A stretch of 64,000 nucleotides of DNA from Rhodanobacter sp. DHG33 (GTDB taxonomy: Bacteria > Pseudomonadota > Gammaproteobacteria > Xanthomonadales > Rhodanobacteraceae). Both the position numbers and the translations under genes were made by a program. Shown here piece after piece: positions 1-64,000 of this stretch. The DNA lies in the NCBI RefSeq assembly GCF_014843005.1, contig NZ_JACYXM010000004.1, positions 374,530 through 438,529 of the forward strand. The letters run 5' to 3'. Below the pieces are notes generated by a model. It saw nothing but the letters and a program-made list of their open reading frames with translations, had not been told where the DNA came from and ran no database searches. Position 1 is the first letter of the stretch. Each line of letters begins with the position of its first letter.

Positions 1-1484
1 GAGCGCGTCTTGAGCGCCACGCGCTCGCGCGGCACCTCGAACACGTCGCCGGCCACGCGCGCGATCTCGCGCAGACGCTGGCGCGCCACGTCGGCAGGCA
101 CTTCGGCGGGCGCGCGGTATTCCTGCACGTGCAGCCAGGTATCGCCGCCTTCGCGCGCATAGACGTCGATGGCGGCGGCGTATTCGGGCAGGTCCTGGTC
201 GTAGGCGCGCCAGCAATGGATGCCTTCGCGCGCCAGCCGCTTGCGCAGGTGACGCAGGTTCTTCTCCAGCCGGTTCTTCAGCATCTGCGCGCCGGCGGAA
301 AGCGGCTTCTGCTCGCGCGGCGCCTCGTCGCGCCGGCGGATCTCGAACGTGAGCAGCTGGGTTTCCAGCGCGCCGTTGTACAGCGCGTACTTCTTCTCCG
401 CGTGCAGGCCCAGGGCACGGCCCAGCTCCGCATCGCCCGCCAGCACGGCGGCTCGCCACCCCGCGAACTGCGTGCGCAGGCGCTCGCCCAGCGCGTGGTA
501 CAGCGCGGGCATTTCCGCGCGCTCGCCCAGGCGCTCGCCATACGGCGGGTTGGTGATGACCAGGCCACGCTCTACGCCCGGCGGCGATTCGACATGCGAC
601 ATGTCGCGCTTTTCCAGCGCGAGGAATCCCGCCACGCCCGCCTCCTGCGCGTTGCGCTTGGCGGTCTGCACCATGCGCGGGTCGGCATCGCTGCCGAAAA
701 AACAGGGACGCAACTGCTTCAGGCCTGTTTCGGCGCGCTGGCGCGCCTCGTCGAGCAGGCTTCGCCACAGCGCGATGTCGTGCTGCTGCCAGCCGAGGAA
801 ACCGTAGTAGTCGCGACGCCAGCCGGAGGCCACGTCGGCGGCCATCAGCGCGGCCTCGACCAGCAGGGTGCCCGAACCGCACATCGGATCGAGCAGGGCG
901 CCGCCTTCGGCATAGGTTTCCGGCCAGCGTGCGCGCAGCAGCATGGCGGCGGCGAGGTTTTCCTTCAGCGGCGCCTCGCCCTGCAGTTCGCGCCAGCCAC
1001 GGCGGTGCAGCGGCGAACCGGCAAGATCCAGCGACAGCGTGGCGCGGTCGCGCTTGAGGCGCAGGTTGAGGCGCACGTCGGGTTCGTCGGTATCCACGCC
1101 GGGGCGCGTGCCGCCCTGCTGACGGAACTGGTCGACCACGGCGTCCTTCACGCGCTGCGCGATGAACTGGCTGTGCGTGAGCTTGCTCAGCGCGGTGTGC
1201 GCGTCCACCGCCAGCGTGGCGTGGGCGGCGAGGTGCCGCGACCAGTCGATGGCCTGCACGCCGGCGTACAGGGCGTCGTCCGTCGCCGCGTCGAATTCGG
1301 CCAGCGGCAGCAGGATGCGGCTGGCGAGGCGCGACCACAGGCAGGCGCGGTAGGCGGTTTCCAGCGGGCCGGCGAAATGCACGCCGGCCAGCGCCTCGCG
1401 CACGTCCTGCGCGCCCAGCGCGACCAGTTCGTCGCGCAGCAGGTATTCCAGCCCCTTCGGGCAGGTGGCGAACCAGCGATTCAT
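1..1484 (-). CDS. rlmL: 23S rRNA methyltransferase RlmL, N-terminal part (cut by window edge)
   Basis: Probable RlmL (RlmKL), which makes m2G2445 and, through a second domain, m7G2069 of 23S rRNA. The gene reads leftward and runs off the window start, leaving about 494 codons; family members are around 700, so the C-terminal RlmK half is outside. The first residues, MNRWFATCPKGLEYLLRDEL, are typical of the family, a THUMP domain should follow, and an NPPYGER catalytic motif starts near residue 312. The start ATG shares ATGA with the stop of the upstream hydrolase gene, so the two are probably translationally coupled. The missing end is due to the window edge. Confidence 0.9.
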   Translation of the reverse strand, partial: MNRWFATCPKGLEYLLRDELVALGAQDVREALAGVHFAGPLETAYRACLWSRLASRILLPLAEFDAATDDALYAGVQAIDWSRHLAAHATLAVDAHTALSKLTHSQFIAQRVKDAVVDQFRQQGGTRPGVDTDEPDVRLNLRLKRDRATLSLDLAGSPLHRRGWRELQGEAPLKENLAAAMLLRARWPETYAEGGALLDPMCGSGTLLVEAALMAADVASGWRRDYYGFLGWQQHDIALWRSLLDEARQRAETGLKQLRPCFFGSDADPRMVQTAKRNAQEAGVAGFLALEKRDMSHVESPPGVERGLVITNPPYGERLGERAEMPALYHALGERLRTQFAGWRAAVLAGDAELGRALGLHAEKKYALYNGALETQLLTFEIRRRDEAPREQKPLSAGAQMLKNRLEKNLRHLRKRLAREGIHCWRAYDQDLPEYAAAIDVYAREGGDTWLHVQEYRAPAEVPADVARQRLREIARVAGDVFEVPRERVALKTR

Positions 1485-1999
1485 GCCAAGGCTCCCAGCA
1501 ATGCGTCGAACTGCGCGGCGATCGGCGCCATGCTCGCGAGCAGGCGGTGGTCGTCGTCCAGCAGCAACAGCGGCAGCTGGCGCTGCGCGGCGAACGCCTG
1601 CACCGCCGCCACCGGGCACACTTCGTCGCGCCAGCCGTGGACCAGCACCGCGGGCACGCCCGGACGCAGATCCAGCGCCTGCGCGAAACCGGGAATCCCC
1701 GGCGGGGTGGCAAGCAGGAACAACGCGGCCACCGGCGCGTCCAGCGACGCCAGCGCGGAGGCGAACGCTCCCATGCTCGACCCCACCAGCACCGGCGGGG
1801 TGTCGCAGGCCGCGATGGCCTCCCGTAATTGCGTCACCCGCGGCACGACTGCGCCCGCGTAGCCGTTGCCGTCGCAGGCGCGAAAATCCGGGCGCTGCGC
1901 GCGCCAGCCCTGCGCCTCCGCGCGGGCCGCCAGGGCGCTGATCTTGGTGGCGTCCGGGCTGGAATCCAGGCCGTGCGAGAGGATGATGTGGCCGCGCAT
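1481..1999 (-). CDS. small alpha/beta hydrolase (YcfP/YqiA-like)
   Basis: A 172-residue cytoplasmic protein that looks like a compact alpha/beta-hydrolase. It opens with a strand ending in LSHGLDSSPDA, has a nucleophile elbow GSSMGAF near residue 73, a later Asp in HGWRDEVCP and a candidate catalytic His in LLLDDDH. There is no signal peptide. A GGAG Shine-Dalgarno lies just upstream of the ATG, and the stop overlaps the rlmL start by four bases. The substrate is unknown; esterase or thioesterase activity is possible from the fold alone. Confidence 0.8.
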   Translation of the reverse strand: MRGHIILSHGLDSSPDATKISALAARAEAQGWRAQRPDFRACDGNGYAGAVVPRVTQLREAIAACDTPPVLVGSSMGAFASALASLDAPVAALFLLATPPGIPGFAQALDLRPGVPAVLVHGWRDEVCPVAAVQAFAAQRQLPLLLLDDDHRLLASMAPIAAQFDALLGALA

Positions 2000-2073
2000 C
2001 GCGGTCTCCGAAAGTCATGATTGCCGCGTACTGCGGTTGTCCATGATAGCGGGCCGCATGCGAGACTCCCCGC

Positions 2074-2634
2074 ATGAGCGCCTTCGCCATCCACGACCAG
2101 CCCCTGCCCTACGCGGCGAAACTGCCCGAACGCCCCGCCGATGCGGTGACCCTGGTGGTGATCCATTGCACGGAGCTGCCCGACCTCGCGACCGCCCGCG
2201 AATACGGCGAAAAGGTGCTGTACGACAGCGGCGCAGGCAACAGCGGCCACTACTACATCGACCGCGACGGCGCGGTGTACCGCTACGTGCCCGGCACCCG
2301 CGTGGCGCACCACGTGCGCGGCTGGAACCCGTCCTCCATCGGCATCGAGCTTGTGAATCGCGGGCGCTATCCCGACTGGTTCGACTCGGGCAACCAGACC
2401 ATGACCGAGCCCTATACCGCCGCGCAGATCGCCGCCCTGCGTGCGCTGCTGATGCAATTGCGCCGCGATTTCCCCGGCCTGCGCGAAATCGCCGGCCACG
2501 AGGACCTGGACACCGCCCGCGTGGCGGCCAGCGACGACCCCGAACAAACCGTCCCGCGCAAGCTCGACCCCGGCCCCCTGTTTCCGTGGGATACCGTGTT
2601 GGAGGGATGCGGGCTGGTCCGGATCAAGCCGTAA
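2074..2634 (+). CDS. N-acetylmuramoyl-L-alanine amidase, AmpD-like
   Basis: A 186-residue amidase_2 (PGRP/AmpD-fold) zinc enzyme expected to cleave the MurNAc-L-Ala bond of muropeptides. The visible zinc and catalytic residues fit AmpD: H31 in VIHCTE, H142 in GHEDLD, and K163/D165 in PRKLDPGPLFPW. About 13 residues separate the GHED and RKLDPG blocks, a slightly longer spacing than in enterobacterial AmpD. No signal peptide is evident, so it is probably cytosolic and may act in peptidoglycan recycling and beta-lactamase control. It is divergent from the hydrolase-rlmL pair. It could instead be a general amidase_2 paralogue, so no symbol is given. Confidence 0.85.
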   Translation: MSAFAIHDQPLPYAAKLPERPADAVTLVVIHCTELPDLATAREYGEKVLYDSGAGNSGHYYIDRDGAVYRYVPGTRVAHHVRGWNPSSIGIELVNRGRYPDWFDSGNQTMTEPYTAAQIAALRALLMQLRRDFPGLREIAGHEDLDTARVAASDDPEQTVPRKLDPGPLFPWDTVLEGCGLVRIKP

Positions 2635-2664
2635 GCCCCGGGCGGGGCCTGAGGCGCGGGCGGC

Positions 2665-2670
2665 TATAAT
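2665..2670 (+). promoter_or_regulatory. consensus -10 box upstream of tesB
   Basis: A perfect TATAAT lies 31 bases before the tesB start codon, in the 67-base gap after the amidase gene. No good -35 is visible 16-18 bases further upstream, so activity is a guess from the -10 alone. Confidence 0.45.
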
Positions 2671-2701
2671 CGACGTTCCCCCTCGCCCGAAACACGCCCG
2701 C

Positions 2702-3568
2702 ATGCGCGAAACACACGTCAAGGAACTGGTCGAACTGCTGCAGCTCGAGCGGTTGGAAGACAACCTGTTCCGCGGCCAAAGCCGCGACATCGGCACGCGC
2801 TTCGTGTTCGGCGGCCAGGTGCTGGGGCAGGCCCTGTCGGCGGCGCAGCAGACGGTCGACTCTTCGCGCGAGGCGCATTCGCTGCACGCCTACTTCCTGC
2901 GGGCCGGCGACATCGACGCACCCATCGTATACAGCGTGGAACGCGCGCGCGACGGCGGCTCGTTCTCCTCGCGGCGGGTGCTGGCGATTCAGCACGGCCA
3001 GCCCATCCTCAACGGCTCGATCTCGTTCCAGGTGCCGGAAAAGGGTTTCGAACACCAGACCGCCATGCCCGAGGTGCCGGCGCCGGAAGACGTGGAGCCG
3101 ATGCGCCCGCTGCCGCCGGACGAACTGGCGCGCCTGCCGGTGAAGCTGCAGCGCTGGCTGGGCATCGACGGTCCGTTCGAATTCCGCCTGGTCTGGCCGC
3201 GCGACGAGATGCACCCGGTGAAACGGCCGCCGATCCAGCACATCTGGTTCCGCCTCGCCGCTCCCATCGACGATTCGGCGATCCTGCACCGCGCCCTGCT
3301 CGCCTACGCCTCGGACTTCCACCTGATCGGCACCGCCACGCTGCCGCACGGCATCTCCTACCTCACCCACAACGTGCAGATGGCCAGCCTCGACCACGCG
3401 CTATGGTTCCACCGCCCGTTCCGCGTGGACGAATGGCTGCTGTACTCCTTCGACAGCCCCACCGCGCAGGGCGGCCGCGGGCTGGCGCGCGGGCAGATTT
3501 TCGACCGCGCCGGCCGGCTGGTGGCCTCCACCGCCCAGGAAGGCCTGATCCGCCTGCGCGGGGAGTAA
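2702..3568 (+). CDS. tesB: acyl-CoA thioesterase II
   Basis: A 288-residue TesB hydrolysing medium- and long-chain acyl-CoAs to free fatty acid and CoA. It is a double hot-dog protein. The conserved active-site trio is visible: D205 in YASDFHLIG, S229 in NVQMASLDHALWFHR and Q279 in TAQEGLIR. Its length matches E. coli TesB. It is preceded by a consensus -10 box and followed, nine bases after its stop, by a small membrane protein gene on the same strand. Confidence 0.95.
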   Translation: MRETHVKELVELLQLERLEDNLFRGQSRDIGTRFVFGGQVLGQALSAAQQTVDSSREAHSLHAYFLRAGDIDAPIVYSVERARDGGSFSSRRVLAIQHGQPILNGSISFQVPEKGFEHQTAMPEVPAPEDVEPMRPLPPDELARLPVKLQRWLGIDGPFEFRLVWPRDEMHPVKRPPIQHIWFRLAAPIDDSAILHRALLAYASDFHLIGTATLPHGISYLTHNVQMASLDHALWFHRPFRVDEWLLYSFDSPTAQGGRGLARGQIFDRAGRLVASTAQEGLIRLRGE

Positions 3569-3577
3569 GCAACGACC

Positions 3578-3970
3578 ATGCGCCAGATCTATACCTCGCC
3601 CCGCCCCGGCAACATCGATCGCGTGGTCGCCCTGATGGCCGAACACGGCATCGCCACCCAGGTGGAAAACCGCTCCAACTGGCGCACGCAGGGCTACCGG
3701 CGCTTCAGCTACCAGGAGCCGGACAACGCGCGCGAACGCTGGGAACAGGTGTGGATCACCTATGCCGACGACTACACCCGCGCCCGCGAACTGATGCGCG
3801 AGCTGGGCATCGAACCGGTGGTTCGCTTCGGGCAGGACCTGGCCGAAGCGCGCGATCCCTCGCCGCAGGCCAAGCGCAAATACACCGTGGCCCGTGCGCG
3901 CCGCATCGTGATGCTGGCGATACTCATCGCCTTCGCGCTGGTGGTGCTGCGTTACCGGGGCGTGATCTGA
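3578..3970 (+). CDS. DUF2007-like signal-transducing protein with C-terminal membrane anchor
   Basis: A 130-residue protein. The first 85 residues resemble the small PII-like DUF2007 fold (MRQIYTSPRPGNIDRVVALM at the N-terminus, then an EQVWITYADDYTRARELM segment). A basic linker follows and then one membrane helix near residues 110-125 (MLAILIAFALVVL), with a short exposed tail. It is probably co-transcribed with tesB. Its function is unknown; the anchor suggests membrane-proximal sensing or binding. The stop codon lies inside an 18-base tandem duplication. Confidence 0.75.
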   Translation: MRQIYTSPRPGNIDRVVALMAEHGIATQVENRSNWRTQGYRRFSYQEPDNARERWEQVWITYADDYTRARELMRELGIEPVVRFGQDLAEARDPSPQAKRKYTVARARRIVMLAILIAFALVVLRYRGVI

Positions 3971-4000
3971 ACGCCCAGCCGCATCTGAACGCCCAGCCGC
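3965..4000. repeat. 18-bp perfect tandem duplication
   Basis: The unit ATCTGAACGCCCAGCCGC occurs twice head to tail with no mismatch. The first copy holds the stop codon of the DUF2007-like gene. It looks like a recent slippage duplication in the gap before bpt. Confidence 0.9.
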
Positions 4001-4042
4001 TCGGCATGCGCGAGGCCCGATTTCCGGCCTAGAATCGGGGGC

Positions 4043-4747
4043 ATGCGCTCCGAACATGTCCGGCTGTTCCAGACTCTGCCGCACGCCTGCGGCTACTACG
4101 CCGAGCGCACGGCGCAGAATCTGGTGCTCGACCCGGCGGCGCCGCAGCTGGATCGGCTGTACGGGCCGGCGCTGGAGCGCGGCTTCCGTCGTGCCGGCGG
4201 TCACCTGTATTTCCCCCACTGCCCGGAATGCCGCGCCTGCAAGCCCTGCCGCATCGACGTGCAGCAGTTCCGGCCCGACCGCTCGCAGCGGCGCTGCCTG
4301 AAACGCAACGCCGACCTCACGATCACCGAATGCCAGGCCGGCTACAACGCCGAGCGCCACGCGCTGTACGAGAAATACCTACGCCGCCGCCACCCCGGTG
4401 GCGGCATGGACGAAGCGGACGCCAGCGATTTCCGCCGCTTCCTCACCGCGCCATGGAGCCCCACCGAGTTCCTGGAATTCCGCCTGCGCGGACGCCTGCT
4501 CGGCGTGGCGGTCACTGACGTCTGCCGCAGCGCGCTCTCCGCCGTCTACACCTTCTACGACCCCGACGAAGAAGCCCGCGGCCTCGGCACGTTCGCCATT
4601 CTCAAGCAGGTGGAACTGGCCAGGCAGCGCAACCTGTCGTGGGTCTACCTGGGCTTCTGGATCGAAGGCCACTCGAAGATGGACTACAAGCGGCGGTTCA
4701 AGCCATTGCAGCTGCGCACGGTGGATGGCTGGGTGGCGATGCCTTGA
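4043..4747 (+). CDS. bpt: aspartate/glutamate leucyltransferase Bpt
   Basis: A 234-residue leucyl/arginyl-tRNA-protein transferase that adds Leu to N-terminal Asp or Glu, marking proteins for ClpS-ClpAP (N-degron pathway). Diagnostic features are C16 in PHACGYYAER, the cysteine cluster CPECRACKPC at residues 60-69, and the C-terminal GNAT-like block YLGFWIEGHSKMDYKRRF. It appears to stand alone, and is convergent with the glutamate-synthase-like gene. A TAGAAT hexamer ends only seven bases before the ATG, hinting at a very short leader. Confidence 0.93.
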   Translation: MRSEHVRLFQTLPHACGYYAERTAQNLVLDPAAPQLDRLYGPALERGFRRAGGHLYFPHCPECRACKPCRIDVQQFRPDRSQRRCLKRNADLTITECQAGYNAERHALYEKYLRRRHPGGGMDEADASDFRRFLTAPWSPTEFLEFRLRGRLLGVAVTDVCRSALSAVYTFYDPDEEARGLGTFAILKQVELARQRNLSWVYLGFWIEGHSKMDYKRRFKPLQLRTVDGWVAMP

Positions 4748-4764
4748 GGGTGCGGCCGCACCCT
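4747..4764. other. 18-bp perfect palindrome between convergent genes
   Basis: AGGGTGCGGCCGCACCCT, a perfect inverted repeat starting at the last base of bpt. It could form a stem in transcripts of either strand, but has no T-tract, so it is not called a terminator. Confidence 0.6.
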
Positions 4765-4824
4765 GTGTATGGACACGGCGCCTGTTGATCCGGAGACATC
4801 CCTACCGAGCGCGCCTCGACAGGC

Positions 4825-6333
4825 TCACGCATCGCCAACTTCCGGATACGGAAAAAGCTTCACCAGCGGCACCGAAATCCCATCGTCGCCCACCACACGG
4901 CAATGCGTGCGGTCGAGTTCGCGCGGATCGTCCACGCCGCAGCTGTGCGCGATGATGCCCACTTCGTGCATCACGTTCTTCGCGTAGTTCGCCACCTTCT
5001 GGCTCTTGTCCGTCACCACCAGGCCGCGCTGCAGTCTGGGGTTCTGCGTGGTGATGCCGGTGGGGCAGGTATTGCGATTGCATTGCAGCGACTGGATGCA
5101 GCCCAGCGCCAGCATGAAGCCGCGCGCGGAGTTGACGAAGTCCGCGCCCATCGACAGGGCCCAGGCCACGTCGTAGGCGGTGATGCGCTTGCCGGAGCAC
5201 ACGACCTTGATGCGCTCGCGCAGCCGCTTGACGACCAGCGTATCGACCAGCGCGGGCAGCGATTCGTGCAGCGGCAGACCGACGCCTTCCATCAGGGTCT
5301 GCGGCGCGGCGCCCGTGCCGCCTTCGGAACCGTCCACGATGATGAAATCCGGCGCGCTCTCGATGCCGCGCTTGTGCACCTCGTCGCACAGCGCCTCGAT
5401 CATGCGCATGTCGCCGAACACCGCCTTGAAGCCGGTGGGCTTGCCGGTGAGCTCGCGGATATGGTGGATGGCGTCCAGCAGTTGCGAGACGTTGCCGATA
5501 TCCAGGTGCCGGTTCGGGCTTTGCGAATCCTGGCCCACCGGAATGCCGCGGATCTCGGCGATCTCCGGCGTCACCTTCGCCGCGGGCAGCAGGCCGCCCA
5601 TGCCGGGCTTGGCCCCCTGGCCGAGCTTGATGCTGACCATCTTCACCTGCTTATGCGCGCAGATCGCCGAGAGCTTGGCGTCGTCGAGCTTGCCGTCCGA
5701 CGTGCGCACGCCGTACTTGGCGGTGCCGATCTCGAACACGATGTCGCAGCCGCCTTCGAGGTGATACGGCGCCAGGCCGCCCTCGCCGGTGTCCATCCAG
5801 ATGCCGGCCTTCGCCGCACCATGCGACAGCGCGCGCACCGCGGGTGCACCGAGTGCGCCGAAACTCATCGCGGAAATGTTGAAGAACGCGGCGTGGTCAT
5901 AGGGTTCGCGCGCATACGGGCCGATACGTACCGGCTGCGGCTCCACATGGTGGTCGCCCAACGCGGGAAACGCCGCATTGACGAAAAACGGCACGCCCTC
6001 GCCGCGCAGGTCGCGGGTGGAGCCGAACGCGTTGGTGTTGTCCGCATTCTTCGCGGCGCGGTACACCCACACGCGTTCGGCGCGGTTGAACGGCATTTCT
6101 TCGCGATCGCTGGAAAACAGGTACTGGCGGAAAAACTCGCCCAGGCGCAGGAAGCCGTAGCGGAAGTGGCCGATGACCGGAAAGTTGCGCAGCACGGCGT
6201 TGGACGTTTGGTTGCGATCCAGCACCCACACTGCCGCGATCACCACCGCGGCCACGGCCAGCAACAGCAAGAACAGCACCGCGAACGTCTGCACCAGCAC
6301 CACCAGCCAGTGCGAAAAACCCGTCGATTGCAT
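4825..6333 (-). CDS. membrane-anchored FMN-binding glutamate-synthase-like protein
   Basis: A 502-residue protein with an N-terminal membrane helix (about residues 8-36, rich in V, L and A) followed by a domain matching the FMN/Fe-S central domain of glutamate synthase large subunits. Visible family blocks include FFNISAMSFGALG, GEGGLAPYHLEGG, GGLLPAAKVTPEIAEIRG, DGSEGGTGAAP and a cysteine cluster CIQSLQCNRNTCPTG that could bind a 3Fe-4S centre. It lacks the glutaminase domain of GltB, so it is unlikely to be a normal GOGAT. AGGAG sits seven bases before the ATG. The real substrate is unknown. Confidence 0.85.
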   Translation of the reverse strand: MQSTGFSHWLVVLVQTFAVLFLLLLAVAAVVIAAVWVLDRNQTSNAVLRNFPVIGHFRYGFLRLGEFFRQYLFSSDREEMPFNRAERVWVYRAAKNADNTNAFGSTRDLRGEGVPFFVNAAFPALGDHHVEPQPVRIGPYAREPYDHAAFFNISAMSFGALGAPAVRALSHGAAKAGIWMDTGEGGLAPYHLEGGCDIVFEIGTAKYGVRTSDGKLDDAKLSAICAHKQVKMVSIKLGQGAKPGMGGLLPAAKVTPEIAEIRGIPVGQDSQSPNRHLDIGNVSQLLDAIHHIRELTGKPTGFKAVFGDMRMIEALCDEVHKRGIESAPDFIIVDGSEGGTGAAPQTLMEGVGLPLHESLPALVDTLVVKRLRERIKVVCSGKRITAYDVAWALSMGADFVNSARGFMLALGCIQSLQCNRNTCPTGITTQNPRLQRGLVVTDKSQKVANYAKNVMHEVGIIAHSCGVDDPRELDRTHCRVVGDDGISVPLVKLFPYPEVGDA

Positions 6334-6414
6334 GAGCGGCTCCTGTTAGGTCGTTGCGAGCGAATGTCGTTCGGTGCGTCGCTCCTCCCCCAAGAATGGA
6401 GAGGGAGAAAGTCG

Positions 6415-7596
6415 TTACAGCTCCACGCGCAGCTGCGCCGCCGCGCGGACGGCCTTCGCGCGCGCCGTCTCGATGTCGGCATCGCGCGCCAGCGTCACCG
6501 CCATGCGGCGGCGCCCCTTCACCTCGGGCTTGCCGAACAGACGCAGCTGGGTATCCGGCTCGGCCAGCGCCAGGGCCACGCCGTGATAGCGCGGCGCGCG
6601 CCCCTCGCCCTCCACCAGCACCGCGCACGAGGCGGCAGGGCCGAACTGGCGGATCTCTGGAATCGGCAGGCCCAGGATCGCCCGCGCGTGCAGCGCGAAC
6701 TCCGACAGATCCTGGGAGATCAACGTGACCAGGCCCGTGTCGTGCGGACGCGGGCTGACTTCGGAGAAGATCACCTGGTCGCCCTTGACGAAGAACTCCA
6801 TGCCGAACACGCCCCAGCCGCCCAGCGCGTTCGACACCGCCGCGGCCTGTCGCTGCGCCTCGGCCAGCGCGTTGCCGCTCATGGGCTGCGGCTGCCACGA
6901 CTCGCGGTAGTCGCCGTCCTCCTGGCGGTGGCCGATGGGCGCGCAGAAGCTGGTGCCGTCCTTGTGGCGCACGGTGAGCAGCGTGATCTCGAAATCGAAA
7001 TCGACGAAGCCCTCGACGATCACCCTGCCCTTGCCGGCACGACCGCCGGACTGCGCGTAATCCCACGCCTGCTGCACGCCGGACTCGTCGCGCACCACGC
7101 TCTGGCCCTTGCCCGAGGAGCTCATCACCGGCTTGATCACGAAGGGGTAGCCGATCTCGGCCACCGCGCGCCGGTAGTCGGCTTCGTTGTCGCAGAAACG
7201 GTAGGGCGAGGTGGGCAGTTCAAGCTCCTGCGCAGCAAGCCGGCGGATGCCTTCGCGGTCCATCGTCAGCCACGCCGCGCGCGCGGTGGGGATCACGTGC
7301 AGGCCTTCGCGCTCCATCTCCACCAGCGTGGGCGTGTGGATCGCCTCGATCTCCGGCACCACGAGGTCGGGCTTTTCCTGTTCGATCAGTGCGCGCAGCG
7401 CGTTGCCGTCCAGCATGTCGATGACGTGGCTGCGATGCGCCACCTGCATGGCCGGCGCGTCGGCGTAGCGATCCACTGCGATCACTTCCACCGCGTAGCG
7501 CTGCAGCTCGATCGCCACTTCCTTGCCCAGTTCGCCGGAACCCAGCAGCAGCACGCGCACGGCATGGTCGGAATGGGGTGTACCGAACGGCTTCAT
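6415..7596 (-). CDS. purT: formate-dependent phosphoribosylglycinamide formyltransferase
   Basis: A 393-residue ATP-grasp enzyme that makes formyl-GAR from GAR, formate and ATP, the folate-independent third step of purine synthesis. The N-terminal pre-ATP-grasp motif is [12 protein letters not shown]. The ATP-grasp core shows [16 protein letters not shown], and the Mg site lies around [24 protein letters not shown]. The start at 7596 was chosen because GGAGAAT precedes it and the N-terminus MKPFGTPHS fits the family; reading further upstream adds only a non-conserved 25 residues. It is downstream of the glutamate-synthase-like gene's promoter side but on the same strand, with 81 bases between. 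Confidence 0.95.
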
Positions 7597-7684
7597 GGGA
7601 TTCTCCGGCCCGGGCAAAGGCGCATTGTAGCGGGCAGGAGAACACCGTTCCGGCCGCCTGCGGGCGGCCATCCGCCGGATGGCT

Positions 7685-8047
7685 TCAACGACCGCTGGCG
7701 GCGACCTGTCGCGGCTGCGGCAACGCGGGCTCGCTGCGCGTACCGTCGGCGGGAATCACGAGTACCCGGCCGTCGTGCCGGTCCAGCATCGCGGCCGCAG
7801 CGGCGGTATCGGTGTCGAGCTGCTGCAGCGGGCGTCCATCGATGGCGTCGTATACGGTCAACCGATCGGTCTCGCTGTCGACCACGAGCACCCGGTCATG
7901 GCCGGCGTCGCGTCCGGGCAGCGACGTGCCGGAACCCTGCCGTGGCGTCGCCAGGCCGAAGCCGTTCGACACGATCACGACCATGGCCGCCAGCATGGCG
8001 GCCACCAGCCAGCGCGGATGGGAGTGCGGGATCATGGCGAGCCTCAT
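7685..8047 (-). CDS. small membrane-anchored protein of unknown function
   Basis: A 120-residue protein with a membrane helix or uncleaved signal near residues 11-28 ([19 protein letters not shown]), then a soluble domain containing [22 protein letters not shown], which reads like a short beta-propeller-type or cofactor-domain fragment. The start at 8047 is supported by GGAGGG eleven bases upstream; an alternative ATG is at 8035. It follows the DUF423 gene by 49 bases on the same strand and may be co-transcribed. No family is confidently recognised. Confidence 0.65.
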
Positions 8048-8096
8048 GCATGCATGTTCCCTCCGCGGCGTGACAGGCGAATGACGAGGCCCGCGT

Positions 8097-8477
8097 TCAG
8101 TCCGTGCGCGGCCGCAGCGCAAGACCCAACGCCACCCAGCCCACCACGAAAGCCACGCCGCCGAACGGCGTGATGATGCCCACCCAGCGCGGTGCACCCA
8201 GCGCCAAGGCATACAGGCTGCCGCTGAACAGCACGATCCCGAGAGCGAACGCGAACACCGCGCAACGGCCTGCGCGGCCGTTGCCGAGTCCCACGGCCAG
8301 CACCAGGGCCAGCGCATGCCATGCGTGGTATTCCACGGCGGTGTGCCACAGCTCGCGATGCGCCGGATCGAGCACGTTGCGCAAGGCATGCGCACCGAAC
8401 GCGCCGAACAGCACCGCGCTTGCGCCAGCCAGGCCGACAAGCACACCGGCACGGGATCGGGCAATTTGTCGCAGCAT
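8097..8477 (-). CDS. DUF423 integral membrane protein (YgdD-like)
   Basis: A 126-residue protein with four predicted membrane helices. The family signature is clear near the N-terminus: GASAVLFGAFGAHALRNVL, followed by HTAVEYHAWHALAL. DUF423 proteins are widespread in proteobacteria without a defined biochemical role. The gene is divergent from the SCO1 gene, sharing a 78-base intergenic region that must hold both promoters. Confidence 0.88.
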   Translation of the reverse strand: MLRQIARSRAGVLVGLAGASAVLFGAFGAHALRNVLDPAHRELWHTAVEYHAWHALALVLAVGLGNGRAGRCAVFAFALGIVLFSGSLYALALGAPRWVGIITPFGGVAFVVGWVALGLALRPRTD

Positions 8478-8555
8478 GGCGTGGCTCCGAAGGCAGATGT
8501 CGTCCGGCGCGATCGCTAGCGTATGCTTGGGCGATTGCAGCCCACGGATTCTCCC

Positions 8556-9170
8556 ATGAAGTTCCCGCGCGCTCCGCGTGTCGCCATGCTCTTGCTGTCA
8601 TTGGCCTGCGTCCTGCTGCTGGCCGGTTGCCAGCGCAGCGACGATCTGCCGTTCAAGCTCACCAACATCCGCGGGCACATGCCGGACCTGCAGTTCCAGC
8701 TCACCGACGACAACGGCAAGGCCGTGACCGCCGCCGACTATCGCGGCAAGGTGGCGCTGCTGTACTTCGGCTACACGCACTGCCCCGATGTCTGCCCGCT
8801 CACGCTGGCGCAGCTGCACGCGACGCTGCAGAAGCTGGGCCCGCAATCCAACGACGTGCGCATCCTGTTCGTCAGCGTCGATCCGGCGCGCGACACGCCC
8901 GCCGCACTGCACGCCTACGTCAACGCCTTCGACAAACACACCGTGGGCCTCACCGGCAGCCCCGGCGCGATCGAGGCGCTGAGCAAGCGCTACCGCTCCG
9001 CCTTCACCCGCGAGCCGTCCGGCGCGGGCGGCAATTACGAGGTCACCCACAGCTCGGCGATCTACGTGTTCGATCAGAACGGTCACGCACGCGTGCTCTC
9101 CGCCAATGCACCGCCGGAGGATCTGGTGCACGACCTCAAGCTGCTGCTGACCGGCGGGACTTCGCCGTGA
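8556..9170 (+). CDS. SCO1/SenC copper chaperone lipoprotein
   Basis: A 204-residue thioredoxin-fold protein that delivers copper to the CuA site of cytochrome c oxidase or acts as a thiol reductant. The start at 8556 gives a lipoprotein signal ending in LLLAGC with lipidated C25. The copper ligands are C76 and C80 in HCPDVCP and H165 in EVTHSSAIYVFD. Its stop overlaps the GTG start of the PCuAC gene (GTGA), so the two chaperones form a coupled pair. Confidence 0.93.
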   Translation: MKFPRAPRVAMLLLSLACVLLLAGCQRSDDLPFKLTNIRGHMPDLQFQLTDDNGKAVTAADYRGKVALLYFGYTHCPDVCPLTLAQLHATLQKLGPQSNDVRILFVSVDPARDTPAALHAYVNAFDKHTVGLTGSPGAIEALSKRYRSAFTREPSGAGGNYEVTHSSAIYVFDQNGHARVLSANAPPEDLVHDLKLLLTGGTSP

Positions 9171-9607
9171 AGCGCGGCTTCGCGTTGCTGGCCTGCGTGC
9201 TCTGCGCCGGACTCGTGCACGCCGGCACGGCGCCGCACGTCAGCGCCAGCCAGGCATGGATCCGCGTATTGCCTGGCGCCCTGCCGGCTGGCGCCTACGC
9301 GCTGCTGCGTAACGACGGCGACAAGCCCATCGCCCTGACCGGCGCCGACAGCGCCGCATACGGCATGGCGATGCTGCACCGGAGTTCGGAGACCGGCGGC
9401 ACCAGCCGCATGGCGATGGTCGACGCGATGCCGATTCCCGCCCATGGCACGCAGGCGCTCGCACCCGGCGGCTATCACCTGATGCTGATGGACGCGAAGC
9501 ACCCGGTGCAGCCCGGCGACACGGTGCGCATCACGCTGAAGTTCAGCGACGGTTCCACGTTGCCGGTGGATTTCGTCGCGCGGCCGGCCAGCGCGCTCGG
9601 CGGCTGA
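9167..9607 (+). CDS. periplasmic copper chaperone PCuAC
   Basis: A 146-residue secreted protein with an N-terminal signal (GFALLACVLCAGLVHAG). The fold carries the PCuAC copper-binding Met/His pattern: MAMLHRSS, then SRMAMVDAMP, then GGYHLMLMD. It is expected to bind Cu(I) in the periplasm and hand it to SCO or directly to oxidase CuA. The start is GTG, overlapping the SCO1 stop codon. It is convergent with the CtaG gene. Confidence 0.9.
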   Translation: MKRGFALLACVLCAGLVHAGTAPHVSASQAWIRVLPGALPAGAYALLRNDGDKPIALTGADSAAYGMAMLHRSSETGGTSRMAMVDAMPIPAHGTQALAPGGYHLMLMDAKHPVQPGDTVRITLKFSDGSTLPVDFVARPASALGG

Positions 9608-9688
9608 GCAAGCGAAAGAGCGGCGTGCCGTCTGCGAATCTGGCGTTTCGATTCGCCGGTCGCCGCGGGCGCACGCACTCCGGCGCTT

Positions 9689-10546
9689 TCAGTCGCGCGC
9701 CATGACCGGACGCCTCGTCTGCCACGTCTTGCGCGGCAGGCGCCCGCTGCGCGACAGCCGCAGCCACTGGCGCAGCGCCAGCAGCGCGCCGAAGGATTCG
9801 ATCAGCGCGGCAGGCACCCAGGTGATCACTCCGCCGACCATCTGCCCGGTGAGCACATTGAACGTGAATGCGCGGCCGCATATCTCGAAGATCGGATAGA
9901 GATCCGTGCGCGAGAACGTGACGATGGCGCCGGCGAGGATCTGCGGCGCCATGGTGATGCCCGGGGACAGCACGCGCATACCCGCCCCCATGCGTCCGGG
10001 CGGATGCGGGCGATGGTCGACGACCAGCGACCAGTAGATCAGGCCGCTGAGCAGCATCGTCCAGTTCATGAAGCGGTAGACGCGCCAGTCCAGCATGGCC
10101 AGCGTCTGCATCGACGGCACCAGCCAGATCAGCACGAAGAACACGAACAGCACCGACGCCACCATCGGCTGGAACAGCACGCCGCCGACCACCCGCCACG
10201 GCCACGAACGCCGCAGTGTCTTCAGCCAGCGCAACCGCCAGCGCAGCGGCAGGCCGGCGCGCATTACGCCGGCCGGATACGAGGCGCAGATCAGCATCGG
10301 CGTGAGGTGATGCAGCAACAACTGCTGCAGGCGGTGCACGAGGAACTCGTGCTCCGCATAGAAATCGAGATAGGTCTGCAGCGTGAGCCAGATGATGGCC
10401 ATGCCGGTCCAGAACGCCGCACGCCGCGCGAAGCTCACGCGGAGGCGTCGGCTGCCGCGCCAGTACAGCACGCCGGCCACGAGGAAACTCGCGAGGAACA
10501 CCCACGAGAACTCCCACGGCACGAGCCATTTCAGCAGCGTCGCCAT
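9689..10546 (-). CDS. CtaG-type (Caa3) cytochrome c oxidase assembly factor
   Basis: A 285-residue polytopic membrane protein with about seven helices matching the Caa3_CtaG family. A conserved His-rich stretch, HEFLVHRLQQLLLHHLTPML, lies near residues 67-86 and is a likely copper site. The start ATG overlaps the stop of the GldG-like gene by one base. The gene ends a four-gene operon with an ABC transporter and is convergent with the SCO1/PCuAC pair, which supports a role in copper delivery to a heme-copper oxidase. Confidence 0.85.
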   Translation of the reverse strand: MATLLKWLVPWEFSWVFLASFLVAGVLYWRGSRRLRVSFARRAAFWTGMAIIWLTLQTYLDFYAEHEFLVHRLQQLLLHHLTPMLICASYPAGVMRAGLPLRWRLRWLKTLRRSWPWRVVGGVLFQPMVASVLFVFFVLIWLVPSMQTLAMLDWRVYRFMNWTMLLSGLIYWSLVVDHRPHPPGRMGAGMRVLSPGITMAPQILAGAIVTFSRTDLYPIFEICGRAFTFNVLTGQMVGGVITWVPAALIESFGALLALRQWLRLSRSGRLPRKTWQTRRPVMARD

Positions 10547-12465
10547 CACCTGCGTCGCCGGTTGCGACGGGTGCGCCGCCAGCCGTACAGCAGTCCCAGC
10601 AGCGCTACCAACGCAGGCACCAGCACGATGTTGATGACCTTCAGCCGTATCCCTAGCGCATCGATCTCGGCATTGAGCTGGTGCTGCACGTCGCGCAGTT
10701 CCTTGTTGATCGCCAGCTGGCGCCGGCGGAACTGCTCGATTTCCTGACGCTGCTCGGCGCCCACGCTGCCGGCATGGCTGCCGACCTTGCCCGGCTGCAG
10801 TTCTTCCAGCCGCTGCCGCGTCTCGGCCAGTTCTCGCTCCAGCTCCTGCTCTTTCTGCAGGAACTTCTGGTCGGCCACGCTGCGCAAGGCCTCCACGCGC
10901 GTGAACGGACGCTGCGACGTGGAACGGCCGCGTATCGACAGCAACGCCGAGGAGCCGCTGAGGTTGTCCACCAGGTTGCCCAGGAATTCGCCGTTGTTGG
11001 CGAACGGCTGCATCACGACCTGGCCGAGCATCGTTTGCGGCACCACCCATAGGCGGTCGCTGAGCAGGTCGGTGTCGGCGACCAGGATCACCTCGTCGCC
11101 GGGCGCGGACTGCGCCAGGTGTCCGGGCTGTTTCGCGCGTTCCGGGAACGCACTGACGAAACTGCCGCGCAGGCGTGCGGCCAGCACGTAGTTGGTGTTG
11201 TCCGGCTTGTAGTCCTGCAGGAGCAGCGACGGATTGCCGTCCGCCTGCAGCACACGCTGCACCGGCATCACCTCGGCATCGGTCGTGCTCTGCAGCAGCG
11301 GTATCAGCCGTGTATTCGCACTGCCCTCGAGGTCGAAGTGCCCGGCGGTCGAGAGGTCGAGGCGCTGCAGGCTCGCCGTGACCACGTCGTCGCGGTTGAG
11401 CTGCTGCGTATCCAGCCCGAGCATGGCCGGATGGCTGACGCTGTTGCCGCCCAGCTCGATGCTCAGCGCATGCGAGCGGTCGAGCACCACGGCGTGCGGG
11501 TCGTAGCGCACGCCCCAGGCCGCGAACAGGCGCGGCAGGTCGGAGCTGCGGTCGGGCAACGCACCGGCAGCCGGATCGCCCTGCGCATCGTCCATCTCCG
11601 CGTCGGGGTCGACGAACACCACCAGGTGGCCGCCGCGCAGCACGTACTGGTCGATCGCATACAGCGCGTCGTCCGACAGGTGTTTCGGATGAATCAGCAG
11701 CAGCACGCTGATGTCTTTGCCCACCTGCTTAAGACTGGCGGGGTCCAGGGTCTGCACGTCGAACAGCTGGTCCAGCTGCTGCACGGCCACCCACGGCTGC
11801 TGGCCCAGCACCGGGTTGCCTTCCACCGGCAGCGAGCTGATGACGCCGATGTGCTGCTTGCTGGGCTGGTTGAGCTCATACAGCAGCTTGGCGATGTCGT
11901 ATTCGAGGAAGGACTCGCGCGTCGGGTCGAAGAACGGCACCGCCAGCGAACGCTCTGGCGCCGCGCTCTCGGCCCCGTCGCCGTCGACGTCGGCGGAGTA
12001 CACACTGCCGGCGAGGCCGAAGAACACCCGCTCGCCGTTGCTGCCGCCGCTGAAAGGCGTGAGGCCCACGCTTTCCGCGCTGGCCTCGTCGTCCGAATAC
12101 GGCACCGGATCGATCACCTGCAGCTGCACGCGCCCGTGCGAACGCGCGGCGATCTCCTGCAGCGTGTCGCGCACGCGCTGTTCGTAGCTGCGCAGCTTGG
12201 GCAGGTCGCGGGTGGCGTGCTCCGAGAAATACAGCGTAAGCCGGATGGGTCGCTGCAAACCTTCGACGATCTGCACGGTGCCGGGCGAGAGCGTGTAAAG
12301 ACGGTCGGCGGTGAGATCGATGCGCCGCACGCGCAACCAGTGTCCGCTCGACACAATCAGCGAGACGAACACGAGGGTCAGCAGCGCCAGCGCCGCATAG
12401 ATCGCTGCGCGCCGGCTCACGCGCAGCGGGCTGGTGAACGCTTTCGGCAATTGCATGCGGGCCAT
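10546..12465 (-). CDS. GldG-like ABC transporter auxiliary protein
   Basis: A 639-residue protein with a membrane helix near residues 22-42, a large extracytoplasmic domain of the ABC_transp_aux/GldG type (DLTADRLYTLSPGTVQIVEGL just after the helix), an acidic and heptad-like segment around residues 540-590 (KEQELERELAETRQRLEEL) and a C-terminal helix near residues 612-630 followed by an Arg-rich tail. GldG pairs with GldF-type permeases in Bacteroidetes gliding, but this family is also common in non-gliding proteobacteria. It overlaps both neighbours by one base. Confidence 0.85.
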   Translation of the reverse strand: MARMQLPKAFTSPLRVSRRAAIYAALALLTLVFVSLIVSSGHWLRVRRIDLTADRLYTLSPGTVQIVEGLQRPIRLTLYFSEHATRDLPKLRSYEQRVRDTLQEIAARSHGRVQLQVIDPVPYSDDEASAESVGLTPFSGGSNGERVFFGLAGSVYSADVDGDGAESAAPERSLAVPFFDPTRESFLEYDIAKLLYELNQPSKQHIGVISSLPVEGNPVLGQQPWVAVQQLDQLFDVQTLDPASLKQVGKDISVLLLIHPKHLSDDALYAIDQYVLRGGHLVVFVDPDAEMDDAQGDPAAGALPDRSSDLPRLFAAWGVRYDPHAVVLDRSHALSIELGGNSVSHPAMLGLDTQQLNRDDVVTASLQRLDLSTAGHFDLEGSANTRLIPLLQSTTDAEVMPVQRVLQADGNPSLLLQDYKPDNTNYVLAARLRGSFVSAFPERAKQPGHLAQSAPGDEVILVADTDLLSDRLWVVPQTMLGQVVMQPFANNGEFLGNLVDNLSGSSALLSIRGRSTSQRPFTRVEALRSVADQKFLQKEQELERELAETRQRLEELQPGKVGSHAGSVGAEQRQEIEQFRRRQLAINKELRDVQHQLNAEIDALGIRLKVINIVLVPALVALLGLLYGWRRTRRNRRRR

Positions 12466-13199
12466 CAGCGCACCCGCTTCAGTTCGAGCAGCAACACGCC
12501 GGCGACCAGCCAGCCGATGATGCTGAGTGCGAAATAGGCCACGTCACGCAAGTCCAGCACGCCGCGCGCGATCGCCTCGAAATGCCGCAGCATGCTGAGG
12601 TAGGCCAGTGCGTTGATGAGCCTGCGCGGCAGCGCGCCGGAGAAGAAGTCCAGCACCTGCGGCTGCCCGGCCAGGATCAGCAGCACGCAGACCACCGCGG
12701 TGAGCACGAAGGCCACCACCTGGCTGCGGGTGAGCGCGGACAGGCAGGCGCCGATCGCCACGAAGCTGCCCGCCATCAGCCAGCTCGCGAGGTACCCCGC
12801 GAAGATCACGCCGTTGTCGGGCGTGCCGAGATAGTTCACGGTGAGCCAGATCGGGAAGGTCAACGCCAGCGCCAACCCGATGAACAGCCATGCCGCGAGG
12901 AACTTGCCCAGCATGGCCTGCCACAGCGTCTGCGGCAGCGTCAGCAGCAGTTCCAGCGTGCCGCCCTTGGCCTCCTCCGCCCACATGCGCATGGTGACCG
13001 CAGGCACCAGGATCAGGTACAGCCAAGGGTGCATCATGAAGAACGGCTGCAGATCGGCCTGCCCGCGTTCGTAGAAGTCGCCGGTGTAGAACGTGAGGAT
13101 GCCCGCCAGCACCAGGAAGATCACCAGGAACACCCAGGCCAGCGGCGTCACGAAAAAGCTGCGCAGCTCGCGCCGCATCACCGCGTTGACCGGGCTCAT
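12465..13199 (-). CDS. ABC-2 type transporter permease (GldF-like)
   Basis: A 244-residue integral membrane protein with about six helices. It begins MSPVNAVMRRELRSFFVTPL, typical of COG1277 permeases with the early elbow helix RELRSFF, and carries WAEEAKGGTLELLLTLP, the conserved GTLE-type coupling segment. It overlaps the ATPase gene by four bases (ATGA) and the GldG-like gene by one base, so the three are translated as a unit. The cargo is unknown. Confidence 0.9.
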   Translation of the reverse strand: MSPVNAVMRRELRSFFVTPLAWVFLVIFLVLAGILTFYTGDFYERGQADLQPFFMMHPWLYLILVPAVTMRMWAEEAKGGTLELLLTLPQTLWQAMLGKFLAAWLFIGLALALTFPIWLTVNYLGTPDNGVIFAGYLASWLMAGSFVAIGACLSALTRSQVVAFVLTAVVCVLLILAGQPQVLDFFSGALPRRLINALAYLSMLRHFEAIARGVLDLRDVAYFALSIIGWLVAGVLLLELKRVR

Positions 13200-14131
13200 G
13201 CCTGCGCTCCCTGCGGCGCGGTGGTGATCTGGCGGAACACCTCGTCCAGCCGGCCGCGTTCGAGCTGGATCTCGGAAACCTCCAGCCCCTGCTCGCGCAA
13301 CAGCTGCTCCACCGGCTCCAGAATGCGTGCGCCGGGTTTCGGGAACACGGTGATGCGCCCGTCCAGCGGATCCACCTCGATCGCCGCCACCTGCGGCAGC
13401 CGTCCCAGCATTTCCTGCGACACGCCGCTGCCCGGCGCGCTGAACGACACGGCTCCGTGGTAGCGCGACCGCGCCTCCAGCTCGGCCGGCGTGGCGTCGG
13501 CCTGCAGGCGGCCGTGCGCGAGAATCACCACGCGGTTGCACAGCGCATGCACTTCCTCCAGCAGGTGCGTGGAGATCAGGATGGTGCGCTCGCGCGCCAT
13601 CGCGTCGATCAGCTGGCGCACGGTGTGCTTCTGGTTCGGGTCGAGGCCGTCGGTGGGTTCGTCCAGCATCAGCACCGGCGGATCGTGCAGGATCGCCTGC
13701 GCCAGTCCCACGCGCCGGCGCAGGCCCTTGGACAGCGTGTCGATGCCGGCCTCCAGCACGTCTTCGAGCTGCAGCCAGCCCACCACCTCGTCGAAGCGGC
13801 GGCGCCCCACGTCCGCGCCGAGCCGGCGCATGCGCGCGATGAACACCAGGAACTCGCGTACCGTCATCTCGCCGTAGCTGGGCGCGCCCTCCGGCAGGTA
13901 GCCCAGCGCGCGACGGGCCGCCAGCGGCTCGCGCTGCACGTCGTGCCCGCAGACCCGCGCCGTGCCGGCGCTGGGCGCGAGGAAGCCCGCGATCATGCGC
14001 ATGGCGGTCGATTTGCCCGCGCCGTTGGGACCGAGCAACCCCAGCACCTGCCCCGGCTCGGCGCGGATGCTCAGCGCGTCCACCGCGGTGAAGTTGCCGT
14101 AGCGGCGGGTGAGTCGTTCGGTTTCGATCAT
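13196..14131 (-). CDS. ABC transporter ATP-binding protein
   Basis: A 311-residue ATPase. Walker A is GPNGAGKS at residues 34-41, the signature is LSKGLRRR at 133-140, Walker B is VLMLDEP at 153-159, and the H-loop is in LISTHLLEE. After the core nucleotide domain there is a C-terminal extension of about 95 residues, common in GldA/CcmA-like proteins. The start at 14131 (MIETERLTRRYG) is chosen because residues further upstream are not conserved. It is the first gene of the operon that ends with CtaG. Confidence 0.92.
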   Translation of the reverse strand: MIETERLTRRYGNFTAVDALSIRAEPGQVLGLLGPNGAGKSTAMRMIAGFLAPSAGTARVCGHDVQREPLAARRALGYLPEGAPSYGEMTVREFLVFIARMRRLGADVGRRRFDEVVGWLQLEDVLEAGIDTLSKGLRRRVGLAQAILHDPPVLMLDEPTDGLDPNQKHTVRQLIDAMARERTILISTHLLEEVHALCNRVVILAHGRLQADATPAELEARSRYHGAVSFSAPGSGVSQEMLGRLPQVAAIEVDPLDGRITVFPKPGARILEPVEQLLREQGLEVSEIQLERGRLDEVFRQITTAPQGAQA

Positions 14132-14252
14132 GGCGTGGCAGGCAAAGGGATCACCGCAATGTACCGCATGAGGCGCGGAAGGTTCCTTCGTGCATCGAAA
14201 CGGCAGCACTGCCGTCCCGCATGCCATCGGAGCAGCGCCGAGTGCGGGCAAT

Positions 14253-14282
14253 AAAAAAGGCCCTTCGCGAGGAAGGGCCTTT
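14253..14282 (-). terminator. rho-independent terminator after the SRPBCC gene
   Basis: On the minus strand an 11-bp stem (AAAGGCCCTTC with GAAGGGCCTTT, 5-base loop) is followed by a run of six T. It lies about 20 bases past the SRPBCC gene stop, upstream of the ABC operon. The complementary run on the other strand is only T3. Confidence 0.85.
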
Positions 14283-14301
14283 CGGTGAAGCGGGAGCGGA
14301 C

Positions 14302-15732
14302 TCAGTGCTTGCCGTGATGCTTGGCCGGGTGCTTGGCCTCAGGCTTGGCCGCGGGCGCGGGCGCCGCTGCCGGGGCCGTGCTGGCCGGGGCCGGGGCGCT
14401 GCCGGCGCTGGCCGGAGCCGCCGCCGTGCCGGAGCTGGCCGGGGCGGTGTCCAGGGTCGGCTGCTTGATGCCTGCGGCCTGCTCCGGGGTCTGGTCCGGC
14501 GCATTGGTGATCGGCAGGTACACGTCGTACTCGGGGTAGCTCGTGATGTTGCCCTGTGCGTCCTTCACGGCCGGCTTGGCTTCGATGTCGTAGCTGCGGT
14601 TCGCCGTTTCGTCGAACTTGTAGCCATGGGTCAGTGCATAGGCCTTCAGCTCGTCGCGGGTCGAGCGCACGCCGACGAAGGTGCCGTTCCACACGCCTTC
14701 GAGTGCGGGACCACCGAACGCCAGGGTGGCGCGGACGTCGCCATCGACCACCAGGCGGCCCAGCGTGTCATGGTCGCCCGGATTCAGCGCGGCGGGAGCA
14801 GCCGGCGTGGCCGCGGTGCCGGCATCGGCCGGCAGCGCGTTCGCGGCGGGCGGGGTCGGCGGGGTGAGCTGCTGGGTCTGGCCGTTGACGTTGATGCTGC
14901 TCGAGTCGATCGGCATCGCCACGTCGAAGCTGTACTCGGTATCGCCGTAGTTCGTGGTGAACACGATGCGCGGGCCGGTGACGTTCACGCCCAGCTTCTT
15001 CGCCGTGGCCAGGATCGCCGCAACGGACTTGCTGACGGCGTCGTTGTAGGCGTCGTTGCCGTCCTTGATCTGGATCGTGACGGGCACCAGCAGCACCGGG
15101 GCCTGCTCGGTCTGGCGGATGTACGGAATCAGGTTGCCGTAGTTGACGTTCGGCACCGAAGCCAGCACGTTCTGCACGTTGTTGAGGCCGTACTGGATGA
15201 ACGCGTCGGGATCGCCGTGGATGTACAGGTTGGCGAAGCGGTTCACCAGGTTCCAGCCGTACTTCACGTCATACGACCAGGTGATGTTGGTGAGCTGGTT
15301 GCGGTTGCCCTGGCGCTCCAGCGCGATGGTGAAGGTCTTGTCGTAGCCCTTCCAGTTGTTGTCCAGGTCCCACACGATCTGCGCGGTCTTGGCGGTACCG
15401 TCGACCTTGTCGAAATCCGGGGTGGCACTGTCGATGGTCAGCGAGCCGTTGCCCACGGTGACATTGCTGCTGTTCCAGCTCACCTCGGCGCCGGGGCCAT
15501 AGGCCTTGCCGGAATAGGTGTACTTGATGTCCGGGTCGCTCGAGGTCAGCACCGAGTACTCGGGCAGGCGGTGGAAATTGTCCAGCACGTCATAGACCTG
15601 GCGCATGTCCTTGCCAACCACCATCGAGCGCTCGATGTGGCCGCTGCCGGGCATTACCACCGCAGCGAGCACGCCGATGCCGACGACGATGGCGCACGCC
15701 GCCAAGAATTCAAGAACACGATCACGCATCAT
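14302..15732 (-). CDS. membrane-anchored SRPBCC (START-like) protein with Ala/Pro-rich and His/Lys-rich tail
   Basis: A 476-residue protein with one N-terminal helix (about residues 8-25, EFLAACAIVVGIGVLAAVV) and then an exported region. The first half looks like a polyketide-cyclase/SRPBCC domain (KDMRQVYDVLDNFHRLPEYS opens it); a second region around residues 230-320 may be a GyrI-like effector-binding domain. The last 70 residues are low-complexity Ala/Pro ending in a His/Lys motif, KPEAKHPAKHHGKH. GGAGA precedes the start. The ligand is unknown; the tail could contact metal or peptidoglycan. Confidence 0.8.
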   Translation of the reverse strand: MMRDRVLEFLAACAIVVGIGVLAAVVMPGSGHIERSMVVGKDMRQVYDVLDNFHRLPEYSVLTSSDPDIKYTYSGKAYGPGAEVSWNSSNVTVGNGSLTIDSATPDFDKVDGTAKTAQIVWDLDNNWKGYDKTFTIALERQGNRNQLTNITWSYDVKYGWNLVNRFANLYIHGDPDAFIQYGLNNVQNVLASVPNVNYGNLIPYIRQTEQAPVLLVPVTIQIKDGNDAYNDAVSKSVAAILATAKKLGVNVTGPRIVFTTNYGDTEYSFDVAMPIDSSSINVNGQTQQLTPPTPPAANALPADAGTAATPAAPAALNPGDHDTLGRLVVDGDVRATLAFGGPALEGVWNGTFVGVRSTRDELKAYALTHGYKFDETANRSYDIEAKPAVKDAQGNITSYPEYDVYLPITNAPDQTPEQAAGIKQPTLDTAPASSGTAAAPASAGSAPAPASTAPAAAPAPAAKPEAKHPAKHHGKH

Positions 15733-15994
15733 TCCAAGGTCTCCGAGCGTCTGTACGCGGTACTCAGTGTTGCCCCAGCCATCGCGCGAACCTGACGGTG
15801 GCTCGATCGCGGTAAAAGACGGGGTCGGCAAGTGCCGAAGCTCTGGATGGTACTGGTTCAGGCGCCGGAACGCCATCGGGCCACGATCGGCCATTTGGAC
15901 GGCCGCAAGTCATTGTTGCGGCAGGCTTGCCGACTCGCTGCGGCATCGCGCCGCCGCATCGTCCGCAAGCGCACGGGGCCCGCCGCGCAAGGCC

Positions 15995-16636
15995 TCAGAC
16001 GATGCCCAGTTCCAGCGCCTTCAGCACCGCCCGGGTACGGTCGCGCACGCCCAGCTTGGAGAGGATGTTGGAGACGTGGTTCTTCACCGTGCCCTCGGCC
16101 ACCTTCAGCGAGTTGGCGATCTCCTTGTTGGAGTAGCCGCCGGAGAGCAGGCGCAGGATTTCCGTCTCGCGCTCGGTGAGCGGGTCGGGTTGTTCCAGGC
16201 TGGTGAACTGGTTCTGCATGCGGCCCACGCCGGCCAGCAGGCGCTGGGTAACCATCGGCGCCACCAGCGAGCCGCCCGCGGCCACGGTGCGCACCGCTTC
16301 CACCAGTTGTTCCAGCGAGACGTCCTTGAGCAGGTACCCGCGCGCGCCGGCTTTCAGGCCCTGCAGCACCAGCTGGTCGTCGTCGAACGTGGTGAGGATG
16401 ATGGTCGGCGGCAACTCGTTGCGCCCGGACAGCGCCTGCAGCACTTCCAGGCCGCTCATGTTCGGCATGCGCAGGTCCAGCAGCACCACGTCGGGCTTGA
16501 CGCGCGGGATCTCCTGCACCGCCTGCGCGCCGTCGGCGCACTCGGCCACCACGCGGATGTCCTGGGCCAGATCGAGCAGCGAGCGCACACCCTGGCGCAC
16601 CAGGTTCTGGTCATCGACGAGACAGACGGAAATCAT
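15995..16636 (-). CDS. NarL/FixJ-family response regulator
   Basis: A 213-residue regulator with an N-terminal receiver and a C-terminal LuxR-type HTH. Acidic-pocket residues D8/D9, phospho-acceptor D54 (VVLLDLRMP), T82 and K104 are present. The HTH spans about residues 148-205 (LTERETEILRLLSGGYSNKEIANSL). It lies 121 bases downstream of the histidine kinase gene on the same strand and is its probable partner. The regulated genes are not evident from the window. Confidence 0.93.
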   Translation of the reverse strand: MISVCLVDDQNLVRQGVRSLLDLAQDIRVVAECADGAQAVQEIPRVKPDVVLLDLRMPNMSGLEVLQALSGRNELPPTIILTTFDDDQLVLQGLKAGARGYLLKDVSLEQLVEAVRTVAAGGSLVAPMVTQRLLAGVGRMQNQFTSLEQPDPLTERETEILRLLSGGYSNKEIANSLKVAEGTVKNHVSNILSKLGVRDRTRAVLKALELGIV

Positions 16637-16757
16637 CGCGGATCCTCGAAACGGTCGTCCTGCCGGCGCGGCGGCAGGCAGCAAGGGGAACAATGCGGCT
16701 TTCGAGCCGGAACATTCTGGCATGCGGAAACCGGGCGGAGCGAACCGGAAACGTGCA

Positions 16758-17990
16758 TCACGGCACACTCAATGCGGGCGGCTCGACGCGCGACGGCGCG
16801 TGCGCCAGCTCCGGCTGCTCGCCCAGCGGCAACCGTACGGTAAGCGCGAAGCCTTCTCCCGGCGCGGTTTCCAGCACCAGGCTGCCGCCGAATTCGGCCA
16901 GCCGCTCGCGCATGCCCGACAGGCCGTTGCCTGCCGCCGGCTGCACCGCGCCACGGCCGTCGTCGCGCGCATGCAGGCCCAGCAGGCTGGGCCCGGCATA
17001 GGCAAAGGTCAGCCACAGGTTACGCGCGCCGGCATGCTTGGCGGCATTGGTGATGATTTCCTGCGCACAGCGCAGCAGCACCTGCGCGCGACGCGGATCC
17101 TCCACGCTGAAACGCGGCGGCATCGACACCTGCACGTTCAGGCCCGGTACGCCCTCGGTCAGGCTGCGCAGCGCCTGGGTCAGGTCGATCGCGTCGTCCT
17201 GGCGCAGCTCGCTCACCGCCTCGCGCACGTCGGCCAGCAAATGCTTGGCGGTGGCCTGCGCCTTGCGCACGTGCGCGCCGGCATCCTCGTTGCAGACGTG
17301 GCTGGCGACTTCCAGGTTCAGGCTCAAGGCCGTGAGGTGGTGGCCGATCAGGTCGTGCAGCTCGCGCGCGATGCGCATGCGCTCGGCCAGCCGGCTGGAT
17401 TCGGCCAGCAGCGCGCGGGTGGCGCGCAGCTCCGTGTTGAGCCGCCGCAAGGCCTCGCGCTCGTCGGTCTGCCGGCTCGCCACCATCGACGCGACGAAGG
17501 CCAGCGCGCAGATGCCCAGGTAGATGATGGTCTGCAGGAAGGCCAGCGCCAGCGAGGGGTATTCCGGGAAGCGCGTGAACACCGCCACCAGGCAGGCGTT
17601 CTGCAGCACCATGCACAGCACGCCCAGCCAGAACGGCAGCAGCCACGGCAGCACCATCGCCATCACCGCCAGGAACATCGCGGTGATGCCGCTGTGGCTG
17701 TACCAGCCGATCGCCATCGACGCGAGCGTCATCAGCATCAGGCCGAGCAGGCGCAGGCCGAGGTGGCGGCGCGAACCGAGGTCGTAGGTCACCGCCCAAT
17801 ACAGCACGCCGAACACCAGGTAGCAGAGCGACCACAGCGGCAAGGCGAAATCGGAACGGTGCAGCAGGCTCAGGCGATCGGTCGCCCAATGCGTGAGCAG
17901 CGGCGTGCCCACACACAGATAGGTGAACAATCCGGCAAAGCGCAGTAGCCGGATATGGCTGAAATTGACCTGGAACATGCCGTGCATCAT
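16758..17990 (-). CDS. NarL-type sensor histidine kinase (HisKA_3)
   Basis: A 410-residue sensor with about six N-terminal membrane helices (residues 15-172) forming a 5TM/7TM-like input region without a periplasmic domain. A short coiled coil follows, then the HisKA_3 dimerisation domain with phospho-acceptor H212 in ARELHDLIGHHLTAL. The HATPase_c domain shows the N-box QEIITNAAKHAGA and G-box DDGRG and GNGLSGMRERL. Two adjacent ATG codons start it (17990 or 17987). The topology resembles DesK-class kinases that sense the membrane. Confidence 0.9.
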   Translation of the reverse strand: MMHGMFQVNFSHIRLLRFAGLFTYLCVGTPLLTHWATDRLSLLHRSDFALPLWSLCYLVFGVLYWAVTYDLGSRRHLGLRLLGLMLMTLASMAIGWYSHSGITAMFLAVMAMVLPWLLPFWLGVLCMVLQNACLVAVFTRFPEYPSLALAFLQTIIYLGICALAFVASMVASRQTDEREALRRLNTELRATRALLAESSRLAERMRIARELHDLIGHHLTALSLNLEVASHVCNEDAGAHVRKAQATAKHLLADVREAVSELRQDDAIDLTQALRSLTEGVPGLNVQVSMPPRFSVEDPRRAQVLLRCAQEIITNAAKHAGARNLWLTFAYAGPSLLGLHARDDGRGAVQPAAGNGLSGMRERLAEFGGSLVLETAPGEGFALTVRLPLGEQPELAHAPSRVEPPALSVP

Positions 17991-18107
17991 TGGACACCCG
18001 CCGGGCCTGCGCAATGCGCGGGAAGTCATCCCTGCCGAAAGGCACGCAGCCGTTTTACGGCGTCTTTACATGTGGCAACGCGAGGTGTACCCCCGCCGGG
18101 TGCATGC

Positions 18108-18113
18108 CATAAT
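18108..18113 (+). promoter_or_regulatory. possible -10 of the acetyltransferase-min operon
   Basis: CATAAT lies 58 bases before the acetyltransferase start. A poor -35-like GTGTAC lies 17 bases further upstream. This is the best promoter candidate in the gap between the kinase and the min cluster, but it is weak. Confidence 0.3.
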
Positions 18114-18171
18114 GCGCACTTGCCATGAGGCCGTGCCGGCCTTGGTTCATCTTCATCCTGCGGAGCAACGA

Positions 18172-18789
18172 ATGGCCCTCGCCATCCGCGACGTCAGCGA
18201 GCACGACCTTGACGCCGTGCTGGCCCTCAACAACGCCGGCGGTCAATCCATCATCGCCCTCGACGCCGTGCAGCTGCGCTACTTTTTCGAGCGCGCCGAC
18301 TACTTCCGCGTGGCCGAGATCGACGGCCACATCGCCGGCTTCCTGATCGCCCTGCGCGAAGACAGCGACTACCAGAGCCCGAACTACCGCTGGTTCAGCG
18401 AGCGGTACCCGGCGTTCCTGTACATCGACCGGATCGTGATCGCCAACACCTACCGCCGCCACGGCCTGGGCCGCATCTTCTATTGCGACGTGACCAGCTA
18501 CGCCGAGGTGCGCGTGCCGAAGCTGGCCTGCGAGGTCTTTCTGGAGCCGCGCGACGACGTGGTCGTGCTGTTCCACGGCACCTACGGGTTCCAGGAAGTG
18601 GGGCAGCAACGCATGGGGTCGAAGGGCCGCCAGGTGAGCCTGCTCGCCAAGGAACTGCCCAGCTATACCTACGTACGCGAAACTTGGCTGGCGCACGGCG
18701 GCCTGCCCGACGTGCCCTGGCTGGCCGAGCGCCTGCACTCCACCCCGACACCCAGCCCGCGCCGCATCGCCGGGGAGCGCCACTCTTGA
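18172..18789 (+). CDS. GNAT family N-acetyltransferase
   Basis: A 205-residue acetyltransferase. The acetyl-CoA loop is RRHGLGRIFY near residues 98-107, after the strand LYIDRIVIANTY. The start at 18172 has GGAG seven bases upstream. The stop codon overlaps the TTG start of minC (TTGA), so the gene is coupled to the division-site operon, an arrangement typical of Xanthomonadales. The acceptor substrate is not known, and no direct link to MinCDE function is visible. Confidence 0.88.
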   Translation: MALAIRDVSEHDLDAVLALNNAGGQSIIALDAVQLRYFFERADYFRVAEIDGHIAGFLIALREDSDYQSPNYRWFSERYPAFLYIDRIVIANTYRRHGLGRIFYCDVTSYAEVRVPKLACEVFLEPRDDVVVLFHGTYGFQEVGQQRMGSKGRQVSLLAKELPSYTYVRETWLAHGGLPDVPWLAERLHSTPTPSPRRIAGERHS

Positions 18790-19553
18790 ATGCAAAAATG
18801 GATACCGCCGATGCCTGCGACCTGCGCTTCGGCCAGGTGGGCATCGCCAACGTGCGCATCAAGCGCGTGGACGCCGCCGCGTTGTGCGAGGAACTGGAGC
18901 GCCGCGTGCGTTCCGCGCCGCAGCTGTTCGCCCGCGCCGCCGTGGTGCTGGACCTCAGCCACCTGCTGAAGCTGCCCGACGACGGCGCCGTCGACGCCCT
19001 GCTGGAAGCGGTGCGCAGCGCCGGCATGCTGCCGGTGGGCCTGGCCTACGGCACCAGCGAGACCGAGGCGCTGGCCAAGCGCATGGGCCTGCCGCTGATC
19101 GCGAAATTCCGCGCCGCCTACGAGCCTGCGGACGGCGCCCCCGCGCCGGCCGCGGCCCCGGCTCCCGCACCGGTGCACGAAACGGCGCAGGCAGCGGCGC
19201 CGCCCGAAGCCGCCCCCGGTCGGACGGAAGGCTCGCTGCACCACGACGGCGCCGTGCGCTCGGGCCAGCAGATCTACGCGCGCGACCGCGATCTCGTGGT
19301 CACCGGCATCGTCGCCAATGGCGCCGAAGTGATCGCCGACGGCGACATCCACATCTACGGCAGCCTGCGCGGCCGCGCGATGGCCGGCGCGCAGGGCGAC
19401 ACCGACGCGCGCATCTTCGTGCACGATTTCCGCGCCGAACTGGTGGCCATCGCCGGCCACTACCGCGTGTTCGAGCAGATTCCTAAAGACCTCGAAGGCC
19501 AGTCCGTGCGATGCTGGCTGGAAGGGGAAAAACTGCTGCTGGCCAAACTCTGA
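18786..19553 (+). CDS. minC: septum site-determining protein MinC
   Basis: A 255-residue FtsZ-polymerisation inhibitor recruited to the poles by MinD. The N-terminal domain runs to about residue 115. An Ala/Pro-rich linker follows, and then the C-terminal beta-helix domain (VRSGQQIYARDRDLVVTG, GDIHIYGSLRGRAMAGAQGD), which binds MinD. The chosen start is TTG at 18786, eight bases after GGGAG and overlapping the upstream stop. An in-frame ATG at 18798 is 20 bases from that Shine-Dalgarno and is less likely. Confidence 0.93.
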   Translation: MNAKMDTADACDLRFGQVGIANVRIKRVDAAALCEELERRVRSAPQLFARAAVVLDLSHLLKLPDDGAVDALLEAVRSAGMLPVGLAYGTSETEALAKRMGLPLIAKFRAAYEPADGAPAPAAAPAPAPVHETAQAAAPPEAAPGRTEGSLHHDGAVRSGQQIYARDRDLVVTGIVANGAEVIADGDIHIYGSLRGRAMAGAQGDTDARIFVHDFRAELVAIAGHYRVFEQIPKDLEGQSVRCWLEGEKLLLAKL

Positions 19554-19608
19554 CCGCACGCAGGCGCGACACCCACAACGACAATAAACGTAACCGGGAG
19601 ATGGTTCC

Positions 19609-20427
19609 TTGACCGCTGAAATCATAGTTGTCACTTCGGGCAAGGGCGGCGTCGGCAAGACCACGACCAGCGCTTCGCTCGCCACCGGCCTCGCGATGGC
19701 CGGCAAGAAGGTCGCGGTGATCGACTTCGACGTCGGCCTGCGCAACCTCGACCTCATCATGGGCTGCGAGCGCCGCGTGGTGTACGACTTCGTCAACGTC
19801 GTGCACGGCGAGGCCACGCTGAAGCAGGCGCTGATCAAGGACAAGCGTCACGAGAACCTCTACGTGCTGGCTGCCAGCCAGACCCGCGACAAGGACGCGC
19901 TGACCCAGGAAGGCGTGGAGAAGGTGCTCGACGGCCTGTCCGAAGACGGTTTCGACTACATCGTGTGCGACTCGCCCGCCGGCATCGAGAAGGGCGCGCA
20001 CCTGGCGATGTACTTCGCCGACATGGCGGTGGTGGTGGTCAACCCGGAAGTGTCCTCCGTGCGCGACTCCGACCGCATTCTCGGTTTGCTCGCCAGCAAG
20101 ACCCGCCATGCCGAACGCGCCGATGGCTCTACCGTCAAGCAGCACCTGCTGCTGACCCGCTACAACCCCGCACGCGTGGCCAGCGGCGACATGCTCAGCG
20201 TGAAGGACGTCGAGGAGATCCTCGGCATCACCGTGGTGGGCGTGATCCCGGAATCCGAGCAGGTGCTGGCCGCCTCCAACTCGGGCGTGCCGGTGATCCT
20301 CGACGAGGCCTCCAACGCTGGCCATGCCTACCACGACACCGTGGCCCGCATCCTTGGCGAGGAGCGCGCACTGCGCTTCCTGGAAGTGCCGAAGAAGGGC
20401 TTCCTGCAACGCGTATTCGGAGGCTGA
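19609..20427 (+). CDS. minD: septum site-determining ATPase MinD
   Basis: A 272-residue deviant-Walker ATPase that binds the membrane as an ATP dimer and oscillates with MinE. The P-loop is GKGGVGKT at residues 11-18 with signature lysine K12, and the C-terminal amphipathic membrane-targeting tail is [11 protein letters not shown]. The start is TTG, eight bases after GGGAG. An ATG lies immediately after that Shine-Dalgarno but opens only a three-codon frame (ATG GTT CCT TGA) whose stop overlaps the TTG. Confidence 0.97.
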
Positions 20428-20431
20428 GCCG

Positions 20432-20707
20432 ATGGGCATTCTCGACTTCCTGAAACGCAAGCCCGAACCCACTGCCGGTGTCGCCAAGGAACGCCTGCGC
20501 ATCATCGTGGCGCAGGAGCGCTCCACCCGCGGCGCGCCGGACTACCTGCCGCTGCTGCGCAACGAGTTGCTTGAAGTCATCAAGAAGTACGTCCACGTCG
20601 ATCTCGATGCGATCAACATCAACGTCGAGCACGACAGCGGACACGAGGTGCTGGAACTCTCGGTGGCGCTGCCCGAAGGCAAGGCCGCGTCCACCCCAGC
20701 CGGCTGA
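20432..20707 (+). CDS. minE: cell division topological specificity factor MinE
   Basis: A 91-residue protein that stimulates MinD ATPase and drives pole-to-pole oscillation. The N-terminal membrane-targeting helix is MGILDFLKR, the MinD-binding segment is [13 protein letters not shown], and the C-terminal dimerisation domain follows. It starts four bases after the minD stop with GGAGG inside the end of minD, completing the minCDE operon. Confidence 0.97.
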
Positions 20708-20745
20708 ACGCATCGCTGCCCGCCAGCGGCGGGCGGCGTTCCCCC

Positions 20746-21273
20746 ATGATCAACACCCCTCCCGATCACGGCGTGCTGCGCCTCGCCGACATCGGCGAAT
20801 CCGTGCCCGCTCCGCTGCTCGTCCGCTATGGCCTCGCCCTGCAGCGCGTGGACGACGGCACGCCGATTCCCGGCAGCTACTGGGGCGACGAGGAAGCCGG
20901 CATCATCGGCCATACCGTGTACGCGCGCGGCGACACGCCGGTGCATTCGCTGCTGCACGAGGCCTGCCACCTGATCGTGCTGCCCTCGGAACGGCGCGCA
21001 GCCGTGCATACCGACGCCACCGATTCCATCGAGGAAGAGGACGCCACCTGCTACCTGCAGATCGTGCTGGCCGACGAACTGCCCGGCGTGGGCCGCGTAC
21101 GCCTGATGACGGACATGGACGCCTGGGGTTACAACTTCCGGCTCGGCTCCACTCGCGCATGGTTCGAGCAGGACGCGGAGAACGCACGGCGCTGGCTGGT
21201 CGAGCGCGGCCTGCTCACGCACGAGGGCAAGCCTTCCGTCGCGCCTGACGCTACGATGCGCGCTGCCGACTGA
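20746..21273 (+). CDS. zincin-like protein with an HEACH motif
   Basis: A 175-residue uncharacterised protein. It has an HExxH-type motif, H71-E72-A73-C74-H75 (SLLHEACHLIV), and a downstream acidic run, EEEDATCYLQ near residues 96-105, positioned to supply a third metal ligand as in gluzincin-type metallopeptidases. There is no signal peptide, so it is probably cytosolic. It lies 38 bases after minE on the same strand and may be in the min operon. Peptidase activity is inferred only from the motif. Confidence 0.75.
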   Translation: MINTPPDHGVLRLADIGESVPAPLLVRYGLALQRVDDGTPIPGSYWGDEEAGIIGHTVYARGDTPVHSLLHEACHLIVLPSERRAAVHTDATDSIEEEDATCYLQIVLADELPGVGRVRLMTDMDAWGYNFRLGSTRAWFEQDAENARRWLVERGLLTHEGKPSVAPDATMRAAD

Positions 21274-21297
21274 CTCTTTTCCCTTTGCAGGCACGCC

Positions 21298-22377
21298 GTG
21301 GCGCGATCACCGCACGACTCCTTCGACCTCGACCATCTGCGCCGCCGCATGGCGCGCGGCCTGATGCGCCTGCTGTACGGCAAGGGCGCCGAGCCCAGCG
21401 GCGAACCGCTGCCGCGCCGCGGCATCTATCGCATCCTCGTCTGCCACGTCAGCCACACGCTGGGCAATGCCCTGCTGCTGACGCCGCTGATCCAGGAACT
21501 GGAGGCCACCTATCCGGGCGCCGAGATCGACATCGTCACGCGCAGCCAGGTGGGCGAGGTGCTGTACGGCCACTATGACCGCGTGAGCCAGGTGTTCCAG
21601 CTGCCCGCGCACGGTTTCGGCCACCCGATCCAGTGGCTGCGCGCCACGCGCGGCATGCGCAAGGCGCACTACGACCTCGCCATCGACGCCGACCCGCAGT
21701 CGCAGACCGGCCGCCTGCTGCTGCTGAAGGCGCGCGCCACCTGGACGCTGGGTTTCAGCGGCCGCAAGAAGAGCGGCAGCGTGACGCACGCGGTCGAAGT
21801 GCCCGAGCACGTGCAGAACAAGGGCCAGCGCCCGGTGTACCTGCTGCGCAAGGCGCTCGGCGTGAGCACCGAAACCGACTACCCCGTACCCGACCTGCGC
21901 CTCGACGACGCCGAGCGCGCGCAGGGCCGGCGCGTGCTGGAGCATGTGCTCGCCACTGCGCCTGCCGATCCAGCGCACCGCAAGGTCATCGGCGTATTCG
22001 CCAACGCCACCGGGCCCAAGCTGCTCGGCACGGACTGGTGGAATCCCCTGCTCAGGACGCTGGAACAGCTGCGCCCGGATTGGCGGCTGGTGGAGATCGT
22101 GCCGATGAGCGGCCACTCCATGCTGGACTCGCGCTACCCCAGCTACTTCTCCACCGATCTGCGCCAGCTCGGCGGGGTGCTCGCCAACCTCGACGGCTAC
22201 CTCAGCCTCGACTGCGGCATCATGCATCTCGCCTACGCCTCGCGCGTACCCACGCTGGGCATCTTCACCACCACGCGCGCCGACGAATGGGGCCCCTACG
22301 GCCCCGGCAACCACGTGATCGCCGCCTACGACCTCGCGCCCGATGCCGTGGCGCGGGAGCTCGCCGCGCATCTGTGA
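21298..22377 (+). CDS. glycosyltransferase family 9 (heptosyltransferase-like)
   Basis: A 359-residue GT-B enzyme of the LPS heptosyltransferase family. The N-terminal nucleotide-fold strand is RILVCHVSHTLGNALLLTPL. The acceptor and donor regions include GVFANATGPKLLGTDWW and the donor-site block LDCGIMHLAYASRVPTLGIF. The start is GTG at 21298; the Shine-Dalgarno is weak, and the Met at residue 18 is an alternative. The sugar and acceptor cannot be read from the sequence, but LPS core or another surface glycan is likely. Confidence 0.87.
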   Translation: MARSPHDSFDLDHLRRRMARGLMRLLYGKGAEPSGEPLPRRGIYRILVCHVSHTLGNALLLTPLIQELEATYPGAEIDIVTRSQVGEVLYGHYDRVSQVFQLPAHGFGHPIQWLRATRGMRKAHYDLAIDADPQSQTGRLLLLKARATWTLGFSGRKKSGSVTHAVEVPEHVQNKGQRPVYLLRKALGVSTETDYPVPDLRLDDAERAQGRRVLEHVLATAPADPAHRKVIGVFANATGPKLLGTDWWNPLLRTLEQLRPDWRLVEIVPMSGHSMLDSRYPSYFSTDLRQLGGVLANLDGYLSLDCGIMHLAYASRVPTLGIFTTTRADEWGPYGPGNHVIAAYDLAPDAVARELAAHL

Positions 22378-22473
22378 GCGGAAGCGCGGCGCATCGTGCC
22401 GCGTCGTGCGCTAGGCTTCCCCGGTTGTCGCACCGCCCGCGTGCGACGCGACTCGCCACCATGGGGAACCCCG

Positions 22474-24246
22474 ATGAAACCGCTCAGCCGGATCGCCTGC
22501 GCCATTGCCCTCGCCCTGCCACTGGGCAGCACCGCCTTCGCCGCACAGCCCGTGCCGGCCGACCCCGCCGCCGCCGACCAGGCCTTCACGCATCTGGCCG
22601 ACCAGTATTTCGACACCTACTACTTCCCCACCAACCCCAGCACCGCCACATCCGACGGTTTCCATGCATGGGACGGCAAGCTGGAGGACTACTCGCGCGC
22701 CGGCGTGGACGCCAACGTCAAGGCGCTGAAGCAGTGGGAGGCGCGCGTTGCGGCCGTCGATCCGAACACGCTCGGCCAGTTCATCCGCGGCGACCGCGAG
22801 CTGGTGCTCAACAACATCCGCAGCACCCTGCTCACGCTGCAGACCATCCGGCCGTGGCAAAAGAACCCCGACACCTATTCCAGCGGCATCACCAGCAGCG
22901 CGTTCACCCTGATGGAGCGCAAGTTCGCCTCGCCCGAGACGCGGCTGCGCGCGCTGATCTCCCGCGAGAAGCAGATGCCCGGTGCCCTGGCCGACGCGCG
23001 CAAGAACCTCGACAACCCGCCGGCGATCTACACGCAGATCGCGCTGGAACAGCTGCCCGGGCTGGTGGATTTCTTCCAGCACGACGTGCCCTCGGCCTTC
23101 GCCGACGTCACCGACGCGACGCTCAAGCAGCAGTTCGCCGACAGCAACAGCGCGGTCATCAAGGCCCTGCAGGATTACCAGAGCTGGCTGAAGACCGATG
23201 TGCTCCCGCGCTCGCACGGCGACTTCCGCCTCGGCGCGCAGGCCTACCGCGACAAGCTGAAGTACGACGAGATGGTCACCCTGCCACTCGACCAGCTGAT
23301 TGCCATCGACACCGCGAACATGCACGCCAACCAGCAGCAGTTCGCCAAGGTGGCGCACGAGCTCGACCCCACCAAGACGCCGCAGCAGGTGCTGGCCGAA
23401 CTGGCCGCCGACCATCCCGCGCCGGACAAGCTGCTGACCGTGTTCCGCGACAGCCTCGGCAAGCTGGTGACCTTCATCCGGCAACAGCACATCATCACGA
23501 TTCCCTCCGACGTGCTGCCCCTGGTGGAGGAAACGCCGCCCTTCATGCGCGCCACCACCTTCGCCTCGATGGACACGCCCGGGCCGTACGAGACGGTGGC
23601 GAAGGAGGCCTACCTCAACGTCACCCTGCCCGACCCGTCGTGGGACAAGCAGCACACCGACGAATTCATGGCGCAGTTCAGCTATCCGGTGATCAACAGC
23701 GTGGCCACGCACGAGGCCTACCCGGGCCACTACGTGCAGTTCCTCTGGATGCATCACCTGGACGACCGCGTACGCAAGCTGCTGGGCGCGAACACCAACG
23801 TGGAAGGCTGGGCGCACTACTGCGAACAGATGATGCTGGACGAAGGGCTGGCGCAGTACCTCTACCCGAACGATCACCGCCAGCAACTGCTGCTGCGCCT
23901 CGGCCAGCTGCAGGACGCGCTGCTGCGCAACGCGCGCTTCATCGTCGGCATCAAGCTGCACACGGGCCAGATGACGATGGACCAGGCCATAGCTTTCTTC
24001 GTCAAGGAAGGCTACCAGTCGCGCGCCGTGGGCGAAGTGGAAACCAAGCGCGGCACCTCCGACCCCACCTACCTCTACTACACGCTGGGCAAGCTGGAGA
24101 TCCTCAAGCTGCGCGCCGACGTGCAGAAGAAGCAGGGCAAGGACTTCAACCTCGAGCGTTTCCACAACGCCTTCATGCAGCAGGGCTTCGCCCCGATCGT
24201 CATCGTGCGCAAGGCCATGCTGGGGAACGATTCGCCGGTGCTGTGA
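22474..24246 (+). CDS. secreted DUF885 family metallopeptidase-like protein
   Basis: A 590-residue protein with a clear Sec signal (MKPLSRIACAIALALP, cleavage likely near STAFAAQ). The DUF885 zinc motif H413-E-A-Y-P-G-H419 is intact, with a downstream GWAHYCEQMMLDEG block carrying the third ligand. The family is structurally like carboxypeptidase Taq/M32-type zincins, and periplasmic peptidase activity is inferred. The start has GGGGA seven bases upstream. The gene stands alone, about 97 bases before the DUF2235 gene. Confidence 0.9.
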   Translation: MKPLSRIACAIALALPLGSTAFAAQPVPADPAAADQAFTHLADQYFDTYYFPTNPSTATSDGFHAWDGKLEDYSRAGVDANVKALKQWEARVAAVDPNTLGQFIRGDRELVLNNIRSTLLTLQTIRPWQKNPDTYSSGITSSAFTLMERKFASPETRLRALISREKQMPGALADARKNLDNPPAIYTQIALEQLPGLVDFFQHDVPSAFADVTDATLKQQFADSNSAVIKALQDYQSWLKTDVLPRSHGDFRLGAQAYRDKLKYDEMVTLPLDQLIAIDTANMHANQQQFAKVAHELDPTKTPQQVLAELAADHPAPDKLLTVFRDSLGKLVTFIRQQHIITIPSDVLPLVEETPPFMRATTFASMDTPGPYETVAKEAYLNVTLPDPSWDKQHTDEFMAQFSYPVINSVATHEAYPGHYVQFLWMHHLDDRVRKLLGANTNVEGWAHYCEQMMLDEGLAQYLYPNDHRQQLLLRLGQLQDALLRNARFIVGIKLHTGQMTMDQAIAFFVKEGYQSRAVGEVETKRGTSDPTYLYYTLGKLEILKLRADVQKKQGKDFNLERFHNAFMQQGFAPIVIVRKAMLGNDSPVL

Positions 24247-24343
24247 CGTGGCGCAACGTCCGCGCCCTGCCGGGCGCGGACGATGGCTCGACGCACCAAC
24301 ACCTGACAGAGGGATGCCGCCGCATGCCGACACGGAGGACGAC

Positions 24344-25447
24344 ATGAGCACACGCAGGCTGGTGGCCCTGTTCGACGGCACCTGGAACAAGCCCGAGTCG
24401 AACACCAACGTCGAGCGTCTGTGCCGGCTGATCGCGCCGCGCGATGCAGCCGGCGTCGAGCAGCTCGTCAACTACATCCCCGGCGTAGGCGTGGCGCCGG
24501 GCATGGCCCACCTGCTCGGCGGCGCGTTCGGCTACGGCCTCTCCGGCAACGTGAAGGACGGTTACCGCTGGTTGTGCGAGCAATGGCAACCCGGCGACGA
24601 AATCTGGCTGTTCGGCTTCAGCCGCGGAGCCTATACCGCGCGCAGCCTCGGCGGCCTGATCCGCAAGTGCGGCCTGCTGCGCCGCGACGGCAACGGCGCC
24701 ATCACCGATGCCGCGGTGACAGCCGCCTACGCGTTCTACCGCGACACTGCGATCAAGCCCGGCGACGACGACGCGACAGCCTGGCGCGCCGCGCACTCGG
24801 TGGAGACGGACATCCATTTCGTCGGCGTGTGGGACACCGTGGGTTCGCTGGGCATCCCGCACACCGCCGCGTGGTTTCCGTACGCCCGTGCGCGCTACCA
24901 GTTCCACGACACCGACATCAGCTACATCGTCAAGCACGCCTACCAGGCCCTGGCGCTGGACGAACACCGCGCCGACTTCGCCCCGGCCAAGTGGGTGCGC
25001 AACCCCGCGATGCTCGCTCCCGGCGAGTCGCCCACCGCGAAGAAGCCCGAGCAGATCGAGGTGGAGCAGCGCTGGTTCGTGGGCGCGCACGCCGACGTGG
25101 GCGGCGGCAACGACCACGACGGCGCCGGCCGCAGCCCCGACCCGCTGCCGGACCTGCCGCTGGCCTGGCTGCAGCGCAAGGCGATGGCCGCCGGGCTGGC
25201 CTGCACCACGCTGGTCGCCCCGGCTGCCGATGCCGCGCTCGGCATACCGCGCGACTCCTACGGCGAATTCATGGGCGGTATCTACAAGCTGTTCAAGCCG
25301 CGGTTCGGCCGGGTGATCGGCAACGGCATCAACGAGACCGTGGACGAATCGGTGTGGCGACACGCCAGGCTCACCACCTACCGTTCGCTCACACTGGCGC
25401 GGGCGATGCGCGACGACGTGATCGCCGCACCGCCCGGCGTGGCTTGA
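24344..25447 (+). CDS. DUF2235 alpha/beta-hydrolase
   Basis: A 367-residue protein of the DUF2235 family, to which several type VI phospholipase effectors (Tle) belong. The N-terminal motif FDGTWN is at residues 10-15, the nucleophile elbow GFSRGA has S93, and an Asp-containing strand, HFVGVWDTVGSLG, and a later His in RWFVGAHADVGGG complete a probable catalytic triad. GGAGGA precedes the start. There is no signal peptide and no neighbouring vgrG, PAAR or immunity-like lipoprotein, so it may be a housekeeping lipase rather than a toxin. Confidence 0.88.
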   Translation: MSTRRLVALFDGTWNKPESNTNVERLCRLIAPRDAAGVEQLVNYIPGVGVAPGMAHLLGGAFGYGLSGNVKDGYRWLCEQWQPGDEIWLFGFSRGAYTARSLGGLIRKCGLLRRDGNGAITDAAVTAAYAFYRDTAIKPGDDDATAWRAAHSVETDIHFVGVWDTVGSLGIPHTAAWFPYARARYQFHDTDISYIVKHAYQALALDEHRADFAPAKWVRNPAMLAPGESPTAKKPEQIEVEQRWFVGAHADVGGGNDHDGAGRSPDPLPDLPLAWLQRKAMAAGLACTTLVAPAADAALGIPRDSYGEFMGGIYKLFKPRFGRVIGNGINETVDESVWRHARLTTYRSLTLARAMRDDVIAAPPGVA

Positions 25448-25484
25448 CCCCGGGCCTACCCCATCGGCTAGCATGCCGGCTCAT

Positions 25485-25573
25485 GAGGGAGATGGCATGC
25501 CTCCCGTTCCGCCATGCGTTGCGCGCGGAACGAACCGCCCACGTGCGAAAGCACCGAAGCTGATGATGCCTGC
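25485..25573 (+). promoter_or_regulatory. fluoride riboswitch (crcB motif) aptamer
   Basis: The core matches the fluoride aptamer. GGGAG at 25487-25491 pairs with CTCCC at 25501-25505 around GATGGCAT. AACCGCC is at 25533-25539. A GTGC-GAAA-GCAC hairpin (25543-25554) is followed by the hallmark GCTGATGATGCCTGC (25559-25573). GGCAT (25494-25498) can form the pseudoknot with ATGCC (25566-25570). An extra 7-bp hairpin, GTTCCGC/GCGGAAC (25506-25512 with 25525-25531), is inserted after the first stem. It lies directly upstream of two fluC/crcB genes, the usual targets. Confidence 0.88.
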
Positions 25574-25592
25574 ACCACCGGATTCCGGCGGC

Positions 25593-25636
25593 GCAGGCGT
25601 GCCTGTCGTCGCGAACCATCGCCATGCAGACAGGAG
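25593..25636 (+). promoter_or_regulatory. putative SD-sequestering expression platform of the fluoride riboswitch
   Basis: GCAGGC (25593-25598) complements the aptamer's GCCTGC (25568-25573). CCTGTC (25602-25607) can pair with GCAGG or with GACAGG (25629-25634). The last overlaps the fluC Shine-Dalgarno AGGAG (25632-25636). The chain of alternatives fits translational control with release in fluoride. This is inferred from base pairing only. Confidence 0.55.
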
Positions 25637-25645
25637 ATGCCACCC

Positions 25646-26029
25646 GTGAGTTTTGCTGGATTCGTTGCCGTGGGCCTGGGCGGCATGCTCGGCTGCTGGC
25701 TGCGCTGGGCGCTGGGCGTGCTGCTGAACCCGGTGTTCCCGACCCTGCCGCTGGGCACGCTGACCGCCAACCTGGTCGGCGGCATCGTCATGGGCCTGGT
25801 GATGGCCGTGTTCAGCCACTACCCGGCGATACCGCAGGCGGCGCAACTGTTCGTCACCACCGGCCTTCTCGGTGGCCTGACCACTTTTTCGACCTTTTCC
25901 GCCGAGGCCAACACGCTGCTGCTGCGCCGGCAGACGCTATGGACCTTCATCCACGTGATGGCGCACCTGGCCGGCACGCTGGCGCTGACCATGCTCGGCA
26001 TCGCCCTCGTCCATAGCGTGCTGCACTGA
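25646..26029 (+). CDS. fluoride ion channel Fluc/CrcB, copy 1
   Basis: A 127-residue four-helix Fluc channel that exports fluoride. Family marks are GCWLRW near the N-terminus, GTLTANLVGG and the LGGLTTFSTFSAEA segment with the helix-break Na+/F- residues. The start is taken as GTG at 25646, nine bases after AGGAG; the in-frame ATG at 25637 abuts the Shine-Dalgarno and is unlikely. It is the first gene behind a fluoride riboswitch and is followed by a second fluC. Confidence 0.93.
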   Translation: MSFAGFVAVGLGGMLGCWLRWALGVLLNPVFPTLPLGTLTANLVGGIVMGLVMAVFSHYPAIPQAAQLFVTTGLLGGLTTFSTFSAEANTLLLRRQTLWTFIHVMAHLAGTLALTMLGIALVHSVLH

Positions 26030-26083
26030 CATGCCGATGCGAAACGCCCCGAATCGCCGCAGCACCCGCCGGGAGAACGCGCC

Positions 26084-26485
26084 GTGAATTTCTCCGGATT
26101 CCTCGCCGTGGGCCTGGGTGGCCTGCTGGGTTGCTGGCTGCGCTGGATCCTGGCCGTGCTGCTCAACCACCTCTTCCCCGATCTGCCGCCCGGCACGCTC
26201 GCCGCCAACCTCGTCGGCGGCCTGCTCATGGGCTGCCTGATGGGCCTGTTCGAGCGCTCCCAGGCCCTGCCGCCGGCCGTGCGCCTGTTCGCCGCCACCG
26301 GCTTCCTGGGCGGCCTGACCACCTTCTCCACCTTTTCCGCCGAAGCCAACACCTTGATCTTGCGTGGACAGTACATGTGGTTTGGTCTGCATGTGGCAGC
26401 CCACCTCTTCGGCACGCTGCTGCTCACCTTGTTCGGCATCTTCCTTATCCGAAGCATCCTGCGTCGCCCTACGGACGCCCACTGA
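26084..26485 (+). CDS. fluoride ion channel Fluc/CrcB, copy 2
   Basis: A 133-residue paralogue of the preceding channel with the same landmarks (GCWLRW, GTLAANLVGG, LGGLTTFSTFSAEA). It also begins with GTG, eight bases after GGGAG. Tandem fluC pairs in other bacteria often encode oppositely oriented subunits of a heterodimer, whereas single genes make dual-topology homodimers. Both copies look intact, so either arrangement is possible. It is 54 bases after copy 1 and 15 bases before the DUF190 gene. Confidence 0.93.
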   Translation: MNFSGFLAVGLGGLLGCWLRWILAVLLNHLFPDLPPGTLAANLVGGLLMGCLMGLFERSQALPPAVRLFAATGFLGGLTTFSTFSAEANTLILRGQYMWFGLHVAAHLFGTLLLTLFGIFLIRSILRRPTDAH

Positions 26486-26500
26486 TTCGAAGGAAACGGT

Positions 26501-26839
26501 ATGAGCTCGGAAACCCTGGTCGACGGTGTCTATCTGCGCTTCTACACCCACGCCCACGCCCGGCACGAGGACCTGCTGCTGTCCGAATGGCTGCTGGAAC
26601 AGGCCAAGAAGCACAAGTTCGGCGGCGGCTCGGTATTCCGCGCCGTCGCCGGTTTCGGTCGCCACAGCGTGGTGCACCAGGAGACCTTCTTCGAACTGGC
26701 CGACGACCTGCCGGTGAAGATCGAATTCCTGCTGCGCGAGAAGCAGGCACGCGTCCTGCTCGACCTGGTGCGCGAGGCCGACGTGGAGCTGGTCTACGCT
26801 CTCGAACCCGTCCAGTTCGGCATCCTCACCAAGGAATAA
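26501..26839 (+). CDS. DUF190 (PII-like) protein
   Basis: A 112-residue cytosolic protein of the DUF190 family, a ferredoxin-like fold related to PII regulators. Conserved blocks include LRFYTHAHARHEDLLLSEWLLEQ, GGGSVFRAVAGFG and LPVKIEFL. DUF190 genes are often next to or fused with crcB. Here it is the third gene of the riboswitch operon, so a role in fluoride handling or in regulating the channels is inferred by association. AAGGAAACGGT supplies the ribosome site. Confidence 0.9.
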   Translation: MSSETLVDGVYLRFYTHAHARHEDLLLSEWLLEQAKKHKFGGGSVFRAVAGFGRHSVVHQETFFELADDLPVKIEFLLREKQARVLLDLVREADVELVYALEPVQFGILTKE

Positions 26840-26844
26840 GCAGC

Positions 26845-27972
26845 ATGAGCCACATGAGCCAGGATTCACTGCGGCAACGCGCCGGCGACCTGCTGCAGCA
26901 CGCCGGCATCCGCATCGACGGCGATGCGCCCACCGACCTGCGCGTGCACGACGAACGCCTCTACGCGCGCGTGTTCGCGCACGGATCGCTCGGCCTGGGT
27001 GAAGGCTACATGGACGGCTGGTGGGACGTGGACGATCTGCCCGGCTTCATGACCCGGCTGCTCGCCTCGCACCTGGACGAACACCTCAAGACGCTGGACA
27101 CCCTGATCTCGCACTTCAAGGCGCGCTTCATCAACCTGCAGCGCGGCGAGCACAGCTTCGAAGTCGGCAAGGTGCACTACGACCTCGGCAACGACCTGTT
27201 CAACGCCATGCTGGGCAAGCGGCTGGTGTACTCCTGCGGCTACTGGGCGCAGGCCGGCAACCTCGACGACGCGCAGGCGGCCAAGCTCGACCTGGTGTGC
27301 CGCAAGCTGCAGCTGAAACCCGGCCAGCGCGTGCTCGACATCGGCTGCGGCTGGGGCGAGGCGCTGAAGTACGCGGCGGAGCACTACGGCGTCGAAGGCG
27401 TGGGCGTCACCATCTCGCAGCAGCAGGCCGAATTCGCCCGCGAGCTGTGCAAGGGGCTGCCGATCGAGATCCGCCTGCAGGACTACCACGAGCTCGACGA
27501 ACCCTTCGACGCGGTGTACTCCATCGGCATGTTCGAACACGTCGGCGGAAAGAACTACCGCGCCTACTTCGAGACGGTGCGGCGCTGCCTGAAGGAAGGC
27601 GGCCTCTCGCTGCTGCACTGCATCGGCAGCAACAACACGCCCGCGCGCCCCGATCCGTGGATCGAGAAATACATCTTTCCCAATTCGATGATTCCCGCGG
27701 CCAGCCAGGTGACGGCCGCGCTGGAAGGGCTGTTCGTGGTCGAGGACTGGCACAACTTCGGCACCGACTACGACCGCACGCTCACCGCCTGGCGCGCCAA
27801 CTTCGACGCCGCCTGGCCGCAGCTCGCGCAGACCTACGACGAACGCTTCCGCCGCATGTGGCACTACTACCTCGCCGCCTCCGCCGCCGTGTTCCGCACG
27901 CGGCGCGACCAACTGTGGCAGCTGGTGATGAGCCCGGAAGGGGTGCCGGGGGGGCTGCACGTGCCGCGCTGA
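26845..27972 (+). CDS. cfa: cyclopropane-fatty-acyl-phospholipid synthase family methyltransferase
   Basis: A 375-residue SAM-dependent enzyme expected to add a methylene bridge across cis double bonds of membrane lipid chains. The SAM motif is VLDIGCGWGE at residues 163-172. Family blocks KVHYDLGNDLFNAML, YSCGYWAQ and YSIGMFEHVGGKNY are present. It starts six bases after the DUF190 stop with AAGGA nine bases upstream, so it may share the fluoride-riboswitch transcript. An in-frame ATG at 26854 is an alternative start. Confidence 0.92.
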   Translation: MSHMSQDSLRQRAGDLLQHAGIRIDGDAPTDLRVHDERLYARVFAHGSLGLGEGYMDGWWDVDDLPGFMTRLLASHLDEHLKTLDTLISHFKARFINLQRGEHSFEVGKVHYDLGNDLFNAMLGKRLVYSCGYWAQAGNLDDAQAAKLDLVCRKLQLKPGQRVLDIGCGWGEALKYAAEHYGVEGVGVTISQQQAEFARELCKGLPIEIRLQDYHELDEPFDAVYSIGMFEHVGGKNYRAYFETVRRCLKEGGLSLLHCIGSNNTPARPDPWIEKYIFPNSMIPAASQVTAALEGLFVVEDWHNFGTDYDRTLTAWRANFDAAWPQLAQTYDERFRRMWHYYLAASAAVFRTRRDQLWQLVMSPEGVPGGLHVPR

Positions 27973-28015
27973 GGCGGCGTTTTGCCTGGCGCTGCGAGTC
28001 TTCATTCCACCCGCC

Positions 28016-28393
28016 GGGCTTTTTGCTCGACTGCCCGAGTCCGGAGCTCCGCACGCCGGGCTCTTTGCTCGGTGACCCGAGCCCGGAGCTCCATCTGCCG
28101 AGCTTTTTGCTCGGCGTCCCGAGCTGGGAACTCCAGCTACCGAGCTTTTTGCTCGGCGTCCCGAGCTGGGAACTCCAGCTACCGAGCTCTTTGCTCGGCG
28201 AGCCGAGTCCGGAGCTCCGCCTGCCAGGCTTTTTGCTCGGCGCCCCGAGCCGGGAACTCCAGCTGCTGAGCTCTTTGCTCGGCGGGTCGAGTCCGGAGCT
28301 CCTCCTGCCGAGCTTTTTGCTCGACGATCCGGGCTCGGAACTCCACCTACCGGGCTTTTTGCCCGGCGCGGCGAGCCCGGAGCCCCGGCGCCG
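28016..28393. repeat. minisatellite of nine 42-bp tandem units between cfa and parC
   Basis: Nine head-to-tail units of exactly 42 bp fill most of the 531-base gap between cfa and parC. Each unit has a stem-loop of the form CCGAGC-TTTTT-GCTCGG (6-bp stem, with small variations such as GGGCTTTTTGCCC in the last unit) followed by a CCCGAGC..GGGAACTC-type half. Units 3 and 4 are identical; the first and last are most diverged. As the period is a multiple of three, several frames stay open through the array, but no ribosome site leads into it. The flanks 27973-28015 and 28394-28503 hold no gene I can see. Confidence 0.95.
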
Positions 28394-28503
28394 CCATCGC
28401 TGACACCCGAGCCCGCCCCGCAGCAATACGCCCTGCGTCAAGCTGTCCCCCACCCGGCCGATCTGGCACCATCCGCCAGTTACCCGCACCCGAATCCCCC
28501 TGC

Positions 28504-30741
28504 ATGAACCTGCAAGCCAACTACGAACAGATCCCGCTCAAGGAATACGCAGAGCGCGCCTACCTCGACTATTCGATGTACGTGGTGCTGGACCGCGCCC
28601 TGCCTTTCGTAGGCGACGGCCTGAAGCCGGTGCAACGGCGCATCGTGTACGCGATGAGCGAACTGGGCCTGGCCGCCAGCAGCAAGCCCAAGAAATCCGC
28701 GCGCACCATCGGCGACGTGATCGGCAAGTTCCATCCGCACGGCGACACCTCGTGCTACGAGGCGATGGTGCTGATGGCGCAGCCGTTCTCCTACCGCTAC
28801 CCGCTGGTGGACGGCCAGGGCAACTTCGGCTCGCCGGACGACCCGAAGAGCTTCGCGGCGATGCGCTACACCGAGTCCAAGCTCAGCCCCATCGCCGAGG
28901 CGCTGCTGGGCGAGCTGGGCCAGGGCACGGTGGACTGGGTGCCGAACTTCGACGGCACGCTGGAAGAACCCTCGTGGCTGCCCGCGCGTGTGCCGCACGT
29001 GTTGCTCAACGGCTCGATGGGCATCGCGGTGGGCATGGCCACCGACATCCCGCCGCACAACCTGCGCGAACTGGTGTCCGCCTGCATCCGGCTGCTCGAC
29101 GAGCCCGACGCGACGGTGGCCGATCTCTGCGAGCACGTGAAGGGCCCCGACTATCCCACCGAGGCGGAGATCATCACCTCGCGCAACGAACTGCTGGCGA
29201 TGTACCAGAACGGCATCGGCTCGGTGCGCGCCCGCGCGGTGTACGTGCGCGAGGAAGGCAACATCGTCATCACCGCGCTGCCGCACCAGGTCAGCCCGTC
29301 GAAGATCCTCGAGCAGATCGCTGCGCAGATGCGCGCGAAGAAGCTGCCGATGATCGAGGACCTGCGTGACGAGTCCGACCACGAGAACCCGATCCGCCTG
29401 GTGCTGGTGCCGCGTTCCAACCGCGTCGACGCCGACGAGCTGATGCCGCACCTGTTCGCCACCACGGACCTCGAGAAGAGCTTCCGCGTCAACCTCAACA
29501 TGATCGGCCTGGACGGCCGTCCGCAGGTGAAGGACCTCAAGAAGATCCTCACCGAATGGCTGGCGTTCCGCACCAACACGGTCACGCGTCGCCTCAACCA
29601 CCGCCTGGCCAAGGTGGAGCGCCGCCTGCACCTGCTGGAAGGCCTGCGCATCGCCTACCTCAACCTGGATGAAGTGATCCGCATCATCCGCACCGAGGAA
29701 GAGCCGAAGGCCGTGCTGATGGCGCGCTTCGGCCTCAGCGAGGAGCAGACCGACTACATCCTCGAAACCCGCCTGCGCCAGCTGGCCCGTCTCGAGGAAA
29801 TGAAGATCAACGCCGAGCGCGACCAGCTCGAAGAAGAGCGCGCGCGCATCAACGTGCTGCTGAAATCGCCCACCAAGCTCAGGAGCCTGATCAAGGAAGA
29901 ACTGCGCGCCGACGCCGAGAAATACGGCGACGCACGCCGTTCGCCGCTGGTCGAACGCGAGGCCGCGCAGGCGCTGGACGAGAGCGCGCTGGTGGCCAGC
30001 GAGCCGGTCACCGTGGTGCTGAGCCAGAAGGGCTGGATCCGCGCCGCCAAGGGCCACGACATCGACGCCGAAGGCCTGAGCTACCGCGAAGGCGACGGCC
30101 TGCTCGCCACCGCCAAGGCGCGCACCACCCAGCAGGTGGCGGTGATCGACTCCACCGGCCGCAGCTACTCCACGCCCGCGCATACGCTGCCCTCGGCGCG
30201 CGGCAACGGCGACCCCCTCACCGGCCGCTTCACGCCGCCGGCGGGCGCCAGCTTCGACGCGCTGATTGCCGGCGACAACGACACGCGGCTGATCCTCGCC
30301 ACCGATTTCGGCTACGGCTTCGTCACCCGCTTCGAGGCGCTCACCGGCCGCAACAAGGCCGGCAAGCAGATCATCTCGCTCAGCGACGGCGCCAAGGTGC
30401 TGGCGCCTCAGGCCAGCGCCGACCCGGCGCGCGACCGCATCGTGGTGGTCACCACCGAAGGCCACCTGCTGATGTTCTCCGTGGCCGAGCTGCCGGAACT
30501 GGACAAGGGCAAGGGCAACAAGCTGATCGACGTGCCGAAGAAACAGCTCACGGAAGGCGAGCGCGTGGCCGGCATCGCCGTGGTGGCCGAGGGCAAGGGC
30601 GAGGTCACCATGTACGCCGGTGCGCGCAAGCTCACCCTGAAATGGGCCGACCTGGTCGAGTACGGCGGCAACCGCGCCACCCGCGGCGGCCTGCTGCCGC
30701 GCGGACTGCGCCGCGTGGAGCGCATCGAGACCACGGGCTGA
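28504..30741 (+). CDS. parC: DNA topoisomerase IV subunit A
   Basis: A 745-residue ParC that decatenates chromosomes with ParE. The catalytic tyrosine is Y122 in [11 protein letters not shown]. The quinolone-determining region reads [12 protein letters not shown], with Thr82 in place of the Ser80 of E. coli ParC and E86 for E84. The C-terminal beta-pinwheel follows from about residue 500. Length and N-terminus match the family. No Shine-Dalgarno is obvious before the ATG, and the gene sits just downstream of the 42-bp repeat array. Confidence 0.97.
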
Positions 30742-30752
30742 ACAAACGCTGT

Positions 30753-30780
30753 GCCTTCCCCTTGCCCGCAAGGGGAAGGC
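30753..30780. repeat. 12-bp stem-loop after parC (REP-like)
   Basis: GCCTTCCCCTTG and CAAGGGGAAGGC are exact inverted repeats around CCCG, 11 bases past the parC stop. There is no T-tract, so it resembles an extragenic palindrome or mRNA-end stabiliser more than a classical terminator. Confidence 0.7.
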
Positions 30781-30876
30781 AACACATGAGGAACTTCGAG
30801 CCGCGCCGCGGCATCCAAGTCCTGTATGCCCCGACGCCGGTTCGCGCGTTGCAAGCGGCAAGCCCCGGAGCTCCCC

Positions 30877-31377
30877 ATGAAAACCACTCGCCTCGCCACC
30901 GCCCTGCTCGCCGCCAGCCTGTTCGCCGGCGCGGCCTGGGCGCAGACCTCCTCCAACCAGGCGCCGCCGCCGCTCAACCTCACGCTGCCACAGGCCAACA
31001 GCATGCCCTCCACCCTGGTGCCGGCCGCCAGCAGCAGCGCAGCCAAGCCGGCCGCCGGCAGCACCGCCAGCACTTCCGCCGCCAAGCCCGGCAGCGCGCC
31101 CGGCGCCTATTACGGCGACACCAGCGGCCGCATGGGCAATACGGACGAAGACCGCACGGCGAGCGCATCGCAGACCTGCGACGACTCCACCTACAACCAG
31201 CCCCAGGTGCACGGCGACGTGGGCATGGGCGTGGTGGGCGGCAACCACATGAGCGGCAGCTACCAGACCGGCGCGGTCAGCGTCACCAAGAACCTCGGCG
31301 ACTGCGACCACCCCAGCGGCGGCGTCAGCTTCTCCGTGGGCGTGAGCCAGGGGCAGTTCCACGGGCGCGGGTGGTAA
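30877..31377 (+). CDS. secreted low-complexity protein of unknown function
   Basis: A 166-residue protein with a Sec signal (MKTTRLATALLAASLFAGAAWA, cleaved before QTSS). The middle is an Ala/Ser/Pro/Lys linker. The C-terminal half has two Cys (QTCDDSTYN and GDCDHPSGG), which could form a disulfide, and Gly/Val-rich stretches such as GDVGMGVVGGNHMSG and GGVSFSVGVSQGQ. No known domain is recognised. It stands alone, convergent with the Nudix gene. Confidence 0.75.
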   Translation: MKTTRLATALLAASLFAGAAWAQTSSNQAPPPLNLTLPQANSMPSTLVPAASSSAAKPAAGSTASTSAAKPGSAPGAYYGDTSGRMGNTDEDRTASASQTCDDSTYNQPQVHGDVGMGVVGGNHMSGSYQTGAVSVTKNLGDCDHPSGGVSFSVGVSQGQFHGRGW

Positions 31378-31485
31378 ACCGCCGGATCGGAACCGCCGGT
31401 ACGTTCAAACCTTCCGCGGGTAACGGGTCTTCGGCACCCGGCACTTGATCTTGCCCGAGCGGCCTTCGCTCAAGGCCACACCAAC

Positions 31486-31974
31486 TCACAACCGCGTGTA
31501 CGACCACGACTGCATGCGCCCGTCCTCGTACGGCATCACGCCATGGAACGGGCGCGCGTCGTCGTCGAACACCAGCGGCAGGAAGTGGCGGTCGCCCTCC
31601 CACATCGGCAATTCCATCAGCCTGTCGCGCGCCACCCATTCCAGCGTGCCTTCGGGATTGCTCGCCAGCGGCTCACCCTCGTAGCGGTCGATCAGGAAGA
31701 TGAAGCCCAGCCAGTCCTCGCCCTGCTTGCCGAAGCCAGGCCAGTTGAGCGTGCCGCGCAGTTGCATCGACAGGCAGTCGATGCCGGCCTCCTCGCGGAT
31801 CTCGCGGCGCATGCACGCGGCGATGTCCTCGCCTGGCTCCATCTTGCCGCCCAGGCCGTTGTACTTGCCGAGATGCTGGTCGTCGGGCCGCGCGTTGCGG
31901 TGGATCATCAGCACCTGCGTGCGATCGGGCGAAAGCACGTAGCCGAGGGTGGCGACAATGGGCGTATAGGGCAT
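31486..31974 (-). CDS. Nudix hydrolase (MutT/NUDT1-like)
   Basis: A 162-residue Nudix enzyme. The Nudix box is complete from G43 to I65 (G-x5-E49-x7-R57-E58-I-x-E61-E62-x-G64-I65). The surroundings, YNGLGGKMEPGED and LMELPMWEGDRHFLPLVF, resemble eukaryotic MTH1-like 8-oxo-dGTPases, so nucleotide-pool cleaning is likely. The product is cytosolic, and the gene is convergent with the upstream secreted-protein gene. Confidence 0.9.
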   Translation of the reverse strand: MPYTPIVATLGYVLSPDRTQVLMIHRNARPDDQHLGKYNGLGGKMEPGEDIAACMRREIREEAGIDCLSMQLRGTLNWPGFGKQGEDWLGFIFLIDRYEGEPLASNPEGTLEWVARDRLMELPMWEGDRHFLPLVFDDDARPFHGVMPYEDGRMQSWSYTRL

Positions 31975-32068
31975 GGCAAACAGCCGCGGAAAGCGCCCAT
32001 TCTAGCGTTTGCCGTCAACTGCCATCGTGGACTTGCGTCGACCCGCGGAAGGCGGCGACCATCGTCGG

Positions 32069-32878
32069 ATGCGCATGCCGTTCCATCTCCACCTCACGTC
32101 ACGGCTTCCACGCCGGCTCCTGCTGTTGGCGCTGCTTGCCGGCGCGGCCGGCTGCAGCGCGTCGTCGCGCACGCCGGTGAGCCGCGAACTGGTGTTCGAC
32201 GGCCAGAACTACCGTGTGGTGGCGCTGGACCTGAAGCACGATCCGCTCAGCCTGCACTGGCGCGACCCGGCCAGCGGCGAAGCGTACGGCGACATCGAGA
32301 CGCTGCAACAGTGGGGCGAGGCTCGCGGCCAACGCCTGCTGTTCGCCGCCAACGCCGGCATCTACGACCGCCAGAACGCGCCGCTGGGCCTCTACGTGGA
32401 AGACGGCAAGACCCAGGTGCCGCTGAACATGGCGCACGGCAACCCGACCTCGGGCAACTTCTCCTTGCTGCCGAACGGCGTGTTCGCGATCTATGCCGAC
32501 GGCCACGCCGCGGTGCGCACGAGTGCCGCGTTCAAGGCCGACGGCAAGCCGGCGCGCTGGGCCACACAGTCCGGCCCGATGCTGGTAATCGACGGCCAGA
32601 TCAACCCCAGCTTCGTGGACGACTCGGGCAGCCTGAAGTGGCGCAGCGGCGTCTGCGCGAAATCGCCCACCGAGGTGGTTTTCGCGGTGAGCGAAGTGCC
32701 GGTGAACTTCCACGGTTTCGCGCGCCTGTTCCGCGACAAGCTGGGCTGCCGCGACGCGCTGTACCTCGACGGCAGCATCTCGCAGATCTTCGTGGAAGGC
32801 CAAGGCTACGCCGGCGCGCCCGCCTTCCTCGTGAAACCCTATGCGGGCATCTTCGCGGTGTTCGTGCCGCAGCGATGA
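32069..32878 (+). CDS. phosphodiester glycosidase (NAGPA domain) family exported protein
   Basis: A 269-residue protein with an N-terminal signal (RRLLLLALLAGAAGCS); the Cys may be lipidated, though the lipobox is weak. The NAGPA-like domain shows FAANAGIYDRQNAPLGLYV, NFSLLPNGVFAIY, QSGPMLVIDG and ALYLDGSISQIFV, blocks typical of the YigE/phosphodiester glycosidase family. Two ATGs (32069 and 32075) are possible and neither has a strong ribosome site. Its substrate is unknown; an extracytoplasmic sugar phosphodiester is inferred. It ends four bases before the convergent DUF3224 gene. Confidence 0.85.
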   Translation: MRMPFHLHLTSRLPRRLLLLALLAGAAGCSASSRTPVSRELVFDGQNYRVVALDLKHDPLSLHWRDPASGEAYGDIETLQQWGEARGQRLLFAANAGIYDRQNAPLGLYVEDGKTQVPLNMAHGNPTSGNFSLLPNGVFAIYADGHAAVRTSAAFKADGKPARWATQSGPMLVIDGQINPSFVDDSGSLKWRSGVCAKSPTEVVFAVSEVPVNFHGFARLFRDKLGCRDALYLDGSISQIFVEGQGYAGAPAFLVKPYAGIFAVFVPQR

Positions 32879-32882
32879 CGCC

Positions 32883-33269
32883 TCAGGGCAACCGGTAGTC
32901 GAACGTATACGAGTGGCCGCCCTGCGCGTCGATGTGGATCGCCAGCGTGCCGGTCAATCCGGCCAGCGCATCTGTGCCCGAGTCGGGCACCACGCTCACC
33001 AGCAGGCCGGACGCGCCGCGGTCCATCGTGCCGGAATGCTGCAGCACGAAGGCGCCCTGACGGCCGTGCAGCGTGCCCACCACGCGTTCCATCGCGACGT
33101 AGCCCGCCGAGCCGTCCACCGTGCCGCGGTAGGCCAGCATCTCGCCCAGGCTGCGCGCTTCGAGGTCGCCGCTGAACTGCTTGTAGATGCTCATGCGGCC
33201 CAGCCCGCTGTCGGCGTGCGCCGGCGATTGCGGTTCGAGCTTTACCGTGAAGGTGCCGCTGGCTTGCAT
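32883..33269 (-). CDS. DUF3224 family protein
   Basis: A 128-residue protein of the AttH-like, lipocalin-type DUF3224 family: [41 protein letters not shown] and [13 protein letters not shown] are characteristic. GGAGGAAG lies six bases before the start. It is transcribed away from an AraC-type regulator, with 143 bases between, a typical arrangement for a regulator and its target. The biochemical role is not known. Confidence 0.88.
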
Positions 33270-33412
33270 GGTGTCTTCCTCCGTAAGGGTTGCGGCCGCC
33301 GCGACGAGAGCGGACAGCGTGATGCTGCCGTGACCAGGAACCGCCTGTCGCGGCAACGCCTCTGCGATGATCGCGGCTGGCACCTGCACATTCCAGCACC
33401 GAGCCGCCGCCG

Positions 33413-34249
33413 ATGATTGGAAAAACGCGACGCACCGATACTCCCTCCGCCGATGCGCCGCGCGGTGTGCTGCACACGCACCTCGGCGACGGCACGTTCG
33501 AGCATGCGCGGCAGCCGCCGGCGCCGGCGCTGGCCGCCTTCGTGGAACACTACTGGTGCGTGCGCTGGGACCTGCGCGGCCGCCCGCCGCAACCGCAGGA
33601 GACGCTGCCGCACCCGAACGTGCATCTGGTGGTGGAGCGCGGCGAGGCGAGAGTGTGGGGCGTGCACGACGGCCGCTACCGCCGCGTGATGGAAGGTCGG
33701 GAAACGGTGTTCGGCGTGAAGTTCGCGGCGGGCGGCTTCCGTGCCTTGCTGCGTGGCCCGGTAGGCGCCTTGGCGAATCGCTCATTGCCTGCGCGCGAAA
33801 TATTCGGAGATGGCATCGACGCGATCGCACCGGCCATTCCCGCCTGCTCCGACATCGCCGCGATGGCGGCCCTGGTCGAACCGCTGCTGCTGGCGAACGC
33901 ACCCGCTCCCGATCCGCTCGCAGCGCAGGCCCGTGCCCTGGTGGCGCAGGCGGCGAACGATCGCGACTTGCTGCGCGCCGAGCAACTGGCCGAACGCGCG
34001 GGCATGGGCCTGCGCGCCCTGCAGCGACTGTTCCGCGAGTACGTGGGCGTCAGCCCGAAATGGGTGATCGCGCGCTATCGCCTGCACGAAGCGGTGGCGC
34101 AGTTGCAGGCGGGACGCGAGCTGGCCTGGGCCGAACTGGCGCTGGCGCTCGGCTATTACGACCAGGCGCATTTCATCCGCGACTTCCGCCGCCTGGTCGG
34201 TTGTGGTTGTGCGCCGGCGGATTACGCCCGGCGCCAGCACACGCGCTGA
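33413..34249 (+). CDS. AraC family transcriptional regulator
   Basis: A 278-residue regulator. The N-terminal part resembles the DUF6597-type ligand domain ([32 protein letters not shown]), and the C-terminal AraC double HTH covers about residues 180-272 ([43 protein letters not shown]). It probably controls the divergent DUF3224 gene. Its stop is one base from the stop of the convergent metallo-beta-lactamase-fold gene. Confidence 0.9.
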
Positions 34250-34250
34250 C

Positions 34251-35627
34251 TCAGACCTCCAGCCGCATGCCCGGCTGCGACAGCGTCACCGTGGTGCCGA
34301 AGCGCTGCTTCAGCAGCGCCGCCAGCGCTTCGCGCGCGGGGTTCTCGCCGTGCGCCAGCGCCACCGGCGGATGATTGGGACTCGCGCCGTACCATTCGAG
34401 CAGGCCCTGCTGGTCCGCATGCGCGGACAGGCCGCCCACGGTATGGATGTTTGCGCGCACCGGGATGTCCTCGCCGTACATGCGCACGTGCTTCACACCG
34501 TTCACCAGCAGACGCCCCAACGTGCCGGCAGCCTGGTAGCCCACGAAGATCACGTGGTTGCGCGCGAAGGCGAGGTTGTTCGCCAGGTGATGGCGCACGC
34601 GCCCACCGTTGGCCATGCCGGAGCCGGCGATGATGATGGCGCCACCATGAATGCGGTTGATCGCCTTGCTGTCCTCCACGCTTGCGCCCGCACGCAGGTT
34701 CGGCAGGTGGAAGGGCTTGATGCGGCCACGCCACACCGCCGCCGCCTCGGCGTCGAACAGTTCCTCGTGCTTGTCGTAGACCGCCATCACCTTGGCCGCC
34801 ATCGGGCTGTCGAGGAAGATCGTCCAAGGGGCAAGGTTCCAGTCCTCGAAGTGCTCGGCGAACCAGTACAGCAACTCCTGGCTGCGCCCCACCGCGAACG
34901 CGGGGATCACCACGTTGCCGCCATCGGCACGCGCCGCGGCGAGGATCTGCCCCAGCTCGGCCACGGTGGCGGCGCGGTCCTTGTGGTTGCGGTCGCCGTA
35001 GGTGGATTCCATCAGGATCAGGTCGGTACGCGGCGCCGGCGCGGGATCGCGCAGGATGGGCGTGCCGCGCATGCCGACGTCGCCGGTGAACAGCATCGAG
35101 CGACCGTCCGCGCGCAGCTCCAGCATGGCCGAACCGAGGATGTGACCCGCCTCGTGCAGGCGCAACGTCAGGCCAGGCAGGATGTCCGTGTCGGTCTCGT
35201 AGGGCAGCGGGTGCAACTGCCGTTGCGCGGCGGTGACGTCGGCGGCCGTGTAGAGCGGCTCGACTTCCGGCTGGCCCGGCGCGCGTTCGCGATTCTCGCG
35301 TTCGGCGCTGTGCTCGGACAGCGAGGCGGCGTCGAGCAGCATGATGGGAAACAAGTCGCAGGTGGCCGCCTGCGCGTAGATCGGCCCCTTGAAGCCGCGC
35401 TTGACCAGCAGCGGCACGCGGCCGATGTGGTCGATGTGCGCGTGGCTGACGACCAGCGCATCGATGCAGGCCGGATCGAACGCGAACGGCTCGGCATTGC
35501 GCACGTCCGCCTCGTGGCCGCCCTGCACCATGCCGCAGTCGAACAGGATGCGCTTGCCGGCCGCCTCGATGAGATGGCAGGAACCCGTGACTTCGCCGCC
35601 TGCCGCGCCGTGGAATTCGATACGCAT
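34251..35627 (-). CDS. metallo-beta-lactamase/beta-CASP RNase family protein
   Basis: A 458-residue enzyme of the CPSF73/RNase J-like group. The MBL motif SHAHIDHIGR gives H62, H64, D66 and H67; later ligands are in LHEAGHILGSAMLEL and LFTGDVGMRG. The beta-CASP domain and a C-terminal RMMBL-type segment (IHTVGGLSAHADQQGLLEWY) follow. It is likely a processing RNase with unknown targets. GGAGG precedes the start at 35627. It follows dapE by 23 bases on the same strand, so the two may be co-transcribed. Confidence 0.92.
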   Translation of the reverse strand: MRIEFHGAAGGEVTGSCHLIEAAGKRILFDCGMVQGGHEADVRNAEPFAFDPACIDALVVSHAHIDHIGRVPLLVKRGFKGPIYAQAATCDLFPIMLLDAASLSEHSAERENRERAPGQPEVEPLYTAADVTAAQRQLHPLPYETDTDILPGLTLRLHEAGHILGSAMLELRADGRSMLFTGDVGMRGTPILRDPAPAPRTDLILMESTYGDRNHKDRAATVAELGQILAAARADGGNVVIPAFAVGRSQELLYWFAEHFEDWNLAPWTIFLDSPMAAKVMAVYDKHEELFDAEAAAVWRGRIKPFHLPNLRAGASVEDSKAINRIHGGAIIIAGSGMANGGRVRHHLANNLAFARNHVIFVGYQAAGTLGRLLVNGVKHVRMYGEDIPVRANIHTVGGLSAHADQQGLLEWYGASPNHPPVALAHGENPAREALAALLKQRFGTTVTLSQPGMRLEV

Positions 35628-35650
35628 GCCGCCTCCGATGTGTCGCGTTG

Positions 35651-36787
35651 TCAGACCGCCAGCATCCGCTCGCAGATTGCCTGGTACAAGGCCGGCAGGT
35701 GTTCCAGCTGAGCCACGTCCACGCACTCGTCCACCTTGTGGATGGTGGCGTTGACCGGCCCCAGCTCCACCACTTCCGCACCCAGCGGCGCGATGAAGCG
35801 GCCATCCGAAGTGCCGCCTCCGGTGCTCTGCTCGGGTTCCGTGCCGCACAGCTCGCGGCACACTGCCACCACCGTTTCGCGCAGGCGGCCACCCGGCGGG
35901 GTGAGGAAGGATTCGCCGGACAGATTCCAGTCCAGCGAGTAGTCCAGGCCATGGCGCACGAGGATGGCTTCGGTGCGCGCGCGCAAGTCTTCGGCGCGAC
36001 TGGCGGTGCAGTAGCGGAAATTAATGAGCGCGATGAGCGCACCCGGGATCACATTGGTCGCGCCGGTACCCGCGTTGAGGTTGGAGACCTGGAACGAGGT
36101 GGGCGGAAAATCCGCATTGCCTTCGTCCCAGCGTTCGGCGGCGAGTTCGGCCAGCGCCGGCGCGAAGGCGTGGATGGGGTTCAACGCCTTCTCGGGATAG
36201 GCCACGTGACCCTGCACACCGCGCACCGTGAGCGTGCCGGAAAGCGAGCCGCGCCGCCCCACGCGGATCAGGTCGCCGAGTTTCTCCTTCGCCGAGGGCT
36301 CGCCCACCACGCACCAATCGATACGCTCGCCGCGGGCGCGGAAGCCTTCGGCTACCTTGCGCACGCCGTCGAGGTTGGTCGGACCTTCCTCGTCGCTGGT
36401 GAGCAGGAGGGCCACGCGACCCGCATGGGCGGGATGCGCCGAGACGAAACTCTCCAGCGCCACCGCCATCGCCGCCACCGAACCCTTCATGTCGGCGGCG
36501 CCGCGGCCGTACAGCTTTCCCTCCCGGATCACCGGCTCGAACGGCGGGCTTTGCCACGAGGTTTCCGGCCCGCTGGGCACCACGTCGGTGTGGCCGAGGA
36601 AAGCCAGCGTCGGTCCGCCCGCACCATGCACCGCCCACAGGTTGTCCACTTCGCCGTGGCGCAGGTGTTCGATGCGGAAGCCCACGCGCTGCAGGCGCTC
36701 GGCCAGCAGCGACTGGCAACCGGCGTCTTCCGGCGTCACCGAGCGGCGGCGGATCAGTTCGCAGGCAAGGTCGAGGACATCGGACAT
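35651..36787 (-). CDS. dapE: succinyl-diaminopimelate desuccinylase
   Basis: A 378-residue M20 zinc enzyme that releases LL-diaminopimelate in lysine and cell-wall synthesis. Metal and catalytic residues are visible: H66 and D68 in [10 protein letters not shown]99 in GAADMKGS, E133/E134 in TSDEEGP, E163 in [13 protein letters not shown], and a C-terminal His in [12 protein letters not shown]. The start at 36787 aligns with E. coli DapE (ISRRSLSP-type N-terminus). It is separated from dapD by a MarR-GNAT gene on the opposite strand. Confidence 0.96.
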
Positions 36788-36862
36788 GCGCGTGGCTGGA
36801 AGTCGGCAATGGCGCAGCATATCAGGCGGGCGGAACCACCCGGCGGACCGCTCGCCATATAG

Positions 36863-36890
36863 TTGACTCAGTCAATCAATTTGCTAGCAT
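36863..36890 (+). promoter_or_regulatory. promoter with palindromic operator for the MarR-GNAT gene
   Basis: TTGACT-C-AGTCAA (36863-36875) is a perfect inverted repeat. Its left arm is also a -35 box (TTGACT), with TAGCAT as the -10 sixteen bases later (36885-36890), 27 bases before the ATG. A bound MarR dimer would block the -35, which suggests autorepression. Confidence 0.65.
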
Positions 36891-36916
36891 CGTGCGCTCC
36901 GGACAGGAGACGCGCC

Positions 36917-37852
36917 ATGCCGAAAGCCGCCCCAGCCACCCATGTGGAAGCGCTGCGCGCATTCAACCGCTTCTATACGCGCAAGATCGGCGTGCTCGAG
37001 AAAGGCCTGTTGTCCAGCCCGTTCTCGCTCACCCAGGCCCGCGTCCTGTTCGAGCTGGCGCAGCGCGGCCAGGCCAGCGCCAACGAAATCGGCGACCACC
37101 TCGGACTCGACGCGGGCTACCTCAGCCGCATCGTCCGCGGTTTCGCGAGCGACGGCCTGATCACGCGCAAGCCTTCGCCGCACGACCGCCGATGCACGAT
37201 GTTGTCGCTCACCGCCGCCGGCCGGCGCGCTTTCGCCGACCTGGATCGCCGCTCGCAGACACAGGCCGCGACCATGCTGGGCGAACTGCCTCCTGCCGAC
37301 CGCGAACGCCTGCTCGGCAACATGCTCGCCGTGCGCGGGATGCTGGAAACGCCGAGCGAACGCAGCGGTCGCCTTGTGCTACGCACGCATCGCCCCGGCG
37401 ACATCGGCTGGGCCATCGAGCGCCACGGCAAGCTGTACGCGGACGAATACCGCTGGAACCTGGAATTCGAGGCACTGGTGGCGACGCTGTTTGCCGACTT
37501 CGCCACCCGCCACGATCCGGCGCGCGAACGCATGTGGATCGCCGAGCTCGACGGTACACGCGTCGGCTGCGTGTTCGTGGTGCAGAACGCGGACGATCCC
37601 GGGATCGCGCAACTGCGCTGCCTGCTGGTCGATCCCGCCGGCCGCGGCCACGGCATCGGCCGGCGCCTGGTGGAGCGATGCATCGCCTTCGCGCGCGATG
37701 CCGGCTACCGGGGCATGACGCTGTGGACGAACGATGTTCTGGTAGCCGCACGGCACATCTACGAGACCGCCGGGTTCACACTGGCGAAGGAGTATCGCCA
37801 CCACAGTTTCGGCCACGAGCTGGTTGGCCAGATCTGGTCGCGCGATCTGTAG
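36917..37852 (+). CDS. MarR-GNAT fusion: HTH regulator with acetyltransferase domain
   Basis: A 311-residue fusion. The MarR winged helix covers about residues 10-145 (LTQARVLFELAQRGQASANEIGDHL; YLSRIVRGFASDGLITRKPSPHDRR), and the GNAT domain covers about 155-311 with acetyl-CoA loop GRGHGIGRRL and YETAGFTLAKEYRHHSFG. GGAGA lies six bases before the start at 36917. MarR-GNAT fusions are a recurrent family whose acetyl acceptors are mostly unknown. A clean operator overlaps its promoter. The gene is divergent from dapE and convergent with the MbfA-like gene. Confidence 0.92.
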   Translation: MPKAAPATHVEALRAFNRFYTRKIGVLEKGLLSSPFSLTQARVLFELAQRGQASANEIGDHLGLDAGYLSRIVRGFASDGLITRKPSPHDRRCTMLSLTAAGRRAFADLDRRSQTQAATMLGELPPADRERLLGNMLAVRGMLETPSERSGRLVLRTHRPGDIGWAIERHGKLYADEYRWNLEFEALVATLFADFATRHDPARERMWIAELDGTRVGCVFVVQNADDPGIAQLRCLLVDPAGRGHGIGRRLVERCIAFARDAGYRGMTLWTNDVLVAARHIYETAGFTLAKEYRHHSFGHELVGQIWSRDL

Positions 37853-37864
37853 AGCCGGAGCCGC

Positions 37865-38929
37865 TCAACCGGCGATCACCGCCCCCAGCAGATGCCCCAC
37901 GCCATAGGTGATCGCCGCCGCGGCCACCGTGATCACGAACTGCCGCGCGATCGAGAACAGCATGCCGCGCCCGGTGAACAGCGACGTGCCGGTGCCGATC
38001 AGCGCCAGCCCCACGGCGGCGGCGGCGATGCTGCCCAGCATGGCGGCGTGGCCATGCAGGAACAGGTACGGCGCCACCGGAAACGCCGCGCCGAACGCGA
38101 ACAGGCAGAACGAGGACACCGCTGCGCTCCATGCGGAGCCGCCCAGCTCGGAAGGATCGACGCCGAGATCCTCGCGCACCACGGTATCCAGCGCGGCGCG
38201 CGGCGTCTCGGTGAGGTGCTCGGCCAGATGCTCGGCCTCGGCGCTGCCCAGTCCCTTGTCGCGGTAGATGCCGGCGATATGGCTCACGCCGTCTTCCGGC
38301 GCCACCGCGAGGCGCTCGGCGCGCTCGGTGATCTGCGCCTGGTAGAACTCGCGCGAGCTGTTCACGCTGAGCCACTCCCCCAGCGCCATTGAGCACGCGC
38401 CCGCAACCAAGCCGGCCAGGCCCGCCAGGAGCACTGCACGATCGGCGGCGGCAGCGCCGGCCATGCCCATCACCAGGCTGACGTTGGAAACCAGACCGTC
38501 ATTGGCGCCCAGCACCGCGGCACGCAGCGTGTTGCCGCTCTGTGCCCGATGGCTGTGGCCGCGCGCGACGCGCGCATGCGGCGGCAGGAAATGATCGCGG
38601 TGGCCGCTGCGGTCCACCGGCGTCACGTCGTGGTCGGCGTGCTCCAGCCGCACCACGGTAGGCATCACGAATTCGGTGCCGAAGGCCCGCGCGAACCAGC
38701 CCAGCGCGCGCACGCGCATGCCGGTGCGCGGCGGCGGCACGGCTGCACCCTGCTCGCGCAGACGCGATTCCCAGAACGCGGCATTGCCCTGTTCACCCTC
38801 GGCGATGCGCCGGTACGCGCGCGCCAGCCGCGGATCGGTGGCCAGTTCGGCCAGCCGGGCATAGAGCGCGGCGTTGTCGCGCTCTATGCGCAGGTTGATG
38901 CGGTAACGCCGGATGCGATGGTCGGTCAC
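37865..38929 (-). CDS. MbfA-like ferritin-domain plus VIT1/CCC1 membrane protein
   Basis: A 354-residue protein. The N-terminal 80 residues look like a rubrerythrin/ferritin-like four-helix segment (NLRIERDNAALYARLAELA; IAEGEQGNAAFWESRL), and the C-terminal part is a VIT1/CCC1 domain with about five helices (VLGANDGLVSNVSLVMG, GACSMALGEWLSVNSSREFY). This layout matches MbfA, an iron exporter in some alphaproteobacteria, so iron or manganese efflux is inferred. The GTG start at 38929 is fourteen bases past the ArsC-like stop, so it probably belongs to the dapD operon. Confidence 0.83.
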   Translation of the reverse strand: MTDHRIRRYRINLRIERDNAALYARLAELATDPRLARAYRRIAEGEQGNAAFWESRLREQGAAVPPPRTGMRVRALGWFARAFGTEFVMPTVVRLEHADHDVTPVDRSGHRDHFLPPHARVARGHSHRAQSGNTLRAAVLGANDGLVSNVSLVMGMAGAAAADRAVLLAGLAGLVAGACSMALGEWLSVNSSREFYQAQITERAERLAVAPEDGVSHIAGIYRDKGLGSAEAEHLAEHLTETPRAALDTVVREDLGVDPSELGGSAWSAAVSSFCLFAFGAAFPVAPYLFLHGHAAMLGSIAAAAVGLALIGTGTSLFTGRGMLFSIARQFVITVAAAAITYGVGHLLGAVIAG

Positions 38930-38943
38930 TGCGTCGGCCTGCT

Positions 38944-39300
38944 TCAGCGACCGAACAGTTTCTTGAAGCCGTTGTCGCTGAAGCCCACGCTGACGCTGCC
39001 GTCCTCCCGCAACACAACCGGGCGACGGATCAGCGCGGGGTATTCCTTCAGCAACAGCGTCCACTCCGGATCGCTGCCGGGATTCTTGCGTTGCGGCAGC
39101 AGATTGCGCCAGGTGGTGGAAGACTTGTTGACCAGCGCCTCCCAGCCGCCGAGCTGCGCCGCCCAGACCTTCAGCGTGGCCGCCGGCACAGGGTTGGCGC
39201 GGTAGTCGACGAAGCCGTACGGCACCTCGAACCGGTCCAGCCAGTTGCGCGCCTTGCGGCAGGTGTCGCAGGTAGTCAGGCCGTAGAGGGTGGTGCTCAT
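38944..39300 (-). CDS. ArsC/Spx-like reductase (YffB family)
   Basis: A 118-residue thioredoxin-fold protein with C11 and C14 in [15 protein letters not shown] and the family blocks [21 protein letters not shown] and ALIRRPVV. YffB proteins sit beside dapE or dapD in many gammaproteobacteria; they bind glutathione but their function is unclear. The start overlaps the dapD stop by four bases, so it is translationally coupled to dapD. Confidence 0.92.
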
Positions 39301-40124
39301 TCGCCGCTCCGCAGCAGTTCGTTGATCGAGGTCTTGCCGCGCGTCTTTTCGTCCACCTGCTTCACGATGATCGCGGCGTACAGGCTGTGCGAACCATCCT
39401 TCGCGGGCAGGTTGCCGGCCACCACCACGCTGCCGGCAGGCACGCGGCCGTAGCTGGTTTCGCCGGTGGCGCGGTTGTAGATGCGGGTGGACTGGCCAAG
39501 GAAGACGCCCATGCCGATCACGCTGCCCTTCTCCACTACCACGCCCTCGACCACTTCCGAGCGAGCGCCGACGAAGCAGTGATCCTCGATGATGGTGGGG
39601 TTGGCCTGCAGCGGCTCCAGCACGCCGCCGATGCCCACGCCGCCGGAAAGATGCACGCCCGCACCGATCTGCGCACAGGATCCGACCGTGGCCCAGGTAT
39701 CCACCATGGTGCCGGCGCCCACGTGCGCACCGATGTTTACGTAGCTGGGCATCAGCACCGCATCCTTGGCGATGTGCGCGCCACGGCGCACCAGTGCACC
39801 GGGCACCACGCGCGCGCCGAGGCCCTCCAGCTCCGCGTCGTTGCCGTGACCGAAGCGCAGCGGCACCTTGTCGAAGGCCAGCGCCGGGCCGCCGTCCACC
39901 ACGCGGTTGCCATTGATGCGGAAGTACAGCAGCACGGCCTTCTTCAGCCACTGGTTGACCTTCCAGCCGCCCTGCCCGTCCGGCTCGGCCACGCGGCGCT
40001 CGCCGGACTCGAGCAGGTCGAGCACCTGGGCCAGCGCGGGGCGCAGATGGGTTTCGATCTCGGCCTGGGTGAGCTCGTTGCGGCGCTCGAAGGCGTCGTC
40101 GATCAGGGATTCGATGCTTTGCAT
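39297..40124 (-). CDS. dapD: tetrahydrodipicolinate N-succinyltransferase
   Basis: A 275-residue left-handed beta-helix enzyme making N-succinyl-2-amino-6-oxopimelate from THDP and succinyl-CoA, two steps before DapE. The N-terminal block is [19 protein letters not shown]. Hexapeptide turns run from about residue 105 to 235 ([55 protein letters not shown]). Length matches the family. It heads a unit with the ArsC-like and MbfA-like genes. Confidence 0.97.
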
Positions 40125-40246
40125 GGCGAATGGACGTCCAAATAATTCGAGAGGGAACCTCGCCATTGTGCCCGCCCGCGCCGTGCGGGGAAACCGCGCG
40201 TTCTGTGGCGCGCCGGCGATGGTGAGCATCGCCGGCGGATGTAGGG

Positions 40247-40729
40247 CTAGATCAGCGCGAGCAGGATCGGTACGGCGATGCCGGCCAGGAAGACGGCGAT
40301 GACGCGCCCTGCATGGCGCGAGTAGCGCCAGGCCATGTACAGGCCGGTAAGGCTCGACAAGGCCAGCGACAAGGCCACCAGCGCAGTGAAGATCTTCAGC
40401 GGCAGGGGATTTCTCCCCTTGGGCCGGCTCGCTTCGGCAGTCGGGTGCGCTGCAGGTGCAGGCATCGCATCCGTGGGCTGTGCCACCGGCGGGTTCGCGA
40501 CGGGTCGCGGCTTGTGCGACGGCACCTCCAGGGTCTGCTTCTTGTGCAGCTGTCCCGCCACCACCAGCCACCGGGGCGGCGCGTAGCTGCTGCCGCGCGT
40601 CGTCTCGTGCAGGCTGAAGGTCTGCAAGCCGCCGGTGATGGCGAAGAACAGCAGGGCCGGCGCGGTGAATACGCCGAGGTAGAGGTGCACCTGGCGGCAA
40701 ACCTTGAGGAAACGGTGAGACAGCGACAT
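40247..40729 (-). CDS. small PepSY-type membrane protein with Pro-rich loop
   Basis: A 160-residue protein with an N-terminal helix (about residues 15-35, [24 protein letters not shown]), a Pro/Lys/Ala-rich extracytoplasmic loop (residues 60-105) and two C-terminal helices (about 110-130 and 141-158). The [10 protein letters not shown]-type start and FAITGGL motif resemble PepSY-associated TM proteins, which often act as iron-siderophore reductase components. A Fur-box-like site lies just upstream, which supports an iron link. It is shorter than canonical PepSY reductases. Confidence 0.75.
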
Positions 40730-40746
40730 GAAGGGATCTTTTCAAA

Positions 40747-40761
40747 TGAGAATAAATATCA
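40747..40761. promoter_or_regulatory. putative Fur box upstream of the PepSY-type gene
   Basis: TGAGAATAAATATCA matches 12 of 14 positions of the Fur 7-1-7 consensus TGATAAT-N-ATTATCA. It begins 18 bases before the ATG at 40729, so a bound repressor would cover the start of the transcript. Confidence 0.6.
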
Positions 40762-40835
40762 TCTAAGCAGATCGCGCCGCTCGTGGGAAGCATCCGGCCG
40801 GCACCACGGCCGCTGGCCGCCGGCGGATTGGCCGC

Positions 40836-43481
40836 TCAGTCCTTCGAAGCACCGAGCCGCTGGTGCAGCGCCTGCAACAGCCGCTGCTGCTGCTGTTCGG
40901 AAAGCGGCGCGTCGCGACGATCGCTGAGCTGGAAGAAGTCCTCCACGCGCTCGCCGAAGGTGGCGATGCGTGCGTCGTGCACGCGCGCCTCGCAAGCCAC
41001 CAGCACCTGCGCCACCGCGGCCAGCAGGCCGGGACGGTCGCTGCACACCAGCGCCATGCGCGTGCGGCCGCCTTCCTGCCGGAACTCGATGTCCGGTGGC
41101 ATCTGGAAGTGCTTGAGCTGGCGCGACATGCTGCGCCGTGGCGGCAGGATCTGCCCGCTTTGCGCGAGCGCGCGCTGCATGCGCTGGCGCAGTTCTTCCG
41201 CGCGATCCGCGCTGGCCGGCTGCTGGCCGTCCGCTTCCAGCAACAGGAAGGTGTCCATCGCCAAACCGGCGCTGGAACCGAGGATGCGCGCCTCCACCAC
41301 CGAGAAGTGCAGCCGGTCCAGCATGGCCGTGACGCTGGCGAACAGGCCGTCGCGGTCGGGCGTGCAGACGAACAGCTCGGTGCTGCCGCGCACCGAAAGC
41401 GGATGCACGGCGACCAGCGGCCACGCGCCTTTCGCGCGCACGATGGCCGCCGTCTGCCAGGCGATCTGCTCGGGGCGGTGGCGCAGGAAGCTGGAACCCG
41501 GGAACGTGCTCCACGCACGCTCGGCCGCTTCCGCGGCGATGCCTTCGTCCTGCAGCAGGATCAGCGCCTGGGCGCGGCAGGCTTCGATGCGCGCCGCGGC
41601 ATCGTGTCCGGGCCGCGTATCGCTGCGCAATGTCTGGCGGGCGGCCGCGTAGAGGTCGGCCAGCAGGCGATCCTTCCAGCCGTTCCACAGTTTCGGACTG
41701 GTGCCGATGATGTCGGCCACGGTGAGCAGGTAGAGCCGTCCCAGCCGCTCGCGGTCGCGCACGGCATCGGCGAAGTGCCGCACCACGTCGGGGTCGGTGA
41801 TGTCCTGCCGCTGCGCGGTGGTGCTCATCAGCAGATGCCAGCGCACCAGCCAGGCGACGCGCTCGCCATCGGCCGCGGGCAGGCCCAGCTTGGCGCAGAA
41901 CGCAAGCGCGTCGCCCTCGCCGAGCACGGAATGGTCGCCGCCGCGCCCCTTGGCGATGTCGTGGAACAGGCCAGCCAGCAGCATCAGCTCCGGCTGGCCC
42001 AGGCTGGACCAGATGTCGCAGGCGACCGGAAAATCGTGACGCGCCTCCGGATCGGCGAAGCGCGCCATCTGGCGCAGCACGCGCAACGTGTGTTCGTCCA
42101 CGGTGTAGACGTGGAACAGGTCGTACTGCATGCGCCCGAACACTTTGCCGAACGCAGGCAGGATCGCGGCGAGCAGACCATGCCGGTTCATCCGCCACAG
42201 CGCATCCACCGCCGGCGCGCCGCGCTTGAGCAGGCGCAGGAAAGCCGCCAGTACGTCGGGATCGTCGGCCAGTTTGCCGTCGTGCTGCGCGGTGGCCTGA
42301 TGGATGCGCCGCATGGTGTCGGCGGTGAATCCGATCAGGCCCTGCTCGTCCAGCCGCGCGATGAAGATCTCCACCAGCGCCGCCGGCCGCCGCGCGAACA
42401 ATTCGGGATCGCGCGCCGCCAGCCGCGTGCCGAAACGCACGAAATGCTCGCCCACCGGCTTCGCTTCGCCGGGCGGCTCCAGCAGTTCGACGAAACGTTC
42501 GGCGATCTGCACGCCCAGCCGCTCGACCTGGCTGGCCGCGCGGTAATAGCCCTGCATGAACTGCTCGACGCCAAGGTTCTTCTCGTGTTCGTCTTCGAAG
42601 CCCAGCTGCACGGCGAGCGCGCGCTGGTAGTCGAACAGCAGGCGCTCTTCCGGCCGCCCGGCCTCCTGGTGCAGCGCCCAGCGGTAACGCCGCAGCGTGG
42701 TTTCGGCATCGCACAGGCTGGCGCGCTCGGCGGGATCGAGCAGGCCCGCGTCCTGCATCGCCTCGAAGCCGCCGGCATGCGCGAGCCGACGGCCCAGCCA
42801 GCGCAGCGAATCCAGCGTGCGCAGGCCGCCGGGGCCGTCCTTGAGGTTGGGTTCGAGATTGCTCGCGGTATCGCCGTGGCGCGCATGGCGCGCGTCGCGC
42901 TCGGCCAGTCGCGCGGCAAGGTACTCGCGCGGCGGCCACAGCGCGGGATCGTCCACGATGGCGCGCAGCGCAACCTCCAATGCCCTATCGCCCGCCATCC
43001 ACTGCGCATCGAGCAGGCTGGTGAACACGCTGGCGTCTTCGGCAGCCAGGGCACGGCATTGCGTCGGTTCGCGCACGGCATGACCGACCTTCAGGCCCAC
43101 GTCCCACAGCGTGGCGAAGCACTGCTCCAACGCACGCAGGCGCGACGGTTCGCGCTGCGTGACCAGCACCAGCAGATCCACGTCGGAATGCGGAAACAGC
43201 AGGCCGCGGCCGAAGCCGCCCACCGCGAACAGCGCCGCGCCGCTCACCTCGCCGAGGCAGGCCATCCATACGTGCACCACGATGCGCGCCACCGCCTCGG
43301 CGCGCCGCCGCGCCAGCGCGCTGGCATCGGCGCCTTCGCGGAAGGCGGTCGCCAGGTCGCGATCCACATCACCGAGCAGCTGCCGCAACGCGCGCCGCGC
43401 GTCGGCGGATACGCCGGAACGCGGCACGGCCGGCGGGAGGCGTGGCAGGGGAGGCAAGGTCAAACGAGGCGCAGTCGTCAT
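40836..43481 (-). CDS. glnD: [protein-PII] uridylyltransferase/uridylyl-removing enzyme
   Basis: An 881-residue nitrogen sensor that uridylylates PII when glutamine is low and deuridylylates it when high. The nucleotidyltransferase motif GGFGRG (88-93) with D100 and D102 (HSDVDLLVL) is intact. The HD domain has AGLFHDIAKGRGGDHS. Two C-terminal ACT domains follow: GSTELFVCTPDRDGLFASVT and RTRMALVCSDRPGLLAAVA. Length and domain order match the family. It is downstream of map and the small membrane protein on the same strand. Confidence 0.97.
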   Translation of the reverse strand: MTTAPRLTLPPLPRLPPAVPRSGVSADARRALRQLLGDVDRDLATAFREGADASALARRRAEAVARIVVHVWMACLGEVSGAALFAVGGFGRGLLFPHSDVDLLVLVTQREPSRLRALEQCFATLWDVGLKVGHAVREPTQCRALAAEDASVFTSLLDAQWMAGDRALEVALRAIVDDPALWPPREYLAARLAERDARHARHGDTASNLEPNLKDGPGGLRTLDSLRWLGRRLAHAGGFEAMQDAGLLDPAERASLCDAETTLRRYRWALHQEAGRPEERLLFDYQRALAVQLGFEDEHEKNLGVEQFMQGYYRAASQVERLGVQIAERFVELLEPPGEAKPVGEHFVRFGTRLAARDPELFARRPAALVEIFIARLDEQGLIGFTADTMRRIHQATAQHDGKLADDPDVLAAFLRLLKRGAPAVDALWRMNRHGLLAAILPAFGKVFGRMQYDLFHVYTVDEHTLRVLRQMARFADPEARHDFPVACDIWSSLGQPELMLLAGLFHDIAKGRGGDHSVLGEGDALAFCAKLGLPAADGERVAWLVRWHLLMSTTAQRQDITDPDVVRHFADAVRDRERLGRLYLLTVADIIGTSPKLWNGWKDRLLADLYAAARQTLRSDTRPGHDAAARIEACRAQALILLQDEGIAAEAAERAWSTFPGSSFLRHRPEQIAWQTAAIVRAKGAWPLVAVHPLSVRGSTELFVCTPDRDGLFASVTAMLDRLHFSVVEARILGSSAGLAMDTFLLLEADGQQPASADRAEELRQRMQRALAQSGQILPPRRSMSRQLKHFQMPPDIEFRQEGGRTRMALVCSDRPGLLAAVAQVLVACEARVHDARIATFGERVEDFFQLSDRRDAPLSEQQQQRLLQALHQRLGASKD

Positions 43482-43512
43482 GATGCCCAGTACAGCACGG
43501 CCTCAGTACCAG

Positions 43513-43806
43513 TCAAACGTTTCCGTGCCGCTGGCGCCATACGATGGCGACGCCGGCGATGCTGATCAACAACAGGATGGCCAGCGAATAGCCGGCAGGA
43601 TGGGTCAATCCGATCGCATCGGCAGCCCAGATCAGGGCGGCGGCGATCAGCAGCTGCGCCGGCATGACGACGCGCAATACGCGAAGCGGTTGCGGCACGC
43701 CCATGCCACGCAGCAGCAACGCTGCCGACCATGCCGGCAGCCAGAGGATGCAGAGCGCGATCAATGCCAGGGAAGCGAGAAAGACGACGATCACGCCCGG
43801 TGCCAC
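43513..43806 (-). CDS. small membrane protein of unknown function
   Basis: About 97 residues with three likely membrane helices (VIVVFLASLALIALCILWLP; VVMPAQLLIAAALIWAADAIG; LAILLLISIAGVAIVW) and a basic C-terminus. The start is uncertain: GTG at 43806 follows a GGCAAGG-like ribosome site, while GTG at 43794 is closer to the first helix. It sits between map and glnD on the same strand with short gaps, so it is probably co-transcribed. No family is recognised. Confidence 0.6.
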   Translation of the reverse strand: MAPGVIVVFLASLALIALCILWLPAWSAALLLRGMGVPQPLRVLRVVMPAQLLIAAALIWAADAIGLTHPAGYSLAILLLISIAGVAIVWRQRHGNV

Positions 43807-43823
43807 CTTGCCGCACTCACGCC

Positions 43824-44588
43824 TCAGGCATCCGGCCAGGGCGTGAGTATCTCGAAACCGTCGGCGGTGACCGCGATGGTGTGCTCCCATTGCGCGGAGA
43901 GCGAGTGGTCCTTGGTGACCACGGTCCAGCCGTCGGGCAGTTGCTTGGTCTGCGGCTTGCCGGCGTTGATCATCGGCTCGACGGTGAAGGTCATGCCTTC
44001 CTTCAGCTCCACGCCGGTGCCGGGCTTGCCGTAATGCAGCACCTGCGGCTCGTCGTGGTAGACCTTGCCGATGCCGTGGCCGCAGTACTCGCGCACCACG
44101 CTGAAGCCGGCGGCTTCGGCGTGCTGCTGGATCGCGTGGCCGACGTCGCCCAGCGTGGCGCCGGGGCGCACCGCGCCGATGCCGCGCATCATCGCCTCGT
44201 GCGTGGTCTCCACCAACCGCTTGGCCAGCACCGAGGGCGTGCCCACGAAATACATGCGGCTGGTGTCGCCATGCCAGCCGTCCTTGATGACGGTGACGTC
44301 GAGGTTGACGATGTCGCCGTCCTTCAGCACCTTGCCGGGGCTGGGAATGCCGTGGCAGATCACGTGGTTGACCGAGGTGCACAGCGTCTTGGGAAAGCCG
44401 TGGTAGCCCACGTTGGCCGGGATCGCCTTCTGCACGTTGACGATGTGCTCCCAGGCCAGCCGGTCCAGCTCCTCGGTGGTGACACCGGGCTTGACGTGGT
44501 CCTTGAGCATGGCCAGCACTTCGGCGGCCAGGCGGCCGGCCTCGCGCATGCCTTCGAGGTCTTTCGGGGATTTCAACGTGATGGCCAT
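43824..44588 (-). CDS. map: type I methionine aminopeptidase
   Basis: A 254-residue enzyme that removes N-terminal Met from nascent proteins. All five metal ligands are visible: D97 (NLDVTV), D108 (HGDTSR), H171 (GHGIG), E204 (TVEPMI) and E235 (QWEHTIAV). The start at 44588 gives [20 protein letters not shown], typical for the family. It is divergent from rpsB, as in many gammaproteobacteria. Confidence 0.97.
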
Positions 44589-44645
44589 AGCGGAAGTCCA
44601 GATGGCGGCGCCGCGCGTGCCGATCAAGCCGGTACCGCAGGCAAC

Positions 44646-44675
44646 TTGCCGCCGCGCCGGCGTACCGGCTACAAT
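44646..44675 (+). promoter_or_regulatory. rpsB-tsf promoter
   Basis: TTGCCG (44646-44651) and TACAAT (44670-44675) are spaced by 18 bases. Transcription would begin near 44682, giving a leader of about 220 bases before rpsB. Confidence 0.55.
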
Positions 44676-44778
44676 CTCACAGTTTTGCAGACCGTCATCG
44701 AGCCTTTCGACCGGCGCACACTGCAAGGCGAAACGGGATTGTAACCGCGCCGCGGCAGCATCCCAACCCAACGCCACA

Positions 44779-44897
44779 CACGCATCGGCACCGTTCTTCG
44801 GGGTGCCGCGCGCAGCGTTCGCTGCCGCGGTCGAAGCCGGGGATGCGTGGAGGTCCCAACCCCCGGGCCACATAAAAAGGCCCAATGCGTTAAGGAG
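44779..44897 (+). promoter_or_regulatory. structured leader of rpsB, candidate S2 autoregulatory element
   Basis: CACGCATC (44779-44786) pairs with GATGCGTG (44842-44849), closing a three-way junction with two inner hairpins: GGCACC/GGTGCC (44787-44807) and CCGCG..GCAGC-GTTC-GCTGC..CGCGG (44806-44830). A second ATGCGT at 44885-44890, just before the Shine-Dalgarno AAGGAG (44892-44897), can pair with the same 5' strand. S2-mediated autoregulation of rpsB-tsf is established in E. coli; that this leader does it is inferred. The rest of the 316-base map-rpsB gap holds only promoters. Confidence 0.5.
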
Positions 44898-44904
44898 TTA
44901 CACC

Positions 44905-45780
44905 ATGGCTCAAGTCACCATGCGCGAAATGCTCGAAGCCGGCGTGCATTTCGGTCACCAGACCCGTTACTGGAATCCGAAGATGGGTCCGTACATCTTC
45001 GGCGCCCGCGGCAAGATCCACATCATCAACCTCGAGAAGACCCTGCCGCTGTTCACCGACGCGATGAACTTCCTGTCGGGTCTGGCGCAGAAGCGCGGCA
45101 CCATCCTGTTCGTGGGCACCAAGCGCTCCGCCCGCGAGGCGCTGGCCGAGGAAGCCTCGCGCGCCGGCATGCCCTTCGTCACCGCGCGCTGGCTGGGCGG
45201 CATGCTCACCAACTTCCGCACCGTGAAGCAGTCGGTAGCCAAGCTCAAGGAGCTGGAAGCGGCCGAGACCGACGGCAGCTTCGACAAGCTGGTCAAGCAC
45301 GAAGTGCTGGCCCGCCGTCGCGAGCGCGAGAAGCTGCAGAACTCGCTGGGCGGCATCAAGAACATGAACCGCCTGCCCGACGCGCTGTTCGTGATCGACA
45401 TCGGCCACGAAGACATCGCCGTGCAGGAAGCCCGCAAGCTGGGCATCCCGGTGGTGGCGGTGGTCGACACCAACTACAACCCGGAGCTGGTGGATTACGC
45501 GATCCCCGGCAACGACGACGCGATCCGCGCGATCCAGCTGTACGCCCGCGCCGCCGCCGACTCGATCCTGGAAGGCAAGGCCGCCGCGCCGGCCGCCGCC
45601 CAGGGCGACGCCGACGAGTTCGTCGAGCTGGACGAGGAAGGCAACCCGGTCGCGAAGGCCGAGCGCAGCGAGCGCAAGGCCGCCCCGCGCCGCGAGCGTG
45701 ACGCCGCTCCCCGCAAGGGTGCCGGTGCACCGCGCCGTGACGGTGGCCGCGAAGGCCGCGCCCCGCGCGACGCCAAGTAA
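44905..45780 (+). CDS. rpsB: 30S ribosomal protein S2
   Basis: A 291-residue S2, with [21 protein letters not shown], the signature [12 protein letters not shown] and the C-terminal core block [25 protein letters not shown] lies seven bases upstream. The core ends near residue 235. A further 50-residue tail, acidic then rich in Arg, Ala, Gly and Asp, is absent from E. coli S2 (241 residues) and looks disordered. Confidence 0.98.
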
Positions 45781-45883
45781 GGCGATGTGACGGCGGGCAA
45801 CCGCCGTCGCAGTGACAAGACAAAGCCCATCCCGGCGTCGTGGCGTGATCCGTCACGACGCCTCAAGCATTCGAGGAATACCG

Positions 45884-46762
45884 ATGAGCAATATCTCCGC
45901 CCAACTCGTGAAGGAACTGCGCGAGCGTTCCGGCGCCGGCATGATGGAGTGCAAGAAGGCGCTGGTCGAGAACAACGGCGACATCGACGCCGCGATGGAG
46001 TGGCTGCGCAAGACCGGCATGGTCAAGGCCGAGAAGAAGGCCGACCGCATCGCCGCCGAAGGCCGCGTCACCGCCGCCCAGGCCAACGGCAAGGCCGTCC
46101 TGGTCGAGGTCAACAGCGAGACCGACTTCGTCGCCAAGGCACCGAACTTCATCGAGTTCACCAACGCCGTCGCCGAGGCCGCCCTGCAGGCCAGCGCCGG
46201 CGACATCGACGCCGTGAAGGCGGCCGCTTTCCCGGGCGCCACCAGCATCGAGGAAGCCGCCAAGGCGCAGACCGCGACCATCGGCGAAAAGATCGAAGTG
46301 CGCCGCGCGGCGCGCGTCGAGAACGCGGGCCCGCTGGCCACCTACTCGCACGGCGGCAAGATCGGTGTGATCGTGGCGCTCAAGGGCGGCTCGGACGAGC
46401 TGGCCAAGGGCATCGCCATGCACGTGGCTGCGATGAACCCGCCCTACGTGAAGGCCGAGGACGTCCCCGCCGATTTCATCGCCAAGGAAAAGGAAATCGC
46501 GCTAGCCGCGATGTCGGACAAGGAAAAGAACAAGCCGGCCGACATCCTGGAAAAGATCGTCTCCGGCAAGATCAACAAGATCGTTTCCGAAGTCACCCTG
46601 GTCGGCCAGCCTTACGTGCTGGACACCAACGTCACCGTGGGCGACGCGCTGAAGAAGGAAGGCGCGGACGTGGTTTCGGTGGTGCGCCTGGCCGTGGGCG
46701 AAGGCATCGAGAAGGTGCAGGAAGACTATCTGGCCGAAGTCGCTAAGGCGATGCAGGGCTAA
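45884..46762 (+). CDS. tsf: elongation factor Ts
   Basis: A 292-residue guanine-nucleotide exchange factor for EF-Tu. The N-terminal UBA-like helix is [19 protein letters not shown], and the conserved TDFVAK motif is near residue 79-84. It follows rpsB by 103 bases in the usual rpsB-tsf operon and ends in a strong terminator. Confidence 0.98.
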
Positions 46763-46785
46763 GAACCTTCCATCCGTCTGATATG

Positions 46786-46813
46786 AAAAAGCCGCGGGAA
46801 ACCGCGGCTTTTT
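46786..46813. terminator. bidirectional terminator between tsf and purK
   Basis: A 12-bp stem, AAAAAGCCGCGG with CCGCGGCTTTTT around a GAAA loop, gives a T-run on both strands. It lies 23 bases past the tsf stop and 24 bases past the convergent purK stop, so it can serve both. Confidence 0.93.
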
Positions 46814-46837
46814 CGTGAGCGATGAGATCGTGGCCGA

Positions 46838-47995
46838 TCAGCCGCGCAGTGCCTCCAGCGTTGGCGCCACCTGCACTTCGCGGTTCAATGCCTGCCCAAG
46901 TGCCTCAAGGCGCTGCGCCAGCTGCGCTGGATCCGGCGCGCACACGGTGGCGTGCCCCACCTTGCGGCCAGCACGCGCGGACTTGCCGTAGTCGTGCCAG
47001 TGCGCATCAACGCCGCGCAGCACGGGCGCGGGATCGGGCAGCTCGCCGATCCAGTTGAACATCGCCGACCGCGCCCGGGCACCGGTATCGCCCAGCGGCA
47101 GGCCGAGCACCGCGCGCACGTGGTTCTCGAACTGGCTGGTGTGTGCGCCCTCGATGGTCCAGTGGCCGGAGTTGTGCACGCGCGGCGCCATCTCGTTGCC
47201 GAGCAGCTCGCCGTCCTTCACGAACAGTTCCAGCGCGAACACGCCCACATAGTCCAGCCGCTCGGCCAGCGTGCGGGCCAGCGCGGTGGCGCGCGGCTGC
47301 AGCGCATCGATATCGGGCGCCGGCGCCAGGCTCATCGACAGCACGCCGTCCACGTGCCAGTTGCGGGTCAGCGGCCAGGTACGGAAATCGCCATCGCGGC
47401 CGCGCACTGCCAGCACCGACAGCTCGCGCTGGAACGGCACGAAGGCCTCCAGAATCAGACCGTGCTTCGCCGCCTGCGCGCCCAGCGCGCTCCAGGCCGC
47501 ATCGGCGTCGGCCAGCGATTTCAGGCGGAACTGGCCCTTGCCGTCGTAGCCCAGCCGACGCGTCTTGAGGATGGCCGGCGCCCCCACCGCCGCGAGCGCG
47601 CGGTCGAGACCGGCACGGTCGTCGACCGCCATGAACTCGGGAGTGTGCAGGCCGCAGTCGCGGAACAGGGTTTTCTCGGCAAGACGGTCCTGGGCCACCG
47701 CCAGCGCACGCGGGTTCGGGAACACCGCCACGCGCTCGGCCAGCCACTGCGCGGTTTCCGCCGGCACGTTCTCGAAGTCGAAGGTGACCACGTCGACCCG
47801 GCGCGCGAAGTCTTCCAGCGCGGCGTAGTCGGTCCAGTCGGCCTTGAGCAACGGCGCCACCTGGCCGGCACAGGCGTCGTCGGCGCTGTCCACCACGAGG
47901 CTGTTCACACCCAGCGGCGCAGCGGCCAGCGCCAGCATGCGTGCCAGCTGGCCGCCGCCGAGGATGCCGAGTACGGGTTGCCGCGACTGGCTCAT
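46838..47995 (-). CDS. purK: N5-carboxyaminoimidazole ribonucleotide synthase
   Basis: A 385-residue ATP-grasp enzyme forming N5-CAIR from AIR, bicarbonate and ATP. The N-terminal motif is [13 protein letters not shown], and the ATP-grasp core includes [25 protein letters not shown] and [18 protein letters not shown]. The start at 47995 overlaps the purE stop by four bases, so the pair is translationally coupled. Confidence 0.97.
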
Positions 47996-48495
47996 GCGCG
48001 CGGGTCCGGCCTGTCGAGCACGGCCTGGGTCTGCCTGGCGCGCCAATCCTCCAGCGCCTGCGCAAGGCGCGGATCGTGCAGCGCCAGCACCGCGGCAGCG
48101 AGCAGGCCGGCGTTCGCCGCGCCGGCACGGCCGATCGCCAGCGTACCCACCGGAATACCCGCCGGCATCTGTGCGATGGAGAGCAAAGAATCCATGCCGT
48201 TCAATGCCTTGGATTGCACCGGCACCCCGAACACCGGCAGCCGCGTCTTGGCGGCCAGCATGCCCGGCAGGTGGGCGGCGCCACCGGCGCCAGCCACGAT
48301 CACCTGGATGCCGCGGGCGGCCGCCTGCTCGGCGTAACGGAACAGCAGATCCGGCGTGCGGTGTGCGGAGACCACCTGCACCTCGTGCGCCACACCCAGC
48401 TCGGTCAGCACCGTGGAGGCATGCTCCATGGTTTCCCAGTCCGAACGCGACCCCATCACCACGCCAACTCGTGGCGTTTCCGTCGTTGTTGTCAT
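47992..48495 (-). CDS. purE: N5-CAIR mutase (class I PurE)
   Basis: A 167-residue enzyme that moves the carboxyl group of N5-CAIR to C4, yielding CAIR for purine synthesis. Motifs are [23 protein letters not shown] and [13 protein letters not shown], and the active-site His is in SAHRTP. Pairing with purK marks it as class I. An in-frame TTG fifteen bases upstream is a less likely start. Confidence 0.97.
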
Positions 48496-48518
48496 GGTTC
48501 GGCCGTCCAAAAGTGGCT

Positions 48519-48524
48519 ATTGTA
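48519..48524 (-). promoter_or_regulatory. -10 box of purEK
   Basis: TACAAT on the minus strand lies 23 bases upstream of the purE ATG. The -35 region is poor (TCGTGA at 17 bases), as is common for regulated pur promoters. No PurR site is claimed. Confidence 0.35.
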
Positions 48525-48556
48525 CGGGCTTTCCGGTTCCGTCACGATTTTCCCCC

Positions 48557-48829
48557 ATGGACAAGCGCCTGCTCGACATCCTGTGTTGCCCGGTAAGCAA
48601 GACGCCGGTGCGCCTGCTCGGCCGTACCGAGCTCGACGCGCTCAATGGCGCCATCGCGACCGGCAGCGTGATGACGACGACCGGCAATGCCGTGGCCGAG
48701 CGTCTGGCCGAAGGCCTGATCACCACCGACCGCAAGCTGATCTACCGCATCGACGACGGCATCCCCGTGATGCTGCCGGAAGAAGGCATCGGCACTACCC
48801 AGCTGCACGATTTCCCGGCCCAATCCTGA
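48557..48829 (+). CDS. Trm112 family protein (YcaR-like)
   Basis: A 90-residue protein with the family start MDKRLLDILCCPVSKTPV and the C-terminal LIYRIDDGIPVMLPEEG block. It is longer than E. coli YcaR because of an insert around residues 30-50. Bacterial Trm112-like proteins are thought to partner with methyltransferases or bind zinc, but the classical second cysteine pair is not seen here. It is divergent from purE. Confidence 0.88.
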   Translation: MDKRLLDILCCPVSKTPVRLLGRTELDALNGAIATGSVMTTTGNAVAERLAEGLITTDRKLIYRIDDGIPVMLPEEGIGTTQLHDFPAQS

Positions 48830-48864
48830 CTCGGCACAACCCCAACGACGGCAACCTCTCCGGC

Positions 48865-51141
48865 ATGTCCATGAACGACGCCTTCGAACCGCCCAGGATC
48901 GTGCCACTCGCTCCGCGCCTGGACGCGGCCGGTGAGCAGCGCGTGGGCGAACTGCTCAACGCCGTGCGGAGCATTGCCGGCAAGCGCCTGCAGGAGTGCC
49001 TTGGCCACCTGTTCGAACACGTGGACGACGCGTTGTTCGACCTGGCCGAGAAAGCCGAAAACAACGCCACCCAGACGCACTACTTCGACGGCATGCGCGA
49101 GGTGCGCAAGGGGCGCCCGGCGGTCGAGCGCAACTTCCTCGCCACGGTGAACCGGGAACTCGGCGCGCTGACCGGGCGCTCCACGCCGGCGTCGGCGACT
49201 TCCGCGTCGGCGATGGTCGAGCTGTCGCTGGTGGCCGATACCGAGCTGGAGGAGTCGCTGGCGATCACCAGCATGAGCAGCAAGCACGAGAGCCGGCTGG
49301 CGCGCGACCTGTTCGCGATCAACCAGCGTCTCGCGGTGATCTGCGGCGGCCGCAAGATCGACGACGCCAGCAACCCGATCGCCCCTGCGGCGCTGTCGCA
49401 GGCCTTCCGCCAGGCCCTGAAAGAGCTGGGCGCGGACATGCGCGTCAAGCTGCTCATCTACAAGCTGTTCGACCGCTACGTGCTGTCCACGCTGGAAGAG
49501 CTCTACGCCGAAGCGAACGCCGAATTGGCACGCGCCGGCGTGCTGCCGCAGCTGCGCCCGGTGGCGCCGCGCGGTGCCGGAGCGACGCATGGCGCCCCGC
49601 AGACGGCGGCCTACGCCGGTGCGGCTGCCGCCGCGGACGAAACCGTCGATCCCGCGGCCGCCGAGTTGCTGCAGACCCTGCACAGCCTGTTCGTCGCGCG
49701 GCGCGGCAGCGGCACAGCCGCCGTTGCCCGCGCCCCTGATACGAGTGGCCCGCCGCCTTCCGCCAACGAGCTGCTGGGTGCGCTCAGCGTGATGCAGACC
49801 CAGCTCGCTGCGGGCGGAATGGCCGCGCCTTCCATGGTGAGTGGCGTCGGCAACTTCGACCGCGAGGCCGTGACGCAACTCAAGGAACTGCTGCTGGGCC
49901 AACTCGGCGCGCTCCGCGGCGCCCGCCCCAGCCACGTCGCCAGCGTCGACGAAGACACCATCGACCTGGTCGGCATGCTGTTCGAGTTCATTCTCGACGA
50001 CCCCACCCTGCCGCCAGAAATGCAGGCGATGCTGGCGCGGCTGCAGATTCCCTACCTCAAGGCCGCGATCCTCGACCGCAAACTGTTTGCGCACCGCCAG
50101 CACCCGGCGCGCCGGCTGCTCGATGCGCTGGCCGAGCAGGCCAAGGGCTGGTCGCAGGAATCCGACCGCGACGGCCGCCTGCACGACAAGATCAAGGCCA
50201 TCGTCGATCAACTGCTGCACGAGTTCGACGACGACCTCGGCATCTTCGAGCGCCTGTTGCTCGACCTGCAGCAATTCGCCGACACCAACCGCCGCCGCTC
50301 CGAGCTGGCCGAACAGCGCGTGGCCGAATCCACCCGCGGCCGTGAGAAGCTGGAACAGGCGCGTCGCCGCGCGGCCCGCGAGATCGTCGACCGCATCGGC
50401 AATCGCCCGCTGCCCCCACTGGCGCACGAAGTGCTGGCACGCGCCTGGGCGAACCACCTCGTGCTGGTGCTGCTGCGCCAGGGCGAGGAATCGGGAGAGT
50501 TCCGCGACGCCCTGCGCTTCGTGGACGATTTCATCGCCAGCACGCAGCCGGTGCCGGACGCCGCCTCGCAACGGCAACTGCGCCAGTTGCTGCCGGGCAT
50601 CGAGCGGTCGCTGCGCCAAGGCCTGACCAACGTGGCCTTCCAGCCGCAGGACATCGAGCGCCTGCTGGCGCAACTGCGCGACTGGTACGGCCAGCAACTG
50701 GGCGAGCCGCCGCGCAGCACGGCACCGGGCGCCGCGGCCAAGGCCGCCACGGTGGCCGCGATACCCGAAAGCATCCAGCCCCTCGTCGTGCAGCACGCCG
50801 AACCGGACGAACCGCTCGAGGAAAGCGTACCGGTCACCACCGACAGCCCCGAATGGCAACAGATTGAAGCGCTGCGGCCCGGTGCCTGGCTGGAATTCCA
50901 GTTGCCCGACGAACCGATGGTGCGCGCCAAGCTGTCGTGGATCAGCCCGATGAGCGGCCGCTATCTGTTCGTCAATCGGCGCGGCCTGAAGGTGGCCGAT
51001 TATTCGCCACAGGAATTGACCGTGCTGCTCACCAGCGGCCATGCACAGACGCTGGCCACCAGTGCGCTGTTCGACCGCGCGATGAGCGCGATCGTCAGCC
51101 GCCTGCGCCAACCAGGTACTCCAGGTTCCGACGACGCATGA
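48865..51141 (+). CDS. DUF1631 family protein
   Basis: A 758-residue, mostly helical cytosolic protein. Its features fit DUF1631: an N-terminal block around KRLQECLGHLFEHVDDALFDLAE, a middle region LVGMLFEFILDDPTLPPEMQAMLARLQIPYLKAA, and a C-terminal beta segment GAWLEFQLPDEPMVRAKLSWIS that resembles a PilZ-like fold, so c-di-GMP binding is conceivable. Ala/Pro-rich linkers separate the domains. Two close ATGs (48865 and 48871) may start it. Its stop overlaps nadC by four bases. Confidence 0.87.
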   Translation: MSMNDAFEPPRIVPLAPRLDAAGEQRVGELLNAVRSIAGKRLQECLGHLFEHVDDALFDLAEKAENNATQTHYFDGMREVRKGRPAVERNFLATVNRELGALTGRSTPASATSASAMVELSLVADTELEESLAITSMSSKHESRLARDLFAINQRLAVICGGRKIDDASNPIAPAALSQAFRQALKELGADMRVKLLIYKLFDRYVLSTLEELYAEANAELARAGVLPQLRPVAPRGAGATHGAPQTAAYAGAAAAADETVDPAAAELLQTLHSLFVARRGSGTAAVARAPDTSGPPPSANELLGALSVMQTQLAAGGMAAPSMVSGVGNFDREAVTQLKELLLGQLGALRGARPSHVASVDEDTIDLVGMLFEFILDDPTLPPEMQAMLARLQIPYLKAAILDRKLFAHRQHPARRLLDALAEQAKGWSQESDRDGRLHDKIKAIVDQLLHEFDDDLGIFERLLLDLQQFADTNRRRSELAEQRVAESTRGREKLEQARRRAAREIVDRIGNRPLPPLAHEVLARAWANHLVLVLLRQGEESGEFRDALRFVDDFIASTQPVPDAASQRQLRQLLPGIERSLRQGLTNVAFQPQDIERLLAQLRDWYGQQLGEPPRSTAPGAAAKAATVAAIPESIQPLVVQHAEPDEPLEESVPVTTDSPEWQQIEALRPGAWLEFQLPDEPMVRAKLSWISPMSGRYLFVNRRGLKVADYSPQELTVLLTSGHAQTLATSALFDRAMSAIVSRLRQPGTPGSDDA

Positions 51142-51995
51142 CATCCGATTTCCCGTTCGACCCGCCCGGCCATGAATGGATTGCCGCCGATGTGGAGCGC
51201 GCCTTCGCCGAAGATCTCGGCAACGGCGACGCCACCGCCGGACTGCTGCCCGCCGATGCCGTGGCCGAAGCCACGCTTACCTGCCGCGACGAGGCCGTGA
51301 TCGCGGGCGCGCCGTGGTTCGACGCCTGCTTCCAGCGCATGGACCCCGCCGTGCAGATCGACTGGCAGGTGCGCGACGGCGAACGCGTGGCGCCCGGCAC
51401 GGTGATCTGCCGGCTTTCCGGCCATGCGCGCTCATTGGTGAGCGCCGAACGCTCGGCACTGAATTTCCTGCAGCTGCTCTCCGCCACCGCCACCGCCACC
51501 GCGGCCTACGTGGCCGCGGTGGCCGGCACCGGCGCGCGCGTGCTCGACACCCGCAAGACCGTGCCCGGCCTGCGCCTGGCGCAGAAATACGCGGTGCGCT
51601 GCGGCGGCGGCCACAACCACCGCATCGGCCTGTACGACGCGATCCTGGTCAAGGAAAACCACATCATCGCCGCTGGCGGCATCGCCCCTGCCGCGGCGGC
51701 TGCGCGCCAGCTGCATCCTGGCCTGCTGCTCGAGGTCGAAGTCGAGAACCTCGACGAATTGCAGCAGGCGATCGCCGCAGGCGTGGATCGGATCATGCTC
51801 GACAACTTCGACGTGCCGCTGATGCGCGAAGCCGTGCAGCTCACTGCCGGGCGCGTACCGCTGGAAGTGTCCGGCAACGTCGACCTGCGCAGCATCGGCG
51901 AATATGCCCGCACCGGCGTCGATTTCGTCTCGGTGGGTGCGCTGACCAAGCACATCCACGCAGTCGATCTTTCGCTGCGCCTGCACGTCACCTGA
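51138..51995 (+). CDS. nadC: nicotinate-nucleotide diphosphorylase (carboxylating)
   Basis: A 285-residue quinolinate phosphoribosyltransferase producing nicotinate mononucleotide in NAD synthesis. Family blocks are FAEDLGNGDATAGLLP, SAERSALNFLQLLSATAT, LDTRKTVPGLRLAQKYAVRCGGG, NHRIGLYDAILVKENHI and DRIMLDNFDV. It overlaps the DUF1631 stop by ATGA. Confidence 0.97.
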   Translation: MTSDFPFDPPGHEWIAADVERAFAEDLGNGDATAGLLPADAVAEATLTCRDEAVIAGAPWFDACFQRMDPAVQIDWQVRDGERVAPGTVICRLSGHARSLVSAERSALNFLQLLSATATATAAYVAAVAGTGARVLDTRKTVPGLRLAQKYAVRCGGGHNHRIGLYDAILVKENHIIAAGGIAPAAAAARQLHPGLLLEVEVENLDELQQAIAAGVDRIMLDNFDVPLMREAVQLTAGRVPLEVSGNVDLRSIGEYARTGVDFVSVGALTKHIHAVDLSLRLHVT

Positions 51996-52032
51996 GCTTG
52001 CGTGCCGCATAGGCCGCCCACACACTGAAGAG

Positions 52033-52497
52033 ATGGGCAACATCCACGACCTGTTGATACTGCTGGCGCTGGTCGCCGCGATAGCGCTGTGGCTGAGGCT
52101 GAGCGCCGCGCGCGAGCGTGCGGCCGCCGAGGCACGCCAGCAATGCGAACGCTACGGCCTGCAGATGCTGGACGATTCCGCGGGACTGCGCGCGCTGCGC
52201 CTGCGCCGCGTGGCGGGACGCCTGCGGCTGGAGCGCTGCTACGGTTTCGAGGTCAGCATCGACGGTGCGGATCGCGAACAGGCTTCGCTGTGGATGCTGG
52301 GCGATGCATTGAGCGAATTGCGGTTGCCCACCGTGGTGCTCACGCCGCCGGAGCAAGGCGAGCTTCCGGACATCGATGCGGAGTCCCGGGCATCGGGCGA
52401 ATCGACGGACGGTCGCACCGACCAGTCTGCATCCGGCAGCAACGTGGTCCCGCTGCGCCCGCGCCGTTACTCCAGCGGCGACGACACCTTGCATTAA
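52033..52497 (+). CDS. DUF3301 family protein
   Basis: A 154-residue protein with an N-terminal membrane helix (about residues 6-24, LLILLALVAAIALWLRL), then a cytosolic domain with LQMLDDSAGLRALRLRR and LRLERCYGFEVS, typical of DUF3301. The last 50 residues are polar and probably disordered, ending RPRRYSSGDDTLH. It follows nadC by 37 bases. Function is unknown. Confidence 0.85.
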   Translation: MGNIHDLLILLALVAAIALWLRLSAARERAAAEARQQCERYGLQMLDDSAGLRALRLRRVAGRLRLERCYGFEVSIDGADREQASLWMLGDALSELRLPTVVLTPPEQGELPDIDAESRASGESTDGRTDQSASGSNVVPLRPRRYSSGDDTLH

Positions 52498-52761
52498 AAA
52501 TGTCCTGTCCTCCTTGCGGGAGGGCAGCATGCCTGGAGTCATGAGAGGCAATCCGGAGAAATATCCAGATTCGACCTTCCAGGATGGCAAGCAGACCGCG
52601 TCCAGGACCGGAGAGCCAGCCGCTGACGGACGGCACGGCCATCTCGCACTGCCGCTGGAAACTGGGCACGCGCTCGCCGTCCCAGTACAAACTGGATCAG
52701 ACGCCTTGCATGCTGAGTTTTGACCAGTCTCCGAAAGACGGGGCGGACGCCTATCGCTGCG

Positions 52762-53208
52762 CTACTTGATGACCCGCAGGAACGGGGCGCCGCGCTTGGG
52801 CTTGTCGTCGCCCGTGCCGCCCTGGCCGGTCGGCGGTTCGTCAGGAGCGGGAGCGGGCGGCGGCGTGTCGCCGCCTTCCTCTTCGGCGGGGAACATCATG
52901 CCCTGCCCGTTTTCCTGCGCGTACAGCGCCAGCACCGAGCCGACCGGGATGCGCACCACGTGGCTCACGCCGGAGAAGCGTGCGGAAAAGCCGATCCAGT
53001 CGTTGCCCAGTTCCAGGCTGGCCACCGCGCGCATCGCGATGTTCAGCACCACCTGGCCGTTCTTGATCACCTGCGGTGGCACGCGCACGCCTTCGCCGGT
53101 GGCATCGATCAGCAGGTACGGGGTCAGGCCGTTGTCGCTGATCCAGTCGTAGATCGCCCGCAGCAGGTACGGACGGTTGGAGCTCATGGGGAGTGATGCT
53201 TCGCTCAT
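52762..53208 (-). CDS. sspB: ClpXP protease specificity-enhancing factor SspB
   Basis: A 148-residue adaptor that binds ssrA-tagged proteins and tethers them to ClpXP. The conserved core is RPYLLRAIYDWISDNGLTPYLLID, NGQVVLNIAMRAV and VGSVLALYAQENGQGMMF. The Pro/Asp/Glu-rich linker and the ClpX-binding tail RGAPFLRVIK are intact. The start overlaps the sspA stop by one base; a shorter start at Met8 (53187) is also possible. Confidence 0.95.
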   Translation of the reverse strand: MSEASLPMSSNRPYLLRAIYDWISDNGLTPYLLIDATGEGVRVPPQVIKNGQVVLNIAMRAVASLELGNDWIGFSARFSGVSHVVRIPVGSVLALYAQENGQGMMFPAEEEGGDTPPPAPAPDEPPTGQGGTGDDKPKRGAPFLRVIK

Positions 53209-53831
53209 CAGGGACGCATGGCCTTTTCTTGCTCGGTCATGCTGCGCGCAAAACCCTGGCTATGGAACAGACGCTCGCCGTAATCCATGATCGGCTTGCC
53301 CTCGCGCCCCAGGTCCACGCCCAGCCACGGCAGGCGCCATACCACCGGCGCCACCAGGCAATCCGCCAGGCTCATCTCGGGGTTGAGGAAAAACTTGGAC
53401 GCCTTGAACAGCGGCAGCGCGCCCAGCAGGTTGGCACGCAGGCGCTTGCGCGCAGGCTCCGTGGTACGGCCGCCGGCGCGGATCGTGTCCACCTCGGTCA
53501 GCCAGTCCTTCTCGATGCGCACTGCGGCCACGCGCAGGCGCGCGCGCGACAGCGGATCGATCGGCATCAACGGCGGGTGCGGGTAGCGCTCGTCCAGGTA
53601 CTCGCACACCACGCTGGCGTCGTACAGGATCAGATCGCGGTCGACCAGGGTAGGCACGCTGCCGTACGGGTTGAGGTCGAGCAAGTCCTCCGGCGGCTTG
53701 TCCGGATCGACCAGCACCCGCTCGTAGCTGACGCCCTTGGCGGCCAGCACCAAGCGGGCACGATGGCACTGGATGCCGTCGGCCGTGGTGTAGAGAGTGA
53801 GTGCGGTACGCGAGCGAGCGCTTGGAACCAT
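53208..53831 (-). CDS. sspA: stringent starvation protein A
   Basis: A 207-residue GST-fold protein that associates with RNA polymerase under stress. The thioredoxin-like N-domain has LTLYTTADGIQCHRARLVLAAKGVSYE and PYGSVPTLVDRDLILYDASVV; the all-helical C-domain follows. It comes after petABC on the same strand, the common order petABC-sspAB. The start at 53831 avoids a non-conserved upstream extension. Confidence 0.94.
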   Translation of the reverse strand: MVPSARSRTALTLYTTADGIQCHRARLVLAAKGVSYERVLVDPDKPPEDLLDLNPYGSVPTLVDRDLILYDASVVCEYLDERYPHPPLMPIDPLSRARLRVAAVRIEKDWLTEVDTIRAGGRTTEPARKRLRANLLGALPLFKASKFFLNPEMSLADCLVAPVVWRLPWLGVDLGREGKPIMDYGERLFHSQGFARSMTEQEKAMRP

Positions 53832-53857
53832 GCGCGGTATTCCCTGTTGCGGTTGCA

Positions 53858-53885
53858 CGGGTGGGTGGCCGGAGCCACCCACCCG
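53858..53885. other. 12-bp hairpin between petC and sspA
   Basis: CGGGTGGGTGGC and GCCACCCACCCG pair perfectly around CGGA in the 74-base gap between petC and sspA. There is no T-tract on either strand, so it could be a pause, processing or mRNA-stability element rather than a terminator. Confidence 0.55.
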
Positions 53886-53905
53886 ATGGGTGTTGCCTCT
53901 GGAAA

Positions 53906-54676
53906 TCAGTGGACGTCTTTCCAGTACTCCTTCTTGAGCAGATAGGCCAGCATGGTGAACGCCACCAAGAACAGCAGCACCCAGATGCCGTAGTGCTGCC
54001 GCTGCAGGGCCGCTGGCTCCGAAACGTACTCCAGGAAATTCACCAGGTCACGTGTCGCCTGCTGGTATTGCTCCGGGGTCAGCTTGCCGGGATGGGCGAG
54101 TTCCAGCTTCTCCACCTCGCCGGAGCCGGGCTTGGTCACCGCGGTCTGCTCGCCCTGCAGCTCCCACAGCGGGAACGGCATCGCCGCGTTCGGCAGGGTG
54201 GTGTTGTTCCAACCGATCGGGCTCTTCGGGTCGAGGTAGAAGGTGTTGAGGTAGGTGTAGACCCAGTCGGAACCCTTCGCGCTGACTTCCAGCGAGAGAT
54301 CGGGCGGCGCCTTGCCGAACCACTTGCCGGCGTCGTCCGCCGGCATGTGCGAGACCACCTGCTCGTCGAACTTGGCGCCGGTGAAATTGAGGTTCTGCAT
54401 CACCTGCTGTTCGGTCAGGCCGAGGTCGTCGGCCATGCGCGAATAGCGCACGTACTTCAGCGAATGGCAGCCCACGCAGTAGTTGAAGAACAGCCGGGCG
54501 CCACGCTGCAGCGAAGCCTGGTCGCGGATGCTGGAACCGGACGCCATCAGCTGTCCGTCGTCCTCGGCGTGCGCCGCCTGCTGGCCGGCGAACAACAGGC
54601 CCAGGGCCAGCGCGCACGCGGGAAGGACACGCTTCACCAGGAGCATGGGCTTCATCAAGAGCGTCGGCTTAGTCAT
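53906..54676 (-). CDS. petC: cytochrome c1 of the bc1 complex
   Basis: A 256-residue heme protein. The signal peptide ends near QQAAHA, and the heme-binding motif is C67-V-G-C70-H71 (NYCVGCHSLKYVRYS). The axial Met is probably in PNAAMPFPL, and a C-terminal helix (about residues 232-247) anchors it to the inner membrane. Its start overlaps the petB end by eight bases. Confidence 0.96.
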   Translation of the reverse strand: MTKPTLLMKPMLLVKRVLPACALALGLLFAGQQAAHAEDDGQLMASGSSIRDQASLQRGARLFFNYCVGCHSLKYVRYSRMADDLGLTEQQVMQNLNFTGAKFDEQVVSHMPADDAGKWFGKAPPDLSLEVSAKGSDWVYTYLNTFYLDPKSPIGWNNTTLPNAAMPFPLWELQGEQTAVTKPGSGEVEKLELAHPGKLTPEQYQQATRDLVNFLEYVSEPAALQRQHYGIWVLLFLVAFTMLAYLLKKEYWKDVH

Positions 54677-55973
54677 GCGTCGTCACCCGATCCGGAACCG
54701 GCTTGGTCTTTTCCCAGCCGAGGTGTGTGTACAGCCACAGGAACACGAAGAACCCGAAGTAAGTCAGCGTCATGATGCGGCCGAAGACGTTGTCCCACAG
54801 CGTGATGTCGATGTCGGCACCGAAGATCTTCGGGAAGTATTCGTCGGTAAGGTCCATGCCGATCGCCATCAGGCACAGGAACGCGATCACGAAGATCGTG
54901 AGCGCCACCTTGTAGCCGGTGCCGCGGTAGCGGATCGACTTGACCGGGCCCACGTCGATCCACGGCAGGGCGAACAGCAGCGCGATCGAGCCGAACATGC
55001 CGAGCACGCCCCAGACCGCGGTGCCGAAGGCCGACGGGATCATGCGCACGATGGCGTAGAAGGCCGTGAAATACCACACCGGCTTGATCTGCGCGGGCGT
55101 GACCAGGTTGTTGGCTGCAATGGAGTTGTCGTGCTCCAGGAACCAGCCGCCGAAGGTCGGTGCGAAGAAGATGATGAAGGCCGCGATCAGCAGGAAGAAG
55201 CCCACGCCGGCCAGGTCCTTCACCGTGTAGTACGGATGGAACGGAATGCCGTCGGCCGGCTTCAGCGCATCCCAGCGGTTGCCCTTGGGGCCATGCTTGA
55301 TGTCCACGCCGTCGGGGTTGTTGGAGCCCACCTCGTGCAGGGCGGCCAGGTGCAGCACCACCAGCAGCAGCAGCACGATCGGCAGCGCGATCACGTGCAG
55401 CGCGAAGAAGCGGTTGAGCGTGGCGTCGGCGGGCAGGAAGTCGCCCATGATCCACTCTTGCAGGCCCGGGCCGATCTTCGGGATGGTGCCGAACAGCGAC
55501 ACGATCACCTTGGCGCCCCAGAACGACATGTTGCCCCAGGGCAGCACGTAGCCCATGAAGGCCTCGGCCATCAGCACCAGGAAGATCAGCATGCCGAGCA
55601 GCCACACCAGCTCGCGCGGCTTCTTGAACGAGCCGTACATGATGCCGCGGAACATGTGCAGGAACACCACCACGAAGAACAGCGAGGCACCGGTGGTGTG
55701 CATGTAGCGGATCAGCCAGCCCCACTCCACGTCGCGCATGATGTACTGCACCGAGTCGAAGGCGCCTGCCGCGCTCGGGTCGTAGTTCATCGTGAGGAAG
55801 ATACCGGTGACGATCTGGTTGACCAGCACCAGCAAGGCGAGCGAACCGAAGTAGTACCAGAGGTTGAAGTTCTTCGGCGCGTAGTACTCGGTCATGTGCT
55901 TGCGGTACGTCGGCGCAAGGCCGGGCGCACGCTCGTTGACCCAGTCGCCGATACGGACAAATACGTTGGCCAT
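54669..55973 (-). CDS. petB: cytochrome b of the bc1 complex
   Basis: A 434-residue, eight-helix subunit with two b-type hemes and the quinone sites. Recognisable parts are GWLIRYMHTTGASLFFVVVF (heme His), GYVLPWGNMSFWGAKVI (Qo region with PWG), FFALHVIALPIVLLLLVVLH and KPVWYFTAFYAIVRMIP. The PEWY-type loop reads KPVWYF. Its start overlaps the petA stop by one base. Confidence 0.97.
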   Translation of the reverse strand: MANVFVRIGDWVNERAPGLAPTYRKHMTEYYAPKNFNLWYYFGSLALLVLVNQIVTGIFLTMNYDPSAAGAFDSVQYIMRDVEWGWLIRYMHTTGASLFFVVVFLHMFRGIMYGSFKKPRELVWLLGMLIFLVLMAEAFMGYVLPWGNMSFWGAKVIVSLFGTIPKIGPGLQEWIMGDFLPADATLNRFFALHVIALPIVLLLLVVLHLAALHEVGSNNPDGVDIKHGPKGNRWDALKPADGIPFHPYYTVKDLAGVGFFLLIAAFIIFFAPTFGGWFLEHDNSIAANNLVTPAQIKPVWYFTAFYAIVRMIPSAFGTAVWGVLGMFGSIALLFALPWIDVGPVKSIRYRGTGYKVALTIFVIAFLCLMAIGMDLTDEYFPKIFGADIDITLWDNVFGRIMTLTYFGFFVFLWLYTHLGWEKTKPVPDRVTTHD

Positions 55974-56578
55974 CACGCGTTCCCCTTCGCATCCACGCCG
56001 ATCTGCACGGTCGTGTCGTCGATGAAGTGGTATGGGGGGATCTGCATGTTCTTGGGCGCGGGCACGCCCTGGTACACGCGGCCGGCCATGTCGTAGCGCG
56101 AGTGGTGGCAGGGGCAGTAGTAGCCGCCCTGCCAGTTCGGATCGAACGGCTCGGGCTTCATCTCGCCCACGTAGTTCGGCACGCAGCCCAGGTGGGTGCA
56201 GATGCCGACCATGACCAGCCATTCGGGCTTGATCGAGCGGGTTCCGTTCTGCGCGTACGTCGGCTGCTGCTCGGCGGAGGAGCCGTCGGATTTGGGATCG
56301 ACGAGGCGGGGATCCTGCTTCGGCAATGCCGCAAGTTGTTCCGGCGTGCGGTTGACGATAAACACCGGAAGGCTGCGCCAGCCGATGATCAACTGCTGGC
56401 CGGGTTCGATCTTCTTCAGCGATTGGGTGACCGGAGCCCCGGCGGCCTTGGCTCGGGCGCTGGGTTCCCACGACTTGATGAAGGGCACGGCTGCCGAAAC
56501 GATTCCCACACCTCCGACCACTGCGGTGGCCGTCGTGAGAAACCGGCGGCGGCCATGGTCGACGACTTCGTTCGCCAT
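55973..56578 (-). CDS. petA: ubiquinol-cytochrome c reductase Rieske iron-sulfur subunit
   Basis: A 201-residue Rieske protein with a twin-arginine-type N-terminus (RRRFLTTATAVVGGVG) that doubles as its membrane anchor. The 2Fe-2S ligands are C127 and H129 in CTHLGC and C155 and H158 in CPCHHS; C132 and C157 would form the stabilising disulfide. It is first in petABC. Confidence 0.97.
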   Translation of the reverse strand: MANEVVDHGRRRFLTTATAVVGGVGIVSAAVPFIKSWEPSARAKAAGAPVTQSLKKIEPGQQLIIGWRSLPVFIVNRTPEQLAALPKQDPRLVDPKSDGSSAEQQPTYAQNGTRSIKPEWLVMVGICTHLGCVPNYVGEMKPEPFDPNWQGGYYCPCHHSRYDMAGRVYQGVPAPKNMQIPPYHFIDDTTVQIGVDAKGNA

Positions 56579-56653
56579 CAGGCTCTCCGGTACTTGCTGC
56601 GTCAGGAAGGGCTTGCGCCCCGCGATCAGATTGGAACCCCTTAAAATCGTTTT

Positions 56654-56682
56654 AGTCTAGCGTCAGCCCCCACACCGTACAA
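56654..56682 (-). promoter_or_regulatory. petABC promoter
   Basis: On the minus strand TTGTAC (56682-56677) and TAGACT (56659-56654) are spaced by 17 bases, about 75 bases upstream of petA. The -35 shares bases with the -10 of the divergent protease gene. Confidence 0.5.
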
Positions 56683-56683
56683 T
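56678..56683 (+). promoter_or_regulatory. -10 box of the DegS/AlgW-like gene
   Basis: TACAAT lies 27 bases before the ATG at 56711. No clear -35 is seen. It overlaps the -35 of the petABC promoter on the other strand. Confidence 0.38.
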
Positions 56684-56710
56684 AAAAGGGCCACGTCGTA
56701 TCGACGCTCC

Positions 56711-57949
56711 ATGCCGTGGCCAGACTACCCTACCGTCCGCCCGCCCGTCACGGATTCGCAGCACGACATGAAACATGCCGCCGGCACGCTCGCCTTCCTC
56801 GCCCGCTGTGTCGTCGTCGGCCTCGCCGCGGCCTTCGTGATCGGCCTGGTCTGGCCCGCCAGCGGCGAACGCCTGCGCGCGGGGCTGCATCTGCCCGCGG
56901 CACCGGCGGCCTCTCCGGGCGCGCAGGCCGCGCCCGCGCCGACCTCCTATGCCGATGCGGTCGCCGTCGCCGCGCCCTCGGTGGTGAACATCTACGCCAA
57001 CAAGATCGTCAACGAGCGGGCGATCAAGATGTACGACAACCCCATCCTGCAGCAGATGCTGGGCGGCACGCTCACCACCTACGCGCGCCCCGAGAAGACC
57101 CTGGGGTCGGGTGTGATTATCAGCGCGCAGGGCTACGTGCTCACCAACTATCACGTGATCGCGCACGCCACCGACATCCAGGTGCTGCTCTACGACGGCC
57201 GCGTGGCCCAGGCCCGCGTGGTCGGCTCGGACGAGGAGACCGACCTCGCCGTGCTGAAGATCGACGCCGGCAACCTGCCGGTGATCCAGCTCGCCGAGCA
57301 GAAGCCGCGCCCCGGCGACGTGGTGCTGGCGATCGGCAACCCGCTGGGCCTCAACCAGACTGTGACGATGGGCATCGTCAGCGCGGTAGGCCGCCAGTTG
57401 AACGACTCCAGCGCGGAGGACTTTATCCAGACCGATGCGGCGATCAACTTCGGCAACTCCGGCGGCGCACTGGTCAACGCCGAGGGCAAGCTGGTGGGCA
57501 TCAACGCCCTGCTGATCGGCCGGGCCGCCAACGCCGAAGGCATCGGCTTCGCGATCCCGGCGGACACCGCCAAGAACGTGCTGGACCAGATCGTGGCCAC
57601 CGGCCACGTGATGCGCGGCTGGCTGGGCGCGGACTACAGCTTTGTACCGGTGACCGCCGACAGCGGCCTGCCCAGCGCGGCACGTGGCGCCTCGGTCACC
57701 GACGTCTACCCCGGCAGCCCCGCCGCGCTGGCGGGTATCCAGCCGCATGACATCCTGCTGCGCATCGGCGACGACGACATTCGCGACCCGGCCGACCTGC
57801 GCAAGCGCGAGTCGGCCATCAAGCCCGGCACCACGGTGGAGATTTCCGGCCTGCGCAACGGCAGCCCGTTCCACACCAAGGCTACGCTGAGCGAGCGCCC
57901 GGCGATGAGCGCGGACACCACGACCGCCACCGACGACAGCCAGCAGTGA
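56711..57949 (+). CDS. DegS/AlgW-like periplasmic S1C serine protease with one PDZ domain
   Basis: A 412-residue trypsin-fold protease anchored by an N-terminal helix (about residues 30-49). The catalytic triad is H148 (TNYHVIAH), D178 (EETDLAVL) and S250 (FGNSGGAL). A single PDZ domain follows (GASVTDVYPGSPAALAGIQPHDILLRIG). One PDZ and the anchor point to the DegS/AlgW group that starts RseA/MucA cleavage and the sigma-E response. The start could also be Met20. It is divergent from petABC, a common arrangement. Confidence 0.9.
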   Translation: MPWPDYPTVRPPVTDSQHDMKHAAGTLAFLARCVVVGLAAAFVIGLVWPASGERLRAGLHLPAAPAASPGAQAAPAPTSYADAVAVAAPSVVNIYANKIVNERAIKMYDNPILQQMLGGTLTTYARPEKTLGSGVIISAQGYVLTNYHVIAHATDIQVLLYDGRVAQARVVGSDEETDLAVLKIDAGNLPVIQLAEQKPRPGDVVLAIGNPLGLNQTVTMGIVSAVGRQLNDSSAEDFIQTDAAINFGNSGGALVNAEGKLVGINALLIGRAANAEGIGFAIPADTAKNVLDQIVATGHVMRGWLGADYSFVPVTADSGLPSAARGASVTDVYPGSPAALAGIQPHDILLRIGDDDIRDPADLRKRESAIKPGTTVEISGLRNGSPFHTKATLSERPAMSADTTTATDDSQQ

Positions 57950-57950
57950 G

Positions 57951-59060
57951 TCAGCCCGGCCGGGCCGCCGCCAGCGGCGGATGCAGGGCCACCTCGTAAC
58001 GCTTGCGCAAGGTGTCCACGCGTTCCACGTAGACCTGGGTTTCCGCATACGGCGGTATGCCGTTGTACTTCTGCACCGCGGCGGGGCCGGCGTTGTAGGC
58101 GGCGGCGGCGAGATGCTCGTTGCCGTTGAAGTCGCGCAGCAACATGGCAAGGTAGCGCGCGCCGCCGCGGATGTTCTGGGCGCTGTCGAAGGCGTCGAGC
58201 ACGCCCATGTCGCCGGCCGTGCCCGGCATCAGCTGCATCAGCCCCTGGGCGCCCTTGATCGACATCGCACGCGGGTTGAACGCGCTCTCCGCATGGATGA
58301 TCGCGCGGATGAACGCCTCGTCCACGCCGTATTCCACGCTGGCCGCGCGGATGACGTCGGCGTAGTCGGTGACGTCGAGCGGCACGCTGCCCCAATGAAT
58401 GTTCGAGTGCAGGTTGCAGGCGAAACAGGTGGCGATGTAGGTGAACAGCATCTTCGCCGTCTGCGCGGCGTGGCCGGCGGGCGGGATGTTGGTGTATTCC
58501 ACGCTGCCGTCGGCGCGCGCGATGCGGTACACCGCGCCGCGCAGCACGCGGTCGCTCGGCGCAGCGGCGGCCGGCATGCCGGGCAGCGCAGCGTCGCCGT
58601 CGCTCGCCTGGCTGTAGGTCCAATGTCCGCGCAGCCCAGGCGGCACCGCCGAGGCCGACGGCAGCGGGTCGGCGGCCGTCGCCTTCGCCGTGGTGAACAC
58701 GCTGCCTTTCACCGTCGCCAGCAGGGTCGAGGCGGTTTCGGCCTGGGTGCGGGTACCCACCGCCACGCCTCGCACGCCCTCCAGCGAAGCCGGCGACTTA
58801 CGGCGCGCAGGCGTACCGTAATCGCCCAGCTTGTGGCAGCTGCGGTAACCGGCGGTATTGCCGGTGAACACCGTCTCGCCACTGGCCCCGGTGCAGCGGT
58901 ACAGGACTCCGGCATGCGCCCCCGGCAGCCACAGCGCCCCCGCCAGCAAGGCGCAGCCCAGCGCGATCCGCCCCAGGATCGAGCGGAATAGCGGACGTTT
59001 CGGCGGGGAGCCTGCCTCGAGCCGGCCAGCCCTCCCCCTGTGGCGTGCGGCTTCAAACAT
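57951..59060 (-). CDS. exported lytic transglycosylase (GH23/SLT) with DUF4124-like domains
   Basis: A 369-residue secreted protein. After a signal (ALGCALLAGALWLPGAHA) comes a DUF4124-like segment (VLYRCTGASGETVFTG), a linker, a second similar segment (VYRIARADGSVEYTNIPP) and the C-terminal SLT domain with catalytic E258 in IIHAESAFNPRAMS and the GAQGLMQLMPGTA and AYNAGP motifs. It should cleave peptidoglycan to 1,6-anhydro products. The start may be 59060 or 59081. It is convergent with the protease gene. Confidence 0.9.
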   Translation of the reverse strand: MFEAARHRGRAGRLEAGSPPKRPLFRSILGRIALGCALLAGALWLPGAHAGVLYRCTGASGETVFTGNTAGYRSCHKLGDYGTPARRKSPASLEGVRGVAVGTRTQAETASTLLATVKGSVFTTAKATAADPLPSASAVPPGLRGHWTYSQASDGDAALPGMPAAAAPSDRVLRGAVYRIARADGSVEYTNIPPAGHAAQTAKMLFTYIATCFACNLHSNIHWGSVPLDVTDYADVIRAASVEYGVDEAFIRAIIHAESAFNPRAMSIKGAQGLMQLMPGTAGDMGVLDAFDSAQNIRGGARYLAMLLRDFNGNEHLAAAAYNAGPAAVQKYNGIPPYAETQVYVERVDTLRKRYEVALHPPLAAARPG

Positions 59061-59253
59061 GGCGGCAGTGTGCCGCCGCATGGCTCCAGCGCCAAGTGCA
59101 AGCGTATCGTTTCCTGCACGGCAGCCGCCGGCCGAATGGCCCAAGTGCTTGATCGCGCATGGCCATTCGATGGCGGGCGGCGGCTCGTCCGCGTAAAATG
59201 ACCAGTTCGGCGCGATCCGCGCCGTGCCTCGCGCAACCACGGTAACCAGCACC

Positions 59254-60597
59254 ATGAGCGGCAAGCTTTTCATCAAAACCCACGGCTGCCAGATGAACGA
59301 GTACGACTCGGCCAAGATGGCCGACGTGCTCAAGGCTTCGCACGGCCTGGAACTGACCCAGGACGAATCCGAGGCGGACGTCATCCTGGTCAACACCTGC
59401 TCGATCCGCGAGAAGGCGCAGGAGAAGGTGTTCAGCCAGCTCGGCCGCTGGAAGGAACACAAGCAGGGCGGCAAGGCCGTGCTGATCGGCGTGGGCGGCT
59501 GCGTGGCGTCGCAGGAGGGCGAGGCCATCATCAAGCGCGCCCCCTTCGTGGACCTGGTGTTCGGCCCGCAGACCCTGCACCGCCTGCCCGAGCTGATCGA
59601 ATCGCGCCGCGAAAGCGGCAAGCCGCAGGTGGACATCTCCTTCCCCGAGATCGAGAAGTTCGACAAGCTGCCCGAACCGCGCGCCGAGGGCCCCACCGCC
59701 TTCGTCTCGATCATGGAAGGCTGTTCGAAGTACTGCAGCTACTGCGTGGTGCCCTACACCCGCGGCACCGAGATCAGCCGTCCGTTCGACGACGTGCTGG
59801 TGGAGGTGGCCCGGCTCGCCGAGCAGGGCGTGCGCGAGGTGAACCTGCTGGGCCAGAACGTCAACGCCTACCGCGGTCCCATGCACGACGGCGGCATCGC
59901 GGATCTCGCCGTGCTGATCCATGCCATCGCGCAGATCGAAGGCATCGGCCGCATCCGCTTCACCACCTCGCACCCGCTGGAGTTTTCCGACTCGCTGATC
60001 GAGGCCTACGCCAGCGTGCCCAAGCTCGCCAACTTCCTGCACCTGCCGGTGCAGGCCGGCTCGGACCGCATCCTCGCGGCGATGAAGCGCGGCTACACCG
60101 CGCTGGAGTTCAAGCAGAAGATCCGCAAGCTGCGCGCCGTGCGCCCGGACATCTGCGTGTCGTCCGACTTCATCGTGGGCTTCCCTGGCGAAACCGACGA
60201 AGACTTCGAGAAGACCATGAAGCTGATCGAAGACATGGGCTTCGACCAGAGCTTCTCCTTCATTTTCTCCGCCCGCCCCGGCACTCCTGCGGCCAGCCTC
60301 GCCGACGACACGCCGATGGCGGCGAAGCACCAGCGCCTGGAACGCCTGCAGGCGGCGATCAACGCCAAGGCGAAGGCCATCAACGAAGCGATGGTCGGCA
60401 CCGTGCAGCGCGTACTGGTGGAGAAACCCAGCACCAAGAATCCGAACGAACTCGCCGGCCGCACCGAGAACATGCGCTACGTGAATTTCCCCGGCGACGC
60501 ACGCATGATCGGCCGCTTCGTCGACGTGCTCATCACCGACGCCATGACCAACTCGCTGCGCGGGCGCGTGCACGCGCTGGCCGAGGCGGTTGCCTGA
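59254..60597 (+). CDS. miaB: tRNA-2-methylthio-N6-dimethylallyladenosine synthase
   Basis: A 447-residue radical-SAM methylthiotransferase acting on i6A37 of tRNAs. The N-terminal cluster cysteines are C12, C49 and C83; the radical-SAM CX3CX2C is C157, C161 and C164 ([10 protein letters not shown]). A TRAM domain closes the protein. The start at 59254 ([19 protein letters not shown]) fits the family. It precedes ybeZ-ybeY-corC, a standard gene order. Confidence 0.97.
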
Positions 60598-60606
60598 GCT
60601 TTGAAG

Positions 60607-60724
60607 CCCCTCTCCCGGCGGGAGAGGGGTTGGGGTGAGGGTACGGGGCTTGCGAAGCATTTCAACGACACGCTCCGCCCGCACCCTCATCCGCCTGTCG
60701 GCACCTTCTCCCGGAGGGAGAAGG
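60607..60724. repeat. REPIN-like pair of inverted extragenic palindromes between miaB and ybeZ
   Basis: Two related palindromes face each other: CCCCTCTCCC-ggc-GGGAGAGGGG followed by GTTGGGGTGAGGGT, and the inverted ACCCTCATCC..CCTTCTCCC-gga-GGGAGAAGG. This is the form of a REP doublet (REPIN) mobilised by RAYT transposases in related genomes. No transposase gene is in the window. Confidence 0.8.
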
Positions 60725-60753
60725 ATTCACCCTTCAAGTCCTTGACCAAATCC

Positions 60754-61752
60754 ATGAACCCAGGCATCCACGAACGCGACTTCGCCCTCGACCCGGAAGA
60801 CAACGCCCGGCTTGCCAGCCTGTGCGGGCCGTTCGACGAGCACCTGCGCCAGATCGAGCTGCGCCTGGGCGTGGAGATCGACCACCGCGGCAACCTGTTC
60901 AAGGCGATCGGCGAGGAAGCCGCCGCGCGCAGCGCCGAAAAAGTGCTGCGCGCGCTGTACGCCGTCACCGAGAACGAGACCTTGAACGGCGCCAAGATCA
61001 ACCTGCACCTGGCCGAATCGGGCGTGGATTCCCTCACCGAGGATGCGGGCGAAGGCGCCCAGGAAGTCGTCATCAAGGTGAAGCGCGGCGTGATCAAGGG
61101 CCGCGGTCCCAACCAGGCACGCTACCTGCACGCCATCTCGCGCCACGACATCAACTTCGGCGTGGGGCCGGCCGGCACCGGCAAGACCTACCTCGCTGTG
61201 GCCAGCGCGGTGGAGGCGCTGGAGGCGAACCGCGTGCAGCGCCTGCTGCTGGTGCGCCCTGCCGTCGAGGCCGGCGAGAAGCTGGGCTTCCTGCCCGGCG
61301 ACCTCACGCAGAAGGTCGACCCCTACCTGCGTCCGCTGTACGACGCGCTTTATGAAATGCTCGGCTTCGAAAAGGTGGCCAAGCTGATCGAACGCAACGT
61401 GATCGAGATCGCGCCGCTGGCCTATATGCGCGGGCGCACCTTGAACGACTCCTACGTCATCCTGGACGAGGCGCAGAACACCACTGTCGAGCAGATGAAG
61501 ATGTTCCTCACCCGCATCGGCTTCGGCTCGGTGGCGGTGATCACCGGCGACGTCAGCCAGGTCGACCTGCCGCGCAACGTGCGCTCCGGCCTGCGCCATG
61601 CGGTGGAAGTGCTGCGCGGCGTGGACGGCATCAGCTTCACCTTCTTCACCTCGCGCGACGTGGTGCGTCATCCGCTGGTGGCGAAGATCGTGCGCGCCTA
61701 CGAGGCATTTGAAAACGCCGACGAGGGAAAGCAAGGTAATGGCGCGAAATAA
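60754..61752 (+). CDS. ybeZ: PhoH-family ATPase YbeZ
   Basis: A 332-residue P-loop protein. Walker A is GPAGTGKT at residues 138-145 and Walker B is [11 protein letters not shown]. PhoH-like proteins work with the endoribonuclease YbeY in RNA and ribosome quality control. The start at 60754 ([16 protein letters not shown]) follows the REPIN. Its end overlaps the ybeY start by 14 bases. Confidence 0.95.
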
Positions 61753-62233
61753 CGCATCCACCGACGACCATATTGTGCATCTCAGCTATGGCGTGGGACG
61801 CAAAGGGTTGCCTTCCGCATTGAGCTTCCGCCGCTGGGCGAACGCTGCGCTCGCTGGCGCAAAGCGGCGCAGGCCGGCCGAACTGGCCATTCGCATCGTT
61901 GGTACGCGAGAGGGCCGTAGTCTTAATCGCGACTATCGCGACAAAGACTACGCCACCAATGTGCTGTCTTTTGCGGCTGAGCTTCCGCCGGGCGTAAACC
62001 TGCCGCTGATCGGCGATTTGGCGATCTGCGCCCCGGTGGTTGCGCGTGAAGCGAAGGAACAAGGCAAGCTATCAAACCATCACTGGGCACACATGACCGT
62101 ACACGGCGTGCTGCATCTGCTGGGCTACGATCACATCGAAGATGGCGAAGCCGAAGTGATGGAAGCGCTGGAAACGCGCATCCTGGCCAAGCTCGGCATC
62201 GACGATCCTTACGCCATCGAACGCGACGTCTGA
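61739..62233 (+). CDS. ybeY: endoribonuclease YbeY
   Basis: A 164-residue zinc endoribonuclease involved in 16S rRNA 3'-end maturation and ribosome quality control. The metal motif H122-G-V-L-H126-x5-H132 ([11 protein letters not shown]) is intact, and [13 protein letters not shown] is also conserved. The base composition looks slightly less GC-rich than its neighbours. Confidence 0.96.
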
Positions 62234-62302
62234 ACATTCAGACATCTTTTCACGTTCGAACGGCTCGAACGTTTGTGCCGTCGCGGCACTGGAGAGATCT
62301 GC

Positions 62303-63574
62303 ATGTCCGCACCATTCCATCTTGCTGCAAGTATCGGCTCGATGCTCGTCATGGCGGCCGCCCTTCCGGCGCATGCGGCGGACACCACCCAGCAGCAACT
62401 GGCGGCCAGCACTTGCGCAGCCTTGCGCTCGGCCGCGCAGACCGTGCCCGGCAACGGCCCGATGCTATTGCCGAGCTATCCGAGCCTGAAGCAGGGCGAT
62501 GACTCCATTCGTGCCTTGCAAGGTGTTGCTTTTGTCTACGACAACGCACTGGCAGGTGTCGCGCTTGTTGCCTGTGGCGAGCCAGCCGAGGCCCGCCGCA
62601 TCGCGGACGCCTTCGTGCTGGCTTCCGCACATGACCCGGGTTTCAGCGATGGCCGCTTGCGCAATGCCTATCGCAGCGGCGCGATCGACGGCGGGAAAGT
62701 CGAACTTCCGGGCTATTGGCAGAGTCATGGCAACTACTGGAGCCAGGATCCTTATCAAACAGGCACCGCGACAGGCAACGTGGCATGGGCGGCGTTGCTG
62801 CTATTGAACGTGTACGACAGCACGCACGATAGGCGCTATCTGGACGCCGCTGTCGCGCAACTGCACTGGATACAGGCACATACCGCCAGCGGCATCAACC
62901 CTCCGGCCTACGAAGGCGGCCTATTCGGCTACGACAATGCCCAGCGCGCACAGCACTGGAAGGCCACCGAACACAATATCGATGTCTACGCCGCAGCATC
63001 CTGGGCCGCACGCGAATCCGGCGATGCGACGTTGACGCAACAGGCCAAATTCGCGGGCAGCTTTGTTCACATGATGTGGGACGGCACGCAGCATCGCTTC
63101 CTGGTCGGCACGCTGGATGACGGCATGACGCTGTCACGCGACAAGTCCGGGCTGGACGCGCAGGTGTGGCCGCTGCTGGCCTTCAATCCTCACCCTGCCG
63201 AATGGAATCAGGTATGGACCTGGGTCGATAGCCAGCATCGCAGCGGCGAGGGTTACGGTTACCGGCGCCAACCCGACGGGGTATGGACGGAAGGCACCGC
63301 GCAGGTTGCCGCCGCCATGCAAGCCGGCGGGAAAGCCGTCCCTGATTCGCTGTGGCAACTGCTCGCGGCCCAGCGCAGCGACGACGGCATGCTCTACGCC
63401 ACGCCACAGCCGCGCATCGGCACCGATTTCGCGATCGGTCCCACCTCGACCCACGCCGACTTTTTCTACTACCACTACCCACACCTGGGGGCGACCGCCT
63501 GGACCGCGCTGGCCGCGAAGGCCTGGAACCCATTTACCGGCAGGCAGATGGCCCATGCAGAGGGCAAGCCATGA
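62303..63574 (+). CDS. secreted protein, probable alpha/alpha-barrel (six-hairpin glycosidase-like)
   Basis: A 423-residue protein with a Sec signal (MSAPFHLAASIGSMLVMAAALPAHA). The remainder is rich in repeated helix-loop patterns with aromatic and acidic loops: GNVAWAALLLLNVYDSTHDRRYLDAA, ATEHNIDVYAAASWAARES and AQVWPLLAFNPHP, resembling six-hairpin glycosidases. No catalytic residues are assigned. GGAGAG precedes the start at 62303. It interrupts the usual ybeY-corC order and has a less GC-rich, more even codon choice. Confidence 0.7.
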   Translation: MSAPFHLAASIGSMLVMAAALPAHAADTTQQQLAASTCAALRSAAQTVPGNGPMLLPSYPSLKQGDDSIRALQGVAFVYDNALAGVALVACGEPAEARRIADAFVLASAHDPGFSDGRLRNAYRSGAIDGGKVELPGYWQSHGNYWSQDPYQTGTATGNVAWAALLLLNVYDSTHDRRYLDAAVAQLHWIQAHTASGINPPAYEGGLFGYDNAQRAQHWKATEHNIDVYAAASWAARESGDATLTQQAKFAGSFVHMMWDGTQHRFLVGTLDDGMTLSRDKSGLDAQVWPLLAFNPHPAEWNQVWTWVDSQHRSGEGYGYRRQPDGVWTEGTAQVAAAMQAGGKAVPDSLWQLLAAQRSDDGMLYATPQPRIGTDFAIGPTSTHADFFYYHYPHLGATAWTALAAKAWNPFTGRQMAHAEGKP

Positions 63575-63733
63575 GTGCCTTTCGGTGTCCCATGGCTTAT
63601 CGCCATCACCCTGGACCCCTACCTTCTGCGGGGAGCCGGCGCCCGGTCTACCTGAGGCCTTGTTCCTGAATTGTCACGACTTTTCCGCTAGACTCGATCT
63701 TCCGCCCGCATCAGGGCAGCATCTCCAAGAGTA

Positions 63734-64000
63734 ATGAACGACGACCCCGGCAGTACCAGCGGCCCGGCCCATCGCAAATGGTGGGATCGACTGGGCCACC
63801 TGTTTTCCGGCGAACCGCGCAACCGCGCGGAACTGATCGACGAGCTGCGCACCGCCCAGGTCAACGGCCTGCTGAGCGCCGACACCCTGCCCATGCTGGA
63901 AGGCGCGCTCAAGGTCACCGAGCTGACCGTGGACGACGTGATGGTGCCGCGTGTGCAGATCGTGATGATCGCCGCCGACGCACCGCTTTCGGACATCCTC
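63734..64000 (+). CDS. corC: CorC/HlyC-type CBS-domain protein, N-terminal part (cut by window edge)
   Basis: The first 89 codons of a CorC-like protein. MNDDPGSTSGPAHRKWWDRL is followed by NRAELIDELRTAQVNGLLS and KVTELTVDDVMVPRVQI, where the first CBS domain begins. CorC is linked to Mg/Co efflux and commonly follows ybeY. The rest of the gene lies beyond the window. Confidence 0.92.
   Translation, partial: MNDDPGSTSGPAHRKWWDRLGHLFSGEPRNRAELIDELRTAQVNGLLSADTLPMLEGALKVTELTVDDVMVPRVQIVMIAADAPLSDIL

Follow-up and report, generated by a model that had tools for sequence, protein, structure and literature searches.

The fluoride riboswitch serves as a model system for the transmission of a ligand signal to gene expression. 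In one general design of translational riboswitches, a sequestrator and an anti-sequestrator compete over one strand. For fluoride riboswitches, the excerpted text of PMC11077080 describes a single strand that is shared by the pseudoknot and the terminator. A 2026 study modelled the RF01734 aptamer together with a downstream hairpin; in its excerpted text the Pseudomonas syringae riboswitch and a Burkholderia example are translational controls, and the motif is read as covering both kinds of platform (PMC13273304). Some fluoride riboswitches are likewise presumed to act on translation in the available part of PMC8814607. The published work that we found centres on the terminator type, and the translational ones are mostly just named so.

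The leader described here lies in a 64,000-nucleotide stretch of Rhodanobacter sp. DHG33 (GCF_014843005.1, contig NZ_JACYXM010000004.1, positions 374,530 to 438,529 of the forward strand), referred to as the window. With the transcriptional type of Bacillus cereus, as far as the excerpted descriptions cover it, the window has in common the aptamer core, a pseudoknot strand shared with a downstream hairpin, and a crcB target. It differs from this type in the absence of an intrinsic terminator and in an extra hairpin inside the aptamer, recognised by eye, and it adds a further segment, strand 3, that can either re-pair strand 2 or cover the Shine-Dalgarno sequence. The Pseudomonas syringae and Burkholderia type showed no termination in the published assay and is presumed to act on translation (PMC13273304, PMC8814607); the excerpts of these sources give no three-hairpin chain, and the type is set apart here by its descriptions, not by its leaders. 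Compared with the sequestrator/anti-sequestrator design the competition is the same, but the strand shared with the aptamer stands two steps from the Shine-Dalgarno sequence. No description of a fluoride platform with the three hairpins A, B and C (Table 1) was found in the open-licence literature, and outside the family a sequence-only model gave no credible hit better than E 3e-4 (see below). For these two reasons the locus is assigned to a known riboswitch class, its expression platform being an apparently undescribed variant.

Table 1. Coordinates of the riboswitch region and the genes that follow it, counted from the first letter of the window.
Feature	Position	Strand	Basis or value
Fluoride riboswitch aptamer, RF01734 match	25479-25579	+	30.1 bits, model 1-64
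First aptamer hairpin, GGGAG (25487-25491):CTCCC (25501-25505)	25487-25505	+	sequence, Rfam alignment
Extra hairpin in aptamer joining region, GTTCCGC...GCGGAAC	25506-25531	+	by eye
Hairpin A, strand 1 (25568-25573):strand 2 (25593-25598) plus inner pairs	25568-25598	+	-22.0 kcal/mol
Hairpin B, anti-A	25588-25612	+	10 bp, -14.8 kcal/mol; -16.4 kcal/mol with flanks
Hairpin C, strand 3 CCTGTC (25602-25607):GACAGG (25629-25634) plus inner stems	25602-25634	+	-14.2 kcal/mol
Possible helix D, GGCGT (25596-25600):ATGCC (25637-25641)	25596-25641	+	minimum-energy fold with strand 1 locked
Shine-Dalgarno AGGAG of first crcB	25632-25636	+	sequence
crcB/fluC copy 1	25646-26029	+	GTG start, 127 aa; PF02537 CRCB, E 2.9e-25
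crcB/fluC copy 2	26084-26485	+	133 aa; PF02537 CRCB, E 7.9e-27
DUF190 gene, adjoining the crcB pair	26501-26839	+	PF02641, E 4.5e-19

The two crcB copies are arranged in tandem and are about 65% identical to each other; together they may encode a fluoride channel made from two genes, or one may have arisen by recent duplication. Among named relatives, the CrcB protein is closest to those of Rhodanobacter sp. 7MK24 (91% identity) and DHB23 (90%). The gene 5' of the riboswitch (24341-25447) matches PF09994, the catalytic domain of T6SS Tle1-like phospholipases. Just 5' of the aptamer (25444-25474), the motif TTGACC overlaps the stop codon of this gene and is followed 19 nt on by TAGCAT, a motif that 41 of the 99 leaders inspected also have, no more than 35 nt ahead of the aptamer. 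The TTGACC/TAGCAT pair is absent from the promoter-scan output, and a scan of 25380-26120 returned neither terminator-like nor sigma-70-like sites. Elsewhere in the window, about nine 42-bp tandem units occupy 28006-28387, shortly after a cyclopropane-fatty-acid-synthase-like gene, the consensus unit containing the inverted repeat GCCGAGC TTTTT GCTCGGC. A t44 RNA (RF00127, 44757-44860, 59.2 bits) is the sole Rfam match above cut-off in the window.

The first-pass annotation had proposed a fluoride riboswitch aptamer at this position, and the covariance search agrees. The RF01734 core aligned end to end with both pseudoknot strands present (E 2.5e-6 in the local scan), the match sits 5' of the two CRCB genes, and no other match in the 3.76-Mb genome is credible (E 3.2e-6 for this one, 0.32 for the runner-up). 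The score of the aptamer falls short of the gathering cut-off of 34 bits, and for this reason it is not listed in the whole-window Rfam scan at gathering thresholds; the proposed search with the crcB motif thus returned a full-length match with a sub-threshold score. The cut-off is a curation limit, reached by five of the 15 genus genomes and 127 of the 233 family genomes. RF01734 membership is accepted because the position ahead of crcB is conserved, the model is matched over its full length and the genome-wide E value is 3.2e-6, and from its sequence the aptamer is predicted to bind fluoride. The loop of the first hairpin (GGCAT, 25494-25498) is complementary to ATGCC at 25566-25570, a putative pseudoknot that was assigned by eye and by analogy with the published aptamer as excerpted from PMC11077080. 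Two insertions in the RF01734 alignment lengthen the aptamer, namely the extra hairpin at 25506-25531 (by eye) and an enlarged loop of the second stem, which has 20 letters compared to 9 in the model.

Following the aptamer core, the first-pass annotation had listed four consecutive complementary hexamers, and their coordinates, as well as those of the AGGAG and of the GTG start codon at 25646, read exactly so. These are strand 1 (GCCTGC), strand 2 (GCAGGC), strand 3 (CCTGTC) and a fourth segment, GACAGG, which overlaps the Shine-Dalgarno AGGAG. Strands 1 and 2 pair perfectly, as do strand 3 and the fourth segment. Strands 2 and 3, in contrast to what was supposed, do not match hexamer to hexamer and pair as a longer bulged hairpin, so that the four segments give rise to three overlapping hairpins, A, B and C. 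Hairpin A overlaps the pseudoknot strand, strand 1 being common to both. In hairpin B, CAGG (25594-25597) pairs with CCTG (25602-25605) around a CGTG loop, U25606 is bulged, and 25588-25593 pairs with 25607-25612. Hairpin C covers the AGG part of the Shine-Dalgarno sequence only; it can be flanked by helix D, which is formable only with strand 2 free of A. Among 1000 dinucleotide shuffles, none folded as low as A and two as low as C, and the whole A-B-C chain was found in 3 of 20,000. Hairpin B by itself, equalled in 84 of 1000, is not beyond chance at the 5% level.

The same arrangement recurs among relatives. RF01734 matches were obtained in 13 of 15 genus genomes and 163 of 233 family genomes; the two genus genomes without one also have no CrcB match and are 85% and 87% complete, while a CrcB relative is found in 216 of the 233 family genomes. 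From 119 crcB leaders collected, we kept the 108 in which the aptamer was recognised by pattern, from 11 genera; the 11 that were dropped include that of G125, which has the platform, and that of G021, with an aptamer farther upstream. A joining-region insert of more than 12 nt is present in 83 of the 108 leaders (a count that excludes the insert of the window itself, clipped short by the pattern), and 82 of these 83 fold below -3 kcal/mol. The letters of the insert stem vary by species, e.g. GTTCC/GGAAC and GCTCC/GGAGC. The three overlapping hairpins recur in the 108 leaders, with strand 3 (GCC[TC]G) at most 16 nt after strand 2 in 103. For alignment, 82 of 84 non-redundant leaders were used, two g44 leaders lacking strand 3 being excluded. 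Strand 1 is invariant in all 82, and the third position of strand 2 is A in 73 and G in nine. The main spacer types, GG CGTG CC and GGC GCGT GCC, each leave a four-base loop in B.

Consensus folding of the 82 family leaders with RNAalifold recovers six pairs at the core of B and, in addition, three that join the strand-1 GCC to the GGC preceding strand 2; for the 13 genus leaders, A and C are in the consensus. One pair of the B core has changed on both sides, G-C replacing A-U in six sequences, each from genus g6. Among 45 leaders with the short spacer, pairing extends to 91.4% of the cells of B, compared to 27-59% for slid partners, and two pairs show two-sided changes, equalled in 25 of 500 shuffles; the covariation score of B in this set (0.134) is matched when one side is shifted three columns along (0.139). 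Hairpin A is nearly invariant in the same 45 leaders (99.1% of cells paired, no two-sided changes). Hairpin C is paired in 95.1% of cells in the genus, compared to 26-52% for slid partners, and its covariation there is nearly nil, with one two-sided change, equalled in 136 of 500 shuffles. The motif CAGGAG also precedes crcB in the aptamer-free genome G016. A mutual-information scan over all columns of the 108-leader alignment was dominated by misalignment and ancestry. As the pairs are mostly invariant, covariation barely tests the hairpins; the conservation pattern is consistent with A, B and C, and the covariation hardly proves them.

We propose, with a probability of roughly 55%, that the leader is a fluoride riboswitch acting on translation of the fluoride-channel operon by way of these three hairpins. 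Without fluoride, strand 1 would leave the aptamer and close hairpin A with strand 2; strand 3 would then be free, and hairpin C would cover the AGG of the Shine-Dalgarno sequence (OFF). With fluoride, the pseudoknot would hold strand 1, strand 2 would be free as strand 3 leaves the polymerase, and the two would close hairpin B with its four-base loop 17 nt before the second strand of C begins. As B would close before the second strand of C emerges, the ribosome could load (ON). We infer both the way in which fluoride would turn the switch and a sufficient lifetime of B.

The OFF half of this scheme agrees with folding predictions. The first-pass annotation had strand 3 cover the ribosome site in the absence of fluoride, and the predicted ligand-free fold does mask it, over the AGG only: with strand 1 free, opening costs 4.9 kcal/mol for the AGGAG and 7.8 kcal/mol for the stretch from Shine-Dalgarno to start, with C being as low in 2 of 1000 shuffles. 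The companion claim, that the site opens once strand 2 is freed, is not borne out by the folding models for the window. Locking four strand-1 bases, to mimic the pseudoknot, raised the costs to 7.1 and 10.0 kcal/mol, respectively, and locking all six gave 6.8 and 9.2 kcal/mol. Under these conditions strand 2 adds helix D rather than winning strand 3, and C lies below B by 4.7, 2.4, 2.3 and 3.5 kcal/mol in four energy sets at 37 °C.

These values suit a different reading, in which aptamer and hairpin A both exist, while in this species C forms with and without fluoride and B lacks the strength to prevent it, so that control would be slight or exerted elsewhere, e.g. via Rho-dependent termination or untranslated-leader mRNA stability. 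The start region of the window is no more open with strand 1 locked, the preference for C amounts to 2.3-4.7 kcal/mol at 37 °C, and 10 of 13 genus leaders keep C in the locked state. Nearest-neighbour energies are, however, uncertain without the folded aptamer or the ribosome, and 103 of the 108 leaders, from 11 genera, retain strand 3 even though its possible partners near the start differ. We consider this reading possible if doubtful.

Across the family, the translational scheme fits better than in the window. At least four expected pairs between strand 3 and the start region were found in 68 of 108 leaders with strand 1 free and in 38 with strand 1 locked, and at least four between strands 2 and 3 in 65 of 108 with strand 1 locked; in the genus, C reaches this level in 13 of 13 free and 10 of 13 locked, and B in one of 13 locked, with strand 2 misplaced by the pattern in G004 and G213 in all these counts (in G004 also in the hairpin folding). 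Upon locking, the region between Shine-Dalgarno and start becomes easier to open by over 0.5 kcal/mol in 65 of 108 leaders and closes in 12, and for the Shine-Dalgarno sequence alone these numbers are 40 and 25, with a median of 0.1 kcal/mol. The mean opening upon locking is 1.12 kcal/mol over the 108 leaders compared to 0.30 kcal/mol in shuffles (P about 9e-7, a value that ignores relatedness). For the genus the mean is 1.12 compared to 0.49 in shuffles, the window itself being negative and strand 2 of G004 probably misplaced here as well.

Exchanging strand 3 and start regions between leaders within genera caused no significant energy cost (exchanged regions did as well as native ones in 103 of 1000 trials for C and 68 of 1000 for B, g20 being the exception for C with 5 of 1000), and across genera none of 1000 swaps was as good, a comparison confounded by ancestry; strand 2 is misplaced in G004 and G213 in this analysis too. 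Overall, the OFF half of the scheme is well supported and the ON half plausible. The latter rests on the order of transcription and the conservation of strand 3, and it fits better in other genera. The notion that the order of the segments yields ON-with-fluoride logic is thus retained as plausible, but the opening itself is not predicted for the window.

The course of folding during transcription was considered as well. As long as the locked window RNA ends before about 25624, its best fold is B, another fold is already slightly better at 25628, and equilibrium folding favours C again, together with helix D, once the Shine-Dalgarno sequence is made. The estimated barrier from the early fold (B) to the final fold (C) is 6.1 kcal/mol, equivalent to some 0.02 s if attempts occur at 1e6 per s. 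For eight further members of the genus the early-to-final barrier ranges from 2.6 to 12.9 kcal/mol, with the exceptions that the early fold of G003 is not B and that the final fold of G005 keeps B. A co-transcriptional simulation was run in two settings, with two leaders in setting 1 and 59 of the 108 in setting 2; it is home-made, coarse and noisy, and some fluoride-free runs remained fully open throughout. In the window, the unpaired fraction of the Shine-Dalgarno sequence went from 0.26 without to 0.40 with the lock in setting 1 and stayed at 0.40 in setting 2, and that of the stretch from Shine-Dalgarno to start went from 0.46 to 0.20 and from 0.74 to 0.45, respectively. The genus means in setting 2 changed from 0.39 to 0.52 (Shine-Dalgarno, 13 members) and from 0.58 to 0.55 (Shine-Dalgarno to start), the latter value rising by more than 0.1 in five species and falling in four. 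This leaves two possibilities, a kinetic role of B or an omission in the models. Since the hairpins that are conserved and those that equilibrium folding prefers disagree in the window, it can be tested directly whether the switch is decided during transcription.

Two crcB copies are present in five of the 13 genus genomes (G000, G002, G003, G008 and G013). In three of the four energy sets (37 °C) these five favour C over B more strongly than all others, by a margin of only 0.1 kcal/mol in one of them, and G012 overlaps in the fourth, with G004 not scorable. A GCC shortly after the Shine-Dalgarno sequence, which in the window is the partner in helix D, is found in all five and in none of the other eight. 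Tandem crcB, the preference for C and the GCC may stem from one ancestral event. One may picture a kinetic pulse, in which B would open the Shine-Dalgarno sequence on the young mRNA before C and helix D close it again. The succession of best folds with strand 1 locked and the C preference of the tandem-crcB species, partly narrow as it is, are in line with this. A barrier crossed in some 0.02 s, the fold that overtakes B already at 25628 and the possible single ancestry of the tandem-crcB pattern all speak against it, and we hold such a pulse to be decidedly unlikely. If true, it would mean that the fluoride response is decided during transcription and is not an equilibrium ON state.

That hairpin A acts as a transcription terminator is very unlikely in the window. 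The hairpin is very stable (-22.0 kcal/mol), and two relatives in g2 have the same kind of hairpin with a T-run. Directly 3' of A, however, the window reads GTGCCTG with no T-run, and the scan of 25380-26120 was free of terminator-like sites; an intrinsic terminator is accordingly rejected for this leader. In the two g2 relatives hairpin A has retained its T-run, with strand 3 located beyond, so their platform looks like a terminator type with the same strands. An automatic table of terminators versus strand 3 was left unused, as its thresholds were crude and B helices of five pairs were miscounted.

What strand 3 would mask differs between lineages, its possible partners near the start codon varying among genera (by eye). 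In seven species of g18, strand 3 CCTGTTGCC faces [GTC]GCAA-x-CAGG at the flank of the Shine-Dalgarno sequence, with 88.1% of cells paired and no covariation. In another seven species of g18, CCTGTGTTGCC or a close form stands opposite GACAACACA or a close form, the partner then lying between Shine-Dalgarno and start. A leader from a different family of the order (L002, G057), with TCCTGCC as strand 1, GGCAGG as strand 2 and CCTGCC as strand 3, is consistent with this design although its letters differ. When the platform was searched for with a sequence-only model, 34 of 369 class genomes were hit at E <= 0.01. Outside the family a single match in these 369 genomes was better than E 3e-4, namely L249 (E 3.1e-5), which was rejected as false because it lies within coding sequence, a purD-like reading frame recognised by eye.

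These differences could be read as a lineage-specific change from the terminator type to a translational switch, with a fluoride pulse in the tandem-crcB clade, an extension of the translational scheme that we regard as unlikely. The terminator would have lost its T-run, hairpin A would have stayed and the strand-3 anti-A hairpin B would have been kept, while the target of strand 3 would have drifted between species (either the flank of the Shine-Dalgarno sequence or the region separating it from the start codon). In the tandem-crcB clade, the freed strand 2 would strengthen the mask through helix D, so that a short pulse and not an equilibrium ON state would be expected. We infer the order of change, from terminator type to translational type. 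With leaders across the family that have A and B and differ in the cover of the start site, it can be asked how the platform moved from transcription to translation, and the same set lets one ask whether transcription is the stage at which the switch is set.

Fortuitous pairing, given the high GC content of the DNA, would agree with the within-genus swaps not being significantly worse and with the 84 of 1000 shuffles that equal B alone, but it is scarcely credible given the shuffle counts for A (0/1000), C (2/1000) and the chain (3/20,000) and the strands kept across 108 leaders.

The number of fluoride aptamers per genome reaches eight or nine in some relatives and fourteen in G107. In G021 and G023 (L001, L004 and L030), most aptamers lie within about 30 kb, some of them as divergent pairs, and these clusters look like fluoride-resistance islands.
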